Of a stretch of DNA of 64,000 nucleotides, positions 1-64,000 are shown one piece after another. The stretch comes from Thermalbibacter longus (GTDB lineage: Bacteria; Chloroflexota; Chloroflexia; Thermomicrobiales; Thermomicrobiaceae). The DNA lies in contig NZ_JAMSLR010000002.1 of assembly GCF_023806485.1 (NCBI RefSeq), positions 186,001-250,000 of the forward strand. The letters are read 5' to 3'. Within the stretch, counting starts at the first letter, position 1. Each line of letters starts with the position of its first letter. Made by a program: the position numbers and the translations under genes. The notes below the pieces were generated by a model that worked only from the letters and a program-made list of their open reading frames with translations, ran no database searches and was not told the DNA's origin.

Positions 1-9
1 GAGGGAAGG

Positions 10-1191
10 ATGACAGGGTCCGTTTTCCCGTTCTCAGGCGAGGCGATCGCTGACTTCACGCTGCGCTTGATCCGCACGCCGAGCCCGTCCGGCCAGGAAG
101 ACGGCGTGGCACGCCTGGTCTTCGAGGAGATGGCAAAGCTCGGCTTCAAGGTGCAGATCGATGCTTTCGGTAACGTCATCGGCACCGTCTCCGCCGGACC
201 GGGGCCGGCGGTGCTGCTCGACGCGCACATGGACACCGTCGGCGTCTCTAGCCCCGAGCTCTGGACGCGTAACCCCTGGGGCGAGCGTGTGGGCGACCGC
301 ATCTACGGGCGCGGCGCGATGGACATGAAGGGGCCGCTCGCAGCCGCTGTCTACGGCATCGCCGCGCTCCGGGGACGCCTGGAGCGCGGGACAGTGGTCG
401 TCTCGGCCACGGTGGCCGAGGAGCTGGTCGAAGGGCCGGCGCTCGTGCGCGTCGCCGAGCGGCTTCGCCCGGACTTCGTCGTGATCTGCGAGGCCACCTC
501 GCTCAAGCTGGCGCGCGGGCAGCGCGGCCGCGCCGAGGTCAGGGTGGAGGTGTTCGGCAAGCCGACGCACTCGTCCCGGCCGGAGCTCGGCGTCAACGCC
601 GCCGAGGCCATGGTCGATGTCGTCCGCGCCCTCCGCGAGCTCCAGCCGCCGCGCCATCCGGTGCTCGGGCCCGGCATTCTCGTCCTGACCGACGTGAAGT
701 CCGAGCCTTACCCGGGGCTCTCGGTCGTCCCCGATTACTGCCTCGCGACCTACGACCGCCGCACGCTGCCGGGAGAACTGGAGGACGACATCCTGCAGCC
801 GATCCGCACGCTGGCCGAGCGCGCCCTCGAGGGCTCGGGGGCACACGCGCAGGTCGCGATCGCGGAGGACGACTTCCAGACCTATACCGGGCAGCGGATC
901 GCGGCCCCGAACTTCGCCCCTGCTTGGTTCTTCGACGAGGATGCCCCGATCGTGGCCGGGGCGGTCGAGGGGCTGCGCCAGGCCGGGATCGCGCCGGAGC
1001 TCTCGCACTACGCCTTCTGCACCAACGGCAGCGGCACGGCCGGCCGACTCGGGATTCCGACCATCGGGTTCGGGCCAGGGGACGAGGAGCTGGCCCACCG
1101 GGTCGACGAGTACATCGATGTGGACGAGCTGGTGCTGGCAGCGCGCGGCTACGCGGCCATCGCCTGCCAGCTCGTGCGCCTGGGAGGCTGA
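10..1191 (+). CDS. M20 family metallohydrolase, YgeY-like
   Basis: Zinc-dependent amidohydrolase/peptidase of the M20 (ArgE/DapE/ACY1) family, predicted cytoplasmic. The 393 residues carry the HMDT metal-binding motif near residue 74, the YGRGAMDMKG segment near 98, an EE pair near 138 (EELVEG) that would include the catalytic Glu, and a dimerisation-domain stretch with GKPTHSSRPELG. The segment RGQRGRAEV and the C-terminal HRVDEYI resemble the YgeY subgroup, annotated elsewhere as selenium-metabolism-linked hydrolases; the true substrate is unknown. GAGGGAAGG lies directly before the ATG, so the start is secure. The gene ends two bases before a PLP enzyme, so the two are almost certainly co-transcribed. 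Any promoter lies outside the window. Confidence 0.85.
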   Translation: MTGSVFPFSGEAIADFTLRLIRTPSPSGQEDGVARLVFEEMAKLGFKVQIDAFGNVIGTVSAGPGPAVLLDAHMDTVGVSSPELWTRNPWGERVGDRIYGRGAMDMKGPLAAAVYGIAALRGRLERGTVVVSATVAEELVEGPALVRVAERLRPDFVVICEATSLKLARGQRGRAEVRVEVFGKPTHSSRPELGVNAAEAMVDVVRALRELQPPRHPVLGPGILVLTDVKSEPYPGLSVVPDYCLATYDRRTLPGELEDDILQPIRTLAERALEGSGAHAQVAIAEDDFQTYTGQRIAAPNFAPAWFFDEDAPIVAGAVEGLRQAGIAPELSHYAFCTNGSGTAGRLGIPTIGFGPGDEELAHRVDEYIDVDELVLAARGYAAIACQLVRLGG

Positions 1192-1193
1192 GG

Positions 1194-2423
1194 ATGGGGA
1201 CTCCGGTCGCTGCCACCGTGACCTTCGAAGACGGGACCAGCCGGTGCGTCGACGATGTCGCCCAGGCTCTGGCGCTGGGCGATGTGGCTCGGGTGGAGCT
1301 GCTCTACGAGTACGGGCCTGACCTGGTGCCACGCGGGCCGCTCGACCCGATCGGCATGTGGCGCTACCGGGATCTCCTGCCGCTCGATCCCGGGCCGATC
1401 GCCTATCCCCTGCCTGTCGGTGGCACGCCGCTCATCGCGCCTCCCGGGCTCCGCCGCGCGAGCGGATGCGACGGTCTCTGGGTAAAAGACGAGACCCGGG
1501 GGCCGACCGGATCCAACAAAGACCGCGCCACGGCGCTGGTGCTCGAGCAGGCGCTGCGCCAGGGGCACGAGACGGTGAGTTGCGCCTCCACCGGTAACGT
1601 GGCGGTCTCGCTGGCAGTGGGCGCGGCGGCGGCCGGCAAGCGGGCTGTCATCTTCGTGCCGGCGGAGGTGGATGATACCAAGCTGGCGTTCATGCTCTTC
1701 GCGGGGGCGACTGTCGTCAAGGTGCGGCAGGGGTACGCGGCGGCCTTCCGGCTCTCCCGCGAGGCAGCTCGTGCCTTCGGCTGGTGTGACCGCAACACCG
1801 GCGTCAACCCATTGACGGTCGAGGCCAAGAAGACGGTGGCGCTCGAAATCTGGGAACAGCTCGGTCGTACCGTCCCTGACGCGGTGGTGGCGCCGGTCGG
1901 CGATGGCCCCACGCTCTGCGGCCTGGCCAAAGGTTTCCGCGAACTGGTTGCCTGCGGCGTGGCCGAGCGGATGCCGCGGCTGATCGGCGTGCAAGCCGAG
2001 GGCTGCCAGCCGATCAAGCGGGCCTGGGAGGCGCATGCCTCGCGCGTCGAGCCCGTCCAGCCAGCGACGATCGCCGACGGCATCGCCGTTGGCGACCCGA
2101 TCAGCGGGGCACTCGCCCTGCGCGACGTGCGGCAGTCGGGTGGCGGGTTCATCGCGGTCTCGGACGCGGAGCTCTTGAAGGCGATGCGGGAGCTGGCGGC
2201 ATGGGCCGGGGTGCTGGCCGAGCCAGCCGGGGCGGCAGCCTACGCAGGGCTACTGCGGGCGCTCGAGTGTGGCCTGGTGGGCCGGCAGGAGCGCGTCGTG
2301 ATCCTGGTGACCGGGACGCTGCTCAAGACACCGCGATTTGCCCGCTCTGACGGTCGGCCTCTCGAGATCGACGCCGACCTCGGCGAGCTGGAGCGCGCGC
2401 TCGCCGGGCTGGGGACGAGCTGA
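1194..2423 (+). CDS. Threonine synthase-like PLP-dependent enzyme (fold type II)
   Basis: Fold-type II pyridoxal-phosphate enzyme of 409 residues, closest by eye to threonine synthase. PTGSNKDRATA (near residue 105) holds the Schiff-base lysine in an S-x-K-D-R context, ASTGNVAVSLA is the phosphate/substrate loop, and VAPVGDGPTLCG is the second glycine-rich cofactor segment. Either threonine synthesis from O-phosphohomoserine or a related beta-replacement or ammonia-lyase reaction is possible. In E. coli a PLP lyase (YgeX) is likewise next to YgeY, which makes a diaminopropionate-type activity an alternative. The ATG at 1194 is preceded by GGGAGGCTGAGG, overlapping the end of the upstream hydrolase gene; the reading frame is open further upstream, but only inside that gene. 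Confidence 0.75.
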   Translation: MGTPVAATVTFEDGTSRCVDDVAQALALGDVARVELLYEYGPDLVPRGPLDPIGMWRYRDLLPLDPGPIAYPLPVGGTPLIAPPGLRRASGCDGLWVKDETRGPTGSNKDRATALVLEQALRQGHETVSCASTGNVAVSLAVGAAAAGKRAVIFVPAEVDDTKLAFMLFAGATVVKVRQGYAAAFRLSREAARAFGWCDRNTGVNPLTVEAKKTVALEIWEQLGRTVPDAVVAPVGDGPTLCGLAKGFRELVACGVAERMPRLIGVQAEGCQPIKRAWEAHASRVEPVQPATIADGIAVGDPISGALALRDVRQSGGGFIAVSDAELLKAMRELAAWAGVLAEPAGAAAYAGLLRALECGLVGRQERVVILVTGTLLKTPRFARSDGRPLEIDADLGELERALAGLGTS

Positions 2424-3130
2424 TCGCTCCCTGCCGCGCCGCTCCGGCGGCCCTCGATCCCTCACGAGTCCTGCCAGAGCCCCTCGATGCTCGGGGATGA
2501 ACCGAGACGTCGAAAGGTGCGGCGTCTCGCTCGGCGTCGAACAGGTGCGCCGGGGTGAGGCGCGCCATCGGTGTCGAGCGCTGCGGGAGGCACGCTCACC
2601 CCCTTGCCTCGACACGGGCCTGAAGAGTGCCAGCCATGTCGTCCCGGGTTCACGCATTTACCCGCCGCGGGGCTGGCAGCACGGCGCACGGGTTTTCTCC
2701 CGCAGCAGGGCGGCCACCCGCACTGGCTATGTCCCGATCCGACAAGCGCACCGGCGAGCGCAGAGCCTGGGTATCGACCTTCTAAGAATTTCTGCGATCT
2801 CGAGATCGGCAACCTCTTTGCTGGTCGTTCGTTGTTGACAGTAGAGAGCGACTGCTCGTGCAGCCCGATGCCGGGTCGAGCTCGGACTAGGAGCAGGGCT
2901 GGCGATGACTATTCCTCCGTGTGCCCTCGATCAGAGAACCCCCAGGCTCGTCGAGGCCCGAAACTGGCCGCTCCCGAATCTGGCGATTTCCTGGCGGCCG
3001 GGGCTGGCGTGGCGGGATGCGCGCGCTCCGCCTGCGGTCGTGCCGGTGGGGTGCATGAACCTCCAGCGGCAAGATGTGGTTCTCCACGGTGTAGCTGTGA
3101 GGTTCTCGAGCATGAGAGGGTAGAGTCGTG
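2424..3130. other. 707-bp non-coding stretch with inverted repeats
   Basis: No convincing gene is visible: the short open frames here have no ribosome binding site and no recognisable product. The stretch holds an 8-bp inverted repeat (2628-2635 with 2671-2678) whose loop contains a second CCCG/CGGG pair. It also has a perfect 14-bp palindrome CGATCTCGAGATCG at 2795-2808, and a TTGACA at 2835-2840 without a good -10 partner. It lies between a metabolic gene and a secreted-protein gene, so it may contain the latter's promoter and long leader, or an unrecognised RNA. No known riboswitch class was recognised. Confidence 0.5.
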
Positions 3131-4903
3131 ATGGATCGGTATGGACGCTCCGCGATGCGCGCGGAGGGGAGAAGCTCGACGCGAGGACGGCAGCGGGCTG
3201 CACTCGCCGTGACGCTGGCGTTGGGTCTGGCGCTCCTCGGAGGGGCGGCGCTGCTGGTGCCAGGTTCCGCGCTCGAGCCGGACAGCCCGAGCGCGCTGGC
3301 CGCCGAGAACGACCCCCTTTCCCAGGCGGCGCAGCCGTCTCAGCCGAAGCCTGGCTGCACCTATTTCCCGCAGACGCAGCACAACCTCTGTGCCGGGTTC
3401 CGCGCCTACTGGGAACAGTTCGGCGGCCTGGCGATCTACGGCTACCCGCTGACCGAGGAGTACCGCGACCCTGAGACTGGGCGCACCATGCAGTGGTTCG
3501 AGCGCGCCCGCTTCGAGTGGCATCCGGGTGCCTGGCCCGCGCGCTACGACGTGCTGCTCGGCCTGCTCGGTCGCGAGCTGACGGCCGGCCGCAGCCAGGA
3601 GCCGCCCTTCCAGCCGGTGGCGGCAAGTGCTCGGCCGGACTGCATCTACTTCCCCGAGACGCGGCACCACCTGTGTGCCGGCTTCCGGGCCTACTGGGAG
3701 CAGTTCGGCGGACTAGCGGTGTTCGGCTATCCGATCTCTGAAGAGTTCCGGGAGGTCAACCCGGACGACGGGCGCGAGTACACGGTGCAGTACTTCGAGC
3801 GGCAGCGGTTCGAGTGGCACCCGGGGGAGTGGCCGGAGCGGTACGACGTCCTGCTCGGCCGGCTCGGCGCCCAGCTCCTGGCCGAGCGACTGGCGCCTCC
3901 TCCGCCGGCTCCCACTCCGACCCCGACGCCGACACCCACGCCGACGCCGACCCCGTCACCCGAGATCACGATCAGCCTGTCACCCGAGAGCGACGTGAAT
4001 CTGGTGGGCACCGAGCACACGGTAACGGCGCAGGTCGAGCAGGACGGCGAGCCGCTCGAAGGCGTCCGCGTGCGCTTCCGCGTCACCGGGGCGGGCGAGC
4101 CGAGCCCAGCGAGCGGCAGCGATCGCACCGATGAGGATGGCGAGGCGACCTTCGCCTTCACCAACAGCGAGGTGGGCACCAACACGATCACTGCGTTCGC
4201 TGACCTCGACGACGACGGCGTCCGGGACGACGGCGAGCCGGAGGCCACGGCCAGCAAGCGCTGGGAGGCCGAGGCAGAGATCGCGCTCTCGCCTGAGGCC
4301 GACGTGAACCTCGGTGGGACCGAGCATACCGTCGTGGCCGAGGTCACGGTGGACGGCACGCCGCAGGACGGGCTGCCGGTCACGTTCGCGGTAACGAGCG
4401 GTGGCTCGCCCAACCCTGAGGGCGATACGGTTGTGACGAACGCCGACGGCGAGGCCAGCTTCATCTACACGAACACGGTAGCCGGCACTGACACCATTAC
4501 GGCGTGTCTCGACTTGGACGAGGACGGCTGCGAGGACGGCGAGCCGAGCGCGACGGCGTCCAAACGGTGGGTGGTGAATCCTGAGATCGCGCTAGATCCG
4601 GAGACCTTGACCAATCCGGTCGGTCAGCAGCACACGGTGACCGCGACGCTGACCGACGACGCCGGCCCGGTGGAGGGCGTGCGGATCGTCTTCCGCGTGA
4701 CGCGGCAATCCGGTGGCGGGTCGCCGTCACCGTCGAGCGGCGCAGACGTCACCGACGAGAACGGCGAGGCGAGCTTCTCGTTCACGAGTTCTGTCCAGCC
4801 GGCTACCGACCAGATCCGGGCCTTCGCCGACTTCGACCGCGACAACGTGCGTGACGCGCCGGCGGAGCCGGAGGCCACCGCGACGAAGACCTGGACGCCG
4901 TAG
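3131..4903 (+). CDS. Secreted protein: two FGYP/YFER repeats, PT linker, three Ig-like domains
   Basis: Predicted exported surface protein of 590 residues. Residues 1-22 are basic and 23-43 hydrophobic, a signal peptide or membrane anchor. Two near-identical units of about 80 residues follow, each with CxYFPxTxHxLCAGFRAYWEQFGGLA, then a GYP(L/I)(T/S)EE turn, an FER motif and W(P)xRYDVLLGxLG. Units of this kind recur in Chloroflexota exported proteins. A proline-threonine linker (about 260-278) leads to three tandem Ig-like (Big_1/invasin type) domains of about 100 residues. Each ends with an acidic DxDxDG-like loop and A(T/S)K(R)W, possibly calcium-binding. A likely role is cell-surface or matrix attachment; no catalytic domain is seen. 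GAGAGGG precedes the ATG; a GTG three bases upstream is the alternative start. Confidence 0.8.
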   Translation: MDRYGRSAMRAEGRSSTRGRQRAALAVTLALGLALLGGAALLVPGSALEPDSPSALAAENDPLSQAAQPSQPKPGCTYFPQTQHNLCAGFRAYWEQFGGLAIYGYPLTEEYRDPETGRTMQWFERARFEWHPGAWPARYDVLLGLLGRELTAGRSQEPPFQPVAASARPDCIYFPETRHHLCAGFRAYWEQFGGLAVFGYPISEEFREVNPDDGREYTVQYFERQRFEWHPGEWPERYDVLLGRLGAQLLAERLAPPPPAPTPTPTPTPTPTPTPSPEITISLSPESDVNLVGTEHTVTAQVEQDGEPLEGVRVRFRVTGAGEPSPASGSDRTDEDGEATFAFTNSEVGTNTITAFADLDDDGVRDDGEPEATASKRWEAEAEIALSPEADVNLGGTEHTVVAEVTVDGTPQDGLPVTFAVTSGGSPNPEGDTVVTNADGEASFIYTNTVAGTDTITACLDLDEDGCEDGEPSATASKRWVVNPEIALDPETLTNPVGQQHTVTATLTDDAGPVEGVRIVFRVTRQSGGGSPSPSSGADVTDENGEASFSFTSSVQPATDQIRAFADFDRDNVRDAPAEPEATATKTWTP

Positions 4904-4926
4904 CGGCGGGCCGGGGACTACCGGCA

Positions 4927-4957
4927 GCGGGCGTCCGGAATCGCACCCGGCGCCCGC
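4927..4957 (+). terminator. GC-rich hairpin after the secreted protein gene
   Basis: GCGGGCG (4927-4933) pairs perfectly with CGCCCGC (4951-4957), 24 bases after the stop codon. The downstream sequence is pyrimidine-rich (TTGTCGCCCTCTC) but lacks a strong T run, so termination is plausible rather than certain. Confidence 0.45.
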
Positions 4958-4989
4958 TTGTCGCCCTCTCGCATGGAACATCTGGCAGG

Positions 4990-5007
4990 GGCGACCGGCC
5001 GGTCGCC
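4990..5007. repeat. 18-bp perfect palindrome
   Basis: GGCGACCGGCCGGTCGCC reads the same on both strands. It lies between the likely terminator at 4927-4957 and the next gene. It could be a second termination hairpin or a protein-binding site; nothing in the sequence decides between them. Confidence 0.5.
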
Positions 5008-5117
5008 TCTACCGTTGTATAGGTATTGCGGGGTAGCGCGGGCGAATTCCCTGGGCTGGCTCGCGCGCTGGCGGTATCTGGCGCCTCGCGCGGCCGGCCT
5101 TGCGCGGCTGCTGGCGA

Positions 5118-5134
5118 CGTTCCATACTGGAACG
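5118..5134. promoter_or_regulatory. Inverted repeat CGTTCCA-TAC-TGGAACG upstream of 5166 gene
   Basis: Seven-base perfect arms separated by three bases, ending 31 bases before the start codon of the hypothetical protein at 5166. Size, symmetry and position fit a dimeric repressor operator. It is not a LexA box of the type found at 45310. No clear -35/-10 pair was recognised beside it. Confidence 0.4.
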
Positions 5135-5165
5135 CTTGCGTATGCCGATGAGGGAGGGGGCTTCG

Positions 5166-5750
5166 ATGGGCGAGCCAGGGCTGGCCAGGTTGCCCAACCA
5201 GCAACAGATCCTGCTTCGCCTCGATGGCGCGCGGCGGCAGGCTGAGCAGGCGTCGACCGCACTCGAGTCAGGGGACCACGCAGGTCTGGAATCGGCGCTG
5301 TGCGCAGCGATCGATCAGGCACTCAAGGCGGTCACGGCGGCGCTGTACGGGTTCAACTCGCTCCTGCCGAACCCGCTGCCGGCGAGCCGGGTGACCCGGC
5401 GCAACCTGCGGGATCGCTTCGTCGCAGTCCAGGCGCGTAGCGCGGTGCTGGAACTCCTCGACCGCGAGTCGCGACCGCAGGAGGGCTGGCTCTGGTGGCT
5501 GGATCGCAAGGAAGCCAGCAGCGCGTTCGCCTCGCTGATCCGCCCGTCTGCCGACGCGAAGATGCCCCCGGCACTCTGGCGCGACCCCCTGGATCCGGCC
5601 CACGGCGTGGAGATGCTCCGGCCTGACCGCTACGTGCAGCAGGCGGTGGAGCAGGTGGGTCGATTGATCGAGGAGATCGGCCGGCTGGCCGGGCCAGATA
5701 TCGCTGCCTACCGGGAGGCGGCACGACGGCAGCCCGGCCGCCTCATCTGA
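5166..5750 (+). CDS. Hypothetical helical protein
   Basis: A 194-residue predicted soluble protein that I do not recognise. It appears almost entirely alpha-helical, with a long amphipathic N-terminal stretch (residues about 8-60, rich in A, L, Q, E), a conserved-looking central LYGFNSLLPNPLP segment, a tryptophan-rich GWLWWLDRKEA patch near residue 117 and a C-terminal helix pair. There is no signal peptide or membrane segment. The ATG at 5166 is chosen because AGGGAGGGGG stands five bases before it; the frame stays open upstream to 5100 without a better ribosome site. It stands alone, with a symmetric putative operator just upstream and convergent minus-strand genes downstream. Confidence 0.7.
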   Translation: MGEPGLARLPNQQQILLRLDGARRQAEQASTALESGDHAGLESALCAAIDQALKAVTAALYGFNSLLPNPLPASRVTRRNLRDRFVAVQARSAVLELLDRESRPQEGWLWWLDRKEASSAFASLIRPSADAKMPPALWRDPLDPAHGVEMLRPDRYVQQAVEQVGRLIEEIGRLAGPDIAAYREAARRQPGRLI

Positions 5751-5794
5751 GGACCCGTGGCCAGCTCCGGTGCCTGGGCAGTCTCGCCGATGAT

Positions 5795-5810
5795 CTCCCT
5801 CTAGAGGGAG
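5795..5810. terminator. Palindrome between convergent genes
   Basis: CTCCCTCTAGAGGGAG is a perfect 16-bp palindrome in the 205-bp space between the hypothetical gene (plus) and the response regulator (minus). The position suits a bidirectional terminator, although no T tract flanks it. Confidence 0.35.
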
Positions 5811-5955
5811 GGCGCCGAGCTCGGGCTATCCCCAAGAAGAGAGGCTCGAAGCATCGGGCAGGTCGGCCGCATGCGCTACGATTTCTGGAGGCCCCAGCAC
5901 AGCGTCTGGGTCGGGCGCGAGTGAGCGCGCACGCTCGGAGAGCGCGGCTCCCGGC

Positions 5956-6627
5956 TCACTCCGTCGCCGGGTCGAGCAGGCCAGCGCGCAGGGCGAACCG
6001 CACCAGCTCCGAGCGACGGCTGAAGCCGAGCTTCTGCATCACCCGGTGCCGGTAGGTCTCGACTGTCTTGGGCGACAGGTAGAGCTGGTCGGCGATCTCC
6101 TGGGCCGTATAGCCCGCAGCGGTCAGCCGCAGGACTTCGCGCTCGCGCTCCGACAGGAGCTGGGCCGGGTCTTGTACCTCGCCGGCCTGGGCCCGGTCGA
6201 GATACCCCTGCAAGAGCATGCGCGCCGCCTCGGGGTCGACGAAGACTTCGCCCCGGGCCACCGTGTGGATCGCCTCGATCAGGTCGGTGTGCAGGCTCGA
6301 CTTCCGCACGTAGCCGGAGCCACCAGCCTGGAGCACCGGCAGGAGGTACCGCTCCTCAGCGTGGACGGTCAGGATCAGCACCCGGGTGGGCAGCCCCAGC
6401 TCGGCGATCGTGCGCAGCGCTTCCAGACCGCCTCCCGGCATCGAGATGTCGAGGATCGCCACGTCTGGCGCTTCCGCTCGCACGAGCTCGACCGCCTCGT
6501 CGGCGCTGCCTGCCTCGCCGACGACGGCGATATCGGCGTGCGCCTCCAGCAGGGCGCGCAGGCCGGCTCGGACGATCGGGTGATCATCGGCCAGCACGAC
6601 ACGGATTGGCCGGCATGCAGTGCTCAT
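5956..6627 (-). CDS. NarL/FixJ-family response regulator
   Basis: Cytoplasmic transcription factor of 223 residues. The receiver domain (about 8-125) has the acidic pocket DD at 14-15, the phospho-acceptor Asp60 in AILDISMP, and the conserved Lys in VRKSSL. The LuxR-type helix-turn-helix (about 157-215) contains LSEREREVLRLTAAGYTAQEIA and LSPKTVETYRHRVMQKL. Its ATG overlaps the stop of the upstream sensor kinase gene (ATGA), with GGAGG inside the kinase coding end, so translation is coupled. The pair should form one phosphorelay; the target genes cannot be told from this sequence. Confidence 0.93.
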   Translation of the reverse strand: MSTACRPIRVVLADDHPIVRAGLRALLEAHADIAVVGEAGSADEAVELVRAEAPDVAILDISMPGGGLEALRTIAELGLPTRVLILTVHAEERYLLPVLQAGGSGYVRKSSLHTDLIEAIHTVARGEVFVDPEAARMLLQGYLDRAQAGEVQDPAQLLSEREREVLRLTAAGYTAQEIADQLYLSPKTVETYRHRVMQKLGFSRRSELVRFALRAGLLDPATE

Positions 6628-7739
6628 CGGTGTGCCTCCATTGTAACCGGTGTCTCGGTTGCCGTATCCCGCCGGTGATCGAAGAAGCCAGCTACGGCCT
6701 GCGGGCTGAGGGGTGCGGTGACTCGCACGACTGTGCCCTTGCCCGGGGTGGAGGCGAGCGTCAGCTCTGCCCCGACGAGCTGGGCCCGCTCGCGCATGCT
6801 GAACAGCCCTAACCCACCGTGGCGGGACGGCAGTTGCCCGATGTCGAAGCCCCGGCCGTCGTCCCGGATCTCTAGCGTCACCTGGCCGTTCTCGAACGAG
6901 AGCTGGAGCTGCGCCTGGCCAGCCTGGGCGTGCTTGGCGACGTTGGTGAGTGCCTCCTGCGCGATCCGATAGAGCGCGAGCTCCACGTCGGGGTCGAGCC
7001 GTCGCCGGGGGCCGCGGATCGTGACGGTGACCGGCAAGCCGAAGCGCTGCCGCTGCTGTGCCGCGAGACCCTCGAGCGCTGCCGGTAGGCCGAGGTCATC
7101 CAGGCTGGGAGGGCGCAGCTCGTGGGCGATCGCGCGGATCGACTCGAGCGTGGCCGCGGTTTGGCCGATCAGCTCGGACAGCGTCTGGCGGTCGGTCACC
7201 CCGCCGCGATCTTCCAGCATCTTGAGCCGGAGGAGCTGGGCGGTCAGGCTCTGGGCGGTGTCATCGTGCAGCTCGCGGGCGATCCGGCGGCGCTCCTCCT
7301 CCTGCGCGGTAAGCACGCGCAGCGAGAGCTCGCGCAGCCGGTTCTGGTAGGCGACGACGGTGTCGAGCATGGCGTTGAAGGTCGCGGTGAGCGCGTCGAG
7401 ATCGGGATCGCTGAAGGCGACGCTCGGCGCCCGCACCTGGAAGTTGCCCTGCCGCACCTGGTCGGCGGTCTCTTCGAGCGCGGCGATCGGCTGGAAGGCG
7501 GCGCGTAGCACGATCCAGTTGATGACGACACTCAGCAGCGTGCCGGTCGTGGCGAAGAGGGCAACCAGTTCCGGCAGGTGCTCGGTATTGCCAGTGCTGA
7601 GCAGCGTGAGCGTCGTGCCGACGACCGCGCCGCCGACGACGATGACTGAGTTGGCGATCAGCACTTTATAGAAGATCGGAAGCCCGAGGAGGCGCCGGAC
7701 CAAGGTGGGAAGCAGGCTTCGGACTTGGGACATCGTCAT
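6624..7739 (-). CDS. Membrane sensor histidine kinase (NarX/LiaS type)
   Basis: Sensor kinase of 371 residues. Two membrane helices (about 22-47 and 56-78) flank a very short loop, so there is almost no extracytoplasmic sensor; the signal may be sensed within the membrane. A HAMP-like linker follows (about 80-130), then the HisKA_3 dimerisation helix with ARELHDD (phospho-acceptor His158) and an HATPase_c domain with an N-box (QEALTNVAKHA), DDGRGFD and GLGLFSMRERA. The ATG at 7739 has GGAG eight bases upstream. It lies 59 bases after ffh on the same strand, so it may be read from the ftsY-ffh transcript as well as from its own promoter. Confidence 0.92.
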   Translation of the reverse strand: MTMSQVRSLLPTLVRRLLGLPIFYKVLIANSVIVVGGAVVGTTLTLLSTGNTEHLPELVALFATTGTLLSVVINWIVLRAAFQPIAALEETADQVRQGNFQVRAPSVAFSDPDLDALTATFNAMLDTVVAYQNRLRELSLRVLTAQEEERRRIARELHDDTAQSLTAQLLRLKMLEDRGGVTDRQTLSELIGQTAATLESIRAIAHELRPPSLDDLGLPAALEGLAAQQRQRFGLPVTVTIRGPRRRLDPDVELALYRIAQEALTNVAKHAQAGQAQLQLSFENGQVTLEIRDDGRGFDIGQLPSRHGGLGLFSMRERAQLVGAELTLASTPGKGTVVRVTAPLSPQAVAGFFDHRRDTATETPVTMEAHR

Positions 7740-7798
7740 CGGGCACGCTCCGGTCTCGGCTCGTCAGGAGGTCATGGCTCAGCAGCTCCGGGACTGGG

Positions 7799-9307
7799 TC
7801 AATGGCGCTTCTTCTTGTGCTTCTTCGCCTTCTTGCCCGCCTTCGGCTTCGGCCGCTGCGCGGTGGGGTGGCGGGCCGACGGTCCGGGCGGCATCCCGCC
7901 GGGTACCATCCCCTGGCTCATCAGCGCGTCGAGGCCACCGTCGCCGAGCCCAGCCAGCGGGTTACCCCCGCCCAGCAGCCCTCGCAGCCCACCGCGGCGC
8001 CGGCCAACGCCCGCCATGTCGCCGAGCTGTGCCATCACGCGCTGCATCTGCTTGAACTGGCTGAGGAGCTGGTTGACCTCGGCCATGCTGGTGCCACTGC
8101 CACGGGCGATCCGTCGCCGCCGGCTGAAATTGATGATATCCGGGTGGCGACGCTCTTCCGGCGTCATCGAGAGGATGATCGCCTCGATGTGCTTGTACTC
8201 GTCGTCACTGATCTGCACCTGCTGCTGGCGGAGCGCCTGGCCGACGCCGGGCAGCATCTCCAGGAGCTGGGTCAGCGGCCCCATCCTCTTGATCTGCTGG
8301 AGCTGGTTGAGGAAGTCTTCCAGGTTGAAGGTGCCGGTCAACACCTTCTCCTGCAGCCGCTCGCTCTCCTCCTGGCTGATCTGCTGCTGGGCCTTCTCGA
8401 TCAGCGAGAGCACATCGCCCATACCCAGGATGCGCGTGGCCAACCGCTCGGGGTAGAACGGCTCCAGCGCGTCGACGCGCTCGCCGGTGCCGATGAACTT
8501 GATCGGCACGCCGACGACGGAGCGGATCGAGAGCGCGGCCCCACCGCGCGCATCGCCGTCCATTTTGGTCAGGATCAGGCCGGTGAGCTGTAGCCGCCGG
8601 TGAAACTCCTCGGCCACGCTTACCGCCTCCTGGCCGGTCATCGCGTCGGCCACCAGCAGGATCTCGGACGGCCGCACCGCTGCCTTGATCTCTTCGAGCT
8701 CCTGCATCATCCGCTCGTCGATCTGCAAGCGGCCGGCCGTGTCGACGATGACTGGGTCGAGCCGCCGCTCGCGGGCGAGCTTGATCGCGTGCTTGACGAT
8801 CTCGACCGGCTTGGCCTGCGTGCCCTCGTCGTAGACCGGCAGGTCGTGCTGGCGCCCGAGCGTGCGGAGCTGCTCGACGGCTGCCGGGCGGTAGATGTCG
8901 GCAGCGACCAAGAGCGGCTGCCGGCCCTCCCCGCGCAGGTGGTGGCCGAGCTTGGCCACGTGCGTCGTCTTCCCCGACCCTTGCAGGCCGACCAGTAGGA
9001 TCACCGTCGGCGGCTGCGAGGCCCAGGTCAGCGGCACGCGCTCCGAGCCGAGCACCCGCACCAGCTCCTTGTGGACGATCGAGATCACTTGCTGGGCCGG
9101 GGTCAGCGAGCGGAGCACGTCCTCGCCGATGGCCTGCTCGCGTACCGCCGCGATGAAGTCCTTGACCACGCGGTAGTTGACGTCAGCCTCGAGCAACGCA
9201 CGGCGAACCTCGCGCAGCGCCTCGTCGACGTCCTGCTCGGTGAGGCGGCCCTTGCGCCCGATGCGCTGGAAAACGTCGGTGAGCCGGTCGGTCAGCGCCT
9301 CGAACAT
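7799..9307 (-). CDS. ffh: Signal recognition particle protein Ffh
   Basis: SRP54 GTPase that binds signal sequences of nascent membrane proteins and docks at FtsY. The 502 residues comprise an N domain (1-85), a G domain with P-loop GLQGSGKTT, DTAGRL and TKMDGDARGG, and a methionine-rich M domain (about 325-440) with the SRP RNA-binding RGSGTSMAEVNQLL motif. The C-terminal tail is strongly basic (KPKAGKKAKKHKKKRH) and rich in Gly/Met-Pro. A TTG at 9313 is in frame, but ATG 9307 has GAGGAGG seven bases upstream and is the better start. It directly follows ftsY, so receptor and particle are made together. The SRP RNA gene was not found in the window. Confidence 0.97.
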   Translation of the reverse strand: MFEALTDRLTDVFQRIGRKGRLTEQDVDEALREVRRALLEADVNYRVVKDFIAAVREQAIGEDVLRSLTPAQQVISIVHKELVRVLGSERVPLTWASQPPTVILLVGLQGSGKTTHVAKLGHHLRGEGRQPLLVAADIYRPAAVEQLRTLGRQHDLPVYDEGTQAKPVEIVKHAIKLARERRLDPVIVDTAGRLQIDERMMQELEEIKAAVRPSEILLVADAMTGQEAVSVAEEFHRRLQLTGLILTKMDGDARGGAALSIRSVVGVPIKFIGTGERVDALEPFYPERLATRILGMGDVLSLIEKAQQQISQEESERLQEKVLTGTFNLEDFLNQLQQIKRMGPLTQLLEMLPGVGQALRQQQVQISDDEYKHIEAIILSMTPEERRHPDIINFSRRRRIARGSGTSMAEVNQLLSQFKQMQRVMAQLGDMAGVGRRRGGLRGLLGGGNPLAGLGDGGLDALMSQGMVPGGMPPGPSARHPTAQRPKPKAGKKAKKHKKKRH

Positions 9308-9309
9308 GG

Positions 9310-10275
9310 TCAAGCCTCCTCGTCATCCCCGAAGAACAGGGCGTCGACGTAGGTCTCGGGGTCGAACTCGGCCAGGTCGGTCACTTTCTCGCCGGTGCCG
9401 ACGTAGCTGATCGGCGTGCCGAGCTCTCGGGCAATCGCGAAGGCGATGCCGCCCTTGGCGGTGCCATCCAGCTTAGCGATGGCGATGTCGGTGACGCCGG
9501 CTGCCTCGGTGAACATCCGCGCCTGCACCAGCCCGTTCTGTCCCGTCGTCGCGTCGATGACCAGCAAAACCTCCTGCGGCGCCTCGGGCACGTGCCGCTG
9601 GATCACCCGCCGGACCTTCTTCAGCTCCTCCATCAGGTTGTACTTGGTGTGCAGCCGCCCGGCGGTATCGATCAGCAGAATGTCGACGCCACGGTTGAAG
9701 GCGGCCTGCATGCCGTCGAAGACGACTGCTCCCGGATCGGCACCGGGCGTGTGGCTGATGACGGGCACCCCCAGGCGCTCGCCCCAGACCTTGAGCTGGT
9801 CGATGGCGGCGGCCCGGAACGTGTCGCCAGCGACCAGCATGACCGATCGGCCCTGATCCTGGTGATACCTGGCCAGCTTCGCGATGGTGGTCGTCTTCCC
9901 AGTGCCGTTGACGCCGACGACCAGTGTCACGAAGGGGACGCCCCGCTGGTAGATCTTCACCTTGCGGTTGCGGGTGGCCTCCTCGAGCAGGGCGACCATC
10001 TCGTCGCGGAGCGCCTCGCGGGCCTCGGCAGGATCCTTGATCCCCTCGCGCCGCACCCGCTGGCGCAGGTTGTCGAGCAAAGCCACCGTGGTCTCGACGC
10101 CCAGGTCGGCCTGGATCAGCAGCGCCTCGAGGTCCTCGTACAGCTCCTCATCGATCTCGCTCCGCTCGAAGAGCGCCGCGATGTCGCGGAAGATGCCGCG
10201 ACGGCTCTTCCGGAGCCCGGCTTCGATCTTCGGTTCAGGTTGGGTTTGCCGTCGGAAGAATCGGCTGAAGATCAC
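9310..10275 (-). CDS. ftsY: Signal recognition particle receptor FtsY
   Basis: SRP receptor GTPase of 321 residues, NG domains only. It has P-loop GVNGTGKTTT, DTAGRL, TTGQNG and AKLDGTAKGG, ending with YVGTGEKVTDLAEFDPE. The acidic A domain seen in E. coli FtsY is absent; instead a short basic/amphipathic N-terminus (MIFSRFFRRQT) probably supplies the membrane contact. Start is GTG at 10275. It is the first gene of a minus-strand run ftsY-ffh-sensor kinase-response regulator. A TATACT -10-like element stands on the minus strand at 10352-10357 with only a weak -35. Confidence 0.96.
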   Translation of the reverse strand: MIFSRFFRRQTQPEPKIEAGLRKSRRGIFRDIAALFERSEIDEELYEDLEALLIQADLGVETTVALLDNLRQRVRREGIKDPAEAREALRDEMVALLEEATRNRKVKIYQRGVPFVTLVVGVNGTGKTTTIAKLARYHQDQGRSVMLVAGDTFRAAAIDQLKVWGERLGVPVISHTPGADPGAVVFDGMQAAFNRGVDILLIDTAGRLHTKYNLMEELKKVRRVIQRHVPEAPQEVLLVIDATTGQNGLVQARMFTEAAGVTDIAIAKLDGTAKGGIAFAIARELGTPISYVGTGEKVTDLAEFDPETYVDALFFGDDEEA

Positions 10276-10379
10276 GTCTCGTCCTCACCTCGGGAATCGC
10301 ACTCTGAAGGGAAGCGCCGCAACCGGACGGCGCGGCGCCTCCTCCACCGTAAGTATACCGAAGGGGATCGAATATCAGA

Positions 10380-10405
10380 GTGAGCCCCGCATCGGGGCCG
10401 CTCAC
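10380..10405 (-). terminator. Hairpin between dipeptidase gene and ftsY
   Basis: GTGAGC pairs with GCTCAC, and the inner CCCG pairs with CGGG around a CAT loop, with one 3-base bulge. It lies 32 bases after the dipeptidase stop and before the ftsY -10-like element. This fits a terminator insulating the two units; the T tract is weak on both strands. Confidence 0.45.
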
Positions 10406-10436
10406 GTTTCCCGCGCGGGCGAGCGTGCCGGTCGGA

Positions 10437-11417
10437 TCACCCGGCCCAGGCGGCCTGCAAGACCCGCAGCCAGTTGTCCCGGCAGATCTTGGCGATCGCC
10501 CGCTCGTCGTAGCCGCGCCGCTGCAGCTCTTCGATCAGGTTGCCGAGATGCGCAGCATCCGCGAGGGCATCCGGCATGGTCGCCCCGTCGAAGTCGGAGC
10601 CGAAGGCGACGTGGTCGACCCCGACCAGCCCAGCGATGTGGTCGATGTGGTCGACCAGCGCCGAGAGCGGCACGTCGGCGCCGCTCGTCGCCCCCTCAAC
10701 CAGGAAGCCGACGTGGAAGTTGATGCCCATCAGCCCGCCGTTCTGAGCCAGCGCCCGGATCTGGTCGTCCGTCAGGTTGCGGTCCACGTCGCACAGGGCG
10801 CGCGCGTTCGAGTGGCTAGCCACGATCGGCCGCTCGCTCACCTCCAGCACGTCCCAGAAGCCGGCCTCGTTGAGGTGCGATACGTCGATCAGGATGCCCA
10901 ACCGGTTGCACTCGCACACCAGCCGCCTGCCCAGACCGGTCAGACCCCGGTTCCGGTTCTCCGGTCCGACCCCTTCAGCGAAGATGTTGGGACGGCTCCA
11001 GACCAGCCCCAGCGAACGCAAGCCGAGCTCGTAGGAGAGCCGGAGCGTGGCGAACTCGGGGTCGATCGCTTCCGCCCCCTCGTAGTGCAGGATGGCGCCG
11101 AACACGCCGCGCTCGAGACAGTCCACCAGTTGTGGGTAACTCGTAATGAGCTCCATCTGGCCGTTCGCGGCGGCGATGGTTCGCTTGAGCAGGTCGACGC
11201 CGCGCAGGGTCTGGATTAGGGCGCCCTGGGGCAGGTGCTCGTTCCGCACGAAGATCGCGGTGAGCATAGCGCCGATGCCCCCTCGGCGCGCCCGCGGGAG
11301 GTCAACGTGCCCGATCGAGCTCTCTTCCAGGAAGCTGCGGCCGGTCTCGAGCAAGGAGAGCACGTAGTCGGTGTGCCCATCGATCACGGGGACGGGGGCT
11401 GGGGTTCCGGTGGCCAT
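10437..11417 (-). CDS. M19 membrane dipeptidase family protein
   Basis: Zinc dipeptidase of the renal-dipeptidase (M19) family, 326 residues. Family signatures in order are DGHTDYV (first metal His/Asp), LHYEGAEAIDP (bridging Glu), DVSHLNEAGFWDV, ASHSNARALCDVDRNLTD and GSDFDGAT. No signal peptide is visible, so it is probably cytoplasmic and cleaves dipeptides, possibly including D-amino-acid ones. GGGAGGAGG precedes the ATG. It appears to be a single-gene unit with its own promoter (11456-11484) and a hairpin after its stop. Confidence 0.9.
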   Translation of the reverse strand: MATGTPAPVPVIDGHTDYVLSLLETGRSFLEESSIGHVDLPRARRGGIGAMLTAIFVRNEHLPQGALIQTLRGVDLLKRTIAAANGQMELITSYPQLVDCLERGVFGAILHYEGAEAIDPEFATLRLSYELGLRSLGLVWSRPNIFAEGVGPENRNRGLTGLGRRLVCECNRLGILIDVSHLNEAGFWDVLEVSERPIVASHSNARALCDVDRNLTDDQIRALAQNGGLMGINFHVGFLVEGATSGADVPLSALVDHIDHIAGLVGVDHVAFGSDFDGATMPDALADAAHLGNLIEELQRRGYDERAIAKICRDNWLRVLQAAWAG

Positions 11418-11455
11418 CGCTCCTCCTCCCTGACTCAGCGCTCGTCATCGCTGGC

Positions 11456-11484
11456 ATGGTAGTTGTCCGACTGAGAGAGAGCAA
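11456..11484 (-). promoter_or_regulatory. Putative promoter of the M19 dipeptidase gene
   Basis: On the minus strand TTGCTC (11479-11484) and TACCAT (11456-11461) are separated by 17 bases. They lie 39 bases before the dipeptidase ATG. Matches to consensus are moderate. Confidence 0.4.
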
Positions 11485-11629
11485 CTGGCGAAAAGGCAGG
11501 GCCGGGGAGCCGGTTGTCGATGCCGGCGCCGGTCGCGCGCTGACAGTAGCCGGACGAGGCCAGCCAGGCGAAGGCCGGACACTGGGAGTGGGAGAGGCGA
11601 GACCGGGCGAAGAGCGCGTGCCGCCGTGC

Positions 11630-12514
11630 CTACGACCGCCGGAGCTCGCCGCGCCGCTCCAGGAACGCTTCTACCTCCGCTCGAGTCGGCACGGCCTCCG
11701 GCCCGAGCCCCTGGATGCGCAGCGCGGCTGCCGCGGAAGCCATCCGCGCAGCGAACGATACTGGCTCGCGCTCGGCGCGGAGCAGGAACAGCACGGCCGC
11801 GAACACATCGCCTGCGCCCAGATCGTTTTGGACGGGGACAGGGTAGGCCGGGACCTCGAACGATCGACCACGGTCGATAATCTGGGCGCCGTCGGCTCCT
11901 CTGGTGATCGCGACCAGACCGCGCGTACCCACCGCCTCGATCTCGTCGCGCGCCAGTGTATGCTCGGCAGAGCTCAACACCATCCCGTCGATCCGGCTGA
12001 GCAACTCCAGCGGCAGCCGCAACTGGGTCAGCCTTACTCGTCCCTCGTGCCCGCGCGGCCACTGCCGCATCCATCCCTGTGGCGTGACTCCCAGGTAGCT
12101 GGGATTGAGCCGGCTTGCCTGGCGCGGCTCGATCTCCTGTGCTACCGGTGCCAGATGGATGACCCGTGACGAGCGCCAGTGCGGTGGTAGCCCGTTCAGG
12201 TCGATCGGGCCTGCCCAGGCGTGGATCGTCTGCTCCCGGCGGCCCGCGACCGTCCGGTTGGTAAAGACGGTCGCCGACTGGGCATCCTGGACGATGAGCG
12301 CGATCTCGCGGGCGTAGCGAGCCAGATCCTCCGCGACGTCAGGGCCATACCGCTCGAAGTTGCCGCGCGTGAGGACGGCGGCGCTCAGCCCGAAGCGCGC
12401 GGCCGTGAGGGCTGCGTACAGCGCGGTACCGCCCAGAACCGGACGGCCGTCGGGGTACAGATCGACGGTCACATGCCCGATGGCCAGGTACTCAGGTACG
12501 AGCTGGGTCAGCAT
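11630..12514 (-). CDS. PfkB-family carbohydrate kinase
   Basis: Ribokinase-like sugar/nucleoside kinase of 294 residues, predicted cytoplasmic. N-terminal GHVTVDLYPDGRPVLGGTALYAA matches the PfkB substrate-binding start. The C-terminal signature NDLGAGDVFAAVLFLL contains the GAGD anion hole and catalytic Asp; the usual DTxGAGD reads NDLGAGD here. Substrate cannot be assigned from motifs. It is shorter on the lid side than ribokinase. It starts 98 bases downstream of jag on the same strand, so it may be the last gene of the rpmH-jag transcript, but the gap leaves room for its own promoter. Confidence 0.85.
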   Translation of the reverse strand: MLTQLVPEYLAIGHVTVDLYPDGRPVLGGTALYAALTAARFGLSAAVLTRGNFERYGPDVAEDLARYAREIALIVQDAQSATVFTNRTVAGRREQTIHAWAGPIDLNGLPPHWRSSRVIHLAPVAQEIEPRQASRLNPSYLGVTPQGWMRQWPRGHEGRVRLTQLRLPLELLSRIDGMVLSSAEHTLARDEIEAVGTRGLVAITRGADGAQIIDRGRSFEVPAYPVPVQNDLGAGDVFAAVLFLLRAEREPVSFAARMASAAAALRIQGLGPEAVPTRAEVEAFLERRGELRRS

Positions 12515-12612
12515 CAGTGCATCCTGTCCCCAGGCAGCGGGACGAGCATCGTCCCGAGGCCGGAGTTCGGGCGTGCTCGCCGCTCGGTCGGAGCGAGCCG
12601 GCGACCGGATCT

Positions 12613-13311
12613 CTACTGGCGCGGATACACGGTCACGCGACGCTGCTCGCCTTCGCCGCTGCTCTGGGTCGTCACGTCCGGGTGATCGCGCAGCACGACA
12701 TGGACGACCCGGCGCTCGCTCGCCGGCATCGGTTCGAGCGTGATCGGCCGGCGGCTGCGCGCCACCTGGCGAGCTACCCGCTGAGCCAGGTTGATCAGCG
12801 ATTCCTCTCGCCGGCTCCGGTACCCCTCGACATCGAGGATCACGCGAGTCCAGGTCGGCAGCCGGCGGTTGACCAGGACGTTGACCATGTACTGGAGTTG
12901 GGCCAGATGCTCGCCGCGGCGACCGATCAGCATGCCGGCGTGTGGCCCGAAGATGTCGATGAAGACCGTCGGCGGGTCGTTGGGACCGAGTTCGATGACC
13001 GACGGGTTATCGACGGCGACGACTTCGCAATTGGAGAAGCCCATTGCCGCGAGGAGCTCGCGCACGACCTGCTTGGCGACATTCTCGGTGTCCGGGTCGA
13101 CGCGCTGGACGCTTCCCCGGGCAAGGCCGGCCGGCTCCCGCGCCGGTCGTAACGGTGTCACGCGTACCAGCGCCTCACCGCCGTAGGCGACGTTGTCGAC
13201 CAGGACTTCGACCTGAACCTGGTCGAGTGTCATGCCGAGCTGCTCGAGGGCCAAACGGACAGCTTCCTCGACGGATCTCGCTTGGATCTCGACGCCCTGC
13301 TTGCTCACCAT
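12613..13311 (-). CDS. jag: Jag/KhpB-like RNA-binding protein
   Basis: Single-stranded nucleic-acid binding protein of 232 residues, SpoIIIJ-associated (Jag/EloR/KhpB) type. It has an N-terminal Jag_N domain (about 1-55, EIQARSVEEAVRLALEQLG), a KH domain with the GxxG loop LIGRRGEHL (near 142) and a C-terminal R3H domain with SLINLAQRVARQVARSRRP and EPMPASERRVVHVVL. Family members regulate envelope growth and bind RNA together with KhpA. It follows yidC by 39 bases, the usual partner in Gram-positive and Chloroflexota genomes. Confidence 0.92.
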   Translation of the reverse strand: MVSKQGVEIQARSVEEAVRLALEQLGMTLDQVQVEVLVDNVAYGGEALVRVTPLRPAREPAGLARGSVQRVDPDTENVAKQVVRELLAAMGFSNCEVVAVDNPSVIELGPNDPPTVFIDIFGPHAGMLIGRRGEHLAQLQYMVNVLVNRRLPTWTRVILDVEGYRSRREESLINLAQRVARQVARSRRPITLEPMPASERRVVHVVLRDHPDVTTQSSGEGEQRRVTVYPRQ

Positions 13312-13350
13312 GCTCGCGCGCCTGCCTTCCTGCGGCCGGCGGGCCGACCC

Positions 13351-14328
13351 TCAGTTCCCCTGTGCCGACGGCTTCCGCTTGGAGGATCGGGTTCGCCGTG
13401 GCACGAGCGCGGCCGGATCGGGAGGGGGTGGGGGTGTCTCGGCCGGGCGCCCGTCCTTCCTCGCACGAGCCGGCTCCTTGCGCGTCTCGGATGCCGCCTC
13501 CGGTCGCTGGGTGGCCCGCTGCTCCACCTGCTGGATCTGTCGCTCGATATGCTTGTTCAGGCGACCGAACAGCCCGCGCGAGGCCGCCTGTCGCTGCGCC
13601 TCACGCTTGGCCGGATCCAGGTACCCGAGCCGCCGGTGCTCCGGCAGGTCGGGGAGGAAGGGGAACCAATCGAGCATCGCGCCCCAGCCGGTGATGAGCC
13701 ACTGCTGAACGACGCTGTAGAGCGCGGAGACCACCCAGTAGAGCACCGGGCCGGCCGCGAAGTTCCAGCCGAAAATGACCACCATGAGCGGCATGAACAT
13801 CATCATGGTGTACATCATCTGCTGCTGCGGGTCCTGGAATTTGCCCTGACCGGCCGGCCGGGTCATCCGCGTCTGGACGAACTGGAAGACCCCGGCGAGG
13901 ATCGGCAGGATATGCAGCGGATCGGGCTGGGCCAGGTTCGGGATCCAGAGAAAGCCGTTGCTCCAGCTTCCGCCGTCGTGAGTCGACAGGTTACGAATGG
14001 CGAAGTAGAGGCCGAAGAAGATCGGGATCTGCAAGAGTACCGGCAAGCAGCCCGACATCGGATTGATGCCGTACTCCTGGTAGAGCTTCATCGTCTCGGC
14101 TGAGAGCCGCTGCCGATCCTGCCCGTACTTCTTCTGCAATTCGCGAATTTTCGGCTGCAGCTCCTGCATCATGGCCGTCGAGCGCACCGACTTGATGGTC
14201 AGTGGGAGCAAGAGCGTTTTGATCAGGATCGTGAAGAGGATAATGGCAATGCCGGAACTACCGGTATGACCGGCTGTCCAGGCTAATCCCCACTCGATGA
14301 GGTTGACGAACTGATCCCAGATAACCAA
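13351..14328 (-). CDS. yidC: Membrane protein insertase YidC/Oxa1
   Basis: Insertase of 325 residues that places Sec-dependent and independent proteins in the membrane. The Oxa1 core (about 25-240) has five hydrophobic segments with the expected IKTLLLPLTIKSV and PMSGCLPVLLQIPIFFGLY signatures. There is no large periplasmic P1 domain and no lipoprotein cysteine. The last 90 residues are basic and proline-rich (AETPPPPPDPAAL), like tails that contact ribosomes. The start is TTG at 14328, supported by GAGGAGG seven bases upstream; no better start is in frame. Confidence 0.95.
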   Translation of the reverse strand: MVIWDQFVNLIEWGLAWTAGHTGSSGIAIILFTILIKTLLLPLTIKSVRSTAMMQELQPKIRELQKKYGQDRQRLSAETMKLYQEYGINPMSGCLPVLLQIPIFFGLYFAIRNLSTHDGGSWSNGFLWIPNLAQPDPLHILPILAGVFQFVQTRMTRPAGQGKFQDPQQQMMYTMMMFMPLMVVIFGWNFAAGPVLYWVVSALYSVVQQWLITGWGAMLDWFPFLPDLPEHRRLGYLDPAKREAQRQAASRGLFGRLNKHIERQIQQVEQRATQRPEAASETRKEPARARKDGRPAETPPPPPDPAALVPRRTRSSKRKPSAQGN

Positions 14329-14397
14329 GCGCGTGCCTCCTCAGGCGGTTCGGGCGTGATGCGCTCGTAGCCGGAAGTTCGGCGGAAGCGGGCTAGG

Positions 14398-14610
14398 TCA
14401 CTCGACCGGGTCGTACCCTCCCCGGTTGAACGGGTTGCACCGCAAGATCCGCCAGGCCGTCTTGGCCCCGCCCCTGATGATACCGTACTTGGCAATGGCC
14501 TGATACCCGTACTCCGAGCAGGTCGGGTAGAAGCGACAGGACGGCGGGAACAGCGGTGAGATGAAGATCTGGTAGAAGCGGATGGCCTTGAGCGCGACGG
14601 ACGTGAGCAT
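14398..14610 (-). CDS. yidD: Membrane protein insertion efficiency factor YidD
   Basis: Small membrane-associated protein of 70 residues that assists YidC-dependent insertion. It has the complete family signature: [33 protein letters not shown], then [23 protein letters not shown]. The three conserved cysteines of CRFYPTCS and LRCNPF are present. The ATG overlaps the rnpA stop codon by one base (TGATG), so translation is coupled. Confidence 0.95.
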
Positions 14611-15008
14611 CAGCGGTGGCCTCCCGGACGGGAAACCGGTGGTTTCTCCTGAGCGATCGAGGTCGTCTCGATCAAGCCAGCGCGGCGAACGAGCTCGTGC
14701 ACGCAGCCAGCAACCTGATGATACGACACCGAAGGCTCAGCCAGCCGGCCGCGCGCGATCAGAACCAGGTCGTAGCCCTGGCGGAGCTGCGGGTGGAGTC
14801 GACGCACCACCTCGCGCAGCCAGCGCTTGACCCGGTTGCGGCGCACTGCCTTGCCCACGCGCCGGCCGACGGCGAAGCCATAGCGGTTGTGCTCGAGGCC
14901 GTTCGGCCGGTACGCGAGCACTACCAGCGCACCGCTCACCGATCGCCCGCGCTTGCGAACGATCTCGAAGTCGGTGCTGCGACGCAGCCGCAGCTTGCGG
15001 GCGATCAT
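14610..15008 (-). CDS. rnpA: Ribonuclease P protein component
   Basis: Basic protein subunit of RNase P, 132 residues, which helps the catalytic RNA trim tRNA 5' leaders. It begins [20 protein letters not shown] and contains the RNR signature as [18 protein letters not shown], then [11 protein letters not shown]. It starts 13 bases after rpmH and runs into yidD. The RNA subunit gene (rnpB) was not found in the window. Confidence 0.95.
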
Positions 15009-15021
15009 GCGGGTGGCCTGG

Positions 15022-15189
15022 CTACTTCTTGATGGTCGGCTTCTTCTCGTCGGAGACGGTCAGCTTCCAGCGTCCCTTGCGCCGCCGCGCGGCGAGGATA
15101 CGCCGTCCGGCCTTGGTGCTCATGCGCTTGAGGAAGCCGTGCTCCCGCTTGCGAGGGATACGCTTGGGCTGGTACGTCCGCTTCGGCAC
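15022..15189 (-). CDS. rpmH: Ribosomal protein bL34
   Basis: A 55-residue, very basic 50S ribosomal protein. It starts [20 protein letters not shown] and continues [19 protein letters not shown], the conserved L34 core, with a slightly longer C-terminus ([15 protein letters not shown]). The start is GTG at 15189 with GAGGCGG five bases upstream. A near-consensus promoter lies at 15268-15296 and a hairpin with a U run in the leader. First gene of rpmH-rnpA-yidD-yidC-jag. Confidence 0.93.
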
Positions 15190-15221
15190 GGTATCCGCCT
15201 CTCGTCCTCACGCTCCCGGTC

Positions 15222-15257
15222 AAAAAAATGCCCGCGCGGCCAGCGCTCCGGCCGCTA
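15222..15257 (-). terminator. Hairpin plus U tract in the rpmH leader (possible attenuator)
   Basis: On the transcript, GCGGCC pairs with GGCCGC around an 8-base loop. GCGGGCA and then seven uridines (the A run at 15222-15228 on the plus strand) follow. It lies between the predicted start point (about 15261) and the rpmH GTG, so it would act on rpmH itself. The seven-base gap between stem and U tract weakens the call. Confidence 0.4.
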
Positions 15258-15267
15258 CGGCAGGCCA

Positions 15268-15296
15268 AGTATACGGCCGGGCAGGTTGGCTGTCAA
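15268..15296 (-). promoter_or_regulatory. Strong sigma-70 type promoter of rpmH operon
   Basis: Minus-strand TTGACA (15291-15296), a 17-base spacer and TATACT (15268-15273): five to six matches in each hexamer. It lies 79 bases before the rpmH start codon and should drive rpmH-rnpA-yidD-yidC-jag. Confidence 0.8.
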
Positions 15297-15527
15297 CACC
15301 GGCCGGGAGCGGTTCCTCCCCTCCCGTCAATATCGTTCCCGCAAGAGGAGGCGTCATCACCTCGCCTAAGGGAGACGCGCCGGCAGCGCCAGCGCACGCA
15401 TTCCCACCGAGGAGCCACGGCGGCGGTCGCGGGCAGGGCGTCCTCGCCGCATACTTGAGACGATCTGTGAGGACCCGACATCGACCGGCATCTTCCGCCG
15501 TGGCGATCCTCACCAGGAGCTCGGGAC

Positions 15528-16574
15528 ATGACCGCGCGCTTCGTCAACCTGGCTATCCTGCTCTTGCTTACGCTGGAGTTGGCAAGCGGTTTCGGCAGCT
15601 TCCTGGTCGGGCAGCCCAGTGGCCAGTGGGTGCTCTGGCTGCACCGTGCCGGCGGGTGGGGGCTGGTCTGCCTGCTCTTCTGGAAGTGGGGTATCGTGGT
15701 TCGCTCCTACCGCCGGCACGGGCTGACGCCTGGGACAGTCTTCTCCGCGCTGGTGGCGGCTGTGTTCCTCGTATCTCTGGGATCTGGTCTGCTCTGGGCG
15801 ACGACGGGCCTGCCGCGCCTTAGCGTGCTGTTCGTCGGGGACTGGACCGGTCTCAGCCTGCACGTTGCCATCTCGCTGCTGTTGGTTCCGTTGGTCGCGC
15901 TGCATGCTGTGATGCGCTGGCCGCGCCCGCGCCGGGTCGACCTGGCGAGCCGCCGGGCCGCGCTGCGCTACCTAGGCCTGCTGGCTGCCGGCCTGGTGCT
16001 CTGGCGGGCGCAGGAGGCCGTCGCGGTTGCCGCCAGGTTCTCTGGCGCTAGGCGACGCTTCACCGGCTCACGCGAGGAAGCCAGCTTCCAGGGGAACGCC
16101 CACCCGGTCACGAACTGGCTGAGCGATCCCGTCTTGCGCCTAGAACCCGCGGCTTGGCGACTGCGCGTCTCTGGTCACGTCGAGCGCGAGCTGGTGCTCT
16201 CCTATGAAGACATCCTGGCGCTGCGCGCTGGCTCCCGCCAGGCGCTGCTCGACTGCACCGGCGGCTGGTACACGGTGCAGCGCTGGTCAGGCGTGCCGGT
16301 CGTGGCTCTGCTGGAACGCGCGGGGGTCAGGGAAGGAGCGCGCTGCCTGATCACGCGCTCGGCGACCGGCTACAGCCGCCGCTTCCCGCTCGCCCGCGCC
16401 GGTGAGCTGCTGCTGGCGACCCACGTGGAGGGGGAACCGCTCTCCGCCGCGCATGGCGCTCCGGCCCGGCTGGTGGCGCCGGGCTACCGGGGCTACTGCT
16501 GGGTCAAGTGGGTGGTGGAGCTGGAGGTGAGCCGGGAGCCGGCCTGGCTGCAAGCGCCGCTGCCGCTCCAGTAG
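15528..16574 (+). CDS. Membrane cytochrome-like / molybdopterin oxidoreductase fusion (MsrP/SUOX type)
   Basis: 348 residues in two parts. Residues 1-131 carry four hydrophobic segments with histidines H39, H112 and H126 placed as in cytochrome-b561-like or MsrQ-like haem proteins. Residues about 190-340 form a sulfite-oxidase-fold molybdopterin domain. Its ligand is Cys243 in LLDCTGGWYT, followed by RWSGVPVVALLERAGV and PGYRGYCWVKWVVELE. Between them SRRAALRYLGLLAAGLVLW (141-159) looks like a twin-arginine signal kept inside the chain. A one-protein version of the MsrP/MsrQ pair is the best reading; the substrate is unknown. It is transcribed divergently from rpmH, and moeA at 60.9 kb could supply cofactor. 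Confidence 0.8.
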   Translation: MTARFVNLAILLLLTLELASGFGSFLVGQPSGQWVLWLHRAGGWGLVCLLFWKWGIVVRSYRRHGLTPGTVFSALVAAVFLVSLGSGLLWATTGLPRLSVLFVGDWTGLSLHVAISLLLVPLVALHAVMRWPRPRRVDLASRRAALRYLGLLAAGLVLWRAQEAVAVAARFSGARRRFTGSREEASFQGNAHPVTNWLSDPVLRLEPAAWRLRVSGHVERELVLSYEDILALRAGSRQALLDCTGGWYTVQRWSGVPVVALLERAGVREGARCLITRSATGYSRRFPLARAGELLLATHVEGEPLSAAHGAPARLVAPGYRGYCWVKWVVELEVSREPAWLQAPLPLQ

Positions 16575-16580
16575 CGATGA

Positions 16581-18134
16581 TCAGCCCTCGATCAGGCTCT
16601 GGCCGGTCATCTCCTCCGGCTGCGGGAGCCCGAGGATCTGTAGCACCGTCGGCGCGACGTCCGCGAGCCGCCCGCCGGCGCGCAGCCGGGTGTGTCGATA
16701 GGGTGAGTCGTCCGGCGCCAGGACCACGAAGGGCACTGGGTTCTTGGTGTGCGCCGTCCAGACCTCGTTCGTGCTGGGGATCAGCATCTCGTCGGCATTG
16801 CCGTGGTCAGCGGTGACGATGGCCACTCCGCCACGTCCCAGGGTCGCTTGGACGATCCGACCCAGGCACTCGTCCACGCACTCGACGGCACGGACAGCGG
16901 CTTCGAAGACTCCCGTGTGTCCCACCATGTCGGGATTGGCGTAGTTGATCAACACGAACGCGTAGCGCCCGCTATCGATCGCTGCGAGTGCGGCGTCGGT
17001 CACGCCCGGCGCGCTCATCTCCGGCTTGAGGTCGTAGGTGGGCACCTTCGGGGAGGGCACAAGCTTGCGGTCCTCGCCGGGGAAGGGCTCCTCGCGTCCA
17101 CCGTTGAAGAAGTAGGTGACGTGGGCATACTTCTCGGTCTCGGCGGTGTGGAACTGGCGCAGGCCAGCCTCGCTCAGGACTTCGGCCAGCGGCCGGCGCA
17201 CGTTCTCGGTCGGGAAGGCCACCAGCACCGGGAAGTCGGGCTCGTACTCGGCCATGGTCACCATCAGCAGATCGCGCGGGAAGCGGCAGCGCTCGAAAGC
17301 CGTAAAGCTGGGATCGGTGAGCGCCTGCGTGAGCTGGCGAGCGCGATCGGCTCTGAAGTTGAAGAAGACCACGGCGTCGCCGTCGGCGATCGGCCCGATG
17401 GGCTGTCCGTCTGAGCCCGTAATGACGACCGGGTCGATGAACTCGTCGGTCACATCGCGCGCGTACGACTGCTGGATCGCGGCGACCGGGTCGGTTGCGG
17501 TCGGTCCCTGGCCGCAGACGATGGCGTCGTAGGCGCGCTTGGTGCGGTCCCAGCGCTTGTCTCGATCCATAGCGTAGTAGCGCCCGGAGATGCTCGCGAC
17601 GTGGCCGGTGCCGAGCTCGTCCATGCGCGCGAGTAGCCGGCGCATGAACTCGAGGCCCGAGGTCGGCTCGGTGTCGCGCCCGTCGGTGAAGGCATGGACA
17701 GCGACGCGCTCGAGCCGGCGACGGGCGGCCAGCTCGAGGAGCGCCTCCAGGTGCCGCTGGTGGCTGTGGACGCCGCCGTCACCGAGGAGCCCGAGCAGGT
17801 GAAGTGTCCGGCCGGGCTGGCTCGCCCGCTCGACCGCGGCCAGCAGTGCCGAGTTCTCGAAGAAGCTCCCGTCCTCGATCGCTAGGTCGATCCGGGTGAT
17901 GAGCTGGTAGACGATCCGGCCGGCCCCGAGGTTGAGGTGGCCGACCTCGGAGTTGCCCATCTGTCCGTCGGGGAGCCCGACGTCGCGGCCAGAGCAGCGG
18001 AGGGTCGTCATAGGGTAGCTGGCCTGGAGTCGATCCATAACCGGCGTGCTGGCGGCCAGGATGGCATTGCCAGGGTAATCCGGCCCGATAGCCCAGCCGT
18101 CGAGGATCACCAGCACGACTGTCGAGGGTGCCAC
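16581..18134 (-). CDS. gpmI: 2,3-bisphosphoglycerate-independent phosphoglycerate mutase
   Basis: Glycolytic/gluconeogenic enzyme interconverting 3- and 2-phosphoglycerate, 517 residues, normal family length. It has metal-binding LVILDGWAIG at the N-terminus, the catalytic serine in GQMGNSEVGHLNLGAGR, FTDGRDTEPTSG, SISGRYYAMDRDKRWDRT, and C-terminal TADHGNADEM and AHTKNPVPF. The frame is open 327 bases further upstream, but only GTG 18134 has a ribosome site (GGAGGGAGTGGAGC) and gives the canonical N-terminus. It lies convergent with and 6 bases from the oxidoreductase gene, and has its own promoter at 18200-18228. Confidence 0.96.
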   Translation of the reverse strand: MAPSTVVLVILDGWAIGPDYPGNAILAASTPVMDRLQASYPMTTLRCSGRDVGLPDGQMGNSEVGHLNLGAGRIVYQLITRIDLAIEDGSFFENSALLAAVERASQPGRTLHLLGLLGDGGVHSHQRHLEALLELAARRRLERVAVHAFTDGRDTEPTSGLEFMRRLLARMDELGTGHVASISGRYYAMDRDKRWDRTKRAYDAIVCGQGPTATDPVAAIQQSYARDVTDEFIDPVVITGSDGQPIGPIADGDAVVFFNFRADRARQLTQALTDPSFTAFERCRFPRDLLMVTMAEYEPDFPVLVAFPTENVRRPLAEVLSEAGLRQFHTAETEKYAHVTYFFNGGREEPFPGEDRKLVPSPKVPTYDLKPEMSAPGVTDAALAAIDSGRYAFVLINYANPDMVGHTGVFEAAVRAVECVDECLGRIVQATLGRGGVAIVTADHGNADEMLIPSTNEVWTAHTKNPVPFVVLAPDDSPYRHTRLRAGGRLADVAPTVLQILGLPQPEEMTGQSLIEG

Positions 18135-18199
18135 GCTCCACTCCCTCCGCGTTTCGATACCGCGTGCCCGGGCTGTGCCAGGCGCACCGGCGTTGTCTG

Positions 18200-18228
18200 A
18201 TAGTAGTGGTGGCGCAGCCCTGACGCAA
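18200..18228 (-). promoter_or_regulatory. Putative gpmI promoter
   Basis: Minus-strand TTGCGT (18223-18228), a 17-base spacer and TACTAT (18200-18205), 65 bases before the gpmI GTG. It lies in the divergent gpmI-ilvD region; on the plus strand a TACAAT (18266-18271) is a candidate -10 for ilvD. Confidence 0.55.
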
Positions 18229-18321
18229 CCTGAGCCGAGCGGGTCTTTCAGCCTCGGACTCACGGTACAATGCCGCCAGGTGAGGCATGCCGGCGAGGTG
18301 ACGACGTAAGGAGAGGCTCGA

Positions 18322-19992
18322 ATGCGCAGCGAGTTGATCACCCACGGAATCGAGCGAGCGCCGGCCCGGGCGATGCTCCGGGCGGTCGGGTTCACCGACG
18401 AGGACTTCGAAAAGCCGATCGTCGCCATCGCCAATACCTGGACTGACGCGATGCCGTGCAACTATCACCTGCGGGAGCTGGCCCAGCACCTGCGCGAGGG
18501 GATCCGCGAGGCGGGCGGCGTTCCGGTCGAGTTCAACACGGTGGCGGTCAACGATGCCATCGGCATGGGTACGCAGGCGATGAAAGCCTCACTGATCAGC
18601 CGGGAGGTCATCGCCGACTCGATCGAGCTCATGGCGCACGGGTACCAGTTCGACGCTGTTGTCGCGCTCGTCTCCTGCGACAAGACGATCCCCGGCGGAG
18701 CGATGGGGGTCATCCGTGCTGGCGTCCCGGCGATGGTGCTCTACGGCGGGTCGATCGCCCCGGGCCAGTGGGGCGGGCGCGAGCTGACGATCGTCGAGGT
18801 CTTCGAGGCCGTCGGTGCCTACGCCGCGGGGAAGATCAGCTACGAGGAGCTGCGCGAGATCGAGCGGCACGCGATCCCCGGGCCGGGGGCCTGCGGCGGC
18901 CAGTACACCGCGAACACGATGGCCATCGCGCTCGAGGTGCTCGGTCTGTCGCCGATGGGATACAACGCGATCCCGGCGGTCGCGCCGGAGAAGGCCGAGG
19001 CGACCCGCGAGGCCGGACGCCGGTTCATGGAGGTTGTGCGGGCCGGGCGCACGCCGAAGCAGTTCTTGACCAAATCGTCCTTCCACAACGCCATCGCGGC
19101 AGTGGCGGCGACCGGCGGCTCGACCAACGCTGTGTTGCACTTGATCGCGATCGCCCATGAAGTCGGGATCGAGCTGAAGCTGGAGGAGTTCGACGAGATC
19201 AGCCGCCGCACGCCAGTGATCGCCGACATGAAGCCGTGGGGCAAATACGTGGCCTGGAGCCTCTACAAGGCCGGCGGCAGCAAGCTAGTGACCAAGCGGC
19301 TGCTCGATGCCGGGCTCGTCGATGGCTCGACCGTTACCGTGACCGGCGAGACGTTGGCCCAGACGGTGGCCGACGCGACGGAGGCTCCCGGCCAGCCGGT
19401 GGTCTACGATCCGGCCAAACCGCTCAAGCCGCACGGGGGACTGGTCATCCTGCGCGGTTCGCTCGCGCCGGAGGGCGCTGTGCTCAAGCTCGCCGGCACC
19501 GAGCAAACGTACTTCCGTGGCCCGGCTCGCGTCTTCGACGCCGAGGAAGACGCGCTACGGGCCGTGCTCGACCGGCAGATCAAGCCGGGCGATGTCGTCC
19601 TCATCCGCTACGAGGGGCCGAAGGGTGGGCCGGGGATGCGGGAGATGCTCAGCGTGACCGCGGCGCTGGTCGGCGAAGGGTTGGGGCCAAAGGTGGCGCT
19701 GGTGACCGACGGCCGCTTCTCCGGTGGTACCAAGGGCTTGATGATCGGCCACGTTGCGCCGGAAGCTCCGCTGGGCGGACCGATCGCGCTGGTTCGCGAC
19801 GGCGACACGATCACGATCGATATCGAGAAGCGGCGGCTCGACCTCGAGGTGCCGGACGCCGAGCTAGCCGAGCGCCGCGCGGGCTGGACTCCTCCGCCAC
19901 CGCGGTTCACCCACGGCGTGTTCGCGCGCTATGCCGCGCTGGTCAGCTCGGCATCCGAGGGGGCAATACTGCGGACGCCGTCCTGGGTGTGA
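18322..19992 (+). CDS. ilvD: Dihydroxy-acid dehydratase
   Basis: Iron-sulfur enzyme that dehydrates 2,3-dihydroxy-isovalerate and -methylvalerate in valine/isoleucine synthesis; 556 residues, normal length. Visible signatures are FTDEDFEKPIVAIANTW near the N-terminus, VSCDKTIPGGAMG with cluster-ligand Cys, PGPGACGGQYTANTMA with a second Cys, AATGGSTNAVLHLIAIA, and near the C-terminus DGRFSGGTKGLMIGHVAPEA. AAGGAG stands eight bases before the ATG. It stands alone; no other branched-chain gene is next to it. A TACAAT -10 element lies at 18266-18271 with a weak -35. Confidence 0.97.
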   Translation: MRSELITHGIERAPARAMLRAVGFTDEDFEKPIVAIANTWTDAMPCNYHLRELAQHLREGIREAGGVPVEFNTVAVNDAIGMGTQAMKASLISREVIADSIELMAHGYQFDAVVALVSCDKTIPGGAMGVIRAGVPAMVLYGGSIAPGQWGGRELTIVEVFEAVGAYAAGKISYEELREIERHAIPGPGACGGQYTANTMAIALEVLGLSPMGYNAIPAVAPEKAEATREAGRRFMEVVRAGRTPKQFLTKSSFHNAIAAVAATGGSTNAVLHLIAIAHEVGIELKLEEFDEISRRTPVIADMKPWGKYVAWSLYKAGGSKLVTKRLLDAGLVDGSTVTVTGETLAQTVADATEAPGQPVVYDPAKPLKPHGGLVILRGSLAPEGAVLKLAGTEQTYFRGPARVFDAEEDALRAVLDRQIKPGDVVLIRYEGPKGGPGMREMLSVTAALVGEGLGPKVALVTDGRFSGGTKGLMIGHVAPEAPLGGPIALVRDGDTITIDIEKRRLDLEVPDAELAERRAGWTPPPPRFTHGVFARYAALVSSASEGAILRTPSWV

Positions 19993-20022
19993 GCGCAAGC
20001 CAGGCACGCTAGCTGCCATCTT

Positions 20023-20040
20023 CCCGCGTCGTGGCGCGGG
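20023..20040 (+). terminator. Hairpin after ilvD
   Basis: CCCGCG and CGCGGG arms with a 6-base loop, 30 bases after the ilvD stop. No T run follows, so it is a candidate rather than a clear intrinsic terminator. Confidence 0.35.
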
Positions 20041-20202
20041 GGCGTGCCCGAACTCTCCTGTGCCCGCGGCTCAGGCTGCGTTTCGGTGGACTCGATCGGC
20101 ATCTCGCCGTGCCCTGGCGAGAGGAGGGACGCCTTCGTCACCGGGCTCGGCTGTTTCCGCCGGCTGCCCGATCTCGACACGCGGATCAGTAGATTTCAAC
20201 GG

Positions 20203-20739
20203 ATGGCGAGTGGAGCCGTGTTACGGGCAGACCAGCTCATCATGGATGCGGCCGCGGGCGCGCGTATTCTCACCGCTGAGGAGCTACACGAGGTACTGGA
20301 GCATGTGGCACGGGCCGGCTTCGATCCTAATGCGCGCGAGCGGGCGCGAGGAGAGCTTGCCGGCCTCGTCTGGCAGGGCCAGGTGCTGCGTGGTTCGACG
20401 CTGCTGCCGCCGGCCGAGCGGCATTACGTGAAGCATGTGCTTCTGCGCCGAGAGTGGCCGGCGGGCACGTCATTGGAGGACTATCTCGAAAGTGCTCGGC
20501 AGACGATCCTGAACTCAGGGAGCAGCGTCTTCGTGAGCGCGTATCAGGGACAGTGGCAGCTCGCGGTGATCGGCGAGTCAGGGAACTGGCGCGGGCCTCA
20601 TGGGAACGAGTTCATCGTCGTCGAGTATCGCGTCGAAACTGGACACTGGACGACGGTCTTCCAGCCTAGAGACATGTATACTGACTTTATACGAACCGCC
20701 GGGAGAGAGCGTGTGCGATGGCTACGACGCAGGATCTGA
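20203..20739 (+). CDS. Hypothetical protein, first gene of an overlapping pair
   Basis: About 178 residues, function not recognised. It has an N-terminal helical region (TAEELHEVLEHVARAGFDP), then a loop-rich C-terminal half with alternating hydrophobic strands: SSVFVSAYQGQWQLAVIGESGNW, GPHGNEFIVVEYRVETGHWTTVFQP and RDMYTDFIRT. The strand-rich end with conserved-looking His, Arg and Tyr is reminiscent of small BECR-fold (RelE/barnase-like) RNases, but that is only an impression. The start is uncertain: ATG 20203 is chosen, with in-frame GTG 20218, ATG 20242 and GTG 20044 as alternatives. It overlaps the next gene by 22 bases. Confidence 0.55.
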   Translation: MASGAVLRADQLIMDAAAGARILTAEELHEVLEHVARAGFDPNARERARGELAGLVWQGQVLRGSTLLPPAERHYVKHVLLRREWPAGTSLEDYLESARQTILNSGSSVFVSAYQGQWQLAVIGESGNWRGPHGNEFIVVEYRVETGHWTTVFQPRDMYTDFIRTAGRERVRWLRRRI

Positions 20740-21020
20740 TCGATTTCGAGCTCGACATCTTGAACCGTGCGCTGGATGGGGTGCTCGACCTTGCCGAGGC
20801 GGGAGACGAGGAACCGGACACGGTGCGTTATCACGAGATGCTGGTCTGGAACTCCGACATGTCGCGGCTGAAGCTTGACCTCGACCCGGCCTACCGCAGA
20901 GGCCAGATGACGCTTGAGCAGCAGGAGCGCTACCGGGTATTGCTCGCGCGGCTCAAGGACGCTCTACCGCTCATCGAGCGGCTGGGCTTTGCCAAGCCAC
21001 AAGTGTCCTTGGAGCCGTAG
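20718..21020 (+). CDS. Small acidic helical protein, second gene of an overlapping pair
   Basis: 100 residues, acidic and helical throughout: DLIDFELDILNRALDGVLDLAE, YHEMLVWNSDMSRLKLDLDPAY, then QQERYRVLLARLKDALPLIERLG. No known domain was recognised. GGGAGAGAG lies nine bases before the ATG, inside the preceding gene, so it is translationally coupled. Size, acidity and overlap are what one expects of an immunity or antitoxin partner, but a simple two-subunit unknown protein is equally compatible. An AT-rich patch with GTATA/TATAC arms at about 20676-20692 just upstream could carry an internal promoter. Confidence 0.7.
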   Translation: MATTQDLIDFELDILNRALDGVLDLAEAGDEEPDTVRYHEMLVWNSDMSRLKLDLDPAYRRGQMTLEQQERYRVLLARLKDALPLIERLGFAKPQVSLEP

Positions 21021-21109
21021 CTGAGACGCCTAGCAGCCCACCAATCGGAGAGCGGTACGCGATTGGTCACGGCAACAACCACCGCCGGTGTCAGCCCGCC
21101 GCGGGCCGT

Positions 21110-21224
21110 GAGATCGGCGGCGTGTTCGCGCGCGGAAGCGTCTCGGCCCGTCTGAGATCAGCTACAGATGCCTCAGGGGGAGCGGCCAGACGCTCTAGCT
21201 CGCAGTCTATGCCCGTCTGAGATC
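21110..21224. repeat. Imperfect direct repeats around GAGATC
   Basis: GCCCGTCTGAGATC occurs exactly twice (21146-21159 and 21211-21224), each followed by (A/G)GC, two or three variable bases and CAGA. A third, shorter copy (GTGAGATCGGC) starts near 21108. They sit in the 279-bp space between two convergent units (the 20718 gene and purK). No gene was seen in that space. Confidence 0.6.
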
Positions 21225-21299
21225 GGCGCCAGACCAGCCGTGGCGGGCGGATCTGGCCAGGAGGGATGCCCGCCGGTAGCGATCGCTGGCTGCTCCCAG

Positions 21300-22415
21300 C
21301 TACGCTCGGGGGGCCGGCTCGCCCGCGCGCTCGATCACTTCGAAGAGCTGGGCCAGCCGGCGCTCGCGCTCCTCGGCGCTGGCGGCCAGGACGGTCACGT
21401 GGCCCAGCTTGCGGCGCGGGCGGGGTGCCTTGCCGTAGATGTGGACGTGCGCGCCGGGGACGCGCAGCAGCGCCTCGAGCGGCGGGAGGCTGCCCAGCAG
21501 ATTCACCATGCCGGCGTAGCCTCGGAGATTGACCTCACCCAGCGGTAGCCCGAGGATAGCCCGAAGGTGCTGCTCGAACTGGCTAGTCTCGGCGCCCTCG
21601 ATCGTCCAGTGGCCAGAGTTGTGCACGCGCGGTGCCATCTCGTTGGCCAGGAGCTGGTCGCCCACGACGAAGAACTCGATGGCCAGCATCCCGACGTAGT
21701 CGAGCGCGTCGAGCACCCGGCACGCGTAGGCTTCGGCCATCTCCTGGAGGTAGCGTCTCTCGATCCTGGCTGGGGCGCGCGAGCAGAAGAGGATCCCCTC
21801 CCGATGCTCGTTCTCGACGATGGGATAGACGATCGTCGAGCCGTCACGGCTCCGCGCTGCGAGTACCGAGACCTCCCGGTCGAACGGCACGAGCCGCTCG
21901 AGAAGGCAGGGTACCCCGCCGAGCTGCCGCCAGGCCGCCGAGGCCATCGAGCCGTCCATGATGCGCGCCTGTCCCTTGCCGTCGTAGCCCAGCCGGCGCG
22001 TCTTCAAGAGCGCAGGCAGGCCGATCGACGCCAGGGCATGCTCGAGCTCGTCCTCGCTGCTCACCGGCGCGTAGGCTGGCACCGGGATGCCGCAGGCCTC
22101 GAACAGGCGCTTCTCGGAGAGCCGATCTTGCGCAGTCTCGAGCGCTCGCGGCGGGGGATAGGCAGGCACCCGGCCGGTGAGCCACTCGACTGCACCGGCC
22201 GGCACGTTCTCGAACTCGTACGTGACCAGATCCACGCTCTCGACGAGCGAGCCGAGTGCTTCGGGATCGTCGTACGCGCCCACCACCAGCTCGCCGACTT
22301 GGCCGGCTGGGGCATCGGGTGCCGGGTCGAGGAAGCGGAAGCGGAGCCCCAGCGGGTAGCCGGCCAGCGCTAGCATGCGGCCGAGCTGTCCACCGCCGAG
22401 GATGCCGATCCTCAC
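21300..22415 (-). CDS. purK: N5-carboxyaminoimidazole ribonucleotide synthase
   Basis: ATP-grasp enzyme making N5-CAIR from AIR, ATP and bicarbonate in purine synthesis, 371 residues. It begins RIGILGGGQLGRMLALAGYPLG, with the DLVTYEFENVP motif, the ATP-grasp core LLKTRRLGYDGKGQ, IEFFVVGDQLLANEMAPRVHNSGHWT and VHIYGKAPRPRRKLGHVTV. The start is GTG 22415 with GAGGAGGG four bases upstream. It follows purE by 16 bases, so purE and purK form one unit supplying consecutive steps. Confidence 0.97.
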   Translation of the reverse strand: MRIGILGGGQLGRMLALAGYPLGLRFRFLDPAPDAPAGQVGELVVGAYDDPEALGSLVESVDLVTYEFENVPAGAVEWLTGRVPAYPPPRALETAQDRLSEKRLFEACGIPVPAYAPVSSEDELEHALASIGLPALLKTRRLGYDGKGQARIMDGSMASAAWRQLGGVPCLLERLVPFDREVSVLAARSRDGSTIVYPIVENEHREGILFCSRAPARIERRYLQEMAEAYACRVLDALDYVGMLAIEFFVVGDQLLANEMAPRVHNSGHWTIEGAETSQFEQHLRAILGLPLGEVNLRGYAGMVNLLGSLPPLEALLRVPGAHVHIYGKAPRPRRKLGHVTVLAASAEERERRLAQLFEVIERAGEPAPRA

Positions 22416-22431
22416 CCGACCCTCCTCGTGT

Positions 22432-22986
22432 CTAGGATCTCTCCCGCGGATCCGGATGCTCGAGCACGGCCCGGGTCTGTGCCTCCCGGTAGCGGCGCAG
22501 CGCCTCGCGAATCGCTGGGTACTTCATGCCGAGGATCGCGGCGGCCAGGAGCGCGGCGTTGATGGCACCGGCTCGCCCGATCGCCAGCGTGCCCACCGGC
22601 ACGCCGGCCGGCATCTGGACGATCGAGAGGAGCGAGTCAAGCCCGTTCAGCGCGTGCGACTGCACTGGCACGCCCAGCACCGGCAGCACCGTCTTGGACG
22701 CGGTCATCCCCGGTAGATGAGCGGCGCCGCCGGCTCCGGCGATGATCACCTCCAGGCCGCGCGCCTCGGCGGATCTGGCGTACTCGAAGAGCAAGTCCGG
22801 CGTCCGGTGTGCCGAGACGACTCGCACCTCGTGCGGGATGCCGAGCTGCTCGAGCGTGGCAGCGGCGTGGGACAACGTCTCCCAGTCGGAGCGAGAGCCC
22901 ATGATCACGCCCACGAGGGGGCGATCGGGTACCTGCTCACCATCGTGAAGGCGTGAGGGCTGGCCCTGCATCGCTGGGCGACTCAT
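22432..22986 (-). CDS. purE: N5-carboxyaminoimidazole ribonucleotide mutase
   Basis: Class I PurE, 184 residues, which moves the carboxylate of N5-CAIR to C4 to give CAIR. Signatures are [29 protein letters not shown] (catalytic His), [16 protein letters not shown], and [10 protein letters not shown] followed by [23 protein letters not shown]. The first 22 residues are an extension relative to E. coli PurE. The ATG at 22986 touches an AGGAAGG; ATG at residue 6 is an alternative start. Lies 53 bases after icd on the same strand. Confidence 0.97.
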
Positions 22987-23039
22987 CCTTCCTAGCTGGA
23001 ACCATCGCCGGGTACGAGACGCTGCCTGGCCTGCCCGCC

Positions 23040-24506
23040 TCAGTCCTCGCCTTGTGCCTTGCTGAAGCCAAGCTCTCCGTCGAACGCGAGCAGGCGCTGG
23101 ATCCGGAACCAGGGATAGCGCTCGCCGATCAGCGATACGAGCTGGAAGATCTGGGCGTCGGTCACGCCGTTGCCAGCCGAGCGTGCCAGGAACCGGCAGC
23201 GCCAGTGGTCGACGTAGTCCGTCGTAGCCCCGGTCGGCGGGTAGACCTGCAGTCCCCGGTTGGAGATCAGGTGCAGCCGCAGCGGCGTGCCGTTGGCGAG
23301 CTGCTCGAGCGCGGGGCCGAGGGTCTCCGGCATCTCGGCAGCCTCGATATAGACGTCGACCCCAGCGACCCCACGCGAGGATACCTTTACGGTGTCGGGC
23401 TCCGGCTTCAGCGGCGGCATCTGGATCGGGCGGTACGTGCGCGACTGCCAGGTGCTGGAGCGCCGTCCCAGGTTGGCGATGATGGCGTCGGTGAACTCGG
23501 TCGTGCTCGCAGCGCGCTCGTCCCCCACGACGTCGCGCGTGAGCGCCTTTCCCTCTTCCAGCGTGACGATGACGGCCTGCTCGATCGCCTCGGCGGCATC
23601 GAACTCGTCGAGGTAGCGCAGCATCATCACCGCGGTGAGGATCATCGCGGTCGGGTTGATCACGTTCTTGCCGGCGTACTTGGGCGCCGAGCCGTGCACC
23701 GGCTCGAAGATCGCGATGCCGTGGCCGAGGTTGGCCGACGGTGCGAAGCCGAGTCCCCCGACCAGCCCGGAGGCGAGGTCGCTGATGATGTCGCCGTTCA
23801 TATTGGTCGTCACGATGACGTCGAACTGCTCCGGCTGCTTGACGAGCTGGTGGGCGCAGTTGTCGATGATGATGTGCTGCGCCTCGATGTCGGGGTAGTC
23901 GCGCGCCACCTCTTCGAAGATGCGCTTGAAGCTGCCCTCGGTGAGCTTGAGGATATTGGACTTGGTCGCGCCGTGGACAGTCTTGCGTCCCTCCGCGCGC
24001 GCGAGCTCAAAGGCGAAGCGAATGACTTTTTCGCTCCCTTTCTGGGAGATCAGCTTCGTCGCGTTCCAGACTCCCGGCGTTTCCCGGTATTCGATCGCGG
24101 CGTAGAGGTCTTCGATGTTCTCGCGCACGATGACGAGGTCGACCCCTCGGCCCCGGTACGGAGTGGGGATGGCGGGCAATTCCCGCACCGGCCGGACATT
24201 GGCGAATGCCTCGAAGAGCTTGCGGAGCGTGACGTTCGCGCTCTTCTCGCCGTATCCCACCGGTGTCTCGAGCGGCCCCTTGAGCACGACCCGCGATCGC
24301 AAGATCGACTCGATCGTATCGTCCGGCACGCCGCTGGCGATGCCTTCCTTAAAAACGCTGGCTCCGGCACGCCGCACGTCCCATTCGATCGGCACGCCGG
24401 TCGCTTCGACGATCCGGCGAGCCGACTCGACGACCTCTGGCCCGATCCCGTCACCGGGGATCAACGTGACCAGCTTTTTCCCCTCAGGCGTCACGCTGTA
24501 CTTCAT
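23040..24506 (-). CDS. icd: NADP-type isocitrate dehydrogenase, Thermus-like with C-terminal extension
   Basis: TCA-cycle enzyme converting isocitrate to 2-oxoglutarate and CO2, 488 residues. It contains [15 protein letters not shown], the substrate serine region [38 protein letters not shown], the DxxxD metal site in [16 protein letters not shown], and [19 protein letters not shown]. Residues about 345-488 form an extra C-terminal domain, as in the Thermus thermophilus enzyme of about 496 residues. ATG 24506 (GGAG eight bases upstream) is preferred to an in-frame GTG nine bases earlier. First gene of icd-purE-purK, with a promoter at 24563-24591. Confidence 0.93.
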
Positions 24507-24562
24507 GCTTCTCACTCCGGCGCATTGCTCGCTGAACGCTCGACCGGTCGTATGACCAACCG

Positions 24563-24591
24563 ACCTTACGCGATCAGCCCGGCCGCGTCAA
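24563..24591 (-). promoter_or_regulatory. Putative icd promoter
   Basis: Minus-strand TTGACG (24586-24591), a 17-base spacer and TAAGGT (24563-24568), 57 bases before the icd ATG. A 10-bp palindrome CGACCGGTCG (24541-24550) lies just downstream of the -10 and could bind a regulator. Confidence 0.6.
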
Positions 24592-24775
24592 CCCTGGACT
24601 TGGCTGCCAGCGCTTCCCTCCGCGGTTGGCCGAATGACAATCTCGTGCGATGGAGCGCTTGCCCGGGACGGCTCGATCACCAGTGGGCGAGGGATAAGCG
24701 TGTGTTGTCGCGGTGGTATCCACGATCCGTTCTGACGCCCAGAGCTGCACGGACGAGCGCCGTTAAGGAGACCCC

Positions 24776-26137
24776 TCAATCGCGGGCGGCGGCCTTGGTC
24801 GCAGCCAGCGGGAGCCGACCGAGCTGGATGTCCTCGCGCACTAGCTCGGCGACGCGGTTACCGATGCGCACGCTGTAGTTGGTTCCGCGATCCTCGGGAT
24901 AGATCTGCGCGGTATTAGCCAGATAGACCCCGGGCAAGGGTGTCCGGTGCTCCGGGATGCGGGCCGAGTAGCGCACTGTAATGATCGGTTGCGCCGCCCG
25001 CTCGCGGAACACCCAGTAGCGCTCGACCCACTCGGCGGAGAAGTTCGGGTTGATCTTGCGCAGGTGCGGGATCGACTCCTGGAAGACATGCTCGTCGCTC
25101 ATTCCCAGGTACGGGTGGCTCTGCTCTACATACTTGCTGACGTAGATGAAATGCCAGCCCTGGTAGTGCTCCGGCCCGATGAAGTTCGTGTGCTCGATGA
25201 TCCCGGTGAAGGGAACCTCCGGGTCGCCGATGTTCAGCCAGTAGATGTCGCTGAGCGGGTGCCGCGACTGGAGCAGCAGCGTGACCGCGGCCTGGTAGAC
25301 AGTGCCGGTGAGCTTAGCCTTGTAGTCCTCGGGGAGGCCGGGGAAGAGCCGGGCGAACAGTGGCGATGGGATCGTCGCCACGATCGCGTCGTGCCAGGTC
25401 TCGACCCCTTCGGTGTCACGCACCACCCACTCGTCGTCGTCTCGCCAGATCGCGGCCGTGCCGACGCCAGCCCGGATCTCGCCGCCCATCTCCCGGATCG
25501 CCTCGGCCAGCCGGTCGATCAGCACATTGAAGCTGCCCTCGATATAGCCGAGCCGCTCCGGCTTAAAGAGCGATTCCCGCGACTGCGTGCGCAGGTAGAT
25601 CTTGTTCCAGAACCAGGCCATCGAGACCTCGCCGGCCCGCGGCCCGAACTTGGCGCGGAGCTGGGGGCCCCAGACGCGCTCGAAGGCGCGCCGGCCGAGT
25701 GCCCGCCGCAGCCATTCGGCCGCGGTGACCTCCTCGAACTTGCGCCAATCCCTGACGTGCTGGAGGTAGAACGTCACCAGGCCCAGCCGGAGGCGGTCAT
25801 GGAGGGGGATCACTCCGAGCCTCAGCACATCGAGCGCGCTGGCCAGCGGATAGATCCGCCCCTGAGCATAGAAGCCGACTTTCGAGGGGAGCCAGAGGAG
25901 CCGATCGCCGATGCCCAGCTCCTCGATCAGCGCCACGATGTCCCGGTCACTCATGAACAGGTGGTGATAGAAGTACTCGAGCGCTGTCCCGGCGACCGGA
26001 AAGGCTGCCGCCTGTCCGCCGAGCTGGCGGTTCTGCTCCCAGAGCGTTACCTGATGTCCCTGCTGCAGGAGGCGGTATGCCGCGGTGAGCCCGGCGATGC
26101 CCCCGCCGATGACGCCGATACGCAACTGCGTCGTCAT
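24776..26137 (-). CDS. FAD-dependent amine oxidase-like oxidoreductase
   Basis: Flavoprotein of 453 residues in the amine-oxidase/protoporphyrinogen-oxidase/UDP-galactopyranose-mutase-like superfamily. The N-terminal dinucleotide-binding motif is IGVIGGGIAGLTAAYRLLQQGHQVTLWE, followed by QLGGQAAAFPVAGTALEYFYHHLF. The C-terminal FAD-contact segment is PLPGVYLANTAQIYPEDRGTNYSVRIG. Carotenoid/squalene desaturase-like or sugar-related roles are possible; the substrate cannot be told. It follows secF by 18 bases at the end of nadD-secD-secF, with no evident functional link. Confidence 0.8.
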   Translation of the reverse strand: MTTQLRIGVIGGGIAGLTAAYRLLQQGHQVTLWEQNRQLGGQAAAFPVAGTALEYFYHHLFMSDRDIVALIEELGIGDRLLWLPSKVGFYAQGRIYPLASALDVLRLGVIPLHDRLRLGLVTFYLQHVRDWRKFEEVTAAEWLRRALGRRAFERVWGPQLRAKFGPRAGEVSMAWFWNKIYLRTQSRESLFKPERLGYIEGSFNVLIDRLAEAIREMGGEIRAGVGTAAIWRDDDEWVVRDTEGVETWHDAIVATIPSPLFARLFPGLPEDYKAKLTGTVYQAAVTLLLQSRHPLSDIYWLNIGDPEVPFTGIIEHTNFIGPEHYQGWHFIYVSKYVEQSHPYLGMSDEHVFQESIPHLRKINPNFSAEWVERYWVFRERAAQPIITVRYSARIPEHRTPLPGVYLANTAQIYPEDRGTNYSVRIGNRVAELVREDIQLGRLPLAATKAAARD

Positions 26138-26155
26138 GGCGTCACCCCCGACAGT

Positions 26156-27118
26156 CTATGCGGGGACGCGTTGCCGCTGGCCCCGGAGACGGGCCAGAAA
26201 GCGGTGAAGCTCCCGGTTCTCCCAGACGACCAGAATCTGGCTGGCGTTGAAGATCGATGAGTACGTGCCACTGATGACTCCGATCAGGAGCGCGAGGACG
26301 AAGTAGCGGATCGTCTCGCCGCCGAACAGGAAGAGCGCGAGCAGCGTGAAGACGACAGTGAGCGACGTGTTGAGCGAGCGGACGAGTGTCTGCACTACGC
26401 TGTAGTTCACGATCTCCTCGAACGTCGGCGCGGCCCGCCGCGCTAGGTTCTCCCGAATGCGGTCGAAGACGACGATCGTGTCGTGGACGGAGAAGCCGAT
26501 GATGGTCAGCAGCGCCGTCACGAAGAGCGCGTCCACCTCAACGCCGCGCAGCCAGCCGAGGATCGAAAAGCTGCCCACAACGACGGCGACGTCGTGGAGC
26601 ATGGCGATGATCGCCGCGATGCCGTAGAGGAATGGGTTGTTGGTATTCCGGAACGCCCAGGCGATGTAGGCCAGGATACCGAGAGACGCCAATGCCACGG
26701 CGATCACCGCGCGGTTGCGGATGGCCGTGCCGAGCGTGGGGCCGACCGACTCGATACGCAGCTCGGTGAAGTCACCGAAGCGCTCGCGAAGCGCAGCAGC
26801 CAGCTCGGCCTTCTCCGGTGAGCCCTCCTTGAGCTCCTTCATCCGAATGAGGACGACGTTGTCCTGCGAGGTCTGAACGATGGAGTCGGGGTAGCCGCGG
26901 GCAGCGAGCACATCCCGCACTTCGCCGGGCTGCACCGGGCGCGACATCTGGAGCTCCCAGAGCGTGCCACCAGTGAAGTCGATGCTCAGGTCGAGGCCGT
27001 GCAGCATCAACGAGACGAGCCCCGGGACGATTACGAGGAGCGAGAGCAGGAACCAGTAGTAGCGCTTGCCGACCAGATCGAGCATATCGACGAGCCGTGT
27101 CTCCCAGTCGCTAGTCAC
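26156..27118 (-). CDS. secF: Protein translocase subunit SecF
   Basis: Proton-motive-force-linked partner of SecYEG, 320 residues, six predicted membrane helices with the SecF periplasmic loop between helices 1 and 2. Signatures are LSIDFTGGTLWEL, ESVGPTLGTAIRNRAVIAV, the conserved helix-4 region LLTIIGFSVHDTIVVFDRIREN, and LNTSLTVVFTLLALFLFGG. Start GTG 27118 overlaps the secD end, so the pair is translationally coupled. Confidence 0.97.
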   Translation of the reverse strand: MTSDWETRLVDMLDLVGKRYYWFLLSLLVIVPGLVSLMLHGLDLSIDFTGGTLWELQMSRPVQPGEVRDVLAARGYPDSIVQTSQDNVVLIRMKELKEGSPEKAELAAALRERFGDFTELRIESVGPTLGTAIRNRAVIAVALASLGILAYIAWAFRNTNNPFLYGIAAIIAMLHDVAVVVGSFSILGWLRGVEVDALFVTALLTIIGFSVHDTIVVFDRIRENLARRAAPTFEEIVNYSVVQTLVRSLNTSLTVVFTLLALFLFGGETIRYFVLALLIGVISGTYSSIFNASQILVVWENRELHRFLARLRGQRQRVPA

Positions 27119-28667
27119 CCGGTGCCGGCGCTGGCTCCGCCGGCCGCCGTTCCAGGCCGAACCACCACAGGTTGTGGAAGAGCCCGCTCGTCAGCAACAC
27201 CCGCAGCAGGTTGCGGCTGACGACGATGGCCGTGAACATGCTCACCGCCACGCCGATGAAGAGCGTCAACGCGAACCCCTGGATAATCGTGGCACCCACG
27301 TACCGGCCGAACCAGAACAGGATCGCGCAGGTGATCATCGTCGAGATGTTCGAATCGCGGATCGAGGGCCAGGCGTGTTCGAAGCCCTCCTCGATCGCGC
27401 GGGCGATCGTCCGCCCGCGGCGCAGCTCTTCTTTCAAGCGCGCGAAGATCAGGACGTTCGCGTCGACCGCCATGCCGATCGACAGGATGAAGCCGGCGAT
27501 GCCCGGCAGCGTCAGGACTACCGGGATGAGCTTGAAGAGGGCGAACACGAACGAGGTGTACATCAAGAGCGCGATCACCGAGATGATCCCCGGCAAGCGG
27601 TAATAGAGGATCATGAACAGCGCCACCAGGCCCAGTCCCACCAGGCCGGCCACGATGCTCTTGTCGATCGAGTCCTGCCCGAGCGTCGGGCCGACCGTGC
27701 GGCTCTGCACGACCTCCAGCGGCACGGCCAGCGCGCCGGACTTGAGCTGGAGCACCAGCTCGTTGACTTCCTGCGCGTTCAGCCCAGAGATAATCCCGCG
27801 CCCTTCGCAGATCGCGCTCTCGATCTGTGGGGAACTGATCACTTGCTTGTCGACCACGATCGACATCGGGAACCCGACATGGCTGCTGGTGTAGTCGCAG
27901 AACTTGCGGGTGGCTTCCCCTTTCAGCTCGAAACCGACCACCAGCGTGCCGAACTGGTCAGTCGTCGGGTAGGCATCTTGCAGATCAGCGCCGGTGATAA
28001 TCGTCTCGTAGACGGGGCCCTCGGCTTCCGATGTGGCGTCCGGCGTGGGCGTCGCCCCTGCCTCGGGGGTCGGGCTGGCCGTCGTCCCCGCCGGCTCGCC
28101 GGCCGCTGGCGTCGACTCCACACCCGGAGTTGCCCCGGGTGACGGTGTCGCTGTTGCCGTCGCGGGGCTAGCCGTTGCCTGGGGCGTCGCCGCCGGCTCT
28201 GCGGTCGGCGTTGGCTCGTTGCCGAGAACGTCGCTGGCGGGGCCGGCTGTGGTGTTCACGATGGTGCCCGGCGCCAGGTACTGGCCGTTCGTGTCGATGA
28301 TCTCCAGCAGCGCGGTGCGCTGGAGCACGCGCACTGCCTGCTCAGGGTCGCGATAGCCGGGCAGCTCGACCAGGATCTGATTGCTCCCGCGGGTCTGGAT
28401 GACCGGCTCGCTTACCCCCAACCCGTTGACGCGGCGCTCGATCGTGTCCCGGGTGCCCTGGAGCACGTCCTGGGTTACCTCGACACCAGCCGGTGGCCGG
28501 GCCTCGAGGACGATCTGGATGCCTCCCTGGAGGTCGAGCCCTTGCTGCACCGTAATCCCCGACTTCCAGCCGAAGGGATCGAGCGTTTGCCCGGGGAGAT
28601 CGACCCAGACCGCAGCCAGCGTCAGCAGGAGGATGGCAATCAGCGTCTGCCAGGGCTTGATCCGCAC
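27111..28667 (-). CDS. secD: Protein translocase subunit SecD with a Pro/Thr/Ala-rich insert
   Basis: SecDF-complex subunit of 518 residues that pulls exported chains across the membrane. The N-terminal helix is followed by GLDLQGGIQIVLEARPP and NGLGVSEPVIQTRGSNQILVELPG. A long low-complexity stretch of T, P, A, S and E (about residues 150-215, bases about 28023-28215) interrupts the periplasmic domain before VYETIITGADLQDA. Then come SAICEGRGIISG, QSRTVGPTLGQDSI and the membrane domain with FILSIGMAVDANVLIFARLKEEL. Start is GTG 28667. A TATAAT lies upstream on the minus strand at 28743-28748, overlapping the end of nadD's flank, with a poor -35. Confidence 0.95.
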   Translation of the reverse strand: MRIKPWQTLIAILLLTLAAVWVDLPGQTLDPFGWKSGITVQQGLDLQGGIQIVLEARPPAGVEVTQDVLQGTRDTIERRVNGLGVSEPVIQTRGSNQILVELPGYRDPEQAVRVLQRTALLEIIDTNGQYLAPGTIVNTTAGPASDVLGNEPTPTAEPAATPQATASPATATATPSPGATPGVESTPAAGEPAGTTASPTPEAGATPTPDATSEAEGPVYETIITGADLQDAYPTTDQFGTLVVGFELKGEATRKFCDYTSSHVGFPMSIVVDKQVISSPQIESAICEGRGIISGLNAQEVNELVLQLKSGALAVPLEVVQSRTVGPTLGQDSIDKSIVAGLVGLGLVALFMILYYRLPGIISVIALLMYTSFVFALFKLIPVVLTLPGIAGFILSIGMAVDANVLIFARLKEELRRGRTIARAIEEGFEHAWPSIRDSNISTMITCAILFWFGRYVGATIIQGFALTLFIGVAVSMFTAIVVSRNLLRVLLTSGLFHNLWWFGLERRPAEPAPAPGD

Positions 28668-28762
28668 AGCAACTTCGCTTTCGTCTCACCGAGCTCGCGG
28701 TTTCGGAGCGTCACGTCCGCATCCGCCCTCAGGCCAGCCGCGATTATACACAGGCGCTCCGG

Positions 28763-29395
28763 CTAGGCACCGGGCGCGGTCGTCGAGGGGGTCACCGCCT
28801 GCACGTATAACTGGTTCGCGTAGATGTAGTCTTCGACCTCGCGCGGGACATGGTAGCGGATACTTCGCCCCTCGGCGACGCGCCGGCGGATGTCGCTCGC
28901 GGCGATCTGGATGAGCGGCGCGCGGACAAGCTGGATCCGGTCACGCGCGGTCGGCACTGCGGCGATCACCCTGTCGAGATCGATAGTGACACCCGGCCGG
29001 AGCGCTACGGCCAGGATGGCCTGGGCCGCGATCCGGTTCGGGTCGTGCCAGTTCGGGAGATCGGCCAGCGAATCTTCGCCCATCAGGAAGAAGAGCTCGT
29101 CGCCAGGATACTGGGATCGCAGGATGGCCAGGCTGTCGGCCGTGTAGCATGGCCCGGGACGCTGCACGTCCACGTATGAGATGCCGAAGGCCGGCTCGCC
29201 CCCGATCGCCAGATGGAGCATGGCCAGGCGGTGCTGCACCGGGCTAATTGGCCGGCCGATCTTGTGCGGCGGCTGCCCGGCGGGGAGAAAGAGCACGCGG
29301 TCGAGCTGGAGCTGTTCGCGGAACTCCTCGGCGATGAGCAAATGACCAAGATGGATAGGGTCGAAGGTGCCGCCGAAGATGCCGAGACGGGCCAC
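28763..29395 (-). CDS. nadD: Nicotinate-nucleotide adenylyltransferase
   Basis: Adenylates nicotinic acid mononucleotide in NAD synthesis, 210 residues. The nucleotidyltransferase signature GIFGGTFDPIHLGHLLIAE is at the N-terminus, then LFLPAGQPPHK, and the C-terminal IAASDIRRRVAEGRSIRYHVPREVEDYI, which stands in for the usual ISSTxIR motif. Start is GTG 29395 with AGGAG ten bases upstream. First gene of the nadD-secD-secF run; the 95-base gap to secD allows a separate secD promoter. Confidence 0.95.
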   Translation of the reverse strand: MARLGIFGGTFDPIHLGHLLIAEEFREQLQLDRVLFLPAGQPPHKIGRPISPVQHRLAMLHLAIGGEPAFGISYVDVQRPGPCYTADSLAILRSQYPGDELFFLMGEDSLADLPNWHDPNRIAAQAILAVALRPGVTIDLDRVIAAVPTARDRIQLVRAPLIQIAASDIRRRVAEGRSIRYHVPREVEDYIYANQLYVQAVTPSTTAPGA

Positions 29396-29563
29396 GCGCG
29401 CTCTGCTCCTTTCCTAGCCTAGGTGACGCCGCTTCACGTCCTGGTAACCTGCTCGGTGCATCGAGCCCTCCGACAGGGTGAACGAATCGTACTACGTGTT
29501 GCCGGTTCGCTCTCGTTTTCGCGGGTTGACGGTGGGTGCGGCGCATGGTGAGCTTGCGAGGCG

Positions 29564-30483
29564 ATGGCGAGCGGTCTGGGGAGTACCTGGCTTCATGAGG
29601 TGTGGAGCGGCGTGGGGGAGCGCTGGGAGCCACCGCGGCGAGCGCTGATCGAGGCCGCAGAGCGGCGTCGCCGGTCGAGGCCGCGGCTCTCGGCGGCTGG
29701 CCTCGGCGAGGGACTCGGTATGGCCGCCGGTCGCTGGCTGGCGGGCATAACCTGTACGGCAGCGGCGGTGGCGTATGCGCGTGGGCCGCTGGCGTTCGCC
29801 TTGACAGCTCTGCTGGTCGCGCTGGTCGTGGGCGGGTTGGCGAGCCGCTGGGCGCTGCCGGCTCGCTGGCGGGCCACCTGGCTGGCCGACGCCTGGACGC
29901 TCGGACTGATCACGCCGCTGGCCACGGTCAACGCGTACGTGGCGACGCAAGACCGCGCACTCACAGGCGTGGAGGCGTCGCTCTACTTCGAGACTGCGCT
30001 GGCGCTGTGCGCGGCCATTATCGGGCTGCTCCTGCTCGGCCGGCGGCTCGCGCGCGGCGACACTGCCTTACGGGCCTATGTCCTGCTCCCCGCGGCTCTG
30101 CAAGCGGCCGTCCTGTTACCGAGCGCGCGGCAGGGCGACCCACGCTCGTTGCTGGTTGCGCTCGGGGGCATGTACCTGGCGGCGGGGACGATCACCACGC
30201 TGGGTTGGGCGCTGCCCGGCAAGGCGCGCGGCTGGCTTGCGCTCGCTGGCCTGCTGCTCTACCTCGGGCTGGTCGGGATCGTCACCGGCGGGCTGGCCTC
30301 ACTCTTCAGCCGGCCCTCGCCGGTTCCACTCGTGCACCTGCTGATCTCGCTGGCGGGCGTCTTGATGCTGGCTGTCGAAGGGCCGATCGAAGCGAATCCC
30401 CCTCGGCGAGCCGCACGTCTCGGGACAAGCACGCGGAGGCCGAGCGCCCCCGGTCATCGACGGGCCGAGCCGCCGGAGCAGCC

Positions 30484-30487
<4 letters not shown>
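29564..30487 (+). CDS. Polytopic membrane protein of unknown function
   Basis: 307 residues, not recognised. About seven hydrophobic segments begin near residue 55 ([19 protein letters not shown]) and end near 270 ([17 protein letters not shown]), with a basic/proline N-terminus (residues 1-50) and a basic C-terminal tail. No catalytic motif is seen. It lies alone on the plus strand between nadD and gyrA. Its last four bases overlap the end of the convergent gyrA gene, so neither mRNA can end before entering the other's coding strand. Confidence 0.65.
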
Positions 30488-32961
<2,474 letters not shown>

Positions 32962-33083
32962 GGTTTCCAACTCCCTTGCCGGTTCAACGTCCGGCCGGTA
33001 GAACGTACAGGTCGATTGTACCACGTTGGGCTTGGCGATGCCGAAAATGCGGCCGTGACGGGCTGTCACGGGGTGGCCAGTGG

Positions 33084-34040
33084 TCAGCCTCGGGTGGCTT
33101 CCTCGACGGGGTATTGGGCGAGTTCCGGTGGGATCTGGCCGATCGCTTCGCCTTGCGGCACCACCTCGGCGAGCGGGCGATCCCATACCCGCTGGAGTAC
33201 CGACCACTGCCCGGGATCGACGCGGATCATGCGCTCGAGCGCCCGGGCGACGAGCTTCATGTTCTCGTCCAGGTCGCGTTCCTCGTCGCCAGTCCGAACC
33301 AGTTCGAGCGGCGCTTCGACGAAGACGACCGATTTGCGAGTCGATCTCCGAACGGTATAGGCGGGGAGCAGCGTCGCGCCGGTACGAAGGGCGAGCACGA
33401 CCGGGCCGACTGGGAGAGAGGCGGGCGCATCGAAGAACCGCACGATCCGAGCATGGCCGGTGACATCCCGGTCGCCAGCGACGAGCAAGATGCCGTTCTT
33501 GCGCAGCAGCCGCAGGATCGGCAGCACCGAGCCGGCGCCCGGTGGCAGCACGGTGATGCCCATGGCCGAGCGGAGCCGGGCCAGGTACCGGAACAGCTCG
33601 GGGGGCTGCACTTGCTCCGCGATCACGGCGGCCTGGAGCCCGAGTGTAGCCGGGTATTGCGCGACCACGCTGAAGTTGCCCAGGTGGGCAGACAGCACGA
33701 TGACGCCCTTGCCGCGAGCCAGCGCGGCCTCCAGGTGCGGCCAGCCGTGGACCTCGATCAACTCGGTCAAGCGGTCGCGGTCGACCGAGCGCAGGCGAAC
33801 CAGATCGTAATAGTTCATCGTGGCGGTGATGAAGACCCGCGCGGCCTGGCGCTGGCGCCAGAGCCAGCTTCGCTGGGGCGCGACGTGACGCAGGTTATCG
33901 AGGACGGCACGGCGGGTGCGCAGCTTGAGCAGGTAGAGCACCAGGCCGATCACCCGGCAGATCCAGTAGCCCGCGCGGGCAGGGACGATCGGCGTGAGCA
34001 GCGCACCCACCCGCATTGCCCAGAGCAGCCACATGCTCAT
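33084..34040 (-). CDS. PatA/LpxL-family lipid acyltransferase
   Basis: Membrane-associated acyltransferase of 318 residues resembling phosphatidylinositol-mannoside acyltransferase (PatA) and LpxL. The catalytic histidine is in [15 protein letters not shown] near residue 120. The family motif is HX4(D/E), but the fifth position after His is Ser here (codon AGC). Later segments match the family: [47 protein letters not shown] and [16 protein letters not shown]. It would transfer a fatty acyl chain to a membrane-lipid headgroup or sugar. ATG 34040 overlaps the stop of the preceding acyltransferase-like gene; ino1 lies upstream, which fits inositol-lipid synthesis. Confidence 0.82.
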
Positions 34041-34693
34041 CTCCTATCGGCGACGAACTCGGGCAATGCCCGCTCTGCCGGAGCCTCCCAGAGCGCATGC
34101 GCACAAAGCCACTGGTCGGTGAAGCCGCGGATGGCCGCCTCGGCCGCCGTGCCCAGTGACGCGACCCAAGGCTCTCGTTCCTCAGCCGGATCCCCGGCGA
34201 GCGGCGTCAGATCGAGCAAGAGCGTACGCCAGCCAGGACGGAATACGAGTGTAGCAAAACACGCGCGCTGGCCAGCGAACTGTTCCACTGGCGGCAGCGA
34301 GACCCGTGCGGGCGCCCGGAAGAGCGGCAGATCCCAGCCAGGGCTGGCCGGCTGGCCGTCGAGGAGGTGAAGCTGTGCCGGGGACCGCTGCTCGCCCAGA
34401 TGAAGGCCGACTATCCGCTCGAGCAGAGGCCAGGCTCCGAGGCGGACGGTGAGCAGCATGTCGGGTGGCTGCGCCTGAGCGGCCCACAAGCTCCGATAGT
34501 TCCGGACCACGACGCGCGTCAGCAACGCCAGGTCGTCGAGAGAACCCAGGCGCCGGGTGGCCGCGCTGATACGGCGCCAGTTGGACAGCACCTGGCGGGC
34601 GAGCGCGCCCACGGCTGGACTCGTAGACGGCTCGTGCAGGACATAGGACAGGTTGAGCCGGAGGATCGCCTCTTGCGACCGGATCTCGTCCAT
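34037..34693 (-). CDS. Degenerate acyltransferase-like protein lacking the HX4D motif
   Basis: About 218 residues. No domain is certain, but both ends resemble the neighbouring PatA/LpxL-type protein. LNLSYVLHEPSTSPAVGALARQVLSNWRRI looks like the family N-terminal helix region. FRPGWRTLLLDLTPLAGD and AAIRGFTDQWLCAHALW parallel the closing segment (I-x-x-x-P-x-QW-x(5)-W) of that family. The catalytic His motif and the GDRD block are missing, so it is probably a non-catalytic partner or a decayed duplicate. The frame is intact. Start is ATG 34693 or GTG 34696, with a weak ribosome site. It sits 90 bases after ino1 and overlaps the active-looking acyltransferase. Confidence 0.6.
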   Translation of the reverse strand: MDEIRSQEAILRLNLSYVLHEPSTSPAVGALARQVLSNWRRISAATRRLGSLDDLALLTRVVVRNYRSLWAAQAQPPDMLLTVRLGAWPLLERIVGLHLGEQRSPAQLHLLDGQPASPGWDLPLFRAPARVSLPPVEQFAGQRACFATLVFRPGWRTLLLDLTPLAGDPAEEREPWVASLGTAAEAAIRGFTDQWLCAHALWEAPAERALPEFVADRR

Positions 34694-34782
34694 CACCTGG
34701 TACCACGGTGCTGAAAGGGGCAGCGAGCCCTGCCCGCTGCCCCCTCGCCTGCGAGTGTCGGTACGAACGGTACCTGGTCGAC

Positions 34783-35895
34783 TCAGCTCTCCGCCGGGAT
34801 GTACCGCTCGCGCTGGGCAGCGGTCTCGCGGATGAATGCCTCGACCAGCTCGCGCGCTTCCTCGTCCCGGTACTGGACGGGTGGCGACTTCATGAAATAG
34901 GCGCTCGGCCCGATCAAGGCGCCGCTGATGCCGGCATCGAGCGCGAGCTTGGCGCAGCGGATCGCGTCGATCACCACGCCGGCGGAGTTCGGCGAGTCCC
35001 AGACCTCGAGCTTCAGCTCCAGGTTGATCGGTACGTCGCCGAACGTGGTGCCCTCAATACGAATGTGGCACCACTTGCGGTCCTGGAGCCAGGGGATGTA
35101 GTCGCTGGGGCCGACGTGGATGTTCTCGTCAGGAATCGGGTAGTCGAGCTGGCTGAGCACGGCGTTGGTCTTGGAGATCTTCTTCGACTCGAGCCGCTCG
35201 CGCTCCAGCATATTCAGGAAGTCGGTGTTGCCGCCGAAGTTGAGCTGGTAGGTGCGGTCGATGCGCACGCCGCGGTCGGCCAGCAGGCGGGTCAACACCC
35301 GGTGGGTGATGGTGGCGCCGACCTGGCTCTTGATGTCATCACCGATCACCGGCAGCCCGCGGTCGCGGAAGCGCTTCTGCCAGTACTCCTCACGGGCGAT
35401 GAAGACCGGGATGCAGTTCACGAATGCGCACCCGGCGTCGAGGACCTGCTCGACATACCACTTGGTCGCCATCTCGCTGCCGACCGGCAAGTAGTTGATG
35501 ACGACATCGGTCTGGGTCTCCTTGAGGATCCCGACGATGTCCGCCGTCGGGCCTGGCGCCTTAGTGATGATCTGCGAGAGATACTTGCCGAGGCCGTCGT
35601 GTGTCATACCGCGGTAGACAGGGACACCGAGGTAAGGAACGTCGGTGAACTTATAGGTGTTGTTCGGCGGCGCGAAGATTGCCTCCGAGAGGTCCTTGCC
35701 TACCTTGTTAGAGTCGATGTCGAACGCGGCGGTGAACTCGATGTCGCCGACGTGATAGCCGCCGAGGTCGACGTGCATCAGGCCGGGGACGAACTGGTCG
35801 GGATCGGCGTTCCGGTAGTAGTGGACTCCCTGCACCAGCGAGGAGGCACAGTTTCCGACGCCGATGATGGCTACGCGGATCTTCTTGCTACCCAC
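34783..35895 (-). CDS. ino1: myo-Inositol-1-phosphate synthase
   Basis: Converts glucose-6-phosphate to inositol-3-phosphate with NAD, 370 residues, the short bacterial/archaeal form. Visible are the NAD-binding [39 protein letters not shown], the central catalytic region [21 protein letters not shown], and [25 protein letters not shown] with the conserved lysines, then [19 protein letters not shown]. Start is GTG 35895 with GGAGGAG just upstream. It has a good promoter (35981-36010) and is followed by two acyltransferase-like genes, suggesting inositol-headgroup lipid synthesis rather than solute production alone. Confidence 0.93.
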
Positions 35896-35980
35896 AGCTC
35901 CTCCACGATCCTCTCTGACGACGCGAGATCCGGCCTGCGTGGCATCTGCCGGCCGCCCGGCTCATAGCCGTATCCGACTC

Positions 35981-36010
35981 ATTGTACGGTCCAGGATGGA
36001 ATCTCGTCAA
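35981..36010 (-). promoter_or_regulatory. Putative ino1 promoter
   Basis: Minus-strand TTGACG (36005-36010), an 18-base spacer and TACAAT (35981-35986), 85 bases before the ino1 GTG and just after the comEC stop. It would drive ino1 and the two acyltransferase-like genes. Confidence 0.65.
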
Positions 36011-36082
36011 TTTTCCGCGATGGGGCGTGGTTGTCCCATGTGCGGGCAGCGAAACGGGACCAGGGATAGAGATGCATGCTCG

Positions 36083-37537
36083 TCACGCCGGTTCCCGCTG
36101 TGGCGAGTCCTCAGTCTCGATCTCTGTTACCTGCGGAGCCAGGAGCGCGAGCCCCTCCGGCAGTGGTACCGCCGTGGTCCGTTGCCACCACCAGAGGATC
36201 GGGACGCCGGCCCCGAGGTACACGAGCACAGTCGCGTCTGCACCCGGCGACAGCGTCCGGCCGGCGAGTCCCGGCACGCTAGCAGCGACTTCCGCGATCC
36301 AAACGACCCAGCGTCCTGGCAGCCAGGCCAGCACGCCCAGCGCATCGGCAGCAACGGGATGTGCGAGCGAGGCGGCCGCGACCAGCACGCCGCCTGCCAT
36401 GACTGGTGCCACGGCCGGCCCGACGAGCAGGTTCGCCACCGGCGCGACGAGCGAGTAGGCGCCGAACCAGTGCAGGAGGAGTGGCGACACCGCGAGCTGC
36501 GTCGTGACTGGCAGCACGATCGCCCCTATCCAGGCCGGATACCGGGCGATCTGTGGCCCGAGCAATGCCAGCGCCGCGGTCGAGAGCGCCGAGAGCTGAA
36601 ACGCCACGTCGAACCGTATCGCCGGTTGAACGGCGATCATTGCGACGACCGACCAGAGCAGCGCGGTGACCGGGTCGCGCGGGCGTCCTCGCCAGCGCGC
36701 GGCCAGGTACAGGCTCGCCATCAGCGAGGCGCGCACGACCGGCGGCTGGAGGCCGACGAGATACGCATAGCTCCAGATGATGCCCGCTACCACGGGCAAG
36801 CGTCGTCGCACGCTCAACCAGCGTCGCAACCCGAGTTCGCACACGCCAGTCACCACCGCCACATTCCAGCCGCTCACCGCCGTCAAGTGCGTCAACCCGG
36901 CGGCCTGGAACGCCTGCCGCGTCGGGCCAGTCATCCGGCTGTCGTCCCCCAGCAGCACGCCGAGTGTCAGCGTGCCGGCTGGTTCCGCCACGCTCCGCAG
37001 CACGCGCTCGCCGATGGCCTCGTGGGCGCGCGTTCGCAGGCGTTGCAGTGACGTCGCCTCGCTGCCTTCGACCGTGAAGTCGAAGACGCGGAGCGTTGCC
37101 ACACCCCCACTCCTCGACTGTGCTCGCTCAGCGACGACAAGCTCGCCTGCCCCGGACAGCACGTCTCCTTGCCGCACTGTCGCCGTCGGGGGTAAGCGCG
37201 CGAGCACAGTGGCCTCGACCGGCGAGCGCAGCCGGAGCAGCGCATCAGTGCGCTCGGGATAGACGCGGGGCATGTTGAGGACGACGCCCGTGAAGCGGTG
37301 CCTCCCGGCGACGTCGGGCGGGAGCGTGGCCGGCGAGGGCGCCGTCGCAACCCGCGCGGCGCCGGCCAGCAGGCAAACGAGAGCCGCCATCGATGCCAAC
37401 CGGACGTGCCTGGTAGGCCAGACGACGGAGACGAGCGCGGCACCGGCCACAGCGGTCACCGCTGCCGCGAGAGCCAGTCCCAGATCGTGCGCGAGCACGC
37501 CGCTGAGAAAGGCGAGGCCGAGCCAGAGGCCGATCAC
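36083..37537 (-). CDS. comEC: ComEC/Rec2 family DNA-uptake channel, short form
   Basis: Polytopic inner-membrane protein of 484 residues that carries single-stranded DNA into the cell during transformation. An N-terminal pair of membrane helices and an OB-like DUF4131 region (about 80-150) are followed by the Competence domain. Its signature is GLTHLTAVSGWNVAVVTGVCELGLR, with QPPVVRASLMASLYLAARWRGRPRD. The C-terminal metallo-beta-lactamase domain common in longer ComEC proteins is absent; the protein stops after the membrane domain (WWWQRTTAVPLPEG). Start GTG 37537 overlaps the comEA stop. Confidence 0.88.
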   Translation of the reverse strand: MIGLWLGLAFLSGVLAHDLGLALAAAVTAVAGAALVSVVWPTRHVRLASMAALVCLLAGAARVATAPSPATLPPDVAGRHRFTGVVLNMPRVYPERTDALLRLRSPVEATVLARLPPTATVRQGDVLSGAGELVVAERAQSRSGGVATLRVFDFTVEGSEATSLQRLRTRAHEAIGERVLRSVAEPAGTLTLGVLLGDDSRMTGPTRQAFQAAGLTHLTAVSGWNVAVVTGVCELGLRRWLSVRRRLPVVAGIIWSYAYLVGLQPPVVRASLMASLYLAARWRGRPRDPVTALLWSVVAMIAVQPAIRFDVAFQLSALSTAALALLGPQIARYPAWIGAIVLPVTTQLAVSPLLLHWFGAYSLVAPVANLLVGPAVAPVMAGGVLVAAASLAHPVAADALGVLAWLPGRWVVWIAEVAASVPGLAGRTLSPGADATVLVYLGAGVPILWWWQRTTAVPLPEGLALLAPQVTEIETEDSPQREPA

Positions 37538-38118
37538 GGCACTCCACCGACGGTCACCAGATCGCGCAGCTCGTCGACCATGCGCGGCGAGATGCCCCGC
37601 ACTCGAGCCAGCTCATCCACTGACTGGAACGGGCCGTGCTCCGTCCGGTAGGCGACGATGCGCTCGGCTAACGCCGGGCCGATCCCGGGCAATGTCTCGA
37701 GCTCGTCAGCCGATGCCGCGTTGATGTCGATCAGCGTCGAGCCTGGTTGCGCGGGTGCCGTTGCAGTGGTGCCCTCTGCAACCTGGGCCTGCCGCTCGGG
37801 GACGACGATGCTTTGCCCGTCTCGCAGTCGCTCGGCGAGCGGCAGGCGGGACGTATCGGCGCTGGGCAACAGGCCGGCACGGTCGAGCGCGTCCGCCAGC
37901 CGGCTGCCAGTCGGCAGAGTGTACAACCCCGGCTTCGCCACCGCCCCGTCTACATACACGGTGATATCCGCAGGTGTCTCGAGCGGTTCGACGCGCAGGA
38001 CGAGGTCGCCCTGCCCGCGCTCCTGCCGGAGCAGCGCGAGCGCCAGCGCGACGAGCAGTCCAACAACGAATCCGAGGATCAGCGTCTGGATCGGGGTGAA
38101 TCGCTGCAACCGCCCCAC
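37534..38118 (-). CDS. comEA: ComEA-like DNA receptor (SLBB + helix-hairpin-helix)
   Basis: Membrane-anchored DNA-binding protein of 194 residues for natural transformation. One N-terminal membrane helix (about 10-30) leads to an SLBB domain (ITVYVDGAVAKPGLYTLPTGSRLADALDRAGG-type, about 52-110) and a linker. The C-terminal double helix-hairpin-helix reads DINAASADELETLPGIGPALAERIVAYR, then GPFQSVDELARVRGISPRMVDEL. The external half would bind duplex DNA and hand it to ComEC, encoded directly downstream with overlapping codons. Start is GTG 38118. Confidence 0.92.
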   Translation of the reverse strand: MGRLQRFTPIQTLILGFVVGLLVALALALLRQERGQGDLVLRVEPLETPADITVYVDGAVAKPGLYTLPTGSRLADALDRAGLLPSADTSRLPLAERLRDGQSIVVPERQAQVAEGTTATAPAQPGSTLIDINAASADELETLPGIGPALAERIVAYRTEHGPFQSVDELARVRGISPRMVDELRDLVTVGGVP

Positions 38119-38223
38119 GCCCTCTGCCTTCCCGTCGTGGCTCTGCCCACTGTTTGGCTGATCCTAGCCGGCCTTCGGAGCTCTGTAAAGCAGCCTAGGC
38201 ATGTGGACAGCGAACCGAGGTGG

Positions 38224-38236
38224 TATACTGAACCAC
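38224..38236 (+). promoter_or_regulatory. Candidate -10 element of mfd
   Basis: TATACT at 38224-38229 lies 78 bases before the mfd ATG. The -35 position reads ATGTGG and is weak. GTGGT and ACCAC arms (38220-38224, 38232-38236) frame the -10, a possible small operator. Confidence 0.4.
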
Positions 38237-38307
38237 TTTGCCACGGCCACCTATGGCCGATGGCCGGTCTCTGCGTGTCTCGCACACGCCTTGGGCTTGC
38301 TGGAGAG

Positions 38308-41300
38308 ATGACGCTCGCGCACATCACCGCTCAACTGGTAGACGATCCGTGGCACCGCGAGCTGGCCGAGAGCCTCCGCGCGCTGGGTGAGGGCCAAGTC
38401 CTCGAAGTCGAAGGTATCCCGGCTGCTGCCCGGGCGCCGGTCCTGGCCACGCTGATCCGCCGGCTCCAGTGCCCGTTCTTGCTGCTGACTGCCCGGCACG
38501 ACCAGGCGTTCGAGCTCCAGGACACGCTCGCGACCTACCTCCCCGCGGGCCAGTCGCCGCTCCTCTGGCCGGCGCCCGAGACGCTCCCCTACGACCTCCT
38601 CGCCCCTGACCGAGCCGCTAGCGCCGAGCGCGTCGCGCTCCTCCGGCGTTTGGCGACCGACCCCTCTGCGGTGGTCATTGCCCCGGTGCGCGCGCTGACG
38701 CAGCTCCTCAGCCCGCCCGAGACGCTCTGGTCGCAGGCGATCGAGTTCCGAGTCGGTGAGACGCTCTCGCTGCGCGCTTTCCTCGCTCACCTGCTAGCTT
38801 CCGGGTACCAGCGCGCCGCGGTCGTCAGCGCTCCCGGGCAGTTCAGCCACCGCGGCGGCATCGTCGACCTCTGGCCTCCCGGTAGCCGGCTTGCCCTGCG
38901 CCTCGAGCTGTTCGGCGACGAGATCGAGTCGATCCGCCGGTTCGATCCGGATACCCAGCGTTCGGTGGAGCGAGTCCAGGCGGCTACTGTCCTGCCGCCA
39001 GTCGAGATCGACCAGAGCCGGCTTGCGGAGGCGGTGGAGCGGCTGCGCCGCATCGACACCGGATCGCTGAGGCCGGAGGTGCTGGCGGAGTGGGAGCGGC
39101 TCCTGGCACAGCTCGAACGCGGGGAGATGACCCCTGGGCCCGAGCTCTTCGCCCCCTTCTTCCTGAATCGCCCGGTAAGCCTGCTCGACTATCTCCCGGA
39201 GCCCCACCTAGTCGTCGTGGTGGATCCGGGCGCGGTCTACCTCGCGCTGGAGCAGATCGACGTGCAGGCCCAGGAACTCCGGGCGACGCTCGAGGAGAGC
39301 GGCGAGCTGCCCCAGGATCTCCCACTCCCGTACCACCCGCTCGAACGAGTCCTGGAGCGGGTGGAGAGTACGCGCCAGCTTCTCCTCGGTTCCCGGCCCC
39401 CGCAGTGGCCGGCCCGCGATATCGCCGCCTCTGCTGCTCAGGATGGCTACACGACCGATCTACCCAACCTGGCCGGTCGCCTCGGCCACCTCCCAAAGCT
39501 CGTCGAGGAGTTCACTGCCGGCGGCTGGCGACTGGTGCTGGCGAGCGAGCAGCGCGACCGGCTCACCGAGCTGCTCGAGGAGCACGGCATCTTCCCGCGA
39601 GTCCAGAAGGAGTCTCCGGCCGGGCTCGATGGCCAGGGTGCTCCTCCGTTGGAGCCAGGCACGATCGAGGTCGCCCGTGAGCGGCTCAGCGGCGGCTGGA
39701 AGCATACCGGGCAACGGATCCTAGTCCTCAGCGATCGCGAGATCTTCGGTTACCGCCGCGCCGTGCGCCGCCCGGCCGGCCGGCCGCGAGCCACGTCGGC
39801 CGATCTGCTCCAGCGGCTGAAGCCTGGCAGCTACGTCGTTCACGTCGAGCACGGCATCGCCCGCTACGGCGGGCTGGTCACGCTCGAGATCAGCGGGGTG
39901 ACCCGGGAGTACCTCCTGCTGGAGTACGCCGACAACGACCGGCTCTATCTGCCGGTCGACCAGCTCGACCGCATCACGCTCTACGAGAGTTTCGACGGCG
40001 AGCCGGCTCTGACCCTGCTGGGCTCGCCGGAGTGGTCGCGCATCAAGCGCCGGGTACGGCAGGCGGTGCGCGAGCTGGCCTTCGATCTCCTCCAGCTCTA
40101 CGCCGCGCGCGAGGCCGCGGTCGGGCATGCGTTCTCGCCTGACACTGCCTGGGATCACGAGCTGGAGGAGTCGTTCCCCTACGAGGAGACCCCTGACCAG
40201 TTGCGGGCGATCCAGGAGATCAAGGCCGACATGGAACGGCCGCGCCCGATGGATCGTCTCCTCTGCGGCGACGTGGGCTTCGGCAAGACCGAGGTGGCCG
40301 TGCGCGCGGCGTTCAAAGCGGTGAACGATGGCTTCCAGGTCGCCGTCCTGGTGCCGACCACCGTGCTGGCGCTCCAGCACTACACCACATTCCAGCAGCG
40401 CCTGGCGCCGTTCCCAGTGCGCGTGGAGATGCTCTCGCGGCTGCGCAGCCGTCAGGAGCAGGCCGAAATCGTGGAGGCCATCGCCCGTGGCGAAGTGGAT
40501 ATCGTCATCGGCACGCACCGGCTACTTCAGCGGGACGTTCGCTTCAAGCGCCTGGGCCTAGTAATCATCGACGAGGAGCAGCGCTTCGGGGTCGCGCACA
40601 AAGAGCACTTCAAGCGCCTGCGCACCAACGTCGATGTCCTGACCATGACGGCCACCCCGATCCCGCGCACGCTCTACCTGGCGCTCTCCGGTATCCGCGA
40701 TCTGTCGGTGATCAACACGCCGCCGCTGGATCGCGCACCCGTGCGCACCTTCGTCACCCCGGCCAGGGACACGGTCATCCGCGAGGCGATCCTGCGGGAG
40801 ATCGCCCGTGGGGGCCAGGTCTACGTCGTTCACAACCGGGTGCAGAGCATCGGCCACCTGGCCGGTCACCTCCAGCACCTCGTGCCCGAGGCCCGGTTTG
40901 CGATCGCTCACGGTCAGATGCCCGAGGACGAGTTGGAGCGCGTGATCCTGGCGTTCATCCGCCAGGAGTTCGATGTTCTCGTCTGTACGACGATCATCGA
41001 GTCGGGGGTGGATATCCCGAATGTCAACACGATCATCATCGACCAGGCGCACATGCTGGGGCTGACCCAGCTCTACCAGCTCCGCGGCCGCGTCGGGCGC
41101 AGCTACCAGCGGGCGTATGCCTACCTGCTCTACAACGACCGAAAGCCGCTCTCGAAGGAGGCCCAGGCGCGGTTGGAGGCGATTCAGGAGGCGACCGAAC
41201 TGGGCGCTGGGTTTCAGATCGCCCTGCGCGATCTGGAGATCCGCGGTGCCGGCAACGTGCTCGGCCCCGAGCAGAGTGGCCACATCGCGGCCGTCGGCTT

Positions 41301-41823
41301 CGAGCTGTACACGCAACTCCTAGCGCGCGCCGTGGAGGAGATCAAGCAGGGCAGGCCGATCGAGGAGCCGACCAGCGTGACCATCGACTTGCCCGTGGAG
41401 GCGACGATTCCCGAATCCTACTGTGGCGACGAAGCCGTTCGGATGAGCCTGTACCAGCGCTTCGCCCGTATCCGTACACTGGGCGAGCTGCGCGAGCTCG
41501 TGGATGAGCTCGTGGATCGCTTCGGGCCGCTCCCGGCGCCGGTCGAGCGCATGGTCGATCTGGCCCGTCTCCGGGTGCGCGCCAACGGGATCGGCATTAC
41601 CTCCATCCTCGAGCGAGATGGCGAGGTCTACATCCGGCCGGTGATCGGCACGCGGCTCGACCAGGGGGCGCTTCGCCGCCAGCTCGGGGCCGGAGTCTAC
41701 GTCACCCCGCACCAGGTGCGGCTGGTTGCCGCCCGGCTCGCGACCGATGTCTGGCAGGCGGTGGTGGCGGTTCTCGATGCGATCGAGGAGGCGAACGCGA
41801 CGCTGCTCCTCTCGGCAGGTTGA
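38308..41823 (+). CDS. mfd: Transcription-repair coupling factor Mfd
   Basis: SF2 DNA translocase that removes stalled RNA polymerase and recruits UvrA; 1171 residues. The N-terminal UvrB-like region contains [19 protein letters not shown]. The RNAP-interaction domain (about 500-570) has [20 protein letters not shown], followed by [17 protein letters not shown]. The helicase core has Walker [31 protein letters not shown] and [20 protein letters not shown], then GRVGRS. The TRCF C-terminal domain closes the protein. The frame extends 561 bases further upstream over comEA, but ATG 38308 with GGAGAG fits the family N-terminus; the spacing of that site is short. Confidence 0.95.
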
Positions 41824-41886
41824 GCCCATGGAGTATTGCCCACTGCGCGGGAGATCTGCTCGGGAGCTGTCGCGATGGCGCTGTGG

Positions 41887-42147
41887 CTACGGGACTTCCC
41901 CGTCTTCGAGGGTGGCCAGGATCTCCCTCGCGCGCTCGGCCTGAGGTTCCAGCACGTAGAGCACGTGCTCGTTGGCGAAGTTCGTGAAGTAGGCTAGCCC
42001 GGGCCCGGTCGCCTTGACCAGCGCGACGATGCCTTCCTCGGCGAGCGCCTCGCGCCAGAGGGCGGCGATGATCTCGTTCGGCGCGACCGCCACCGGCACC
42101 ACCGCAGCGTCTTCGAGATCGTCCGTGCCCAGCGAACCAGTCCTCAT
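41887..42147 (-). CDS. DUF2007-like small protein
   Basis: 86 residues with the VVPVAVAPNEIIAALWREALAEEGI pattern of the DUF2007 (putative signal-transducing protein) family, followed by YFTNFANEHVLYVLEPQAERAREIL. Such small ferredoxin-like proteins have no settled biochemical role. It is the last gene of mutS2-DUF2007 on the minus strand, four bases after the mutS2 stop, and converges with mfd. Confidence 0.75.
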   Translation of the reverse strand: MRTGSLGTDDLEDAAVVPVAVAPNEIIAALWREALAEEGIVALVKATGPGLAYFTNFANEHVLYVLEPQAERAREILATLEDGEVP

Positions 42148-42151
42148 GGCC

Positions 42152-44533
42152 CTACCCCTTCAGGTAGACGATCGTGACGCCTTCGCCGCCCTCCCCGAGC
42201 CCAGCCAGCTCGAAGCGGTCGACGAGCGGGTGCTCGCGAAGGGTCTCGTGCACGACCGCGCGCAGGGTTCCGGTGCCCTTGCCGTGCACGATGCGTACCC
42301 AGGGCAGCCCGGCCCGGGCGGCGTCGTCGAGGTAGCGCTCCAGGCGCTGGATCGCGTCGGCGGCGCGCATTCCCCGCAGGTGCAGCTCTGGCTCGACCCG
42401 CGGCGGTGGCGGCGCCGCGATCGTTACCGGGCGGGTGGGCCGCGGCTCGGGAGCCGCGGCCACCTTACGGAGCACGCCCAGCGGCTGGCGTACCCGGAAG
42501 GCGCCGACCTGGATCTCGGCCTCGTCGCCGTCGTGCAGCGCCACGAGCTCTCCCTGAAGCCCGAGTGAGGGAACCTCCACCTGGTCGCCCACGCGAACGG
42601 CGTCTGGTTGGACGGCCGGCCGGCGGCGCCGAGCCGCGGCGCGGACGCTCCGGCGCGCCGATTCCAGCGCCTTTGCTGCCTGCTCGACTTCGACCGGCGT
42701 GGGGCGCTCCTCGCGCGCGGCCTGGCGCCGGAGGTGCCGGATCAGCTCGCGAGCCTCGGCCAGCTCGATCTCGAGCTCGGCCAGTGCCTCCTCGCGCGCT
42801 CGGCGTCGCTCCAGCTCTGCCTCGCGCAGTAGCTCCTCGGCCTGCCGACGCAGCGCTTCGGCCTCGGCTCTCGCCTGCCGCGCCTCCTCGAGGTGACGCT
42901 CCGCCGCCTCGCGACGGCGCCTGATCTCGGCCAGCAGCTCTTCGGCCCGCTCGGCGGCTGGGTCGAGGTAGCTGCGGGCCTCCTCGATCACTGCCTCGTC
43001 GAGGCCCAGTCGCCGCGCGATGACCAGCGCGTTCGATTGCCCCGGTATGCCGGTGACCAGGCGGTAGGTCGGGGTCAGCGTCTTGAGGTCGAACTCCACG
43101 CTCGCGTTCTCCAGCCCAGGCGTGGCGTAGGCGAACGCCTTCAGCTCGGGGTAGTGAGTAGTCACGACACCGAGGACACCGAGTTCGAGGAGGCGGGAGA
43201 GGATCGCCCGGGCCAGCGCCGCGCCCTCCTGGGGGTCGGTTCCGGCTGCCAGCTCGTCGAGCAGGACGAGGCTATCGGAGTCGGCGCTGCGCAGCGTGGC
43301 GACGATCCGGGTCATGTGCGAGGAGAACGTCGAGAGACTCTGCTCGATGCTCTGCTCGTCGCCGATGTCGGCGAAGATGGCCGGGAAGACGCTCAGGCCC
43401 GAGCCCTCGGCGGCCGGGATGAACATCCCGCTCTGGGCCATCAGTGCCAGCAGGCCCACGGTCTTGAGCGCCACCGTCTTGCCGCCGGTGTTCGGCCCGG
43501 TGATGACCAGGATACGGTAGGTCTCCCCGAGCGAGATATCGATCGGTACCACCGTCGCCGGATCCAGCAGCGGATGCCGTGCCTGGCGCAGCAGCACCCG
43601 GTGACGAGGATGGCCGCCCTCGTCGGCCCGGCCGCTGGCCTCCAGCAGTTGAGGCTCGACGGCGCGTTGGTCGAACGCCAGGCGAGCTTTGGCGAGCGCC
43701 AGGTCGATGGCGGCGACCGCGTCCACGGTCCGGTAGAGGTCGTCGGCGGCCAGCGCGATCTGATCGGTCAGGGCGCGGAGGATGCGCTGGATCTCGTGCT
43801 CCTCGGCGAGCTGGAGCTCGCGCCAGCGGTTGTTGAGTTCGACGACCTCCAGCGGCTCGATGAAGAGCGTCTGCCCGCTGGCCGAGACGTCGTGCGTGAC
43901 CCCGGCCACCAGGTTGCGGCGATCGGCACGCACCGGGATCACGTAGCGCCCCTCGCGCATGGTGATGATCGGATCCTGGATCGCCTGGGCGACGTTCGTG
44001 CTCGCCAGCAGCCGGCGAAGCCGCTCGAGCAGCCGCTCGTGGGCCTGCTTCAGCTCGCGCCGGATCTCGACCAGCCGGTCGGAGGCAGTGTCGAGGATCT
44101 CAGCGCGCGGCCCGACCGTGCGCGCGAGGTCGGCCTCCAACCGGCTGAGCTCGGGGATCGCGAGAGTGAACTCGGCGAGCCGCGGGTAGCGCTCGGCCCA
44201 GTTCGGGAGCGTGAAGAATGCTCGGGCCAGCGCGCGGGCTGCTTGCACGGCGTCGAGCGTCTCGCGCAGCTCGGCCGGGCCCAGAAGCTGCCCATGCTCA
44301 GCGCGCTGGAGGATCGGCCGGATATCCCGCATGCCGCCGACCCCGAACCGCGGGTGCTCGGTCAGCAGCGCTACAGCCTCGCGGGTAACGCCGAGCAGGT
44401 AGGCGACCTGGCTAGGATCACCCGTTGGGCCGAGCTCGGAGGCGCGCTCGGCTGCCACCGAGAACTGGCAGCGTTGGGCCAGTAGCTCGCGCACGCGGTC
44501 GAATTCGAGAACTCGCAGGAGGTCGCTCGCCAC
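42152..44533 (-). CDS. mutS2: Endonuclease MutS2
   Basis: MutS-family ATPase with C-terminal Smr domain, 793 residues, linked to suppression of recombination and to ribosome rescue in various bacteria. It has Walker A VITGPNTGGKTVALKTVGLL, Walker B SLVLLDELAAGTDPQEGAALA, a long glutamate/arginine coiled coil (about 505-610), and an Smr domain with LHLRGMRAADAIQRLERYLD and VRIVHGKGTGTLR. The mismatch-recognition domain of MutS is absent, as expected. GTG 44533 with GAGAAGG eight bases upstream is preferred to GTG 44563, which lacks a ribosome site. Confidence 0.95.
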   Translation of the reverse strand: MASDLLRVLEFDRVRELLAQRCQFSVAAERASELGPTGDPSQVAYLLGVTREAVALLTEHPRFGVGGMRDIRPILQRAEHGQLLGPAELRETLDAVQAARALARAFFTLPNWAERYPRLAEFTLAIPELSRLEADLARTVGPRAEILDTASDRLVEIRRELKQAHERLLERLRRLLASTNVAQAIQDPIITMREGRYVIPVRADRRNLVAGVTHDVSASGQTLFIEPLEVVELNNRWRELQLAEEHEIQRILRALTDQIALAADDLYRTVDAVAAIDLALAKARLAFDQRAVEPQLLEASGRADEGGHPRHRVLLRQARHPLLDPATVVPIDISLGETYRILVITGPNTGGKTVALKTVGLLALMAQSGMFIPAAEGSGLSVFPAIFADIGDEQSIEQSLSTFSSHMTRIVATLRSADSDSLVLLDELAAGTDPQEGAALARAILSRLLELGVLGVVTTHYPELKAFAYATPGLENASVEFDLKTLTPTYRLVTGIPGQSNALVIARRLGLDEAVIEEARSYLDPAAERAEELLAEIRRRREAAERHLEEARQARAEAEALRRQAEELLREAELERRRAREEALAELEIELAEARELIRHLRRQAAREERPTPVEVEQAAKALESARRSVRAAARRRRPAVQPDAVRVGDQVEVPSLGLQGELVALHDGDEAEIQVGAFRVRQPLGVLRKVAAAPEPRPTRPVTIAAPPPPRVEPELHLRGMRAADAIQRLERYLDDAARAGLPWVRIVHGKGTGTLRAVVHETLREHPLVDRFELAGLGEGGEGVTIVYLKG

Positions 44534-44691
44534 GGTCAGAACCTTCTCTTTTCGTTCCAACACCTGTCGTCGTCAGCGTGCAAAGAGGCGGGCAGCGTGC
44601 GCCCGCTGCTGGGACAAGCGTATCGTGTCACGCTACGAGCCGCACGCCTCGTGAGGCGGTTTCGGGGCTTTCGCGCGAGTAGGGAGGAGAC

Positions 44692-45252
44692 TTACGATGG
44701 CGGTCGGAGGACGGCGGGTGGCTCACCGGGCAGCCATTCGATGGTCAAGCGGTAAAGGGTCGGCGCGACCCGGAGCGCGGCCGGGGCCAGCAGAGATCTG
44801 TCCATCTCCCGGTTGAGACGCAGCCCGAACTGGTCTTGCGGCAGTTGGCGGATCGTCCCGTTGGCCACTTGGACCACTGCCGCTGTCACCCCGGCCGCGA
44901 AGACGAACGCCAGGAGCGACAACAGCAGCACGCCGAACGCGCCAGTCCGGAGCGCGGTCAACCGTCGCGTCGGAACCGGTGCGACCTGGAACGAGCGCAG
45001 CATGAGCAGCACCGCTCCGGCGGCCAGCAACGCGGCGGTGATCACGAAGGCCATGAGCTGAGACGCCCAATTCGACATCGATGGCGCGATCGAGCGCAAG
45101 GCGCTGGCCAGCGGCTCAGTGAACAGCGCCGCGCCGACCATTGCGGCGAACAAGGCGATCAGGCCGACCAGCGTCCGGCCGATGCCGCCGAGAAACGCCA
45201 GCGTGTAGGCCCCGAGAAAGACGACCATGATCAAAATATCGGCTATCGGCAC
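44692..45252 (-). CDS. cvpA: CvpA family membrane protein
   Basis: 186 residues, four predicted membrane helices. The N-terminal PIADILIMVVFLGAYTLAFLGGIGRTLVGLIAL matches the CvpA/colicin-V-production family, followed by the family-like SNWASQLMAFVITAALL. Its role is unclear; family members affect envelope homeostasis. A C-terminal soluble segment of about 55 residues is present. Start is GTG 45252 with GAGG seven bases upstream. It lies divergent from lexA, so the SOS box between them could influence it too, and is followed by mutS2 after 158 bases. Confidence 0.75.
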   Translation of the reverse strand: MPIADILIMVVFLGAYTLAFLGGIGRTLVGLIALFAAMVGAALFTEPLASALRSIAPSMSNWASQLMAFVITAALLAAGAVLLMLRSFQVAPVPTRRLTALRTGAFGVLLLSLLAFVFAAGVTAAVVQVANGTIRQLPQDQFGLRLNREMDRSLLAPAALRVAPTLYRLTIEWLPGEPPAVLRPPS

Positions 45253-45303
45253 CGGTATACCTCACCCCGTCCGCGACCTTCGTCGCCGTCTAGCGACTCG
45301 CCC

Positions 45304-45333
45304 TTGACACGAACATCTGTTCGCTCGTATAGT
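45304..45333 (+). promoter_or_regulatory. lexA promoter with embedded LexA (SOS) box
   Basis: TTGACA (45304-45309) and TATAGT (45328-45333) are separated by 18 bases. Inside the spacer, directly after the -35, lies CGAACATCTGTTCG (45310-45323), a perfect dyad of the Gram-positive LexA-box form CGAAC-N4-GTTCG. Bound LexA would exclude RNA polymerase, giving autorepression relieved by DNA damage. It lies 46 bases before the lexA ATG. Confidence 0.88.
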
Positions 45334-45378
45334 ATAGGCTGAGGCGGTTTCTTCGTGCGCAGTGGAGCGAGGGAGACG

Positions 45379-46020
45379 ATGCCCCGAGCGCTCAGCCAGC
45401 GACAACGAGCGATTCTCGATTACATCGAGCGCTTTCTGGATGAGAACGGCTACCCGCCGACCATCCGCGAGATCCAGCACGATCTGAACATCTCCTCGAC
45501 CAGCGTGGTCGATTATAACCTGAACGTACTCGAGCAGCGCAACCTGATCCGGCGCAACCGGAATATCTCGCGCGGCATCGAGCTGGTCGGCCGTCGCAGC
45601 GCTGAGAAGCGCGTCGTTCGGATCCCGCTAGTCGGGCAGATCGCTGCCGGCCAGCCCCTGCCGGTCCTCGAGGAGGTCGACCCAGCGACGGTGAACGACC
45701 ACATCGAGCTCAGTGTCGACCTCGTGGGAAGGTCGCAGGATGGCCTGTTCGCGCTCCGGGTCAACGGGTTTTCGATGATCGACGCCTTGATCGGCGACGG
45801 GGATATCGTCGTGTTGCGACGCCAGCAGACAGCGGAGAACGGGGAAACCGTCGCGGTCTGGCTGCGGCGAGAACAGGAGACGACGCTCAAGCGGTTCTAC
45901 CATGAGGGGGATCGCATCCGCCTGCAACCTGCCAACGCGACGATGGCCCCGATCTACACGACACCCGATAACGTCGAGATTCAGGGCAAGCTAGTGACGG
46001 TACTGCGCTCTGTCTCCTAG
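45379..46020 (+). CDS. lexA: SOS regulator LexA
   Basis: Repressor of the DNA-damage response, 213 residues. The N-terminal winged helix (1-65) contains LSQRQRAILDYIERFLDENGYPPTIREI. The self-cleavage site is Ala90-Gly91 in GQIAAGQPLP, and the S24-type serine/lysine pair is Ser132 (NGFSMIDALIGDGD) and Lys171 (ETTLKRFY). The residue before Ser132 is Phe rather than the usual Asp (GDSM). ATG 45379 is chosen because GAGGGAG stands just upstream, although the frame is open from 45355. Its own promoter carries a consensus LexA box, so it is autoregulated. Confidence 0.95.
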   Translation: MPRALSQRQRAILDYIERFLDENGYPPTIREIQHDLNISSTSVVDYNLNVLEQRNLIRRNRNISRGIELVGRRSAEKRVVRIPLVGQIAAGQPLPVLEEVDPATVNDHIELSVDLVGRSQDGLFALRVNGFSMIDALIGDGDIVVLRRQQTAENGETVAVWLRREQETTLKRFYHEGDRIRLQPANATMAPIYTTPDNVEIQGKLVTVLRSVS

Positions 46021-46502
46021 CGGCAGCGATGTCGTCCCCGGCTCCGATGCGCGGAGCGTAAGCGACGAACCCGCCGAGTAAAGCCGCCGAAATTCGCAAC
46101 GCGATCTACTGTTGCCGGAGCGGCTGGTTATGCCTCAGTTTCCGTCCCCCGTCACGATGCGTCCTCTCAGCAGGTCGGCGAACCGTTCTCAGACATAGCG
46201 AGCCTGTACGCGATCGGAGCGACCGGCGCAGCGGCATCTCCAGGCGGCTCACCGATCTGAGCCCCACCGGGGCTAACTCCATGCCGCCCTGAAATCGGCA
46301 GGTGGTGCTCCGACCAGGCGAAGGCATCCCTGCTGAGACGGATCCAAGACATGATATGGATGTCGTCAGAACAAGTGACATAGGAATTCAGTATGGCTTG
46401 GTGTCCGGAGCTCTTGACCACTGGACAGCCGTCCCGTAGTATCGGACGCGGTAGAATCTGTACGAACACCCCGATCTGCCTGGAGAGAAGGAGAGGACGA
46501 TT
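46021..46502. other. 482-bp intergenic region with adjacent hairpins
   Basis: No gene is seen. Two neighbouring inverted repeats, GGCTCA-N6-TGAGCC (46246-46263) and CCCC-ACC-GGGG (46262-46272), could end lexA transcription or belong to a small RNA. A segment near 46290-46305 resembles the GAGATC repeats at 21110-21224. The last 90 bases hold a promoter for the DUF4013 gene. Confidence 0.45.
46414..46442 (+). promoter_or_regulatory. Promoter of the DUF4013 gene
   Basis: TTGACC (46414-46419), a 17-base spacer and TAGTAT (46437-46442), 60 bases before the GTG start at 46503. Confidence 0.65.
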
Positions 46503-47180
46503 GTGGATATCGGCCGCGCAATCGGCTTTATATTTCAGGATCAGCAGTGGCTCAAAAAGGTGCTGATCGGCGGGCTGCTCGTCTTCATCCCGATCATCGG
46601 CTGGCTGATCATCGGGGGTTATTTCCTACGGCTGATCCGCCAGGTCGCTGAGGGCCGCGATCTGCCCTTGCCCGAGTGGAACGACTTCGGCGGGGATCTG
46701 GTGCGTGGCCTCAAGGGGTTCGTCGTCGGGGTGGTCTGGTCGCTACCGGTCATCGTGCTGGCGGTCTGCACTGGAGCGCTCGGCGCGGTCGGTGATAGCA
46801 CGGGCTCGGATGCTCCCCGCGCGATGGCGGCTGTGCTCGCTCTGGCGGGCAACTGCCTCTCGTTTCTCCTCTCGCTGGTGGTCGCGTTCTTTCAGCCGCT
46901 GTTCTACAGCCGGCTGGCAGTAACCGAGCGGATCAGCGACGGGCTCGCCTTCGGGGCTATCTTCGATGAAGCCCGGGGTCGTTTCGTCGATTTGCTCGTC
47001 GTCCTGCTCGTGGCCTTCGTGATTAGCCTGGTGGCGTCGTTCGGCCTGCTCCTCTGTCTGGTCGGGGTCGTGTTTACCACGTTCATCGGCTACGGCATGA
47101 CCTGTCACCTGTACGGCCAGGTGCGCCGGCGCATCACGGGAACCCAGGCCGAGCCGCTGGCGCCGTCGCCGGCCTTCTAG
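46503..47180 (+). CDS. DUF4013-family membrane protein
   Basis: 225 residues, four to five membrane helices. The N-terminus DIGRAIGFIFQDQQWLKKVLIGGLL followed by IIGWLIIGGYFLRLIRQVAEGRDLPLPEW is typical of DUF4013 proteins, in which the GYxxRLIR and LPxW segments are conserved. The function is unknown. The start is GTG 46503, with GGAGAGAAGGAGAGG upstream. It appears to be a single-gene unit with its own promoter. Confidence 0.8.
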   Translation: MDIGRAIGFIFQDQQWLKKVLIGGLLVFIPIIGWLIIGGYFLRLIRQVAEGRDLPLPEWNDFGGDLVRGLKGFVVGVVWSLPVIVLAVCTGALGAVGDSTGSDAPRAMAAVLALAGNCLSFLLSLVVAFFQPLFYSRLAVTERISDGLAFGAIFDEARGRFVDLLVVLLVAFVISLVASFGLLLCLVGVVFTTFIGYGMTCHLYGQVRRRITGTQAEPLAPSPAF

Positions 47181-47512
47181 CGCGCCGGACCGTAGGCACG
47201 GCCATGGCCGCTGGCGCGATGCGGGCCGCCCTGGCCACAGCCTGCATGACCGTGCGGGAGAGCCGGCCGCAGGTGCAAGACACCTGAACGGGTTCTCGTC
47301 GGGGCGAGCTGCAGCCGGCCTTCGAGAGGTGAGTATACGGGACGGTCCGGCATCGAGCATGATCTCGGATGATGGCTTCTGAGCCGGACCACATAGGCGA
47401 ACCGCACGAGCTGGTCTCCCAGATCGGCTGAAGGAAGTTGCTATAACTTGACGCAATGACGTATAATCGGCTCGAAATCGACTGCCATCTCGTGCTGCGG
47501 GCCGGGTGAGCT
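47181..47512. other. 332-bp intergenic region before dnaJ
   Basis: No open frame with a ribosome site and no RNA gene were recognised. The final 75 bases carry the dnaJ promoter; no CIRCE element (TTAGCACTC-type) is present. Confidence 0.5.
47438..47467 (+). promoter_or_regulatory. Promoter of the dnaJ-like gene
   Basis: TTGCTA (47438-47443), an 18-base spacer and a perfect TATAAT (47462-47467), 45 bases before the ATG. A TTGACG at 47449-47454 is too close to the -10 to act with it. Confidence 0.6.
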
Positions 47513-48559
47513 ATGGAATTCAAGGACTACTACAAGATCCTCGGCGTGCCGCGCGACGCCGACGAGAAGACCATCAAGGCGGCCTACCGGCGGCTGGCGC
47601 GCAAGTACCACCCTGACGTCAACAAGGGGGACCCGAAGGCCGAGGAGAAGTTCAAGGAGATCAACGAAGCGTACGAGGTCCTCAAGGACCCGGAGAAGCG
47701 CGCCAAGTACGACCGGTTCGGCGCCGACTGGGAGCGCTACCAGCAGGCAGCGGGCGCGCGCGCCGAGACGACCGACTTCTTCGAGTGGTTGTTCGGCAGC
47801 CGGCCGGGTGCCGAGACGCGCCAGGAGCGTCGAGAGCGAGCCGGTCAGGGATTCTCTGACTTCTTCGACCTCTTGTTCGGCGAATTCGGCGAGACGCTCG
47901 GGCGTGCCGGTACCCGCGAGCGGCGGCGCGTCCACCAGCGCCCGCAGCGCGGCCAGGACTACGAGCACCCGATCGAGGTCTCGTTGCGCGAGGCCTATCA
48001 CGGCGCCACGCGCCGGCTGGACGTCAAGATCGACGAGCGCTGCCCGACCTGCGGTGGCAGCGGGCTCAACGGCCGCGGCATCTGCTTGACCTGCCAGGGA
48101 ACCGGCTTCGTCAGCCGGACCAAGACGCTCGAGGTCAAGATCCCGCCCGGCGTGCGCGACGGCTCGCGCATCCGCATCGCCGGCCAGGGTGGGCCGGGGG
48201 TCGACGGCGGGCCGCCTGGCGACCTTTACCTGAAGGTTGTCCTGCTGCCCGACCCGCGCTTCGAAGTCGACGGTGACAACCTGCGGACGGAGGTCGAGGT
48301 TCCGCTCTATACCGCCCTGCTCGGTGGCGAGGTGGTGGTGCCGACGCTCGATCGACCTGTCGTGCTGCGCATCCCGCCGGAGACGCAGAATGGCCAGGTG
48401 TTCCGCCTGCGTGGCAAGGGTATGCCCTCTCTCAAAGGCGATCAGCGGGGCGACCTGCTGGTTCGGGTGAAGGTCGTGCTGCCGACCAAGCTGACGCCGG
48501 AAGAGCGACAGCTCTTCGAGCGGTTGCGCGAGCTGCGCGAGTCTCGCGTCCGGGCCTGA
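47513..48559 (+). CDS. dnaJ: DnaJ-family co-chaperone with a half zinc finger
   Basis: Hsp40 co-chaperone of 348 residues that stimulates DnaK. The J domain (1-70) has YHPDVNKGD with HPD at 33-35, followed by a linker rich in Phe, Glu and Arg instead of a clear G/F region. The central segment holds only two CxxCxGxG motifs (C177/C180 and C191/C194) where type I DnaJ has four. C-terminal beta-domains I and II follow ([69 protein letters not shown]). It is thus intermediate between DnaJ and CbpA types. No dnaK or grpE is adjacent. Confidence 0.9.
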
Positions 48560-48700
48560 CCTGCCTATCGGTTCCCGTACGGCTGCAGCTCACCTCAGCG
48601 CTCGCGGGTTCCCGTCGAGGTTCCGTCGCCGTGCTATAGTTTTGCCCGGCCCGCAGGACAACCGAGCGTCTGCGGGGATTGAAGCGAGAAGGGGACGACC

Positions 48701-49996
48701 ATGCCCGCCACGATCATCCTCGGCGGCCAGTGGGGTGACGAAGCGAAGGGGAAGATCACCGATACCCTGGCGGCCCAGGCTGACATGGTGATTCGCCCGA
48801 ACGGTTCGACCAACGCCGGCCACACCGTCGTGACCGAAGAGGGCGTGTTCAAGTTCCACCTCGTACCCTCGGGCATCCTGTACCCGCACTGCACCTGCGT
48901 CATCGGGGCCGGCGTCGCCGTCTCGCCGCCAGACCTGATCCGCGAGATCGAGGCGCTTCAGCAGCGCCAGCTCGACCTGGGGCGTCTCTTCTTGAGCGAC
49001 CGGGCGCACGTCGTGATGCCGTACCACCCGCTCCTCGACCAGTACGAGGAGGAGCGGCTCGGGCCCGCCAGCATCGGCACCACGCGCCGGGGCAACGGGC
49101 CGGCGTTCACCGATAAGATCGCCCGGCGCGGCATCCGGGTGGCTGATCTGCTCGAGGGGGCGGAGGCCGAGCTGCGTGCCAAGCTCGAGCGGATCCTCCC
49201 GGAGAAGAACGTGCTGTTGACCGGGCTCTACGGCGCCCCGGCCCTCGACTTGGAGCAGATCCTGGCGCAAGCGCTAGAGTGGGGAGAGCGTCTAGCCCCC
49301 TACGTGGTGGCTGCCGAGGCGCTCGTCCAGGATGCGCTGCGCGCGGGCAAGCGGATCCTGATCGAGGCTGCCCAGGGGTGCATGCTCGACCTGGACTACG
49401 GCACCTACCCGTACGTGACCTCCACCTCCCCAACCGCGGCCGGCGCCTGCCAGGGGGCCGGTATCGGGCCGACGCAGGTCGATCGGATCATCGGCGTCTT
49501 CAAGGCGTACACTACGCGCGTCGGTGCCGGCCCGTTCCCGACCGAGCTGCACGATGCCACCGGCCAGCTCCTGCGCGAGCGTGGCATGGAGTTCGGCACG
49601 ACGACCGGCCGGCCCCGGCGCACCGGGTGGTTCGACGCGGTGGCAGCCCGCTACGCGGCTCAGCTCAACGGCATGACCGAGATCGCGCTCACGAAGCTGG
49701 ACGTCCTGGACGCGCTCGACGAGATCCCGATCTGCGTCGGCTACCGGATCGACGGCCGTGAGGTCGCCGTGCCGCCGGCCCGCACCGATCTCCTGGAGCG
49801 GGTCCAGCCGGTGTACGAAGTGCTCCAGGGCTGGCGCACCGACACGTCGCAGGCCACGAGCATCGAAGAGCTGCCGGCGGCGGCCGCGCGCTACATCCAG
49901 CGCATCGAGGAACTGGTTGGGATCCCGGTCACCATGATCGGCGTGGGCCCGGCGCGCCGGCAGATTCTTTGGCGCACGGCCGGTGCCCTGGCCTGA
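48701..49996 (+). CDS. purA: Adenylosuccinate synthetase
   Basis: GTP-dependent enzyme joining IMP and aspartate, the first committed AMP step; 431 residues. The N-terminal [17 protein letters not shown] is the P-loop, reading GDEAKGK where most homologues have [64 protein letters not shown] and [13 protein letters not shown] follow as expected. GAGAAGGGG precedes the ATG. A TATAGT at about 48633-48638 is a possible -10. It is not linked to purE/purK at 22 kb. Confidence 0.97.
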
Positions 49997-50096
49997 AGGG
50001 CGAGCTGTCTCTCCGTGCGTCCCTGAGGGGAAGTTTAGCGCTACCCTGTCGTCCCGGAGAGCGAATCGAGCCTTCGAGCAGCCCGCGCGCGGAGGC

Positions 50097-50125
50097 TGGA
50101 CAGCCTGTTTCTCGCACTTTAAGCT
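50097..50125 (+). promoter_or_regulatory. Putative promoter of fabZ and the glycosyltransferase genes
   Basis: TGGACA (50097-50102), a 17-base spacer and TAAGCT (50120-50125), 58 bases before fabZ. Hexamer matches are moderate. Confidence 0.45.
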
Positions 50126-50183
50126 CGGGGCCGGTGAATACCGGTGTTCGTGGGTGGTGCGTCGAGACCGCAGGGAGCGTGCC

Positions 50184-50624
50184 ATGCTCGATGCGCAGCA
50201 GATACAGGAGATCATCCCGCACCGCTATCCCTTCCTGCTCGTCGATCGCATCGTCGAGATCGAGTGGGGGCAGCGGGCGGTCGGAGTCAAGAACGTCACG
50301 GTGAACGAGCCGTTCTTTCAGGGGCATTTCCCCGGCAACCCGATCATGCCGGGGGTGCTGATCGTCGAGGCGCTGGCCCAGGTCGGCGCGGTCGCGATCC
50401 TGGGGATGGAGGAGCACCGGGGCAAGCTGGCCTTCTTCGCCGGTATCGAGCGCGTGCGCTTCAAGCGGCCGGTACGTCCGGGCGATGTGCTCCGCCTGGA
50501 GGTCCAGGTGGGCAAGATGCGCCGCAACATCGGCACTGGGACGGGCAGGGCGACCGTCGACGGCCAGGTCGTCGCCGAGGGCGAGCTGATGTTCGCCCTG
50601 ATCGACCCGGAGACAGCCAGGTAG
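50184..50624 (+). CDS. fabZ: 3-hydroxyacyl-ACP dehydratase FabZ
   Basis: Hot-dog-fold dehydratase of fatty-acid synthesis, 146 residues. The N-terminal [14 protein letters not shown] leads to the catalytic-His segment [26 protein letters not shown] and [23 protein letters not shown]. The frame is open upstream to 49983, but ATG 50184 is preceded by CAGGGAG and matches the family N-terminus. It is followed after 11 bases by a run of four glycosyltransferases, so lipid-chain and glycan synthesis may share a transcript. Confidence 0.95.
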
Positions 50625-50635
50625 GGGATATCCGG

Positions 50636-51739
50636 ATGAGCCCGCCGGTCATCCCACCGTGGCCCGGGCGATCTCCGTGGCCACAGCACCCGGAGCGCAT
50701 CCTCGTGGTCAAGCCCTGCTGCCTGGGCGACGTGCTGATGGCCACGCCCGCCCTGCGCGCGCTGCACCTCGCGTTCCCGCAAGCCAGCATCGACGTGGCG
50801 GTAACTGCCTGGGCGGCGCCTGTGCTCGATGGGAACCCGCATCTCCGCCGCCTCATCCGTTACCCCGATCGCGCTACCCCGCAGGAGATACTGCGGCTCG
50901 GCCTCCGGCTTCGTCGTGAGCGCTACCAGCTCGGGATCGGGCTGGATCGCTCTCCATGGGTCAACCTGCTGCTGTGGCTGGCCGGCATCCCGGTACGGGC
51001 AGGCATCGACAGCCGGCGCCGCGGCTTGCTGCTCACCCATCGCGCCCGGCCGCGACCGGGGCAGCACGAGACGGAGCTCTATCTCGAAGTGCTGGAGCAA
51101 TTGGGCATCGAGCAGGAGGGGCTCCATCCGGAGTACGAAGTCCCTCCGGGCGCGCGCGCAGCGGTCGATCGTCTGCTCGCCGACCTCAGAATCCAGGATC
51201 GCGCTTCGGCGCTGGTGGTAGTCCATCCGGGCGGGGCGGTCAACCCTGGCGCGACGATGCTGAGCAAGCGCTGGCCACCGGAGCGCTACGCCGAGCTTAT
51301 CGACCGGCTGGTCGTGGATCATGGGGTCGCTGTCGTGCTCGTCGGCGGCTCGTCCGACCGCGAGGCTGTCGAGGCTGTCAAGCAGGCGGCCCGGAGCTCG
51401 GTCTACGATCTCAGCGAGCGGTTGGCCCTGCCGGAGCTGGCGGCGCTCTGCGCGGTGGCCCAGCTCTTCGTCGGCAACGACAGCGGCGCGAGCCATCTGG
51501 CCGCCGCGGTCGGCACGCCGACGGTCACGATCTTCGGGCCGACCAGCCCGCTCCAGTATCGCCCCCTAGGGCCACGGAGCCGGGTCTGCGCGCCCGAGGC
51601 GAGCTGGCACCTGCCGACCGGCGTCGACCTGAGACGCAGCCAGCGGGAGGATCCCACGCTCGACATCCGCCAGGTCACGGTCGACGAGGTCTATGGTGCC
51701 TGTGCCCATCTGCTGGGACAGGCGGCGACTCGATGCTGA
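50636..51739 (+). CDS. Glycosyltransferase family 9 protein (1)
   Basis: GT-B glycosyltransferase of the ADP-heptose:LPS heptosyltransferase (GT9) family, 367 residues. The N-terminal motif ILVVKPCCLGDVLMATPALRALHLAFP and C-terminal FVGNDSGASHLAAAVGTPTVTIFGPTSP are the family hallmarks. VVVHPGGAVNP is the loop before the nucleotide site. Donor and acceptor are unknown; in an organism without lipopolysaccharide it would act on another envelope glycan. Start ATG 50636 is supported by GTAGGGGATATCCGG. It overlaps the next gene by seven bases. Confidence 0.88.
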   Translation: MSPPVIPPWPGRSPWPQHPERILVVKPCCLGDVLMATPALRALHLAFPQASIDVAVTAWAAPVLDGNPHLRRLIRYPDRATPQEILRLGLRLRRERYQLGIGLDRSPWVNLLLWLAGIPVRAGIDSRRRGLLLTHRARPRPGQHETELYLEVLEQLGIEQEGLHPEYEVPPGARAAVDRLLADLRIQDRASALVVVHPGGAVNPGATMLSKRWPPERYAELIDRLVVDHGVAVVLVGGSSDREAVEAVKQAARSSVYDLSERLALPELAALCAVAQLFVGNDSGASHLAAAVGTPTVTIFGPTSPLQYRPLGPRSRVCAPEASWHLPTGVDLRRSQREDPTLDIRQVTVDEVYGACAHLLGQAATRC

Positions 51740-52881
51740 TGCGCCAGTTCGCGCGCGGCACCATTCGGCGACTGGGGGCCGCCTGGCCCGTTGTACCGGC
51801 AATTCCGGCCAGGGCCGAGCTGCTGTTGGTCCGCCCCGATCACCTGGGTGACGTCCTCTTCCTGCTCCCCGCGCTGGAGCGCCTGCGCCGGGCGCTTCCG
51901 GAGTTGCGCATCTCCCTGATGGTCGGCCCCTGGAGTCATCCAGTCGTAGCTCGAGACCCGCACGTCGACGAGATTCTCACTTTCCCGTTCCCCGGCTTTA
52001 CCCGGGAGCGACCCTCGAGCCCGTTTGTCCCGTACCTCGTGCTGCGCCGGCTAGCCGCGCACCTGCGCCGGCGCGCTCCGCTGGCAGCCGTGATCCTGCG
52101 CGACGACCACTGGTGGGGAGCCTGGCTCGCACGCGCTGCCGGGATTCCGATCCGGATCGGCGCAGACCACCCCGCGGTCCGCCCGTACCTTACCCACCCG
52201 GTTCGCCTCACTGGATCCCACTGGGTGGAGCGCAACTGCGAAATCCTCGATGCCACGACCCGGCTGCTCGGCGGCCAACCGCCAGCCACAGCGGTCGATC
52301 CCCAGTGCGCTCCGCTGCGCTGGTATCCCTGGCCGGGCGCGGAGCTCGAAGCCCGTCGGCTACTCGACGAGGCCGGAGTTGGAGAACCGTACGCTGTGAT
52401 CCACCCCGGCGCCGGCGCTCCGGTCAAACGCTGGCCGGCGACGCGCTGGATCGCAGTTGGCCGCCAGCTCGTCGCCGGTGGGCTTCAGGTGGTGCTGACC
52501 GGCGGGCCGGACGAGCGCGAGCTGGTCGAGGCGATCCGACAGGGGATCGTCGAGGGGGCGGTCTCGCTGGCGGCCCGCACGACGCTCCCGGTCCTGGCCG
52601 AGGTTCTCCGCGGCGCCCGGCTGGTCATCGGCCCGGATGCCGGCCCGCTGCACCTGGCCGTCGCGGTCGGCACCCCGACGCTCCATCTCTTCGGGCCGAG
52701 CCAGCCCGAGCACTTCGGTCCCTGGGGCGATCCGCGCAAGCACCGCGCGCTCGAGGCGGGCTGGCGCTGCCCGCGCTGCGGCGACCTCGGCCCCGAGCGG
52801 CCCGAAGGCGCTGGGTGCATGCTGGCGATCTCGACCGAGCAGGTGCTCGCGGCTTGCCAGGAACTGCTCGACCATGCGTGA
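51733..52881 (+). CDS. Glycosyltransferase family 9 protein (2)
   Basis: Second GT9 protein, 382 residues. LLLVRPDHLGDVLFLLPALERLRRALP is the N-terminal family motif; YAVIHPGAGAPVKRWPATRWIAVG and VIGPDAGPLHLAVAVGTPTLHLFGPSQPEHFGPWG form the C-terminal sugar-nucleotide half. It has CPRCGD near the C-terminus, a possible structural metal or disulfide site found in a subset of GT9 enzymes. A short basic N-terminus (MRQFARGTIRRLG) may contact the membrane. ATG 51733 lies inside the previous gene. Confidence 0.88.
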   Translation: MLMRQFARGTIRRLGAAWPVVPAIPARAELLLVRPDHLGDVLFLLPALERLRRALPELRISLMVGPWSHPVVARDPHVDEILTFPFPGFTRERPSSPFVPYLVLRRLAAHLRRRAPLAAVILRDDHWWGAWLARAAGIPIRIGADHPAVRPYLTHPVRLTGSHWVERNCEILDATTRLLGGQPPATAVDPQCAPLRWYPWPGAELEARRLLDEAGVGEPYAVIHPGAGAPVKRWPATRWIAVGRQLVAGGLQVVLTGGPDERELVEAIRQGIVEGAVSLAARTTLPVLAEVLRGARLVIGPDAGPLHLAVAVGTPTLHLFGPSQPEHFGPWGDPRKHRALEAGWRCPRCGDLGPERPEGAGCMLAISTEQVLAACQELLDHA

Positions 52882-54007
52882 TCGCCCGCTCCTCATCGGC
52901 ATCGACGCTAGCCGGATCCTGCCCGGCCGCTCGACCGGCACCGAGCGCTACTCGCTGCGGATCACCGAGGCGGTGCTCGCGGCCGGACCCGAGCACCGGT
53001 ACCGCCTGTATCTGAACCAGCAGCGGGCGCTCCCCATCGTGCTACCGCCAAAGGCTGAGCTCCGTTCGATCCCGCTCCGGAGGCTGTGGACGCACGCGCG
53101 GCTCTCCCTCGAGCTCTGGCAGCGACCCGTCGACGTGCTCTTCGTGCCTGCGCATGTCGTGCCGCTGTTCGCCCGGGGCCCCGCCGTGGTGACGATCCAC
53201 GACGTCGGGTACCGGTACGAGCCGGAGGCGCATCCCCGCCGGAGCAGGCTGTACCTGGAGTGGTCCACGCGCTGGAGCGTCCGGCGCGCCGCCCGGATCA
53301 TCGCGATCTCCGAGAGCACTCGTGACGACCTGCGTCGCTTCTACGGTGTCCCCGAGGAGAAGGTGCGCGTCATACCGCACGGGGTCGATCCCCAGTTCGT
53401 CCCACAGCCTCCTGAGGCACAGCAGGAGGTCCGGGAGCGGTATGGTCTCCGTCGCCCGTTCGTCCTCTACCTTGGCACGATCCAGCCGCGCAAGAACCTG
53501 GTGCGGCTGGTGCGCGCCTTCGAGCGGCTGGCCGACTGCATGCCGGATCTGGAGCTGGCGCTGGGCGGCAAGCGTGGCTGGCTGGCGGAACCGATCGAGC
53601 AGGCGATCGCGTGCAGCCGCCACCGCGAGCGGATTCACCTCCTCGGGTACATCCCGGAGGAGGATCTGCCGGCCCTCTACAGCGCGGCCGCAGTCTTCAC
53701 CCTCCCCTCGCTCTACGAGGGGTTCGGCCTGCCGGCCCTCGAGGCGATGGCGTGTGGAGTGCCGGTCGTCGTCTCTAACCGCGGGGCGTTGCCAGAGATC
53801 GCGAGGCCGGCGTTGCTGGTCGACCCGCTCGACGTCGACGCGCTGGCCGAGGGGTTGCGACAGGCCCTCCAGCCTGACGCGCGCCAGCGACTCGTGGCCG
53901 CCGGGCTAGAGCACGCGCGGCGCTTCCGCTGGGAAGTGGCCGGGCGTGCTACGCTGGAGGTGCTCGAAGAGGCAGCGCGGTCAGGGCGAAGGCGGAGCGA
54001 AGCGTGA
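52874..54007 (+). CDS. Glycosyltransferase family 4 protein
   Basis: GT-B, GT4-type (mannosyltransferase-like) enzyme of 377 residues. The N-terminal IGIDASRILPGRSTGTERYSLRI is followed by a middle FVPAHVVPLFARGPAVVTIHDVGYRY with HDV. FVLYLGTIQPRKNLVRLVRAFERL opens the C-terminal half. It ends with the E-x7-E motif in LPSLYEGFGLPALEAMACGVPVV. It would use a nucleotide-diphospho sugar with retention of configuration. The ATG overlaps gene 51733 by eight bases, and its own end overlaps the next gene by four. Confidence 0.9.
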   Translation: MRDRPLLIGIDASRILPGRSTGTERYSLRITEAVLAAGPEHRYRLYLNQQRALPIVLPPKAELRSIPLRRLWTHARLSLELWQRPVDVLFVPAHVVPLFARGPAVVTIHDVGYRYEPEAHPRRSRLYLEWSTRWSVRRAARIIAISESTRDDLRRFYGVPEEKVRVIPHGVDPQFVPQPPEAQQEVRERYGLRRPFVLYLGTIQPRKNLVRLVRAFERLADCMPDLELALGGKRGWLAEPIEQAIACSRHRERIHLLGYIPEEDLPALYSAAAVFTLPSLYEGFGLPALEAMACGVPVVVSNRGALPEIARPALLVDPLDVDALAEGLRQALQPDARQRLVAAGLEHARRFRWEVAGRATLEVLEEAARSGRRRSEA

Positions 54008-55167
54008 CCGCAAGCCACCGCTTCCAGCGCTTCCTGGTCATCAAGCTCGCCGACCTGGGCGACGCGGTGCTGGCATTGCCCGCCTTGCAGGCGCTCCGCC
54101 GCACCTATCCTCAGGCCGAGATCCACGTGCTGACCACGCCGGTCGGAGGCCAGGTCTTCCGCCTCAGCCCAGCCGTCGACCGGGTGATCGTTCTGGAGAA
54201 GAGCCGCTACGATCGGCCGGTCCAGGCCATCGATCCTCGTGGTTGGCTCCCGCTGCTGCGCCTGGCGGTGGGGCTGCGCCGCAGGCGATTCGACGCCGTG
54301 ATCCTGCTGCATCATCTCACCTTACCGTTCGGCCGGCTGAAGTACCGCGCCCTGCTGTTCGCTACCGGAGCGCCGGTGCGGTCCGGGCTCGACAATGGCA
54401 CCGCGACGTTTCTCACTCACACTGCACCTGACCTCGGCTTCGGGGCAAAGCCCGAATGGCAGTACGCCCTGGACGTGATGAAGACGGTCGGAGTCGTCGC
54501 CGATGGCGGCCCGCCGCGGCTTTCCCTGACGGACGAGGCGCGCCGGCAAGCGATCTCGCTGCTGGAGCCGGGGGGCGGTGAGAGTTCCCTGGTCGTGCTC
54601 CACCCAGGCGTCGGGCCGTACGGCCCGGGGCGCGCCTGGCCGCCTGAGCGGTTTGCAGCGCTCGCTCGCGGTCTCCTGGCAGCCGGGTGCCGGGTTGCGG
54701 TGACCGGAGCCGAGCGGGAGCGGCCGCTCGCCCAACCGGCGCTCGCCCTCGACGGCGTCCTCGATCTGGTGGGACGGACCGGAATCGCGACGCTTGCGGC
54801 TGTGCTGGAGCAGGCCCACCTGGTCATCGGCGCCGACAACGGCGTGCTCCACCTCGCCAGCGCGGTCGGCACACCGGTCCTGGCGATCTTCGGCCCCTCC
54901 AACATCGATGCCTGGGCGCCGTACGGCGCCGTTCCCCATGTGATACACAGCGCTCTACCGCGCGCTGTATCGTCCATCGCGCTGCATGCCGGTCTGCCCT
55001 GCTCACCCTGCTTCTACGTCGGCTACCGCCTGGGCCGGCCCGCTGGCTGCTCGCGGCGGACCTGCTTGGACGCGATTACGCCGGAGGCCGTGCTGGAGAT
55101 CGCGCGAGCGATGCTGGTGGCTAGGATCGGCCCTCGGGAGCGCGTTCGCGAGAGACCGCCACAGTGA
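54004..55167 (+). CDS. Glycosyltransferase family 9 protein (3)
   Basis: Third GT9 protein, 387 residues: FLVIKLADLGDAVLALPALQALRRTYP at the start, VVLHPGVGPYGPGRAWPPERFAAL in the centre and VIGADNGVLHLASAVGTPVLAIFGPSNIDAWAPYG near the end. The N-terminal LADLGDAV has Asp where heptosyltransferases have the catalytic Asp/Gly-Asp loop. A cysteine cluster (LPCSPCFYVGYRLGRPAGCSRRTC) lies at the C-terminus. Start is GTG 54004, overlapping the GT4 stop. Confidence 0.88.
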   Translation: MTASHRFQRFLVIKLADLGDAVLALPALQALRRTYPQAEIHVLTTPVGGQVFRLSPAVDRVIVLEKSRYDRPVQAIDPRGWLPLLRLAVGLRRRRFDAVILLHHLTLPFGRLKYRALLFATGAPVRSGLDNGTATFLTHTAPDLGFGAKPEWQYALDVMKTVGVVADGGPPRLSLTDEARRQAISLLEPGGGESSLVVLHPGVGPYGPGRAWPPERFAALARGLLAAGCRVAVTGAERERPLAQPALALDGVLDLVGRTGIATLAAVLEQAHLVIGADNGVLHLASAVGTPVLAIFGPSNIDAWAPYGAVPHVIHSALPRAVSSIALHAGLPCSPCFYVGYRLGRPAGCSRRTCLDAITPEAVLEIARAMLVARIGPRERVRERPPQ

Positions 55168-55202
55168 GCGCACCTGCCCCGGCCGAACTGAGGGATCGGG
55201 CC

Positions 55203-55234
55203 GATGGGCACAAGCCCATCACGTATGGTATAGT
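55203..55234 (+). promoter_or_regulatory. Hairpin and -10 element before prfB
   Basis: GATGGGC-ACAA-GCCCATC (55203-55220) is a perfect 7-bp hairpin just after the glycosyltransferase array. It overlaps the -35 zone (TGGGCA, 55205-55210) of a TATAGT -10 (55229-55234). It may be a weak terminator of the upstream operon, an operator on prfB, or both. Confidence 0.4.
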
Positions 55235-55288
55235 TCACCTAGGCTGGCCAGATGGTCAGCCACTTTTTCGCGCCGGAGGTGATGAGCC

Positions 55289-56402
55289 ATGACGCCGTCG
55301 ATCACGTTGCAGTTGCCTGAGATCCTCGAGCGGCTCGACCGGATCGGGGTGCGTCTTTGACCTCCCCGGGAAGCGCCAGGAGATCGCCCAGCTCGAGGAG
55401 CTGAGCGCCGATCCGGAATTCTGGAACGACCCGCAGCGTGCCCAGCGGACCATGCGACGACTGAGCCAGCTCCGCGAGCAGGTGGAGCAGTGGGAGTCGC
55501 TTTCCCGCCAGGCGCGCGATTTGCAGGAACTGTCCGAGCTGGCTGGAGACGACGACAACCTCCAGGCTGAGCTGGCTGCCGAGGTCGAGCAGCTCGCCGG
55601 CCAGCTTCACCAGCTCGAGCTGCGGCTCATGTTGAGCGGCCCGTACGACGCCCAGGATGCCATCCTGGCGGTGCACGCCGGAACTGGGGGGGTCGATGCG
55701 CAGGACTGGGCCGAGATGCTGCTTCGGATGTACCTGCGCTGGGCGCAGCGCGCCGGTTACCAGGCGGAGGTGCTCGACATCAGCGAGGGCGAGGAAGCCG
55801 GCATCAAGAGCGCGACCGTCGAGATCCGTGGCCCCTATGCCTACGGGTACATCAAGGGGGAGGCCGGCACGCACCGGCTGGTGCGGCTCTCCCCGTTCGA
55901 CGCCGCGCATCGCCGCCATACGGCCTTCGCGCTGGTCGAGGTGCTGCCCGACGTCGAGGACGACACCGAAGTCGAGATCCGCGAGGAGGACCTGCGGATC
56001 GATACCTACCGTGCTTCGGGAGCCGGTGGCCAGCACGTGAACAAGACCGAGTCGGCGGTCCGCATCACGCACCTGCCCACCGGGATCGTGGTGACCTGCC
56101 AGAACGAGCGCTCGCAGATCCAGAACCGCGAGACCGCGATGAAGATCCTCCGGGCCCGGCTGATCGAGCTGAAGCTACGGGAGCGCCAGGAGCAGCAGGC
56201 TCGTCTCAAGGGGAAGCCATCGGTGACCGGTTGGGGCAGCCGGATCCGCTCGTATGTCCTGCATCCCTACACGATGGTGACCGACCACCGCACCGAGGTG
56301 AGCACGTCGAATATCCAGGCGGTGTTGGATGGTGAGCTGGAGCCGTTCATCGAGGCCTACCTCGAGCGCCAGCTCAGTGACCTGAGCCTGGAGCCGGTGT
56401 AG
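55289..56402 (+). CDS. prfB: Peptide chain release factor 2 with programmed +1 frameshift
   Basis: Class-I release factor for UGA and UAA stops, 370 residues after recoding. The first 23 codons run from ATG 55289 (GGAGG nine bases upstream) to CTT, where an in-frame TGA follows at 55358-55360. The slippery CTT-TGA-C with GGGGTG three bases before CTT is the classic RF2 recoding site; skipping T55358 continues at 55359 (GAC CTC CCC GGG) to 56402. SPF at residues 201-203 is the RF2 codon-recognition tripeptide, and GGQ at 246-248 is the peptidyl-hydrolysis loop. Low RF2 favours frameshifting, so the gene regulates itself. Confidence 0.95.
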
Positions 56403-56410
56403 CACGAACA

Positions 56411-56475
56411 ACCCTCACCCTGCACTTGACGCGGCCCTCTCTCGAATCTTCGGGGGAGCAGCAAGGGGTGAGGGT
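56411..56475. repeat. Imperfect palindromic element with CCCTCACCC ends
   Basis: ACCCTCACCC (56411-56420) is the exact reverse complement of GGGTGAGGGT (56466-56475), with a 45-base interior that itself folds partly (CCCTCTCTCGA with TTCGGGGGAG). It begins eight bases after prfB. The shape recalls a family of intergenic palindromic repeats with CCCTCACCC/GGGTGAGGG ends that I associate with Chloroflexota genomes. It may also act as the prfB terminator. Confidence 0.6.
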
Positions 56476-56662
56476 ATGCTCATCTTTGCCCGGCTCCTCT
56501 CCCCGCTGCTAGAATCGGGCCACCAAGCCGATCGTGGCGTGGGCGACGTCTCGAGCCGCGAGAGCGAGTGCGCGAGGCCATGATTCCTCTGAGGACCCGC
56601 TCGACTCGTTCCACCCTGGCAGGCGCCGGCGGCGAGCGGCGGCGCGCGCTGGCCGGCCGGCG

Positions 56663-58051
56663 ATGATCCCCATTCGCTGGCCCGTCCATGCCGGGAATCG
56701 AAGGCCTTCGTGTGGGCTGGCAGGGATCTGGCGATTCGAGCCGGGCCGGCTCCTCGCGGTTTTGCTGGGGATCCTGCTCCTGCTCGCGCTCGCCCCACCG
56801 GTCGAAGCCGAGCCGGCGGTCTCCTTCCGGGCGGTGAGCGCAACCATCGCCTTCCCCGAGGCGATCGAGTTCACGCTCGACGCGACCGCTGGCCAGGAGG
56901 TTACTCGTCTTGAGCTGCTCTACCGCCCTGAACCCTCGCCGGTCACGACCCTCGTCCGGCCGCCGTTCCAGCCGGGGCGCGAGCTGCGCGTCTCGTACCG
57001 GCGCGACATGCTGACCAACTACTTGCCGCCGGGCATCGATATCCTCTACCGCTGGCGGCTGCACTTCTCCGATGGGAGCTGGGTGGACTCTCCTGAGCAG
57101 ACCCTCCTCTACCTCGACCAGCGGTACTCCTGGGCGCGGTTCGAGCAGGGGCCGGTACAAATCTTCTCCGCTGTTGCCGATCCTGCTCATGGCCAGACCG
57201 CGCTCGCCGTCACGCTCGAGGCGATCGATCGCTTCCGCGCGGCCTTCGGAGTCGAGGTCGAGGGTCCGGTTCGAGTGGTCGTGTACCCGAGCCAGCGGGA
57301 TCTACTGGGCGCGCTGCCGCCGCAGAGCGCTGAGTGGATCGGTGGGTTCGCCCAGCCCGAGCTGCGTCTAGTCGTGACTGGGGTTGCCCCCGGCCCGGGA
57401 GCCGAGGGTGAGCTGCGCCGCGTGCTGAGCCACGAGGTGGTGCACCTGATGGTCGCTCAGGTCACGCGTAACCCGTACAACTCGCCCCCGTCCTGGCTGG
57501 ACGAGGGGCTCGCTACGTACTACCAGGAGGTCGACGACCCGCGCTTCGATTCGATCCTGGAGCGTGCTGTCCGGGAAGGGCGACTGATCCCGGTACGGGC
57601 TCTCAACTCCAGCTTCCCGGTCGACCCGGAGCAGGCGCTGCTCTCCTATGCCGAGAGCCGGAGCATCGTCCAGTTCATCGTCGAGCAGATGGGCGAGGAG
57701 CGGATGGCCGCGCTGCTTCGCGTCTTCCAGGAAGGCGTCTCGTACGACGAGGCCGTCCAGCGCGCGCTGGGGATGACGATCGAAGAGCTGGATCAGGCGT
57801 GGAAGGCCTGGCTCGGCTATCCCGGTGACCGGGTGGCCGGGGTCACCGATCGGTCTCGGAGCGAGCCGCCGGCCGCCGCGGACGCTCCATTGCTGCTGAT
57901 GGGGCTTGTCGCGCTGCTCAGCCTCTTGCTGGTGACTGGGCGGTGGGCCCGCAGGCGGCGAGCGTCCCGGCTACCTGCTGGCTGGCCGAACCAGCCGGCA
58001 GGCGGGGTCGATGTCGGGAACGATTCCTCGCTCTACGGGGTGCGAGATTGA
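56663..58051 (+). CDS. Exported HEXXH metallopeptidase (MA-like), membrane-anchored
   Basis: 462 residues. A signal peptide (hydrophobic core LLAVLLGILLLLALAPPVEA, about residues 30-50) leads to a beta-rich domain (about 50-180). Then comes a gluzincin-type peptidase domain with His257-Glu-Val-Val-His261 and Glu281 in WLDEGLATYYQE, completing the HEXXH...E zinc site. A single helix near 415-435 (APLLLMGLVALLSLLLVTG) anchors the C-terminus. It resembles the Peptidase_MA group; the substrate is unknown. ATG 56663 is preferred to the open frame's start at 56534 because it places a normal signal peptide near the N-terminus. Confidence 0.8.
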   Translation: MIPIRWPVHAGNRRPSCGLAGIWRFEPGRLLAVLLGILLLLALAPPVEAEPAVSFRAVSATIAFPEAIEFTLDATAGQEVTRLELLYRPEPSPVTTLVRPPFQPGRELRVSYRRDMLTNYLPPGIDILYRWRLHFSDGSWVDSPEQTLLYLDQRYSWARFEQGPVQIFSAVADPAHGQTALAVTLEAIDRFRAAFGVEVEGPVRVVVYPSQRDLLGALPPQSAEWIGGFAQPELRLVVTGVAPGPGAEGELRRVLSHEVVHLMVAQVTRNPYNSPPSWLDEGLATYYQEVDDPRFDSILERAVREGRLIPVRALNSSFPVDPEQALLSYAESRSIVQFIVEQMGEERMAALLRVFQEGVSYDEAVQRALGMTIEELDQAWKAWLGYPGDRVAGVTDRSRSEPPAAADAPLLLMGLVALLSLLLVTGRWARRRRASRLPAGWPNQPAGGVDVGNDSSLYGVRD

Positions 58052-58061
58052 GCGCGGATGG

Positions 58062-58646
58062 TCATGACGCGGCGGAGTGCTCGGACGCTGGCGGCCGGGC
58101 CAGCAGCAGTAGCTCGATCAGCAGGACAATCAGCGCCAGCAGGCCAGCGTTGACCGGGCTGAGTACCTCGAGCATCCGAAGCAGCAGGCAGCCGACGATG
58201 AACATCGCGGCCAGGTAACCCTGGCGCCGGGCGCGGAGTGGGTCGTAGCGCCGGCCTTGCCGGGCGGCCAGTCGTGCTCCGAGCAGATAGGCGAACAGGG
58301 TGAAGATCGTCGCCAGCGACATCGTCAGCGGCACCAGGAAGAGCAGGAGCGTGGGCAATGCCTGTGCCTCCTCGGGATCGACGAATGTCCAGACGTAGAG
58401 CAGCATCGACCAGGCGAAGACGGCCTCGAGGTCGAGCAGCGGGATCGACGCCAGCCGTGCCAGCGGGGCAAACGTGAGGACTGGGGCGAGGATGAACAGC
58501 CCATAAGCGAGCAGGCGCTCGGAGGCCCAGAAGTCTGGTACGCTCCCGACGTCGTAGGCCATGATCAGAAGACCGGCCAGATACCAGGCCGCCACGCCGG
58601 CGCTTGCCATTGCGAGGCCGGCCAGGATACGCGCGACGGTGCGCAC
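58062..58646 (-). CDS. Polytopic membrane protein of unknown function
   Basis: 194 residues with about six hydrophobic segments: ILAGLAMASAGVAAWYLAGLLIMAY, LLAYGLFILAPVLTFAPLARL, AVFAWSMLLYVWTF, LPTLLLFLVPLTMSLATIFTLFAYLLG, YLAAMFIVGCLLLRML and NAGLLALIVLLIELLLL. No functional motif was recognised. Start GTG 58646 is chosen for GGAGGTGG upstream; an earlier ATG at 58679 lacks one. It converges on the exported peptidase gene with only 10 bases between. Confidence 0.7.
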   Translation of the reverse strand: MRTVARILAGLAMASAGVAAWYLAGLLIMAYDVGSVPDFWASERLLAYGLFILAPVLTFAPLARLASIPLLDLEAVFAWSMLLYVWTFVDPEEAQALPTLLLFLVPLTMSLATIFTLFAYLLGARLAARQGRRYDPLRARRQGYLAAMFIVGCLLLRMLEVLSPVNAGLLALIVLLIELLLLARPPASEHSAAS

Positions 58647-58947
58647 GGAGCCACCTCCAGGCCTCGGGTTAGCGAACAAGCCTCCCTCAGTCTAGCAGCT
58701 CGGGGCCGGCTGCCAAGCTGCCGACTTTCGCGCAGGCAACCGGGGCGCGTGGAGGCCGGTGAGAGCCAGGAGCCGAACAGCCCGGTATACTTTTGTCAGG
58801 TTCCACGGAAGCCGCTGGCTGCCGCGCCCTCGTGCCGGAACCAGTCGAAGGCACCGGGTTCGACCCATTGCAGCTCCAGCGCCGCTTCGGGGGTAAACCT
58901 TTTGCCTTCGGCCCATCCTGGCGCCATGCGATCCGGAGGAGATGCCC
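58647..58947. other. 301-bp divergent intergenic region upstream of glpD
   Basis: Contains a TATACT (58786-58791, plus strand) as a candidate glpD -10 without a good -35, and GGTTCC/GGAACC arms further on. No gene, riboswitch or RNA was recognised. Confidence 0.45.
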
Positions 58948-60672
58948 ATGGTCACGCTACGCCGGCTCGATCGTCAGGAGATCCGGGAACAGCTCGAGCG
59001 CGAGCAGTTCGACGTGCTGGTTATCGGGGGTGGCATCACTGGGGCCGGTGTCGCGCTCGACGCGGCGGCGCGCGGCCTGCGCGTCGGCCTGGTAGAGCGG
59101 CGGGATTTCGCCAGTGGCACCAGTAGCTGGTCGACCAAGCTGGTGCACGGTGGCATCCGCTATCTGCCCCAGCTCGATATCGGTCTTGTGCACGAGGCGC
59201 TGGTCGAGCGCGGCCGGCTGATCCGGCTGGCTCCCTACCTGGTAGAGCCTTTGCCGTTCGTCTTGCCGCTCTACCGGTTCAACCGTCACCCCCTGGGACT
59301 GAAGCGAACGCCGCCGCCGGGATTGGCGATGAGTCTCTATGTGCGCGCTGGCCTGCTCGCCTACGACCTGCTGGCTGGCCGTCTCAACGTGGGGCGTCAT
59401 CGCCGCCTGTCCCAGAGCGAGATCGCTCGCCTGGCACCCCTCTTGCAACGCGATGGGCTCTTCGATGCTTACGCCTACTATGACGCCAGGACAGACGACG
59501 CTCGCCTGGTCATGAACGTGCTGCTGACGGCCGTCCAGCACGGCGCAGTCGTCTGCAACTATTGCGAGGTCACCGGTTTCGAGCGGCAGAATGGCCGGCT
59601 CACGGCAGCCCGCGTGCGCGATACCCTGGATGGGCACGAGTTCGCTGTGCGTGCCCATGTCTTCGTCAACGCGACTGGAATCCACGGCGAGGAGGTCGAG
59701 CGGCTAACCGGCGATAGCCCGGAGGTGCACATCGTCCCCAGCAAGGGCGTGCACCTCGTGCTGCCGAGAGAGACTGTCCAGCTAGACGAAGCGGCGGTCG
59801 TGTTGCCGGAGACGAGCGACAAGCGGCTGCTCTTCGTCGTGCCCTGGGGGCCGCGGGCCATCCTGGGCACGACTGATACCGGGATGGGGCCGCTGGATGA
59901 GCCCCGGGCGGACGACGACGACATCGACTATCTGCTCGAGCACGCGAACCAGTACTGGACGCGACCGCTGTCCCGCCGTGACCTGGTCAGCGCCTACGCG
60001 GGGTACCGCCCGCTGATCCGGCGCGGCCTGGCCGAGTCGACTGCCCAGCTCTCCCGCTCCCACGTGCTGGTCGAGCACGAGAACGGGCTGATCTCGATCC
60101 TGGGTGGCAAGCTGACGACCTACCGGCACATGGCCGAGGAGACCGTCGATCGAGTCGCCGCCCGGCTCGGGCAGCCGAGCCGCCACGTGACGCACCGGCT
60201 CCCGCTCGTCGGCACGATCGGGCTGGCCGAAGCGCGCCCGCGGTTAGAGCGGCTGGCTGCCGAACTGGGGGTGGAGGCCAGCCTGCCGGCGCTGATTCAC
60301 TCGCACGGCGTGGTTGCCGAGCTGGTGCTACAGCAGGTCGCAGAGGACGAGTCGCTCAGGCACCCCGTCGTACCCGATCTGCCGTACCTCCAGGCTCAGG
60401 TGGTGCACGCCTGCCGGTACGAGCTGGCGCAGACGCTGGCCGACGCGCTGGAGCGGCGGGTGTGGGTGCTGTTCGCCGATTGGGACCACGGCCTGCCTGC
60501 CCTGGAGAGGATCAGCGCCATCATGGCTCGGGAGTTGGGGTGGGACGAGGCGACCCGCCAGCGGGAGATCGAGCGCTACCGGCAACGGGTGCACTCCCTC
60601 TTCGGAACCGAGCGCGGCGTGGCAGAACGCCTGGCCCCGGCAGCGCCTGCCGGCACTCCAGGCGGGAGCTGA
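58948..60672 (+). CDS. glpD: Aerobic glycerol-3-phosphate dehydrogenase
   Basis: FAD enzyme oxidising glycerol-3-phosphate to dihydroxyacetone phosphate and passing electrons to quinone; 574 residues, membrane-peripheral. It has VLVIGGGITGAGVALDAAARGLRVGLVE, the GlpD signature FASGTSSWSTKLVHGGIRYL, IHGEEVERLTG, PSKGVHLVLPR, and near the end of the FAD domain LISILGGKLTTYRHMAEETVD. A C-terminal helical domain follows. ATG 58948 has GGAGG eight bases upstream; an in-frame ATG at 58942 is too close to it. No glycerol kinase or facilitator is adjacent, so it may serve lipid turnover. Confidence 0.93.
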   Translation: MVTLRRLDRQEIREQLEREQFDVLVIGGGITGAGVALDAAARGLRVGLVERRDFASGTSSWSTKLVHGGIRYLPQLDIGLVHEALVERGRLIRLAPYLVEPLPFVLPLYRFNRHPLGLKRTPPPGLAMSLYVRAGLLAYDLLAGRLNVGRHRRLSQSEIARLAPLLQRDGLFDAYAYYDARTDDARLVMNVLLTAVQHGAVVCNYCEVTGFERQNGRLTAARVRDTLDGHEFAVRAHVFVNATGIHGEEVERLTGDSPEVHIVPSKGVHLVLPRETVQLDEAAVVLPETSDKRLLFVVPWGPRAILGTTDTGMGPLDEPRADDDDIDYLLEHANQYWTRPLSRRDLVSAYAGYRPLIRRGLAESTAQLSRSHVLVEHENGLISILGGKLTTYRHMAEETVDRVAARLGQPSRHVTHRLPLVGTIGLAEARPRLERLAAELGVEASLPALIHSHGVVAELVLQQVAEDESLRHPVVPDLPYLQAQVVHACRYELAQTLADALERRVWVLFADWDHGLPALERISAIMARELGWDEATRQREIERYRQRVHSLFGTERGVAERLAPAAPAGTPGGS

Positions 60673-60688
60673 GGCGCCGGCGGGCGCC
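60673..60688 (+). terminator. Hairpin directly after glpD
   Basis: GGCGCC-GGCG-GGCGCC immediately follows the glpD stop and is followed by GTTTCC. Short stem and weak T tract, so only a candidate. Confidence 0.4.
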
Positions 60689-60859
60689 GTTTCCGGTATC
60701 GCTCCACCTGTTGGCGATGAGGCGAGCCGATTCACGGGGGACTGTCTACCGGGCTCGCCGCTGGTGATTCGTCCGGTCCTGAAGGGTTCAGGGGATCGCG
60801 ACTGATCCTGTGCTGTCTGCTGCCCGCCCGAAGCTCGCGCCAGGCGTCCACGGAGGTCG

Positions 60860-60888
60860 TTACTCCGCCTGCTGGCCGGTGCTAAGAT
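60860..60888 (+). promoter_or_regulatory. Putative moeA promoter
   Basis: TTACTC (60860-60865), a 17-base spacer and TAAGAT (60883-60888), 48 bases before ATG 60937. Confidence 0.45.
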
Positions 60889-60936
60889 CATCGCTGTGAG
60901 AGCGTGCCTGTCTGCATGGCCGAAGGGCAATCCGCG

Positions 60937-62190
60937 ATGACGGTGACCGATCGCCTGCTGCCACCGACCCAGGCTATCGAGATCATCCTGCGAGAGGTGC
61001 GACGCCTGCCGGTCGAGGTCGTGCCCCTGGCCGAGGCTGGCGACCGCGTGCTGGCCGAGCCGCTGGTCGCCGACCAGGATCTCCCTCCCTTCCCTGCCGC
61101 GACCATGGACGGCTTCGCGGTGATCCACGACGACACCTCCCCTTGGCGCGAGATCATCGCTGACCAGTTCGCCGGGCAGGTCGTCGACGTCGAGGTGACG
61201 CCCGGAACCGCTGCCCGGATCACGACCGGTGCGCCGTTACCGCGCGGCGCTGATGCAGTCGTGCCGGTCGAGCGGACCGAAGTGAGGGATGACCATGTAA
61301 TCATCCTGCAAGACGACGTCCGGCCAGGCGAGAACGTCCGCCCAGTCGGGGCCGATCTGCGGCGGGGCGAGGTGCTCATCCCGGCAGGCACGGTGATCGG
61401 CCCAGCCGAGATCGGGCTGCTGGCCAGCCTGGGCCGGGCGCAAGTCGCGGTCAGCCGCCGGCCGCGGGTGAGCGTGCTCTCGACCGGAGACGAGCTGGTC
61501 GATCCCGACCAGGAGCCGGGGCCAGGCCAGATCCGCGACTCCAACCGCTTCTCGCTGGTGGTAGCCGCGCGGCGCGCCGGGGCCGACGTGGTCTGGTCCG
61601 GGCGCGGGCCGGACGACGCCGAGTCCCTGCGCCGAGTGCTGCTTGAGCGGTGTGCCGAGAGCGACGTGGTGCTGACGTCCGGCGGCGTCTCGGTGGGCGA
61701 GAAGGACCTGATTACCCGCATTCTCGACGACATCGGCACAGTGCACTTCCGGCGCCTCTTCATGAAGCCAGGCAAGCCGTTCCACTTCGCGTCCGTCGGC
61801 CAGGCCTACGTCTTCGGCCTGCCCGGCAACCCCGTCTCGGCCATCGTCGGGTTCGAGATCCTGGTGGCGACCGCGCTGCGGGCGATGACTGGCCAGCAGC
61901 CCGTGCTGCCGCGGCCAGTGACGGTCGTCCTGGAGCACGACGTGGAAAGCGGCGACCGGATCGAGTACCAGCGCGGTGTCGTCTGGGCGGACGGCGAGGG
62001 CGTGCTGCGCGCGCGCAACACCGGCTCGCAGTCTTCGGCCCGGCTGATGTCGCTGATCGGTGCCAACGCGTTCCTGCTGATCCCGCCGCGTGACCGGCTC
62101 TATCGAGCTGGCGAGCGGGTACGAGCCATCATCCGGGAGCCGATCGAGGGGCAGCCTGAAGGAGACGGCGGGTGGGAACCCGGCGGCTGA
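60937..62190 (+). CDS. moeA: Molybdopterin molybdenumtransferase MoeA
   Basis: Inserts molybdate into adenylated molybdopterin in the last cofactor step; 417 residues. The N-terminal region has PLVADQDLPPFPAATMDGFAV, then TPGTAARITTGAPLPRGADAVVPVE. The MoCF domain has VSVLSTGDELV, QIRDSNRFSL, VVLTSGGVSVGEKDLI and VFGLPGNPVSAIVGFEILV. The C-terminal domain IV ends near IREPIEG. Start is uncertain among 60904 (GTG), 60916 and 60937; the last gives the family N-terminus. It could serve the molybdopterin oxidoreductase at 15.5 kb. It overlaps the next gene by 19 bases. Confidence 0.93.
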   Translation: MTVTDRLLPPTQAIEIILREVRRLPVEVVPLAEAGDRVLAEPLVADQDLPPFPAATMDGFAVIHDDTSPWREIIADQFAGQVVDVEVTPGTAARITTGAPLPRGADAVVPVERTEVRDDHVIILQDDVRPGENVRPVGADLRRGEVLIPAGTVIGPAEIGLLASLGRAQVAVSRRPRVSVLSTGDELVDPDQEPGPGQIRDSNRFSLVVAARRAGADVVWSGRGPDDAESLRRVLLERCAESDVVLTSGGVSVGEKDLITRILDDIGTVHFRRLFMKPGKPFHFASVGQAYVFGLPGNPVSAIVGFEILVATALRAMTGQQPVLPRPVTVVLEHDVESGDRIEYQRGVVWADGEGVLRARNTGSQSSARLMSLIGANAFLLIPPRDRLYRAGERVRAIIREPIEGQPEGDGGWEPGG

Positions 62191-62657
62191 GCTGGCCGCT
62201 GGCCCTGCTCGCGCTGGTAGCCGCGCTGGCGAGCGCGAACGCCGGCGTGGCGGCCGGGCGGTGGCTCGACGTCTGGCGCGCGTTCGATGATCTCCGCGTC
62301 ACCCTCACGGGTATCGAGGTGACGGACGACGAGAGCGCGGTGCTCGTGCGGCTGCGGCTGGAGAACGGCTCGGGCCGGACACTGCGGCTCTCGTCCGCGC
62401 GCGCTGGCCTCTGGCTCAATGGACGGAGCCTGACAGCGGGCGAGGCGAGCCTCAGCGAGGTGGAGCTTGTCCCGGGCGGTCGCTACGACCTCGAGCTACG
62501 TGCCGGCGTCTATGCCGATCTCCGCGACTATCTCCACCGCGAGCGGCAGGGTGGCCGGCTGGATTGGCAGGTGGCCGGCGAGGTGCGGTTGCGGGTCGAT
62601 CGCCTCACCGACTGGGTACTGGTGCCGTATCTGGGCACCTGGGAGGAGCGAGGATGA
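62172..62657 (+). CDS. Exported/anchored protein with LEA14-like fold
   Basis: 161 residues. The N-terminal hydrophobic segment (LSWPLALLALVAALASANAGVAAG, residues 6-29) is a signal peptide or anchor. The rest looks like a single beta-sandwich: VTLTGIEVTDDESAVLVRLRLENGSGRTL, GLWLNGRSLTAGE, VPGGRYDLELRAGV. This recalls the LEA14/WHy pattern, by eye only. Start is GTG 62172, 19 bases inside moeA; its end overlaps the next gene (ATGA), so the three genes are one unit. Confidence 0.6.
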   Translation: MGTRRLSWPLALLALVAALASANAGVAAGRWLDVWRAFDDLRVTLTGIEVTDDESAVLVRLRLENGSGRTLRLSSARAGLWLNGRSLTAGEASLSEVELVPGGRYDLELRAGVYADLRDYLHRERQGGRLDWQVAGEVRLRVDRLTDWVLVPYLGTWEERG

Positions 62658-63058
62658 CCTCCCTGGCCCGAGCGCTCGTTGTCGCTTTCTTGGGTGGCGC
62701 GGCGTTCGCGGGCTGCTTCGGCTCGGCCTCGGTGGCCTTGGGGCCTCTGGCGCCGGTCCGGCTGCCGATCTGGGGGATGGCACTGGGCATGATCCTAGTC
62801 GGGACGCTGGTGACCCTGGCCACCGTCGAGCTCCGCCGCTCGCTCGTGGAGGTGGCGGCAGCGGCGCTGTTCGGTGGAGTATTCACCTGGGGCCTGCTGG
62901 CTGGGCCGGGGATCGTCGTGCCGGCCTACGCGGTGCGGCTGAGCAACTACGGGCTGACGCAGGCGGTGCTGGCGGCGCTGTTGGGGCTCCTCTGCGGGCT
63001 AGTCGGCCTGTTGCTCGGGGCCGCCGTCAACAGCGGCCTGCGCGATCTCGAGGTGTAG
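62654..63058 (+). CDS. Small polytopic membrane protein
   Basis: 134 residues, four predicted helices: ALVVAFLGGAAFAGCFGSASVALG, IWGMALGMILVGTLVTLATVEL, LVEVAAAALFGGVFTWGLLAGPGIV and LTQAVLAALLGLLCGLVGLLLGAAV. There is no recognisable motif. GGGAGGAGCGAGG precedes the ATG, which overlaps the stop of the preceding gene. Possibly a partner of the LEA14-like protein. Confidence 0.65.
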   Translation: MTSLARALVVAFLGGAAFAGCFGSASVALGPLAPVRLPIWGMALGMILVGTLVTLATVELRRSLVEVAAAALFGGVFTWGLLAGPGIVVPAYAVRLSNYGLTQAVLAALLGLLCGLVGLLLGAAVNSGLRDLEV

Positions 63059-63086
63059 CTGGTGACCTGACGAGGGGAGATGGAGC

Positions 63087-64000
63087 ATGCCTGGGGGACG
63101 ACCGGTAGAGGCGGAGGATCTGCTGCGGATCCGGGTCGTGAGCGATCCGCAGGTATCCCCGGACGGCCGGCTCGTCGCCTTCGTGGTCACGACGCCCGAC
63201 TGGGAGAGGAACCGCGCCTTGAGCCGCATCTGGGTCGTGCCGGTCGAGGGCGGGTCTCCCCGAGCGCTGACGCGGGAGGGGGCGCGCGACCACTCTCCGC
63301 GCTGGTCGCCTGATGGCCGCTGGCTTGCGTTCCTCTCCGACCGGGGTGGCGAGAAGAGTCAGCTCTGGTGCCTGCCGGTGGAGGGCGGCGAGGCCTGGCA
63401 GGTGACCCGGCTCAGCGAGGGGGTGGAGAGCCCGGCCTGGTCGCCCGATGGTCGCGCCATCGCCTTCGTCAGCAAGGTGCGGATCGGCGAGGAACGGCCG
63501 GATACCGACGTGCGGGTCATCCGCACCGCCCGCTACCGCTTCGACGGCGAGGGCTTCCTCGACGACAAGTACCGCCAGATCTGGGTGGTCGACGTCGACT
63601 CGGAGCGCCGCGTCACCGGGGAGCCGCGCCAGCTCACCGAGGGCCCCTACGAGCACCGGTCACCCGCTTGGTCGCCATCTGGGAACGAGCTGGCCTTCAC
63701 CGCCGCGCGCTACCCTGGCTGGGAACTCGATGTCCGCAGCGATATCTGGGCTGTTCGTCCCGACGGCGATGGGCTACGGCAGGTCACGCAGTCGCCGGGT
63801 ACTTGGGGCCGCCCCGTCTGGTCGCCCGACGGCGCGCGGATCGCGCTGGTCGGCGCGCGCGACCTGACACGGGCCGACGACTCGAACCAGCTCCTCTGGG
63901 TCGTGCCCGCGGCCGGCGGCGCGCCGCAGCCGCTGACCGGGCGGCTGGATCGCTGGGTGGGCGACCACATCATGGGTGATCTAGCGGAGTACCCAGCCGG
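63087..64000 (+). CDS. S9-family (acylaminoacyl-type) peptidase, N-terminal part, cut by window end
   Basis: The first 304 residues are visible and the frame runs off the window. They form the beta-propeller of a prolyl-oligopeptidase/acylaminoacyl-peptidase: repeated PD40/TolB-like blades with S-PDG-R turns (VSPDGRLVAFVV, WSPDGRWLAFLSDRGG, WSPDGRAIAFVS, WSPSGNELAFTA, WSPDGARIALVG). The YRFDGEGFLDDKYRQIWVVDV insert is typical of the acylaminoacyl-peptidase branch. The alpha/beta-hydrolase domain with the catalytic Ser should lie beyond 64000. A TolB-like protein is the alternative. ATG 63087 follows GAGGGGAGATGGAGC. Confidence 0.82.
   Translation, partial: MPGGRPVEAEDLLRIRVVSDPQVSPDGRLVAFVVTTPDWERNRALSRIWVVPVEGGSPRALTREGARDHSPRWSPDGRWLAFLSDRGGEKSQLWCLPVEGGEAWQVTRLSEGVESPAWSPDGRAIAFVSKVRIGEERPDTDVRVIRTARYRFDGEGFLDDKYRQIWVVDVDSERRVTGEPRQLTEGPYEHRSPAWSPSGNELAFTAARYPGWELDVRSDIWAVRPDGDGLRQVTQSPGTWGRPVWSPDGARIALVGARDLTRADDSNQLLWVVPAAGGAPQPLTGRLDRWVGDHIMGDLAEYPA

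Follow-up and report, generated by a model that had tools for sequence, protein, structure and literature searches.

The question raised by this locus is whether a protein that joins a cytochrome-like membrane part to a molybdopterin (MoCo) domain of the sulfite oxidase fold is a fused form of the two-protein MsrPQ system, as the first-pass annotation had read it, or an enzyme of another kind. The gene occupies positions 15528–16574 of the window (the whole 64 000-nucleotide stretch of Thermalbibacter longus DNA analysed here) on the + strand, as do all features located below, and encodes 348 amino acids from an ATG start, with a ribosome-binding-like AGGAG (15515–15519, read from the sequence) 8 bases ahead. 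From the open reading frame, Pfam, 87 homologues and a profile match, its product is a putative one-chain haem-b/MoCo membrane oxidoreductase of the Sco3746 type. It is a solitary gene: behind it, on the opposite strand, are yidC and rnpA, a phosphoglycerate mutase gene converges on it from the front, and ilvD is also a neighbour (names from translations). An Rfam scan of positions 12000–20000 returned nothing. A pooled Pfam scan of 71 open reading frames from 13 loci found only common hydrolases, peptidases and dehydrogenases as recurrent neighbours, and no conserved neighbour gene that would point to a substrate.

Five helices and a C-terminal catalytic domain make up the predicted protein. 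In the structural model described below, TM1 (residues 3–24, 15534–15599) carries an invariant Gly21; TM2 (residues 30–64, 15615–15719) has His39 (15642–15644), a candidate outer-side haem ligand, near its outer face and Lys53 (15684–15686) near its inner face; TM3 (residues 68–92, 15729–15803) contains a near-invariant Gly87 (84/87); and TM4 (residues 108–129, 15849–15914) holds the pair His112-x13-His126. The internal twin-arginine motif S-R-R-A-A-L-R (residues 141–147, 15948–15968) leads into TM5, a putative Tat-dependent helix modelled over residues 142–168 with its core at 144–164 (15957–16019), whose mean Kyte–Doolittle (KD) hydrophobicity is 1.08, against 1.85–2.24 for TM1, TM3 and TM4. 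The MoCo domain follows at residues 203–338 (16134–16541; Pfam PF00174, Oxidored_molyb, E = 4.4e-33) and includes Cys243 (16254–16256), the predicted Mo ligand, which aligns with the CVEAW cysteine of E. coli MsrP. Positive-inside charges place the N-terminus inside, with five crossings and the MoCo domain outside. The four hydrophobic segments, the three histidines, S-R-R-A-A-L at 141–146, a hydrophobic run to about residue 159 and Cys243 had all been picked out in the first-pass annotation, and each is found at the residues it gave.

We aligned 87 homologues from Chloroflexota, Actinomycetota and haloarchaea, which span about 35–89% identity. H39, K53, H112, H126, R142, R143 and C243 are identical in 87/87, and within TM1–4 only Gly21, His39, Lys53, His112 and His126 are invariant. 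Loss of the arginine pair had been set beforehand as a refuting test, and the pair is kept throughout; Leu146 (74/87) and Arg147 (67/87) bring the motif to the full Tat consensus in the majority of the aligned sequences. The histidines were a second point to be checked, and the H39 / H112-x13-H126 arrangement has a spacing that suggests axial haem ligands, so the reading of a haem-binding membrane part was not refuted. Because H39, H112, H126, R142, R143 and C243 are identical in every homologue, the observed layout lies far above chance, and the identity of the conserved residues across the 87 homologues likewise marks it as an old and stable architecture.

The architecture itself is not new. 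It was described by Tooke et al. 2017 (eLife 6:e26577, PMC5449189), who found the family that includes Sco3746 through a search for internal twin-arginine motifs and listed relatives from actinobacteria, firmicutes, chloroflexi and euryarchaeota, with the arginine pair directly before helix 5. For Sco3746 of Streptomyces coelicolor the five helices of the membrane part and their Tat dependence were established with MBP, AmiA and Bla fusions, so that dual Sec/Tat insertion has been demonstrated by experiment for this relative (Tooke et al., 2017). With a Sco3746-like protein of Kitasatospora as a stand-in for Sco3746, the profile of the window protein gave a full-length hhalign match (E = 2.6e-27, 99.7% probability, 303 columns) in which the His, Lys, His, His and RR positions are in register. 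Because the two align over their full length, the window protein is, on sequence grounds, a member of the Sco3746 family. The idea that one chain combines a haem domain in the membrane with a MoCo domain exported by Tat, the Tat signal being kept as an inner helix, thus holds for the layout and draws on the experiments with the S. coelicolor relative, the haem content being a matter of prediction; the architecture, which the first-pass annotation took for a neat variant, was already in print in 2017.

Taken together, we consider it quite probable that the gene encodes a one-chain, membrane-anchored Mo oxidoreductase of the Sco3746 kind, with a cytochrome b-like bundle, a Tat-exported MoCo domain, an outer haem and MsrP-like chemistry. 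Helices 1–4 would be inserted by Sec to form the bundle, and the internal arginine pair would then pass helix 5, with its weak hydrophobicity, to Tat together with the folded MoCo domain, a hand-over that would therefore leave the MoCo domain outside the membrane; TatC is encoded in the genome. The Mo at Cys243 would exchange electrons with the quinone pool, or else with an inner donor, via an outer haem b on His39/His112, possibly with a second, inner-side haem on His126, for which Lys53 is the only conserved partner candidate. For the window enzyme we infer the haem content, the ligands, the direction of electron flow and the substrate alike. A protein of this kind, found in bacteria and archaea, offers a compact system in which to study how Sec hands over to Tat and how extracellular MoCo chemistry is linked to quinones.

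Searches of the sampled genomes yielded full-length relatives in three groups. They occur at 43 places in 42 of 301 genomes of Chloroflexota (Thermomicrobia, Dehalococcoidia and others), in 20 of 246 genomes of Actinomycetota as full-length matches, and relatives were found in 59 of 116 haloarchaeal genomes. Matches to the window protein in a plasmid collection cover the MoCo domain only; the same collection yielded the Kitasatospora protein.

A few further loci stand out. At one locus (L069, genome G328) an open frame runs, stop to stop, about 495 residues upstream of the five-helix MoCo enzyme; this stretch is possibly another fusion and possibly no more than an open frame. Two haloarchaeal members (G556:C15:35619-36719 and G563:C8:150931-152058) were matched in two pieces although each is one open frame, with a gap of about 70–100 bases inside the MoCo domain that is probably a lineage-specific insertion. 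Two copies from metagenome-assembled genomes (L006:6001-7044 and L011:6001-7011) each have a single in-frame stop, located in the MoCo half, while the gene is otherwise well preserved; the stops reflect either sequencing error or decay. A Rhodococcus plasmid (L118:1721-3322) encodes another MoCo protein of polytopic type, in which SRRRFL stands inside the chain after the N-terminal helices and which lacks the H-x13-K / H-x13-H signature.

One relative is encoded in two pieces. In an actinobacterium (G675, L172:1141-2605) the enzyme is specified by two overlapping genes, one for a four-helix cytochrome and one for a MoCo protein with a Tat signal. The cytochrome gene product ends in GAGTCGGATGAGTGA, and its gene is overlapped by ATGAGTGAT, the start of a 202-amino-acid protein (MSDPDAVSRRRFLIGVGAG...) whose N-terminus is a classical Tat signal and whose start is preceded by an AAGGAGG site; the overlap is ATGAGTGA, with a ribosome-binding site between the genes, and the break falls exactly between helix 4 and the arginine pair. 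As to whether this is what the fused enzyme came from, the tree nests the two-gene form among the fused proteins, at moderate support values of 88/74 and 90/86, and a later fission is therefore likelier than an ancestral state. Fission or ancestor, the pair shows that the cytochrome and Tat-MoCo halves are separable modules. The earlier suggestion of a gene fusion thus gains a relative split precisely at the Tat signal, without that relative being the favoured picture of the ancestor, and the pair provides a natural two-gene version for comparison with the one-chain enzyme.

What, then, is the membrane half? Pfam gave it no convincing match (Ni_hydr_CYTB at a weak E of 0.25 only), and we turned to structure. 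An AlphaFold2 model built on 81 sequences (pLDDT 92.5, pTM 0.85), which replaced a poor model from 18 sequences (pLDDT 70.6), has helices at residues 3–24, 30–64, 68–92, 108–129 and 142–168. Residues 1–177 of this model matched bc1 cytochrome b with Z 11.8 over 166 aligned residues, and the membrane part matched E. coli superoxide oxidase CybB (5oc0) with Z 10.8 and b6 with Z 9.5, all below the value of about 13 from which helical-bundle fold matches are considered safe. Profile searches, including those against a filtered reference set, gave no sequence link between the membrane part and cytochrome b, and the fold comparison is the sole basis of the resemblance. The modelled likeness to the bc1/b6 cytochrome b bundle is thus suggestive, not proof.

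The reading with which the locus was first annotated, a fusion of MsrP with a haem subunit of the MsrQ type, was suggested by the same division of labour, the three histidines and the same catalytic-domain fold, and Tooke and colleagues, who compared MsrP/MsrQ with the Sco3746 family, called MsrPQ distant homologues on separate polypeptides. Yet hhalign found no profile similarity to E. coli MsrQ (0.1%, with MsrQ as a single-sequence profile), the window protein has no Ferric_reduct (PF01794) match, its bundle has four helices and not six, and the helix directions, judged from topology, would be opposite to those of the His helices in the FRD/NOX type. Nor does the window genome hold any Ferric_reduct gene. 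We rejected a fused MsrQ on the lack of a PF01794 match in protein or genome and the empty MsrQ comparison, and regard it as very improbable; the model, too, resembles a cytochrome b bundle instead. That NOX/FRD folds do not appear in the list of structural matches was given no weight in this. The MsrP half of the label survives as far as the sulfite oxidase fold and no further: E. coli MsrP aligns with the window protein in the catalytic domain only, and the NCBIfam MsrP model, whose cut-off is 207 bits, scores 45.6.

The chemistry of the Sco3746-type enzyme is a separate matter. Most likely it is an MsrP-like reduction, in which electrons would flow outward to a substrate in oxidised form, for instance a sulfoxide. 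A quinone-reducing dehydrogenase of sulfite or a related sulfur compound, with electrons flowing inward, would agree with the fact that SorA and SoxC are the closest solved catalytic domains; residues 182–348 of the model match the sulfite dehydrogenase SorA (2blf) with Z 21.6 and MsrP (1xdq) with Z 17.2. We nonetheless consider such a dehydrogenase unlikely. At the position of the SorA active-site Tyr (LAYSMNG) the alignment to SorA places Thr298 (16419–16421; Thr in 83/87), the dimerisation domain is absent, the chain ending at residue 348 with no further domain in Pfam, the protein scores far under the SorA, SorT and SoxC cut-offs, and the window genome has other genes of the sulfite oxidase type. 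It is because of the threonine and the missing dimerisation domain that MsrP-like reduction appears more likely than sulfite oxidation. The Mo-ligand motif, CVEGW in the Sco3746-type branch vs CVEAW in MsrP, was also counted for MsrP-like chemistry.

Two further sulfite-oxidase-family genes lie on contig C45 of the window genome. One encodes a protein of 399 amino acids without an obvious membrane part. The other encodes 537 amino acids that begin with several helices and include an internal SRRAFL motif and a MoCo domain, and is by its sequence a candidate for another dual Sec/Tat type.

The residue that sets the membrane part apart is Lys53. In cytochrome b, two helices (B and D) each carry H-x13-H; H39-x13-K53 and H112-x13-H126 mirror this pair, with the lysine at the inner, second ligand position of helix B. 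Lysine is also present in 31/31 readable sequences of the distant Sco3746-type branch, and elsewhere in TM1–4 of the aligned homologues it fills only 5 of 7,221 cells. Four histidines were proposed as haem ligands in the Sco3746 family, one of them not conserved, with His alone considered, and the invariant Lys is apparently not mentioned (Tooke et al., 2017); its place at the second-ligand site of cytochrome b appears to be previously unremarked. In R. capsulatus bc1, replacing His by Lys at the bH or bL ligands gave low-spin functional haems, and a natural Lys-ligated haem in an integral membrane protein was at that time unknown, yet expected (Pintscher et al. 2016; PMC4807273). No later natural case of a His-Lys haem in a membrane protein was found in the literature searched, though this does not prove that none exists.

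Does Lys53, then, hold a haem? A two-haem enzyme with its inner haem on His126/Lys53 would be the first natural case of a haem b held by His and Lys within a bundle of membrane helices, present in both branches, in two bacterial phyla and in haloarchaea, and we hold it to be a real possibility, if somewhat short of an even chance. Its case lies in the lysine being the sole invariant residue of TM1–4 besides Gly21 and the three histidines, in the exact H-x13-K opposite H-x13-H, in the near absence of Lys elsewhere in these helices and in the working engineered haems. Moreover, helix 1 of the Sco3746-type branch shows G-x13-G, as does helix A of cytochrome b, and the inner one of these glycines would point towards the inner haem. 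In the window branch, however, the inner helix-1 position (residue 7) is Asn/Asp, which could form a salt bridge with Lys53. This fits a one-haem enzyme, to which we give slightly less credence, with haem on His39/His112 only and with Lys53, His126 and Asn/Asp7 as an inner-side site for quinone or proton transfer. Quinone sites such as Qi of bc1 typically have Lys, His and Asp/Asn on the inner side, and the outer haem site is complete (Gly21, Gly87 and two His) where the inner one is short of a histidine. Against a single haem, residue 7 is replaced by Gly in the Sco3746-type branch with K and H still invariant, and MsrQ, likewise with three conserved histidines, reportedly carries two haems. 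Either way, the invariant lysine is a useful new point that is easy to test by spectroscopy, and the family offers a concrete, widespread and small candidate for the natural His-Lys membrane haem predicted by Pintscher and colleagues.

Set beside known systems, the enzyme shares the catalytic-domain fold of SorA and SoxC, which differ in being soluble, with a dimerisation domain and, in SorA, that active-site Tyr. Like CybB and the b561/Ni-hydrogenase cytochrome b group, it would have a four-helix haem bundle. CybB takes its inner haem ligand from helix 1; the window protein has no His there. With bc1/b6f cytochrome b it would, on the model, have the four-helix bundle in common; it shows the H-x13-H spacing and conserved Gly that would face the haems, and it differs in pairing H-x13-K with H-x13-H in place of two H-x13-H, in lacking detected sequence similarity and in being fused to a MoCo domain. 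MsrPQ of E. coli has the same MoCo fold, the Mo-ligand Cys and a membrane-bound haem protein that supplies an enzyme exported by Tat, but consists of two proteins, of which MsrP is soluble with an N-terminal Tat signal, where the window motif is internal, and MsrQ is a six-helix FRD/NOX-type protein without detectable similarity to the window membrane part. Rv0218 of M. tuberculosis is alike by description only, with several transmembrane segments and a C-terminal molybdopterin domain (PMC5800017). With the Sco3746 family the window protein shares five helices, an N-terminus inside, the arginine pair directly before helix 5, a C-terminal MoCo domain and three conserved histidines; it falls in a shorter, separate branch (100/100 support in the tree), and its helix 5 has the low hydrophobicity that is needed for release from Sec (Tooke et al., 2017).

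Follow-up and report, generated by a model that had tools for sequence, protein, structure and literature searches.

The dyad CGAACATCTGTTCG upstream of lexA in Thermalbibacter longus is almost certainly LexA's autorepression operator, and as such a predicted operator of the ordinary Gram-positive type. This reading draws on the sequence, position and conservation of the dyad, on the family identity of the LexA protein together with its cleavage-site, serine and lysine residues, and on boxes of the same motif at SOS genes; binding, repression, cleavage and induction are modelled on the established biology of LexA. The lexA operator is itself of an already-known type, and the content of the regulon is the more interesting part. 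The box gives a dependable motif for the order Thermomicrobiales, and can serve to single out uncharacterised candidates for damage-inducible genes, of which the clearest is a gene for a putative RAD52/Red-beta-like protein. Two such side finds, this 204-aa gene and a 60-aa ORF, outrank the box.

The lexA promoter and its predicted operator

The window, the 64-kb stretch of DNA analysed here, lies on contig C12 of a genome (G000) of 3.63 Mb in 80 contigs. The features of its lexA locus, in window positions, are:

45304..45309, + strand: -35 element TTGACA of the lexA promoter, read from the sequence; at all 30 lexA loci compared the box follows it directly
45310..45323, no strand assigned: predicted LexA box CGAACATCTGTTCG with half-sites CGAAC/GTTCG, from the sequence and shuffles; present in 30 of 30 loci
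45328..45333, + strand: -10 element TATAGT of the lexA promoter, read from the sequence; the lexA loci compared have a TAT(A/G)-type -10 at a similar distance
45379..46020, + strand: lexA, encoding a LexA repressor of 213 aa with winged-helix and S24 peptidase domains (PF01726, PF00717, TIGR00498)

The preliminary description had the box filling the promoter spacer directly after TTGACA in a layout suited to autorepression, and this is the arrangement at 45304-45333, upstream of a genuine LexA. The dyad starts directly after TTGACA, ends 4 bp before TATAGT, and together with CTCG makes up the spacer, 14 of whose 18 bases belong to the box; the lexA ATG lies 55 bp downstream of the box. We took ATG 45379 as the start of lexA, the mechanical ORF starting at GTG 45355. 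The protein matches the equivalog model TIGR00498 over residues 3-212, and hence as a whole, with 185.4 bits against a cut-off of 110.95, and contains the Pfam domains LexA_DNA_bind (PF01726) and Peptidase_S24 (PF00717). The Ala90-Gly91 cleavage site, Ser132 and Lys171 are invariant in 11 of 11 aligned LexA proteins and align with LexA sequences from the PDB; with these self-cleavage residues present, the protein is predicted to be a self-cleaving repressor. A search with LexA gave one match in its own genome, where a second S24 match spans profile positions 34-102 only, and among named LexA proteins that of 'Bacterium HR26' is nearest (97%), with those of Thermomicrobiaceae MAGs, Sphaerobacter and Thermomicrobium coming next.

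In the proposed mechanism, a LexA dimer seated on the box between the -35 and -10 elements would block RNA polymerase. Upon DNA damage, RecA filaments would trigger self-cleavage of LexA at Ala90-Gly91, and the resulting fall in the LexA level would derepress lexA along with recA, dinB, ruvB, the imuA-like gene, radA, uvrA and other boxed genes.

One alternative is that the palindrome arose by chance and is unrelated to LexA. The exact sequence CGAACN4GTTCG occurs once in the window against a shuffle mean of 0.05, and because at least one copy turned up in 5 of 100 shuffled windows, the bare 14-mer is modestly surprising on its own; some exact copies elsewhere in the genome are, moreover, plainly not operators. 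For the full pattern TTGACA-N-GAAC-N4-GTTC-spacer-TATANT the window has a single match, whereas 0 of 100 shuffles had any. Against a chance origin stand the same motif at recA, dinB, ruvB and uvrA and, above all, the conservation at lexA. LexA is present in 39 of the 41 genomes searched, and among the 30 lexA loci compared from these 39, own genome included, all 30 carry TTGACA-[AC]GAAC-N4-GTTC before lexA (order Thermomicrobiales), the dyad being exact CGAACN4GTTCG in 22 and deviating by one mismatch in 8. The promoter geometry is fixed across all 30 loci while the flanks diverge. Since the layout is kept in 30 of 30 loci, we regard a chance origin as excluded, and an unrelated palindrome as vanishingly improbable. 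The same conservation bears out the earlier proposal that this lineage uses the Bacillus-like dyad GAAC-N4-GTTC.

A wider scan of 80 of 428 confirmed loci, named loci that overlap partly with the genomes of the 30-locus set, gave an exact best site in 40; in a further 25 loci the best site had one mismatch, in 10 two and in 5 three, where shuffles led us to expect 0.0, 1.1, 11.7 and 41.6, respectively; the site printed for L156 is a tied wrong alternative. Judged by eye, the box-in-spacer layout is found in most loci of the order and in a few Thermobaculum-like ones, and differs in most Dehalococcoidia-titled loci.

GAAC-N4-GTTC is described in PMC3323433 as the LexA box of B. subtilis and M. 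tuberculosis and, by extension, of Gram-positives; PMC8565304 counts 17 reported LexA motifs and notes that they are stable within groups, and RegPrecise 3.0 (PMC3840689) covers more than 25 groups with LexA regulogs and includes a collection for Chloroflexi. Other winged-helix regulators might in principle use similar dyads, and the box might then belong to another repressor that controls lexA. Its agreement with the motif reported for Bacillus and Mycobacterium in PMC3323433, and the known SOS genes among the boxed genes, make this highly improbable, and we retain LexA as the predicted repressor. The boxes described here share half-sites and 4-bp spacing with the Gram-positive box of Bacillus subtilis and Mycobacterium tuberculosis and also stand at lexA, recA and polymerase genes. 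They differ in their occurrence in the phylum Chloroflexota (Thermomicrobiales) and in their outer bases, the lexA sites preferring C/G, with A..T at the spacer ends, and the sites of the 204-aa gene preferring A/T. Within the same phylum, Fernandez de Henestrosa and colleagues are said to have reported, in J Bacteriol in 2002, that Dehalococcoides ethenogenes uses a box of the Gram-positive sequence, whereas the TTGACA-box layout of Thermomicrobiales is, by eye, mostly absent from Dehalococcoidia-titled loci. The E. coli LexA box, CTGT-N8-ACAG, is alike in the logic of a self-repressed lexA and an SOS response, but differs in half-sites and spacing. Among the papers listed by literature searches for Thermomicrobiales, none names SOS regulation in its title or the opening of its abstract.

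The divergent cvpA-mutS2 arrangement

The box had also been placed between divergent lexA and cvpA genes, with the suggestion that cvpA may respond to damage. The placement holds, and the divergence is real and kept in relatives. On the other side of the box, the window carries:

44692..45252, - strand: cvpA-like gene, divergent from lexA (PF02674, E 1.6e-05, 25.4 bits, below the gathering threshold of 29.3); a conserved neighbour
42152..44563, - strand: mutS2, co-directional with cvpA and downstream of it (TIGR01069, 860.5 bits)

The cvpA start is GTG 45252, 57 bp from the box. By tblastn, 29 of 30 loci have mutS2 in divergent orientation to lexA, and cvpA lies between the two in 21 of 30, namely all 19 family-f1 loci, G030 and G029; cvpA thus heads a conserved cvpA-mutS2 arrangement, in which mutS2 is the more widely conserved divergent partner. 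This invites the extended reading that the same box also represses the (cvpA-)mutS2 unit through a divergent promoter overlapping it, for instance with a TATA-rich -10 read backwards. Besides the conserved gene order, such a shared operator would fit the distance from the box to the called cvpA start, 39-94 bp in the ten f1 loci measured (the eleventh, G018, has an over-extended ORF), and a reverse -10-like hexamer that some of the genomes carry 8-13 bp before the box. However, that reverse word is expected anyway from the TATA of the lexA -10; across the 30 lexA loci the best candidates for a divergent cvpA/mutS2 promoter have 3-7 mismatches of 12 and share no common position; and in two f2 genomes, G028 and (by eye) G021, a TACAAT lies far from the box towards mutS2. 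We therefore consider a shared operator possible, with the odds somewhat against it, and keep repression of lexA itself as the preferred function of the box.

The motif across the genome and its predicted SOS regulon

The preliminary description further held that the box predicts the SOS motif of the whole genome, and suggested a scan for CGAAC-N4-GTTCG near recA, uvr and polymerase genes. The scan found the motif at recA and dinB and, weakly, at uvrA; its absence from other SOS genes, which would have refuted the reading, was thus not observed. The genome-wide expectation stands in that the same dyad recurs at recA, dinB, ruvB, the imuA-like gene and radA, and weakly at uvrA, but CGAAC-N4-GTTCG as the single motif proved too strong a statement: the 204-aa gene prefers AGAAC-N4-GTTCT, the recA and uvrA sites are often degenerate in one half, and just 4 of the 11 exact copies are promoter-like.

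Relative to reversed controls, the own genome holds 11 copies of exact CGAACN4GTTCG against 3, 45 of GAACN4GTTC against 20, and 6 of the stricter GAACANNTGTTC against 0. The six GAACANNTGTTC sites belong to lexA, dinB, ruvB, the imuA-like gene, the 204-aa gene and the 60-aa ORF, where for two of the six genes we placed the start downstream of the called one. Our gene caller is a simple codon-score script that over-extends starts; in the imuA-like and 204-aa genes the longest ORF crosses the box, and for the 204-aa gene the start downstream of the box agrees with the alignment of relatives. Over 13 genomes GAACANNTGTTC gave 75 sites against 14 in the control, without enrichment in two of them (G005, 1 against 5; G008, 3 against 4). 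The 12 relatives contribute 69 of these sites. Nine are the known lexA sites and the other 60 were read individually, with gene names (ruvB, dinB, imuB, mraZ and others) assigned by eye from protein starts: five relatives have a site at ruvB and six at dinB, in one of these 233 bp away, and for many of the remaining sites no SOS gene is evident.

Operator-like placement of GAACN4GTTC is seen in the own genome at lexA, recA, the imuA-like gene, ruvB, dinB, radA, an HD-domain gene, the 204-aa gene and the 60-aa ORF. The box of recA follows TATGAT, 40 bp before the ATG, that of dinB comes just after TAGAAT, and that of the imuA-like gene lies between TTGATT and TATGCT; the product of the latter gene is RecA-like and ImuA-related, scoring 41.3 bits with the ImuA model against a 150-bit cut-off. 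Going by the control, some 20 of the 45 GAACN4GTTC sites are to be expected anyway, and many fall within coding DNA, a CRISPR-like spacer or other palindromes.

We dropped the exact 14-mer as the sole regulon finder: of its 11 copies, those of lexA, ruvB, radA and the HD-domain gene have a plausible promoter setting. A further, doubtful copy stands 41 bp before a sigma-factor gene (Pfam; L007), and three are inside predicted coding regions (L008, L009 and L011). By eye, one lies in a palindromic intergenic repeat (L006) and another (L002), 33 bp upstream of a dehydrogenase-like gene, is part of a larger palindrome. Also by eye, the copy at G000:C1:415716 (L001) sits in one spacer of a CRISPR-like array, probably by chance. 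Sites with one mismatch, 260 against 168 in the control, were too numerous to use, and a box-plus-minus-10 pattern with 2 mismatches gave, on each strand of the own genome, 3 sites against 1 in the control and no useful candidate, its fixed spacing being a misfit for lexA. A GTACGTA near some boxes had the look of a second motif; it overlaps a degenerate LexA box in the promoters of the 60-aa ORF.

At recA and uvrA, as at the 204-aa gene below, we counted the best site anywhere in the upstream 250 bp, a few of which may not be the operator. On this count recA has an exact GAACN4GTTC in 9 of 30 loci and one with at most one mismatch in 30 of 30 (expected 0.13 and 3.06), and uvrA in 2 and 9 of 10, respectively (expected 0.08 and 0.96), the uvrA set being 10 of 11 genes over the cut-off, with the split gene of G003 left out and none over the cut-off in G040. 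The sites of both genes often have one degenerate half. At recA, two genera (the own genus and g6) have CGAACATGGGTTCT at a constant position behind the -10, and elsewhere AGAACANNNNTTCT forms are common; G034 has the exact core, and outside the own genus, g6 and G034 one half alone is good and some best matches fall inside the preceding gene. The exact box of uvrA in G005 begins 88 bp upstream.

Two further observations concern LexA-like boxes. In three genomes, such boxes (L139, L092 and L150) lie about 130-310 bp from genes judged mraZ-like by eye, which makes a link to cell division control possible, and a LexA box of G030:C215, around 453-482, is prolonged to either side into a long palindrome, TACGTACAGAACACCTGTTCTGTACGTA (L140).

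Candidate damage-inducible genes behind LexA-like sites

The two side finds in the own genome are:

G000:C45:58041-58652: 204-aa gene (L263, L082) with a LexA-like site upstream
G000:C67:134793-134972: 60-aa ORF (L373) behind TTGACA-box-TATGAT

Matches of the 204-aa gene, some partial or paralogous, occur in 36 of 41 genomes. Its upstream 250 bp contain an exact GAACN4GTTC in 23 of 30 loci and a site with at most one mismatch in all 30, where 0.09 and 2.61 were expected, and in many loci this site comes right after the -10. The boxes prefer AGAAC-N4-GTTCT, with A/T outer bases (29 of 30 sites, a count that leaves out L277, for which a tied wrong site was printed and the box AGAACATCCGTTCT is visible in the row). 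The protein gave no Pfam or NCBIfam match, its PHROG matches are of unknown function, and a PDB sequence search found no relative of RAD52/Red-beta type. Relatives are encoded in 84 confirmed viral contigs, 80 of them kept, and in 24 phage records from Thermus, Lactobacillus and other hosts; in three Thermus phage records the matching region is annotated 'ssDNA binding protein' beside 'hypothetical protein'.

The structural evidence is that of a viral-contig relative, L293, which is 55% identical to L263 and was modelled in its place. The model has a mean pLDDT of 79.5 and a pTM of 0.52, with residues 110-148 below 50. In Foldseek, RAD52, Sak or Mgm101 entries take ranks 1-14 of 907 PDB matches of its N-domain; no more than five of these reach E <= 0.001, and the TM-scores are low, at 0.20-0.39 by query length. 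The N-domain aligns with RAD52 at Z 9.9 (rmsd 3.0 over 96) and with Sak at Z 8.7, the first unrelated (dsRNA-binding) rows following at Z 7.8; this relative of L263 is thus modelled with the RAD52 core fold. Its last 52 residues align with the Red-beta C-terminal domain bound to an SSB tail at Z 7.5 (rmsd 1.6 over 52), a value in the range under 8 for which the comparison tool warns of a possibly common arrangement. The likeness to annealing proteins of the RAD52/Sak and Red-beta types thus lies in the N- and C-domains, respectively; the differences are an identity to solved proteins of about 15-17% and, here, a gene carried in 36 of 41 genomes behind LexA-like sites.

The 204-aa gene likely encodes a damage-induced single-strand annealing protein. 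The presence of an annealing protein in an SOS response is an arrangement better known from phages, and we lean slightly towards the view that the Thermomicrobiales took a phage-type RAD52/Red-beta-like annealing protein into their core SOS regulon, which would give damage-induced, RecA-independent annealing, and that in part of the family a small hydrophobic protein under several clustered boxes would be induced too. If true, a RAD52/Red-beta-like annealing protein would be part of the standard SOS response in these bacteria. As a separate observation, an SSB gene in G024:C548 carries a LexA box, and a relative of the RAD52-like gene comes after it (L132).

The 60-aa ORF, for which no Pfam match was found, has two hydrophobic stretches (by eye) and is preceded by one box within the promoter spacer and by three more that each have one mismatch. 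It is matched in 4 of 41 genomes, the own genome, G003, G002 and G007 (L373, L374, L375 and L376); a stop shortens the G002 frame by a few codons, and the G007 copy has 40% identity (E 3.8e-4). A similar cluster of boxes precedes the copies in G003, G002 and G007. Other SOS-induced small membrane proteins are known, and by analogy the 60-aa protein could act on division or the membrane.
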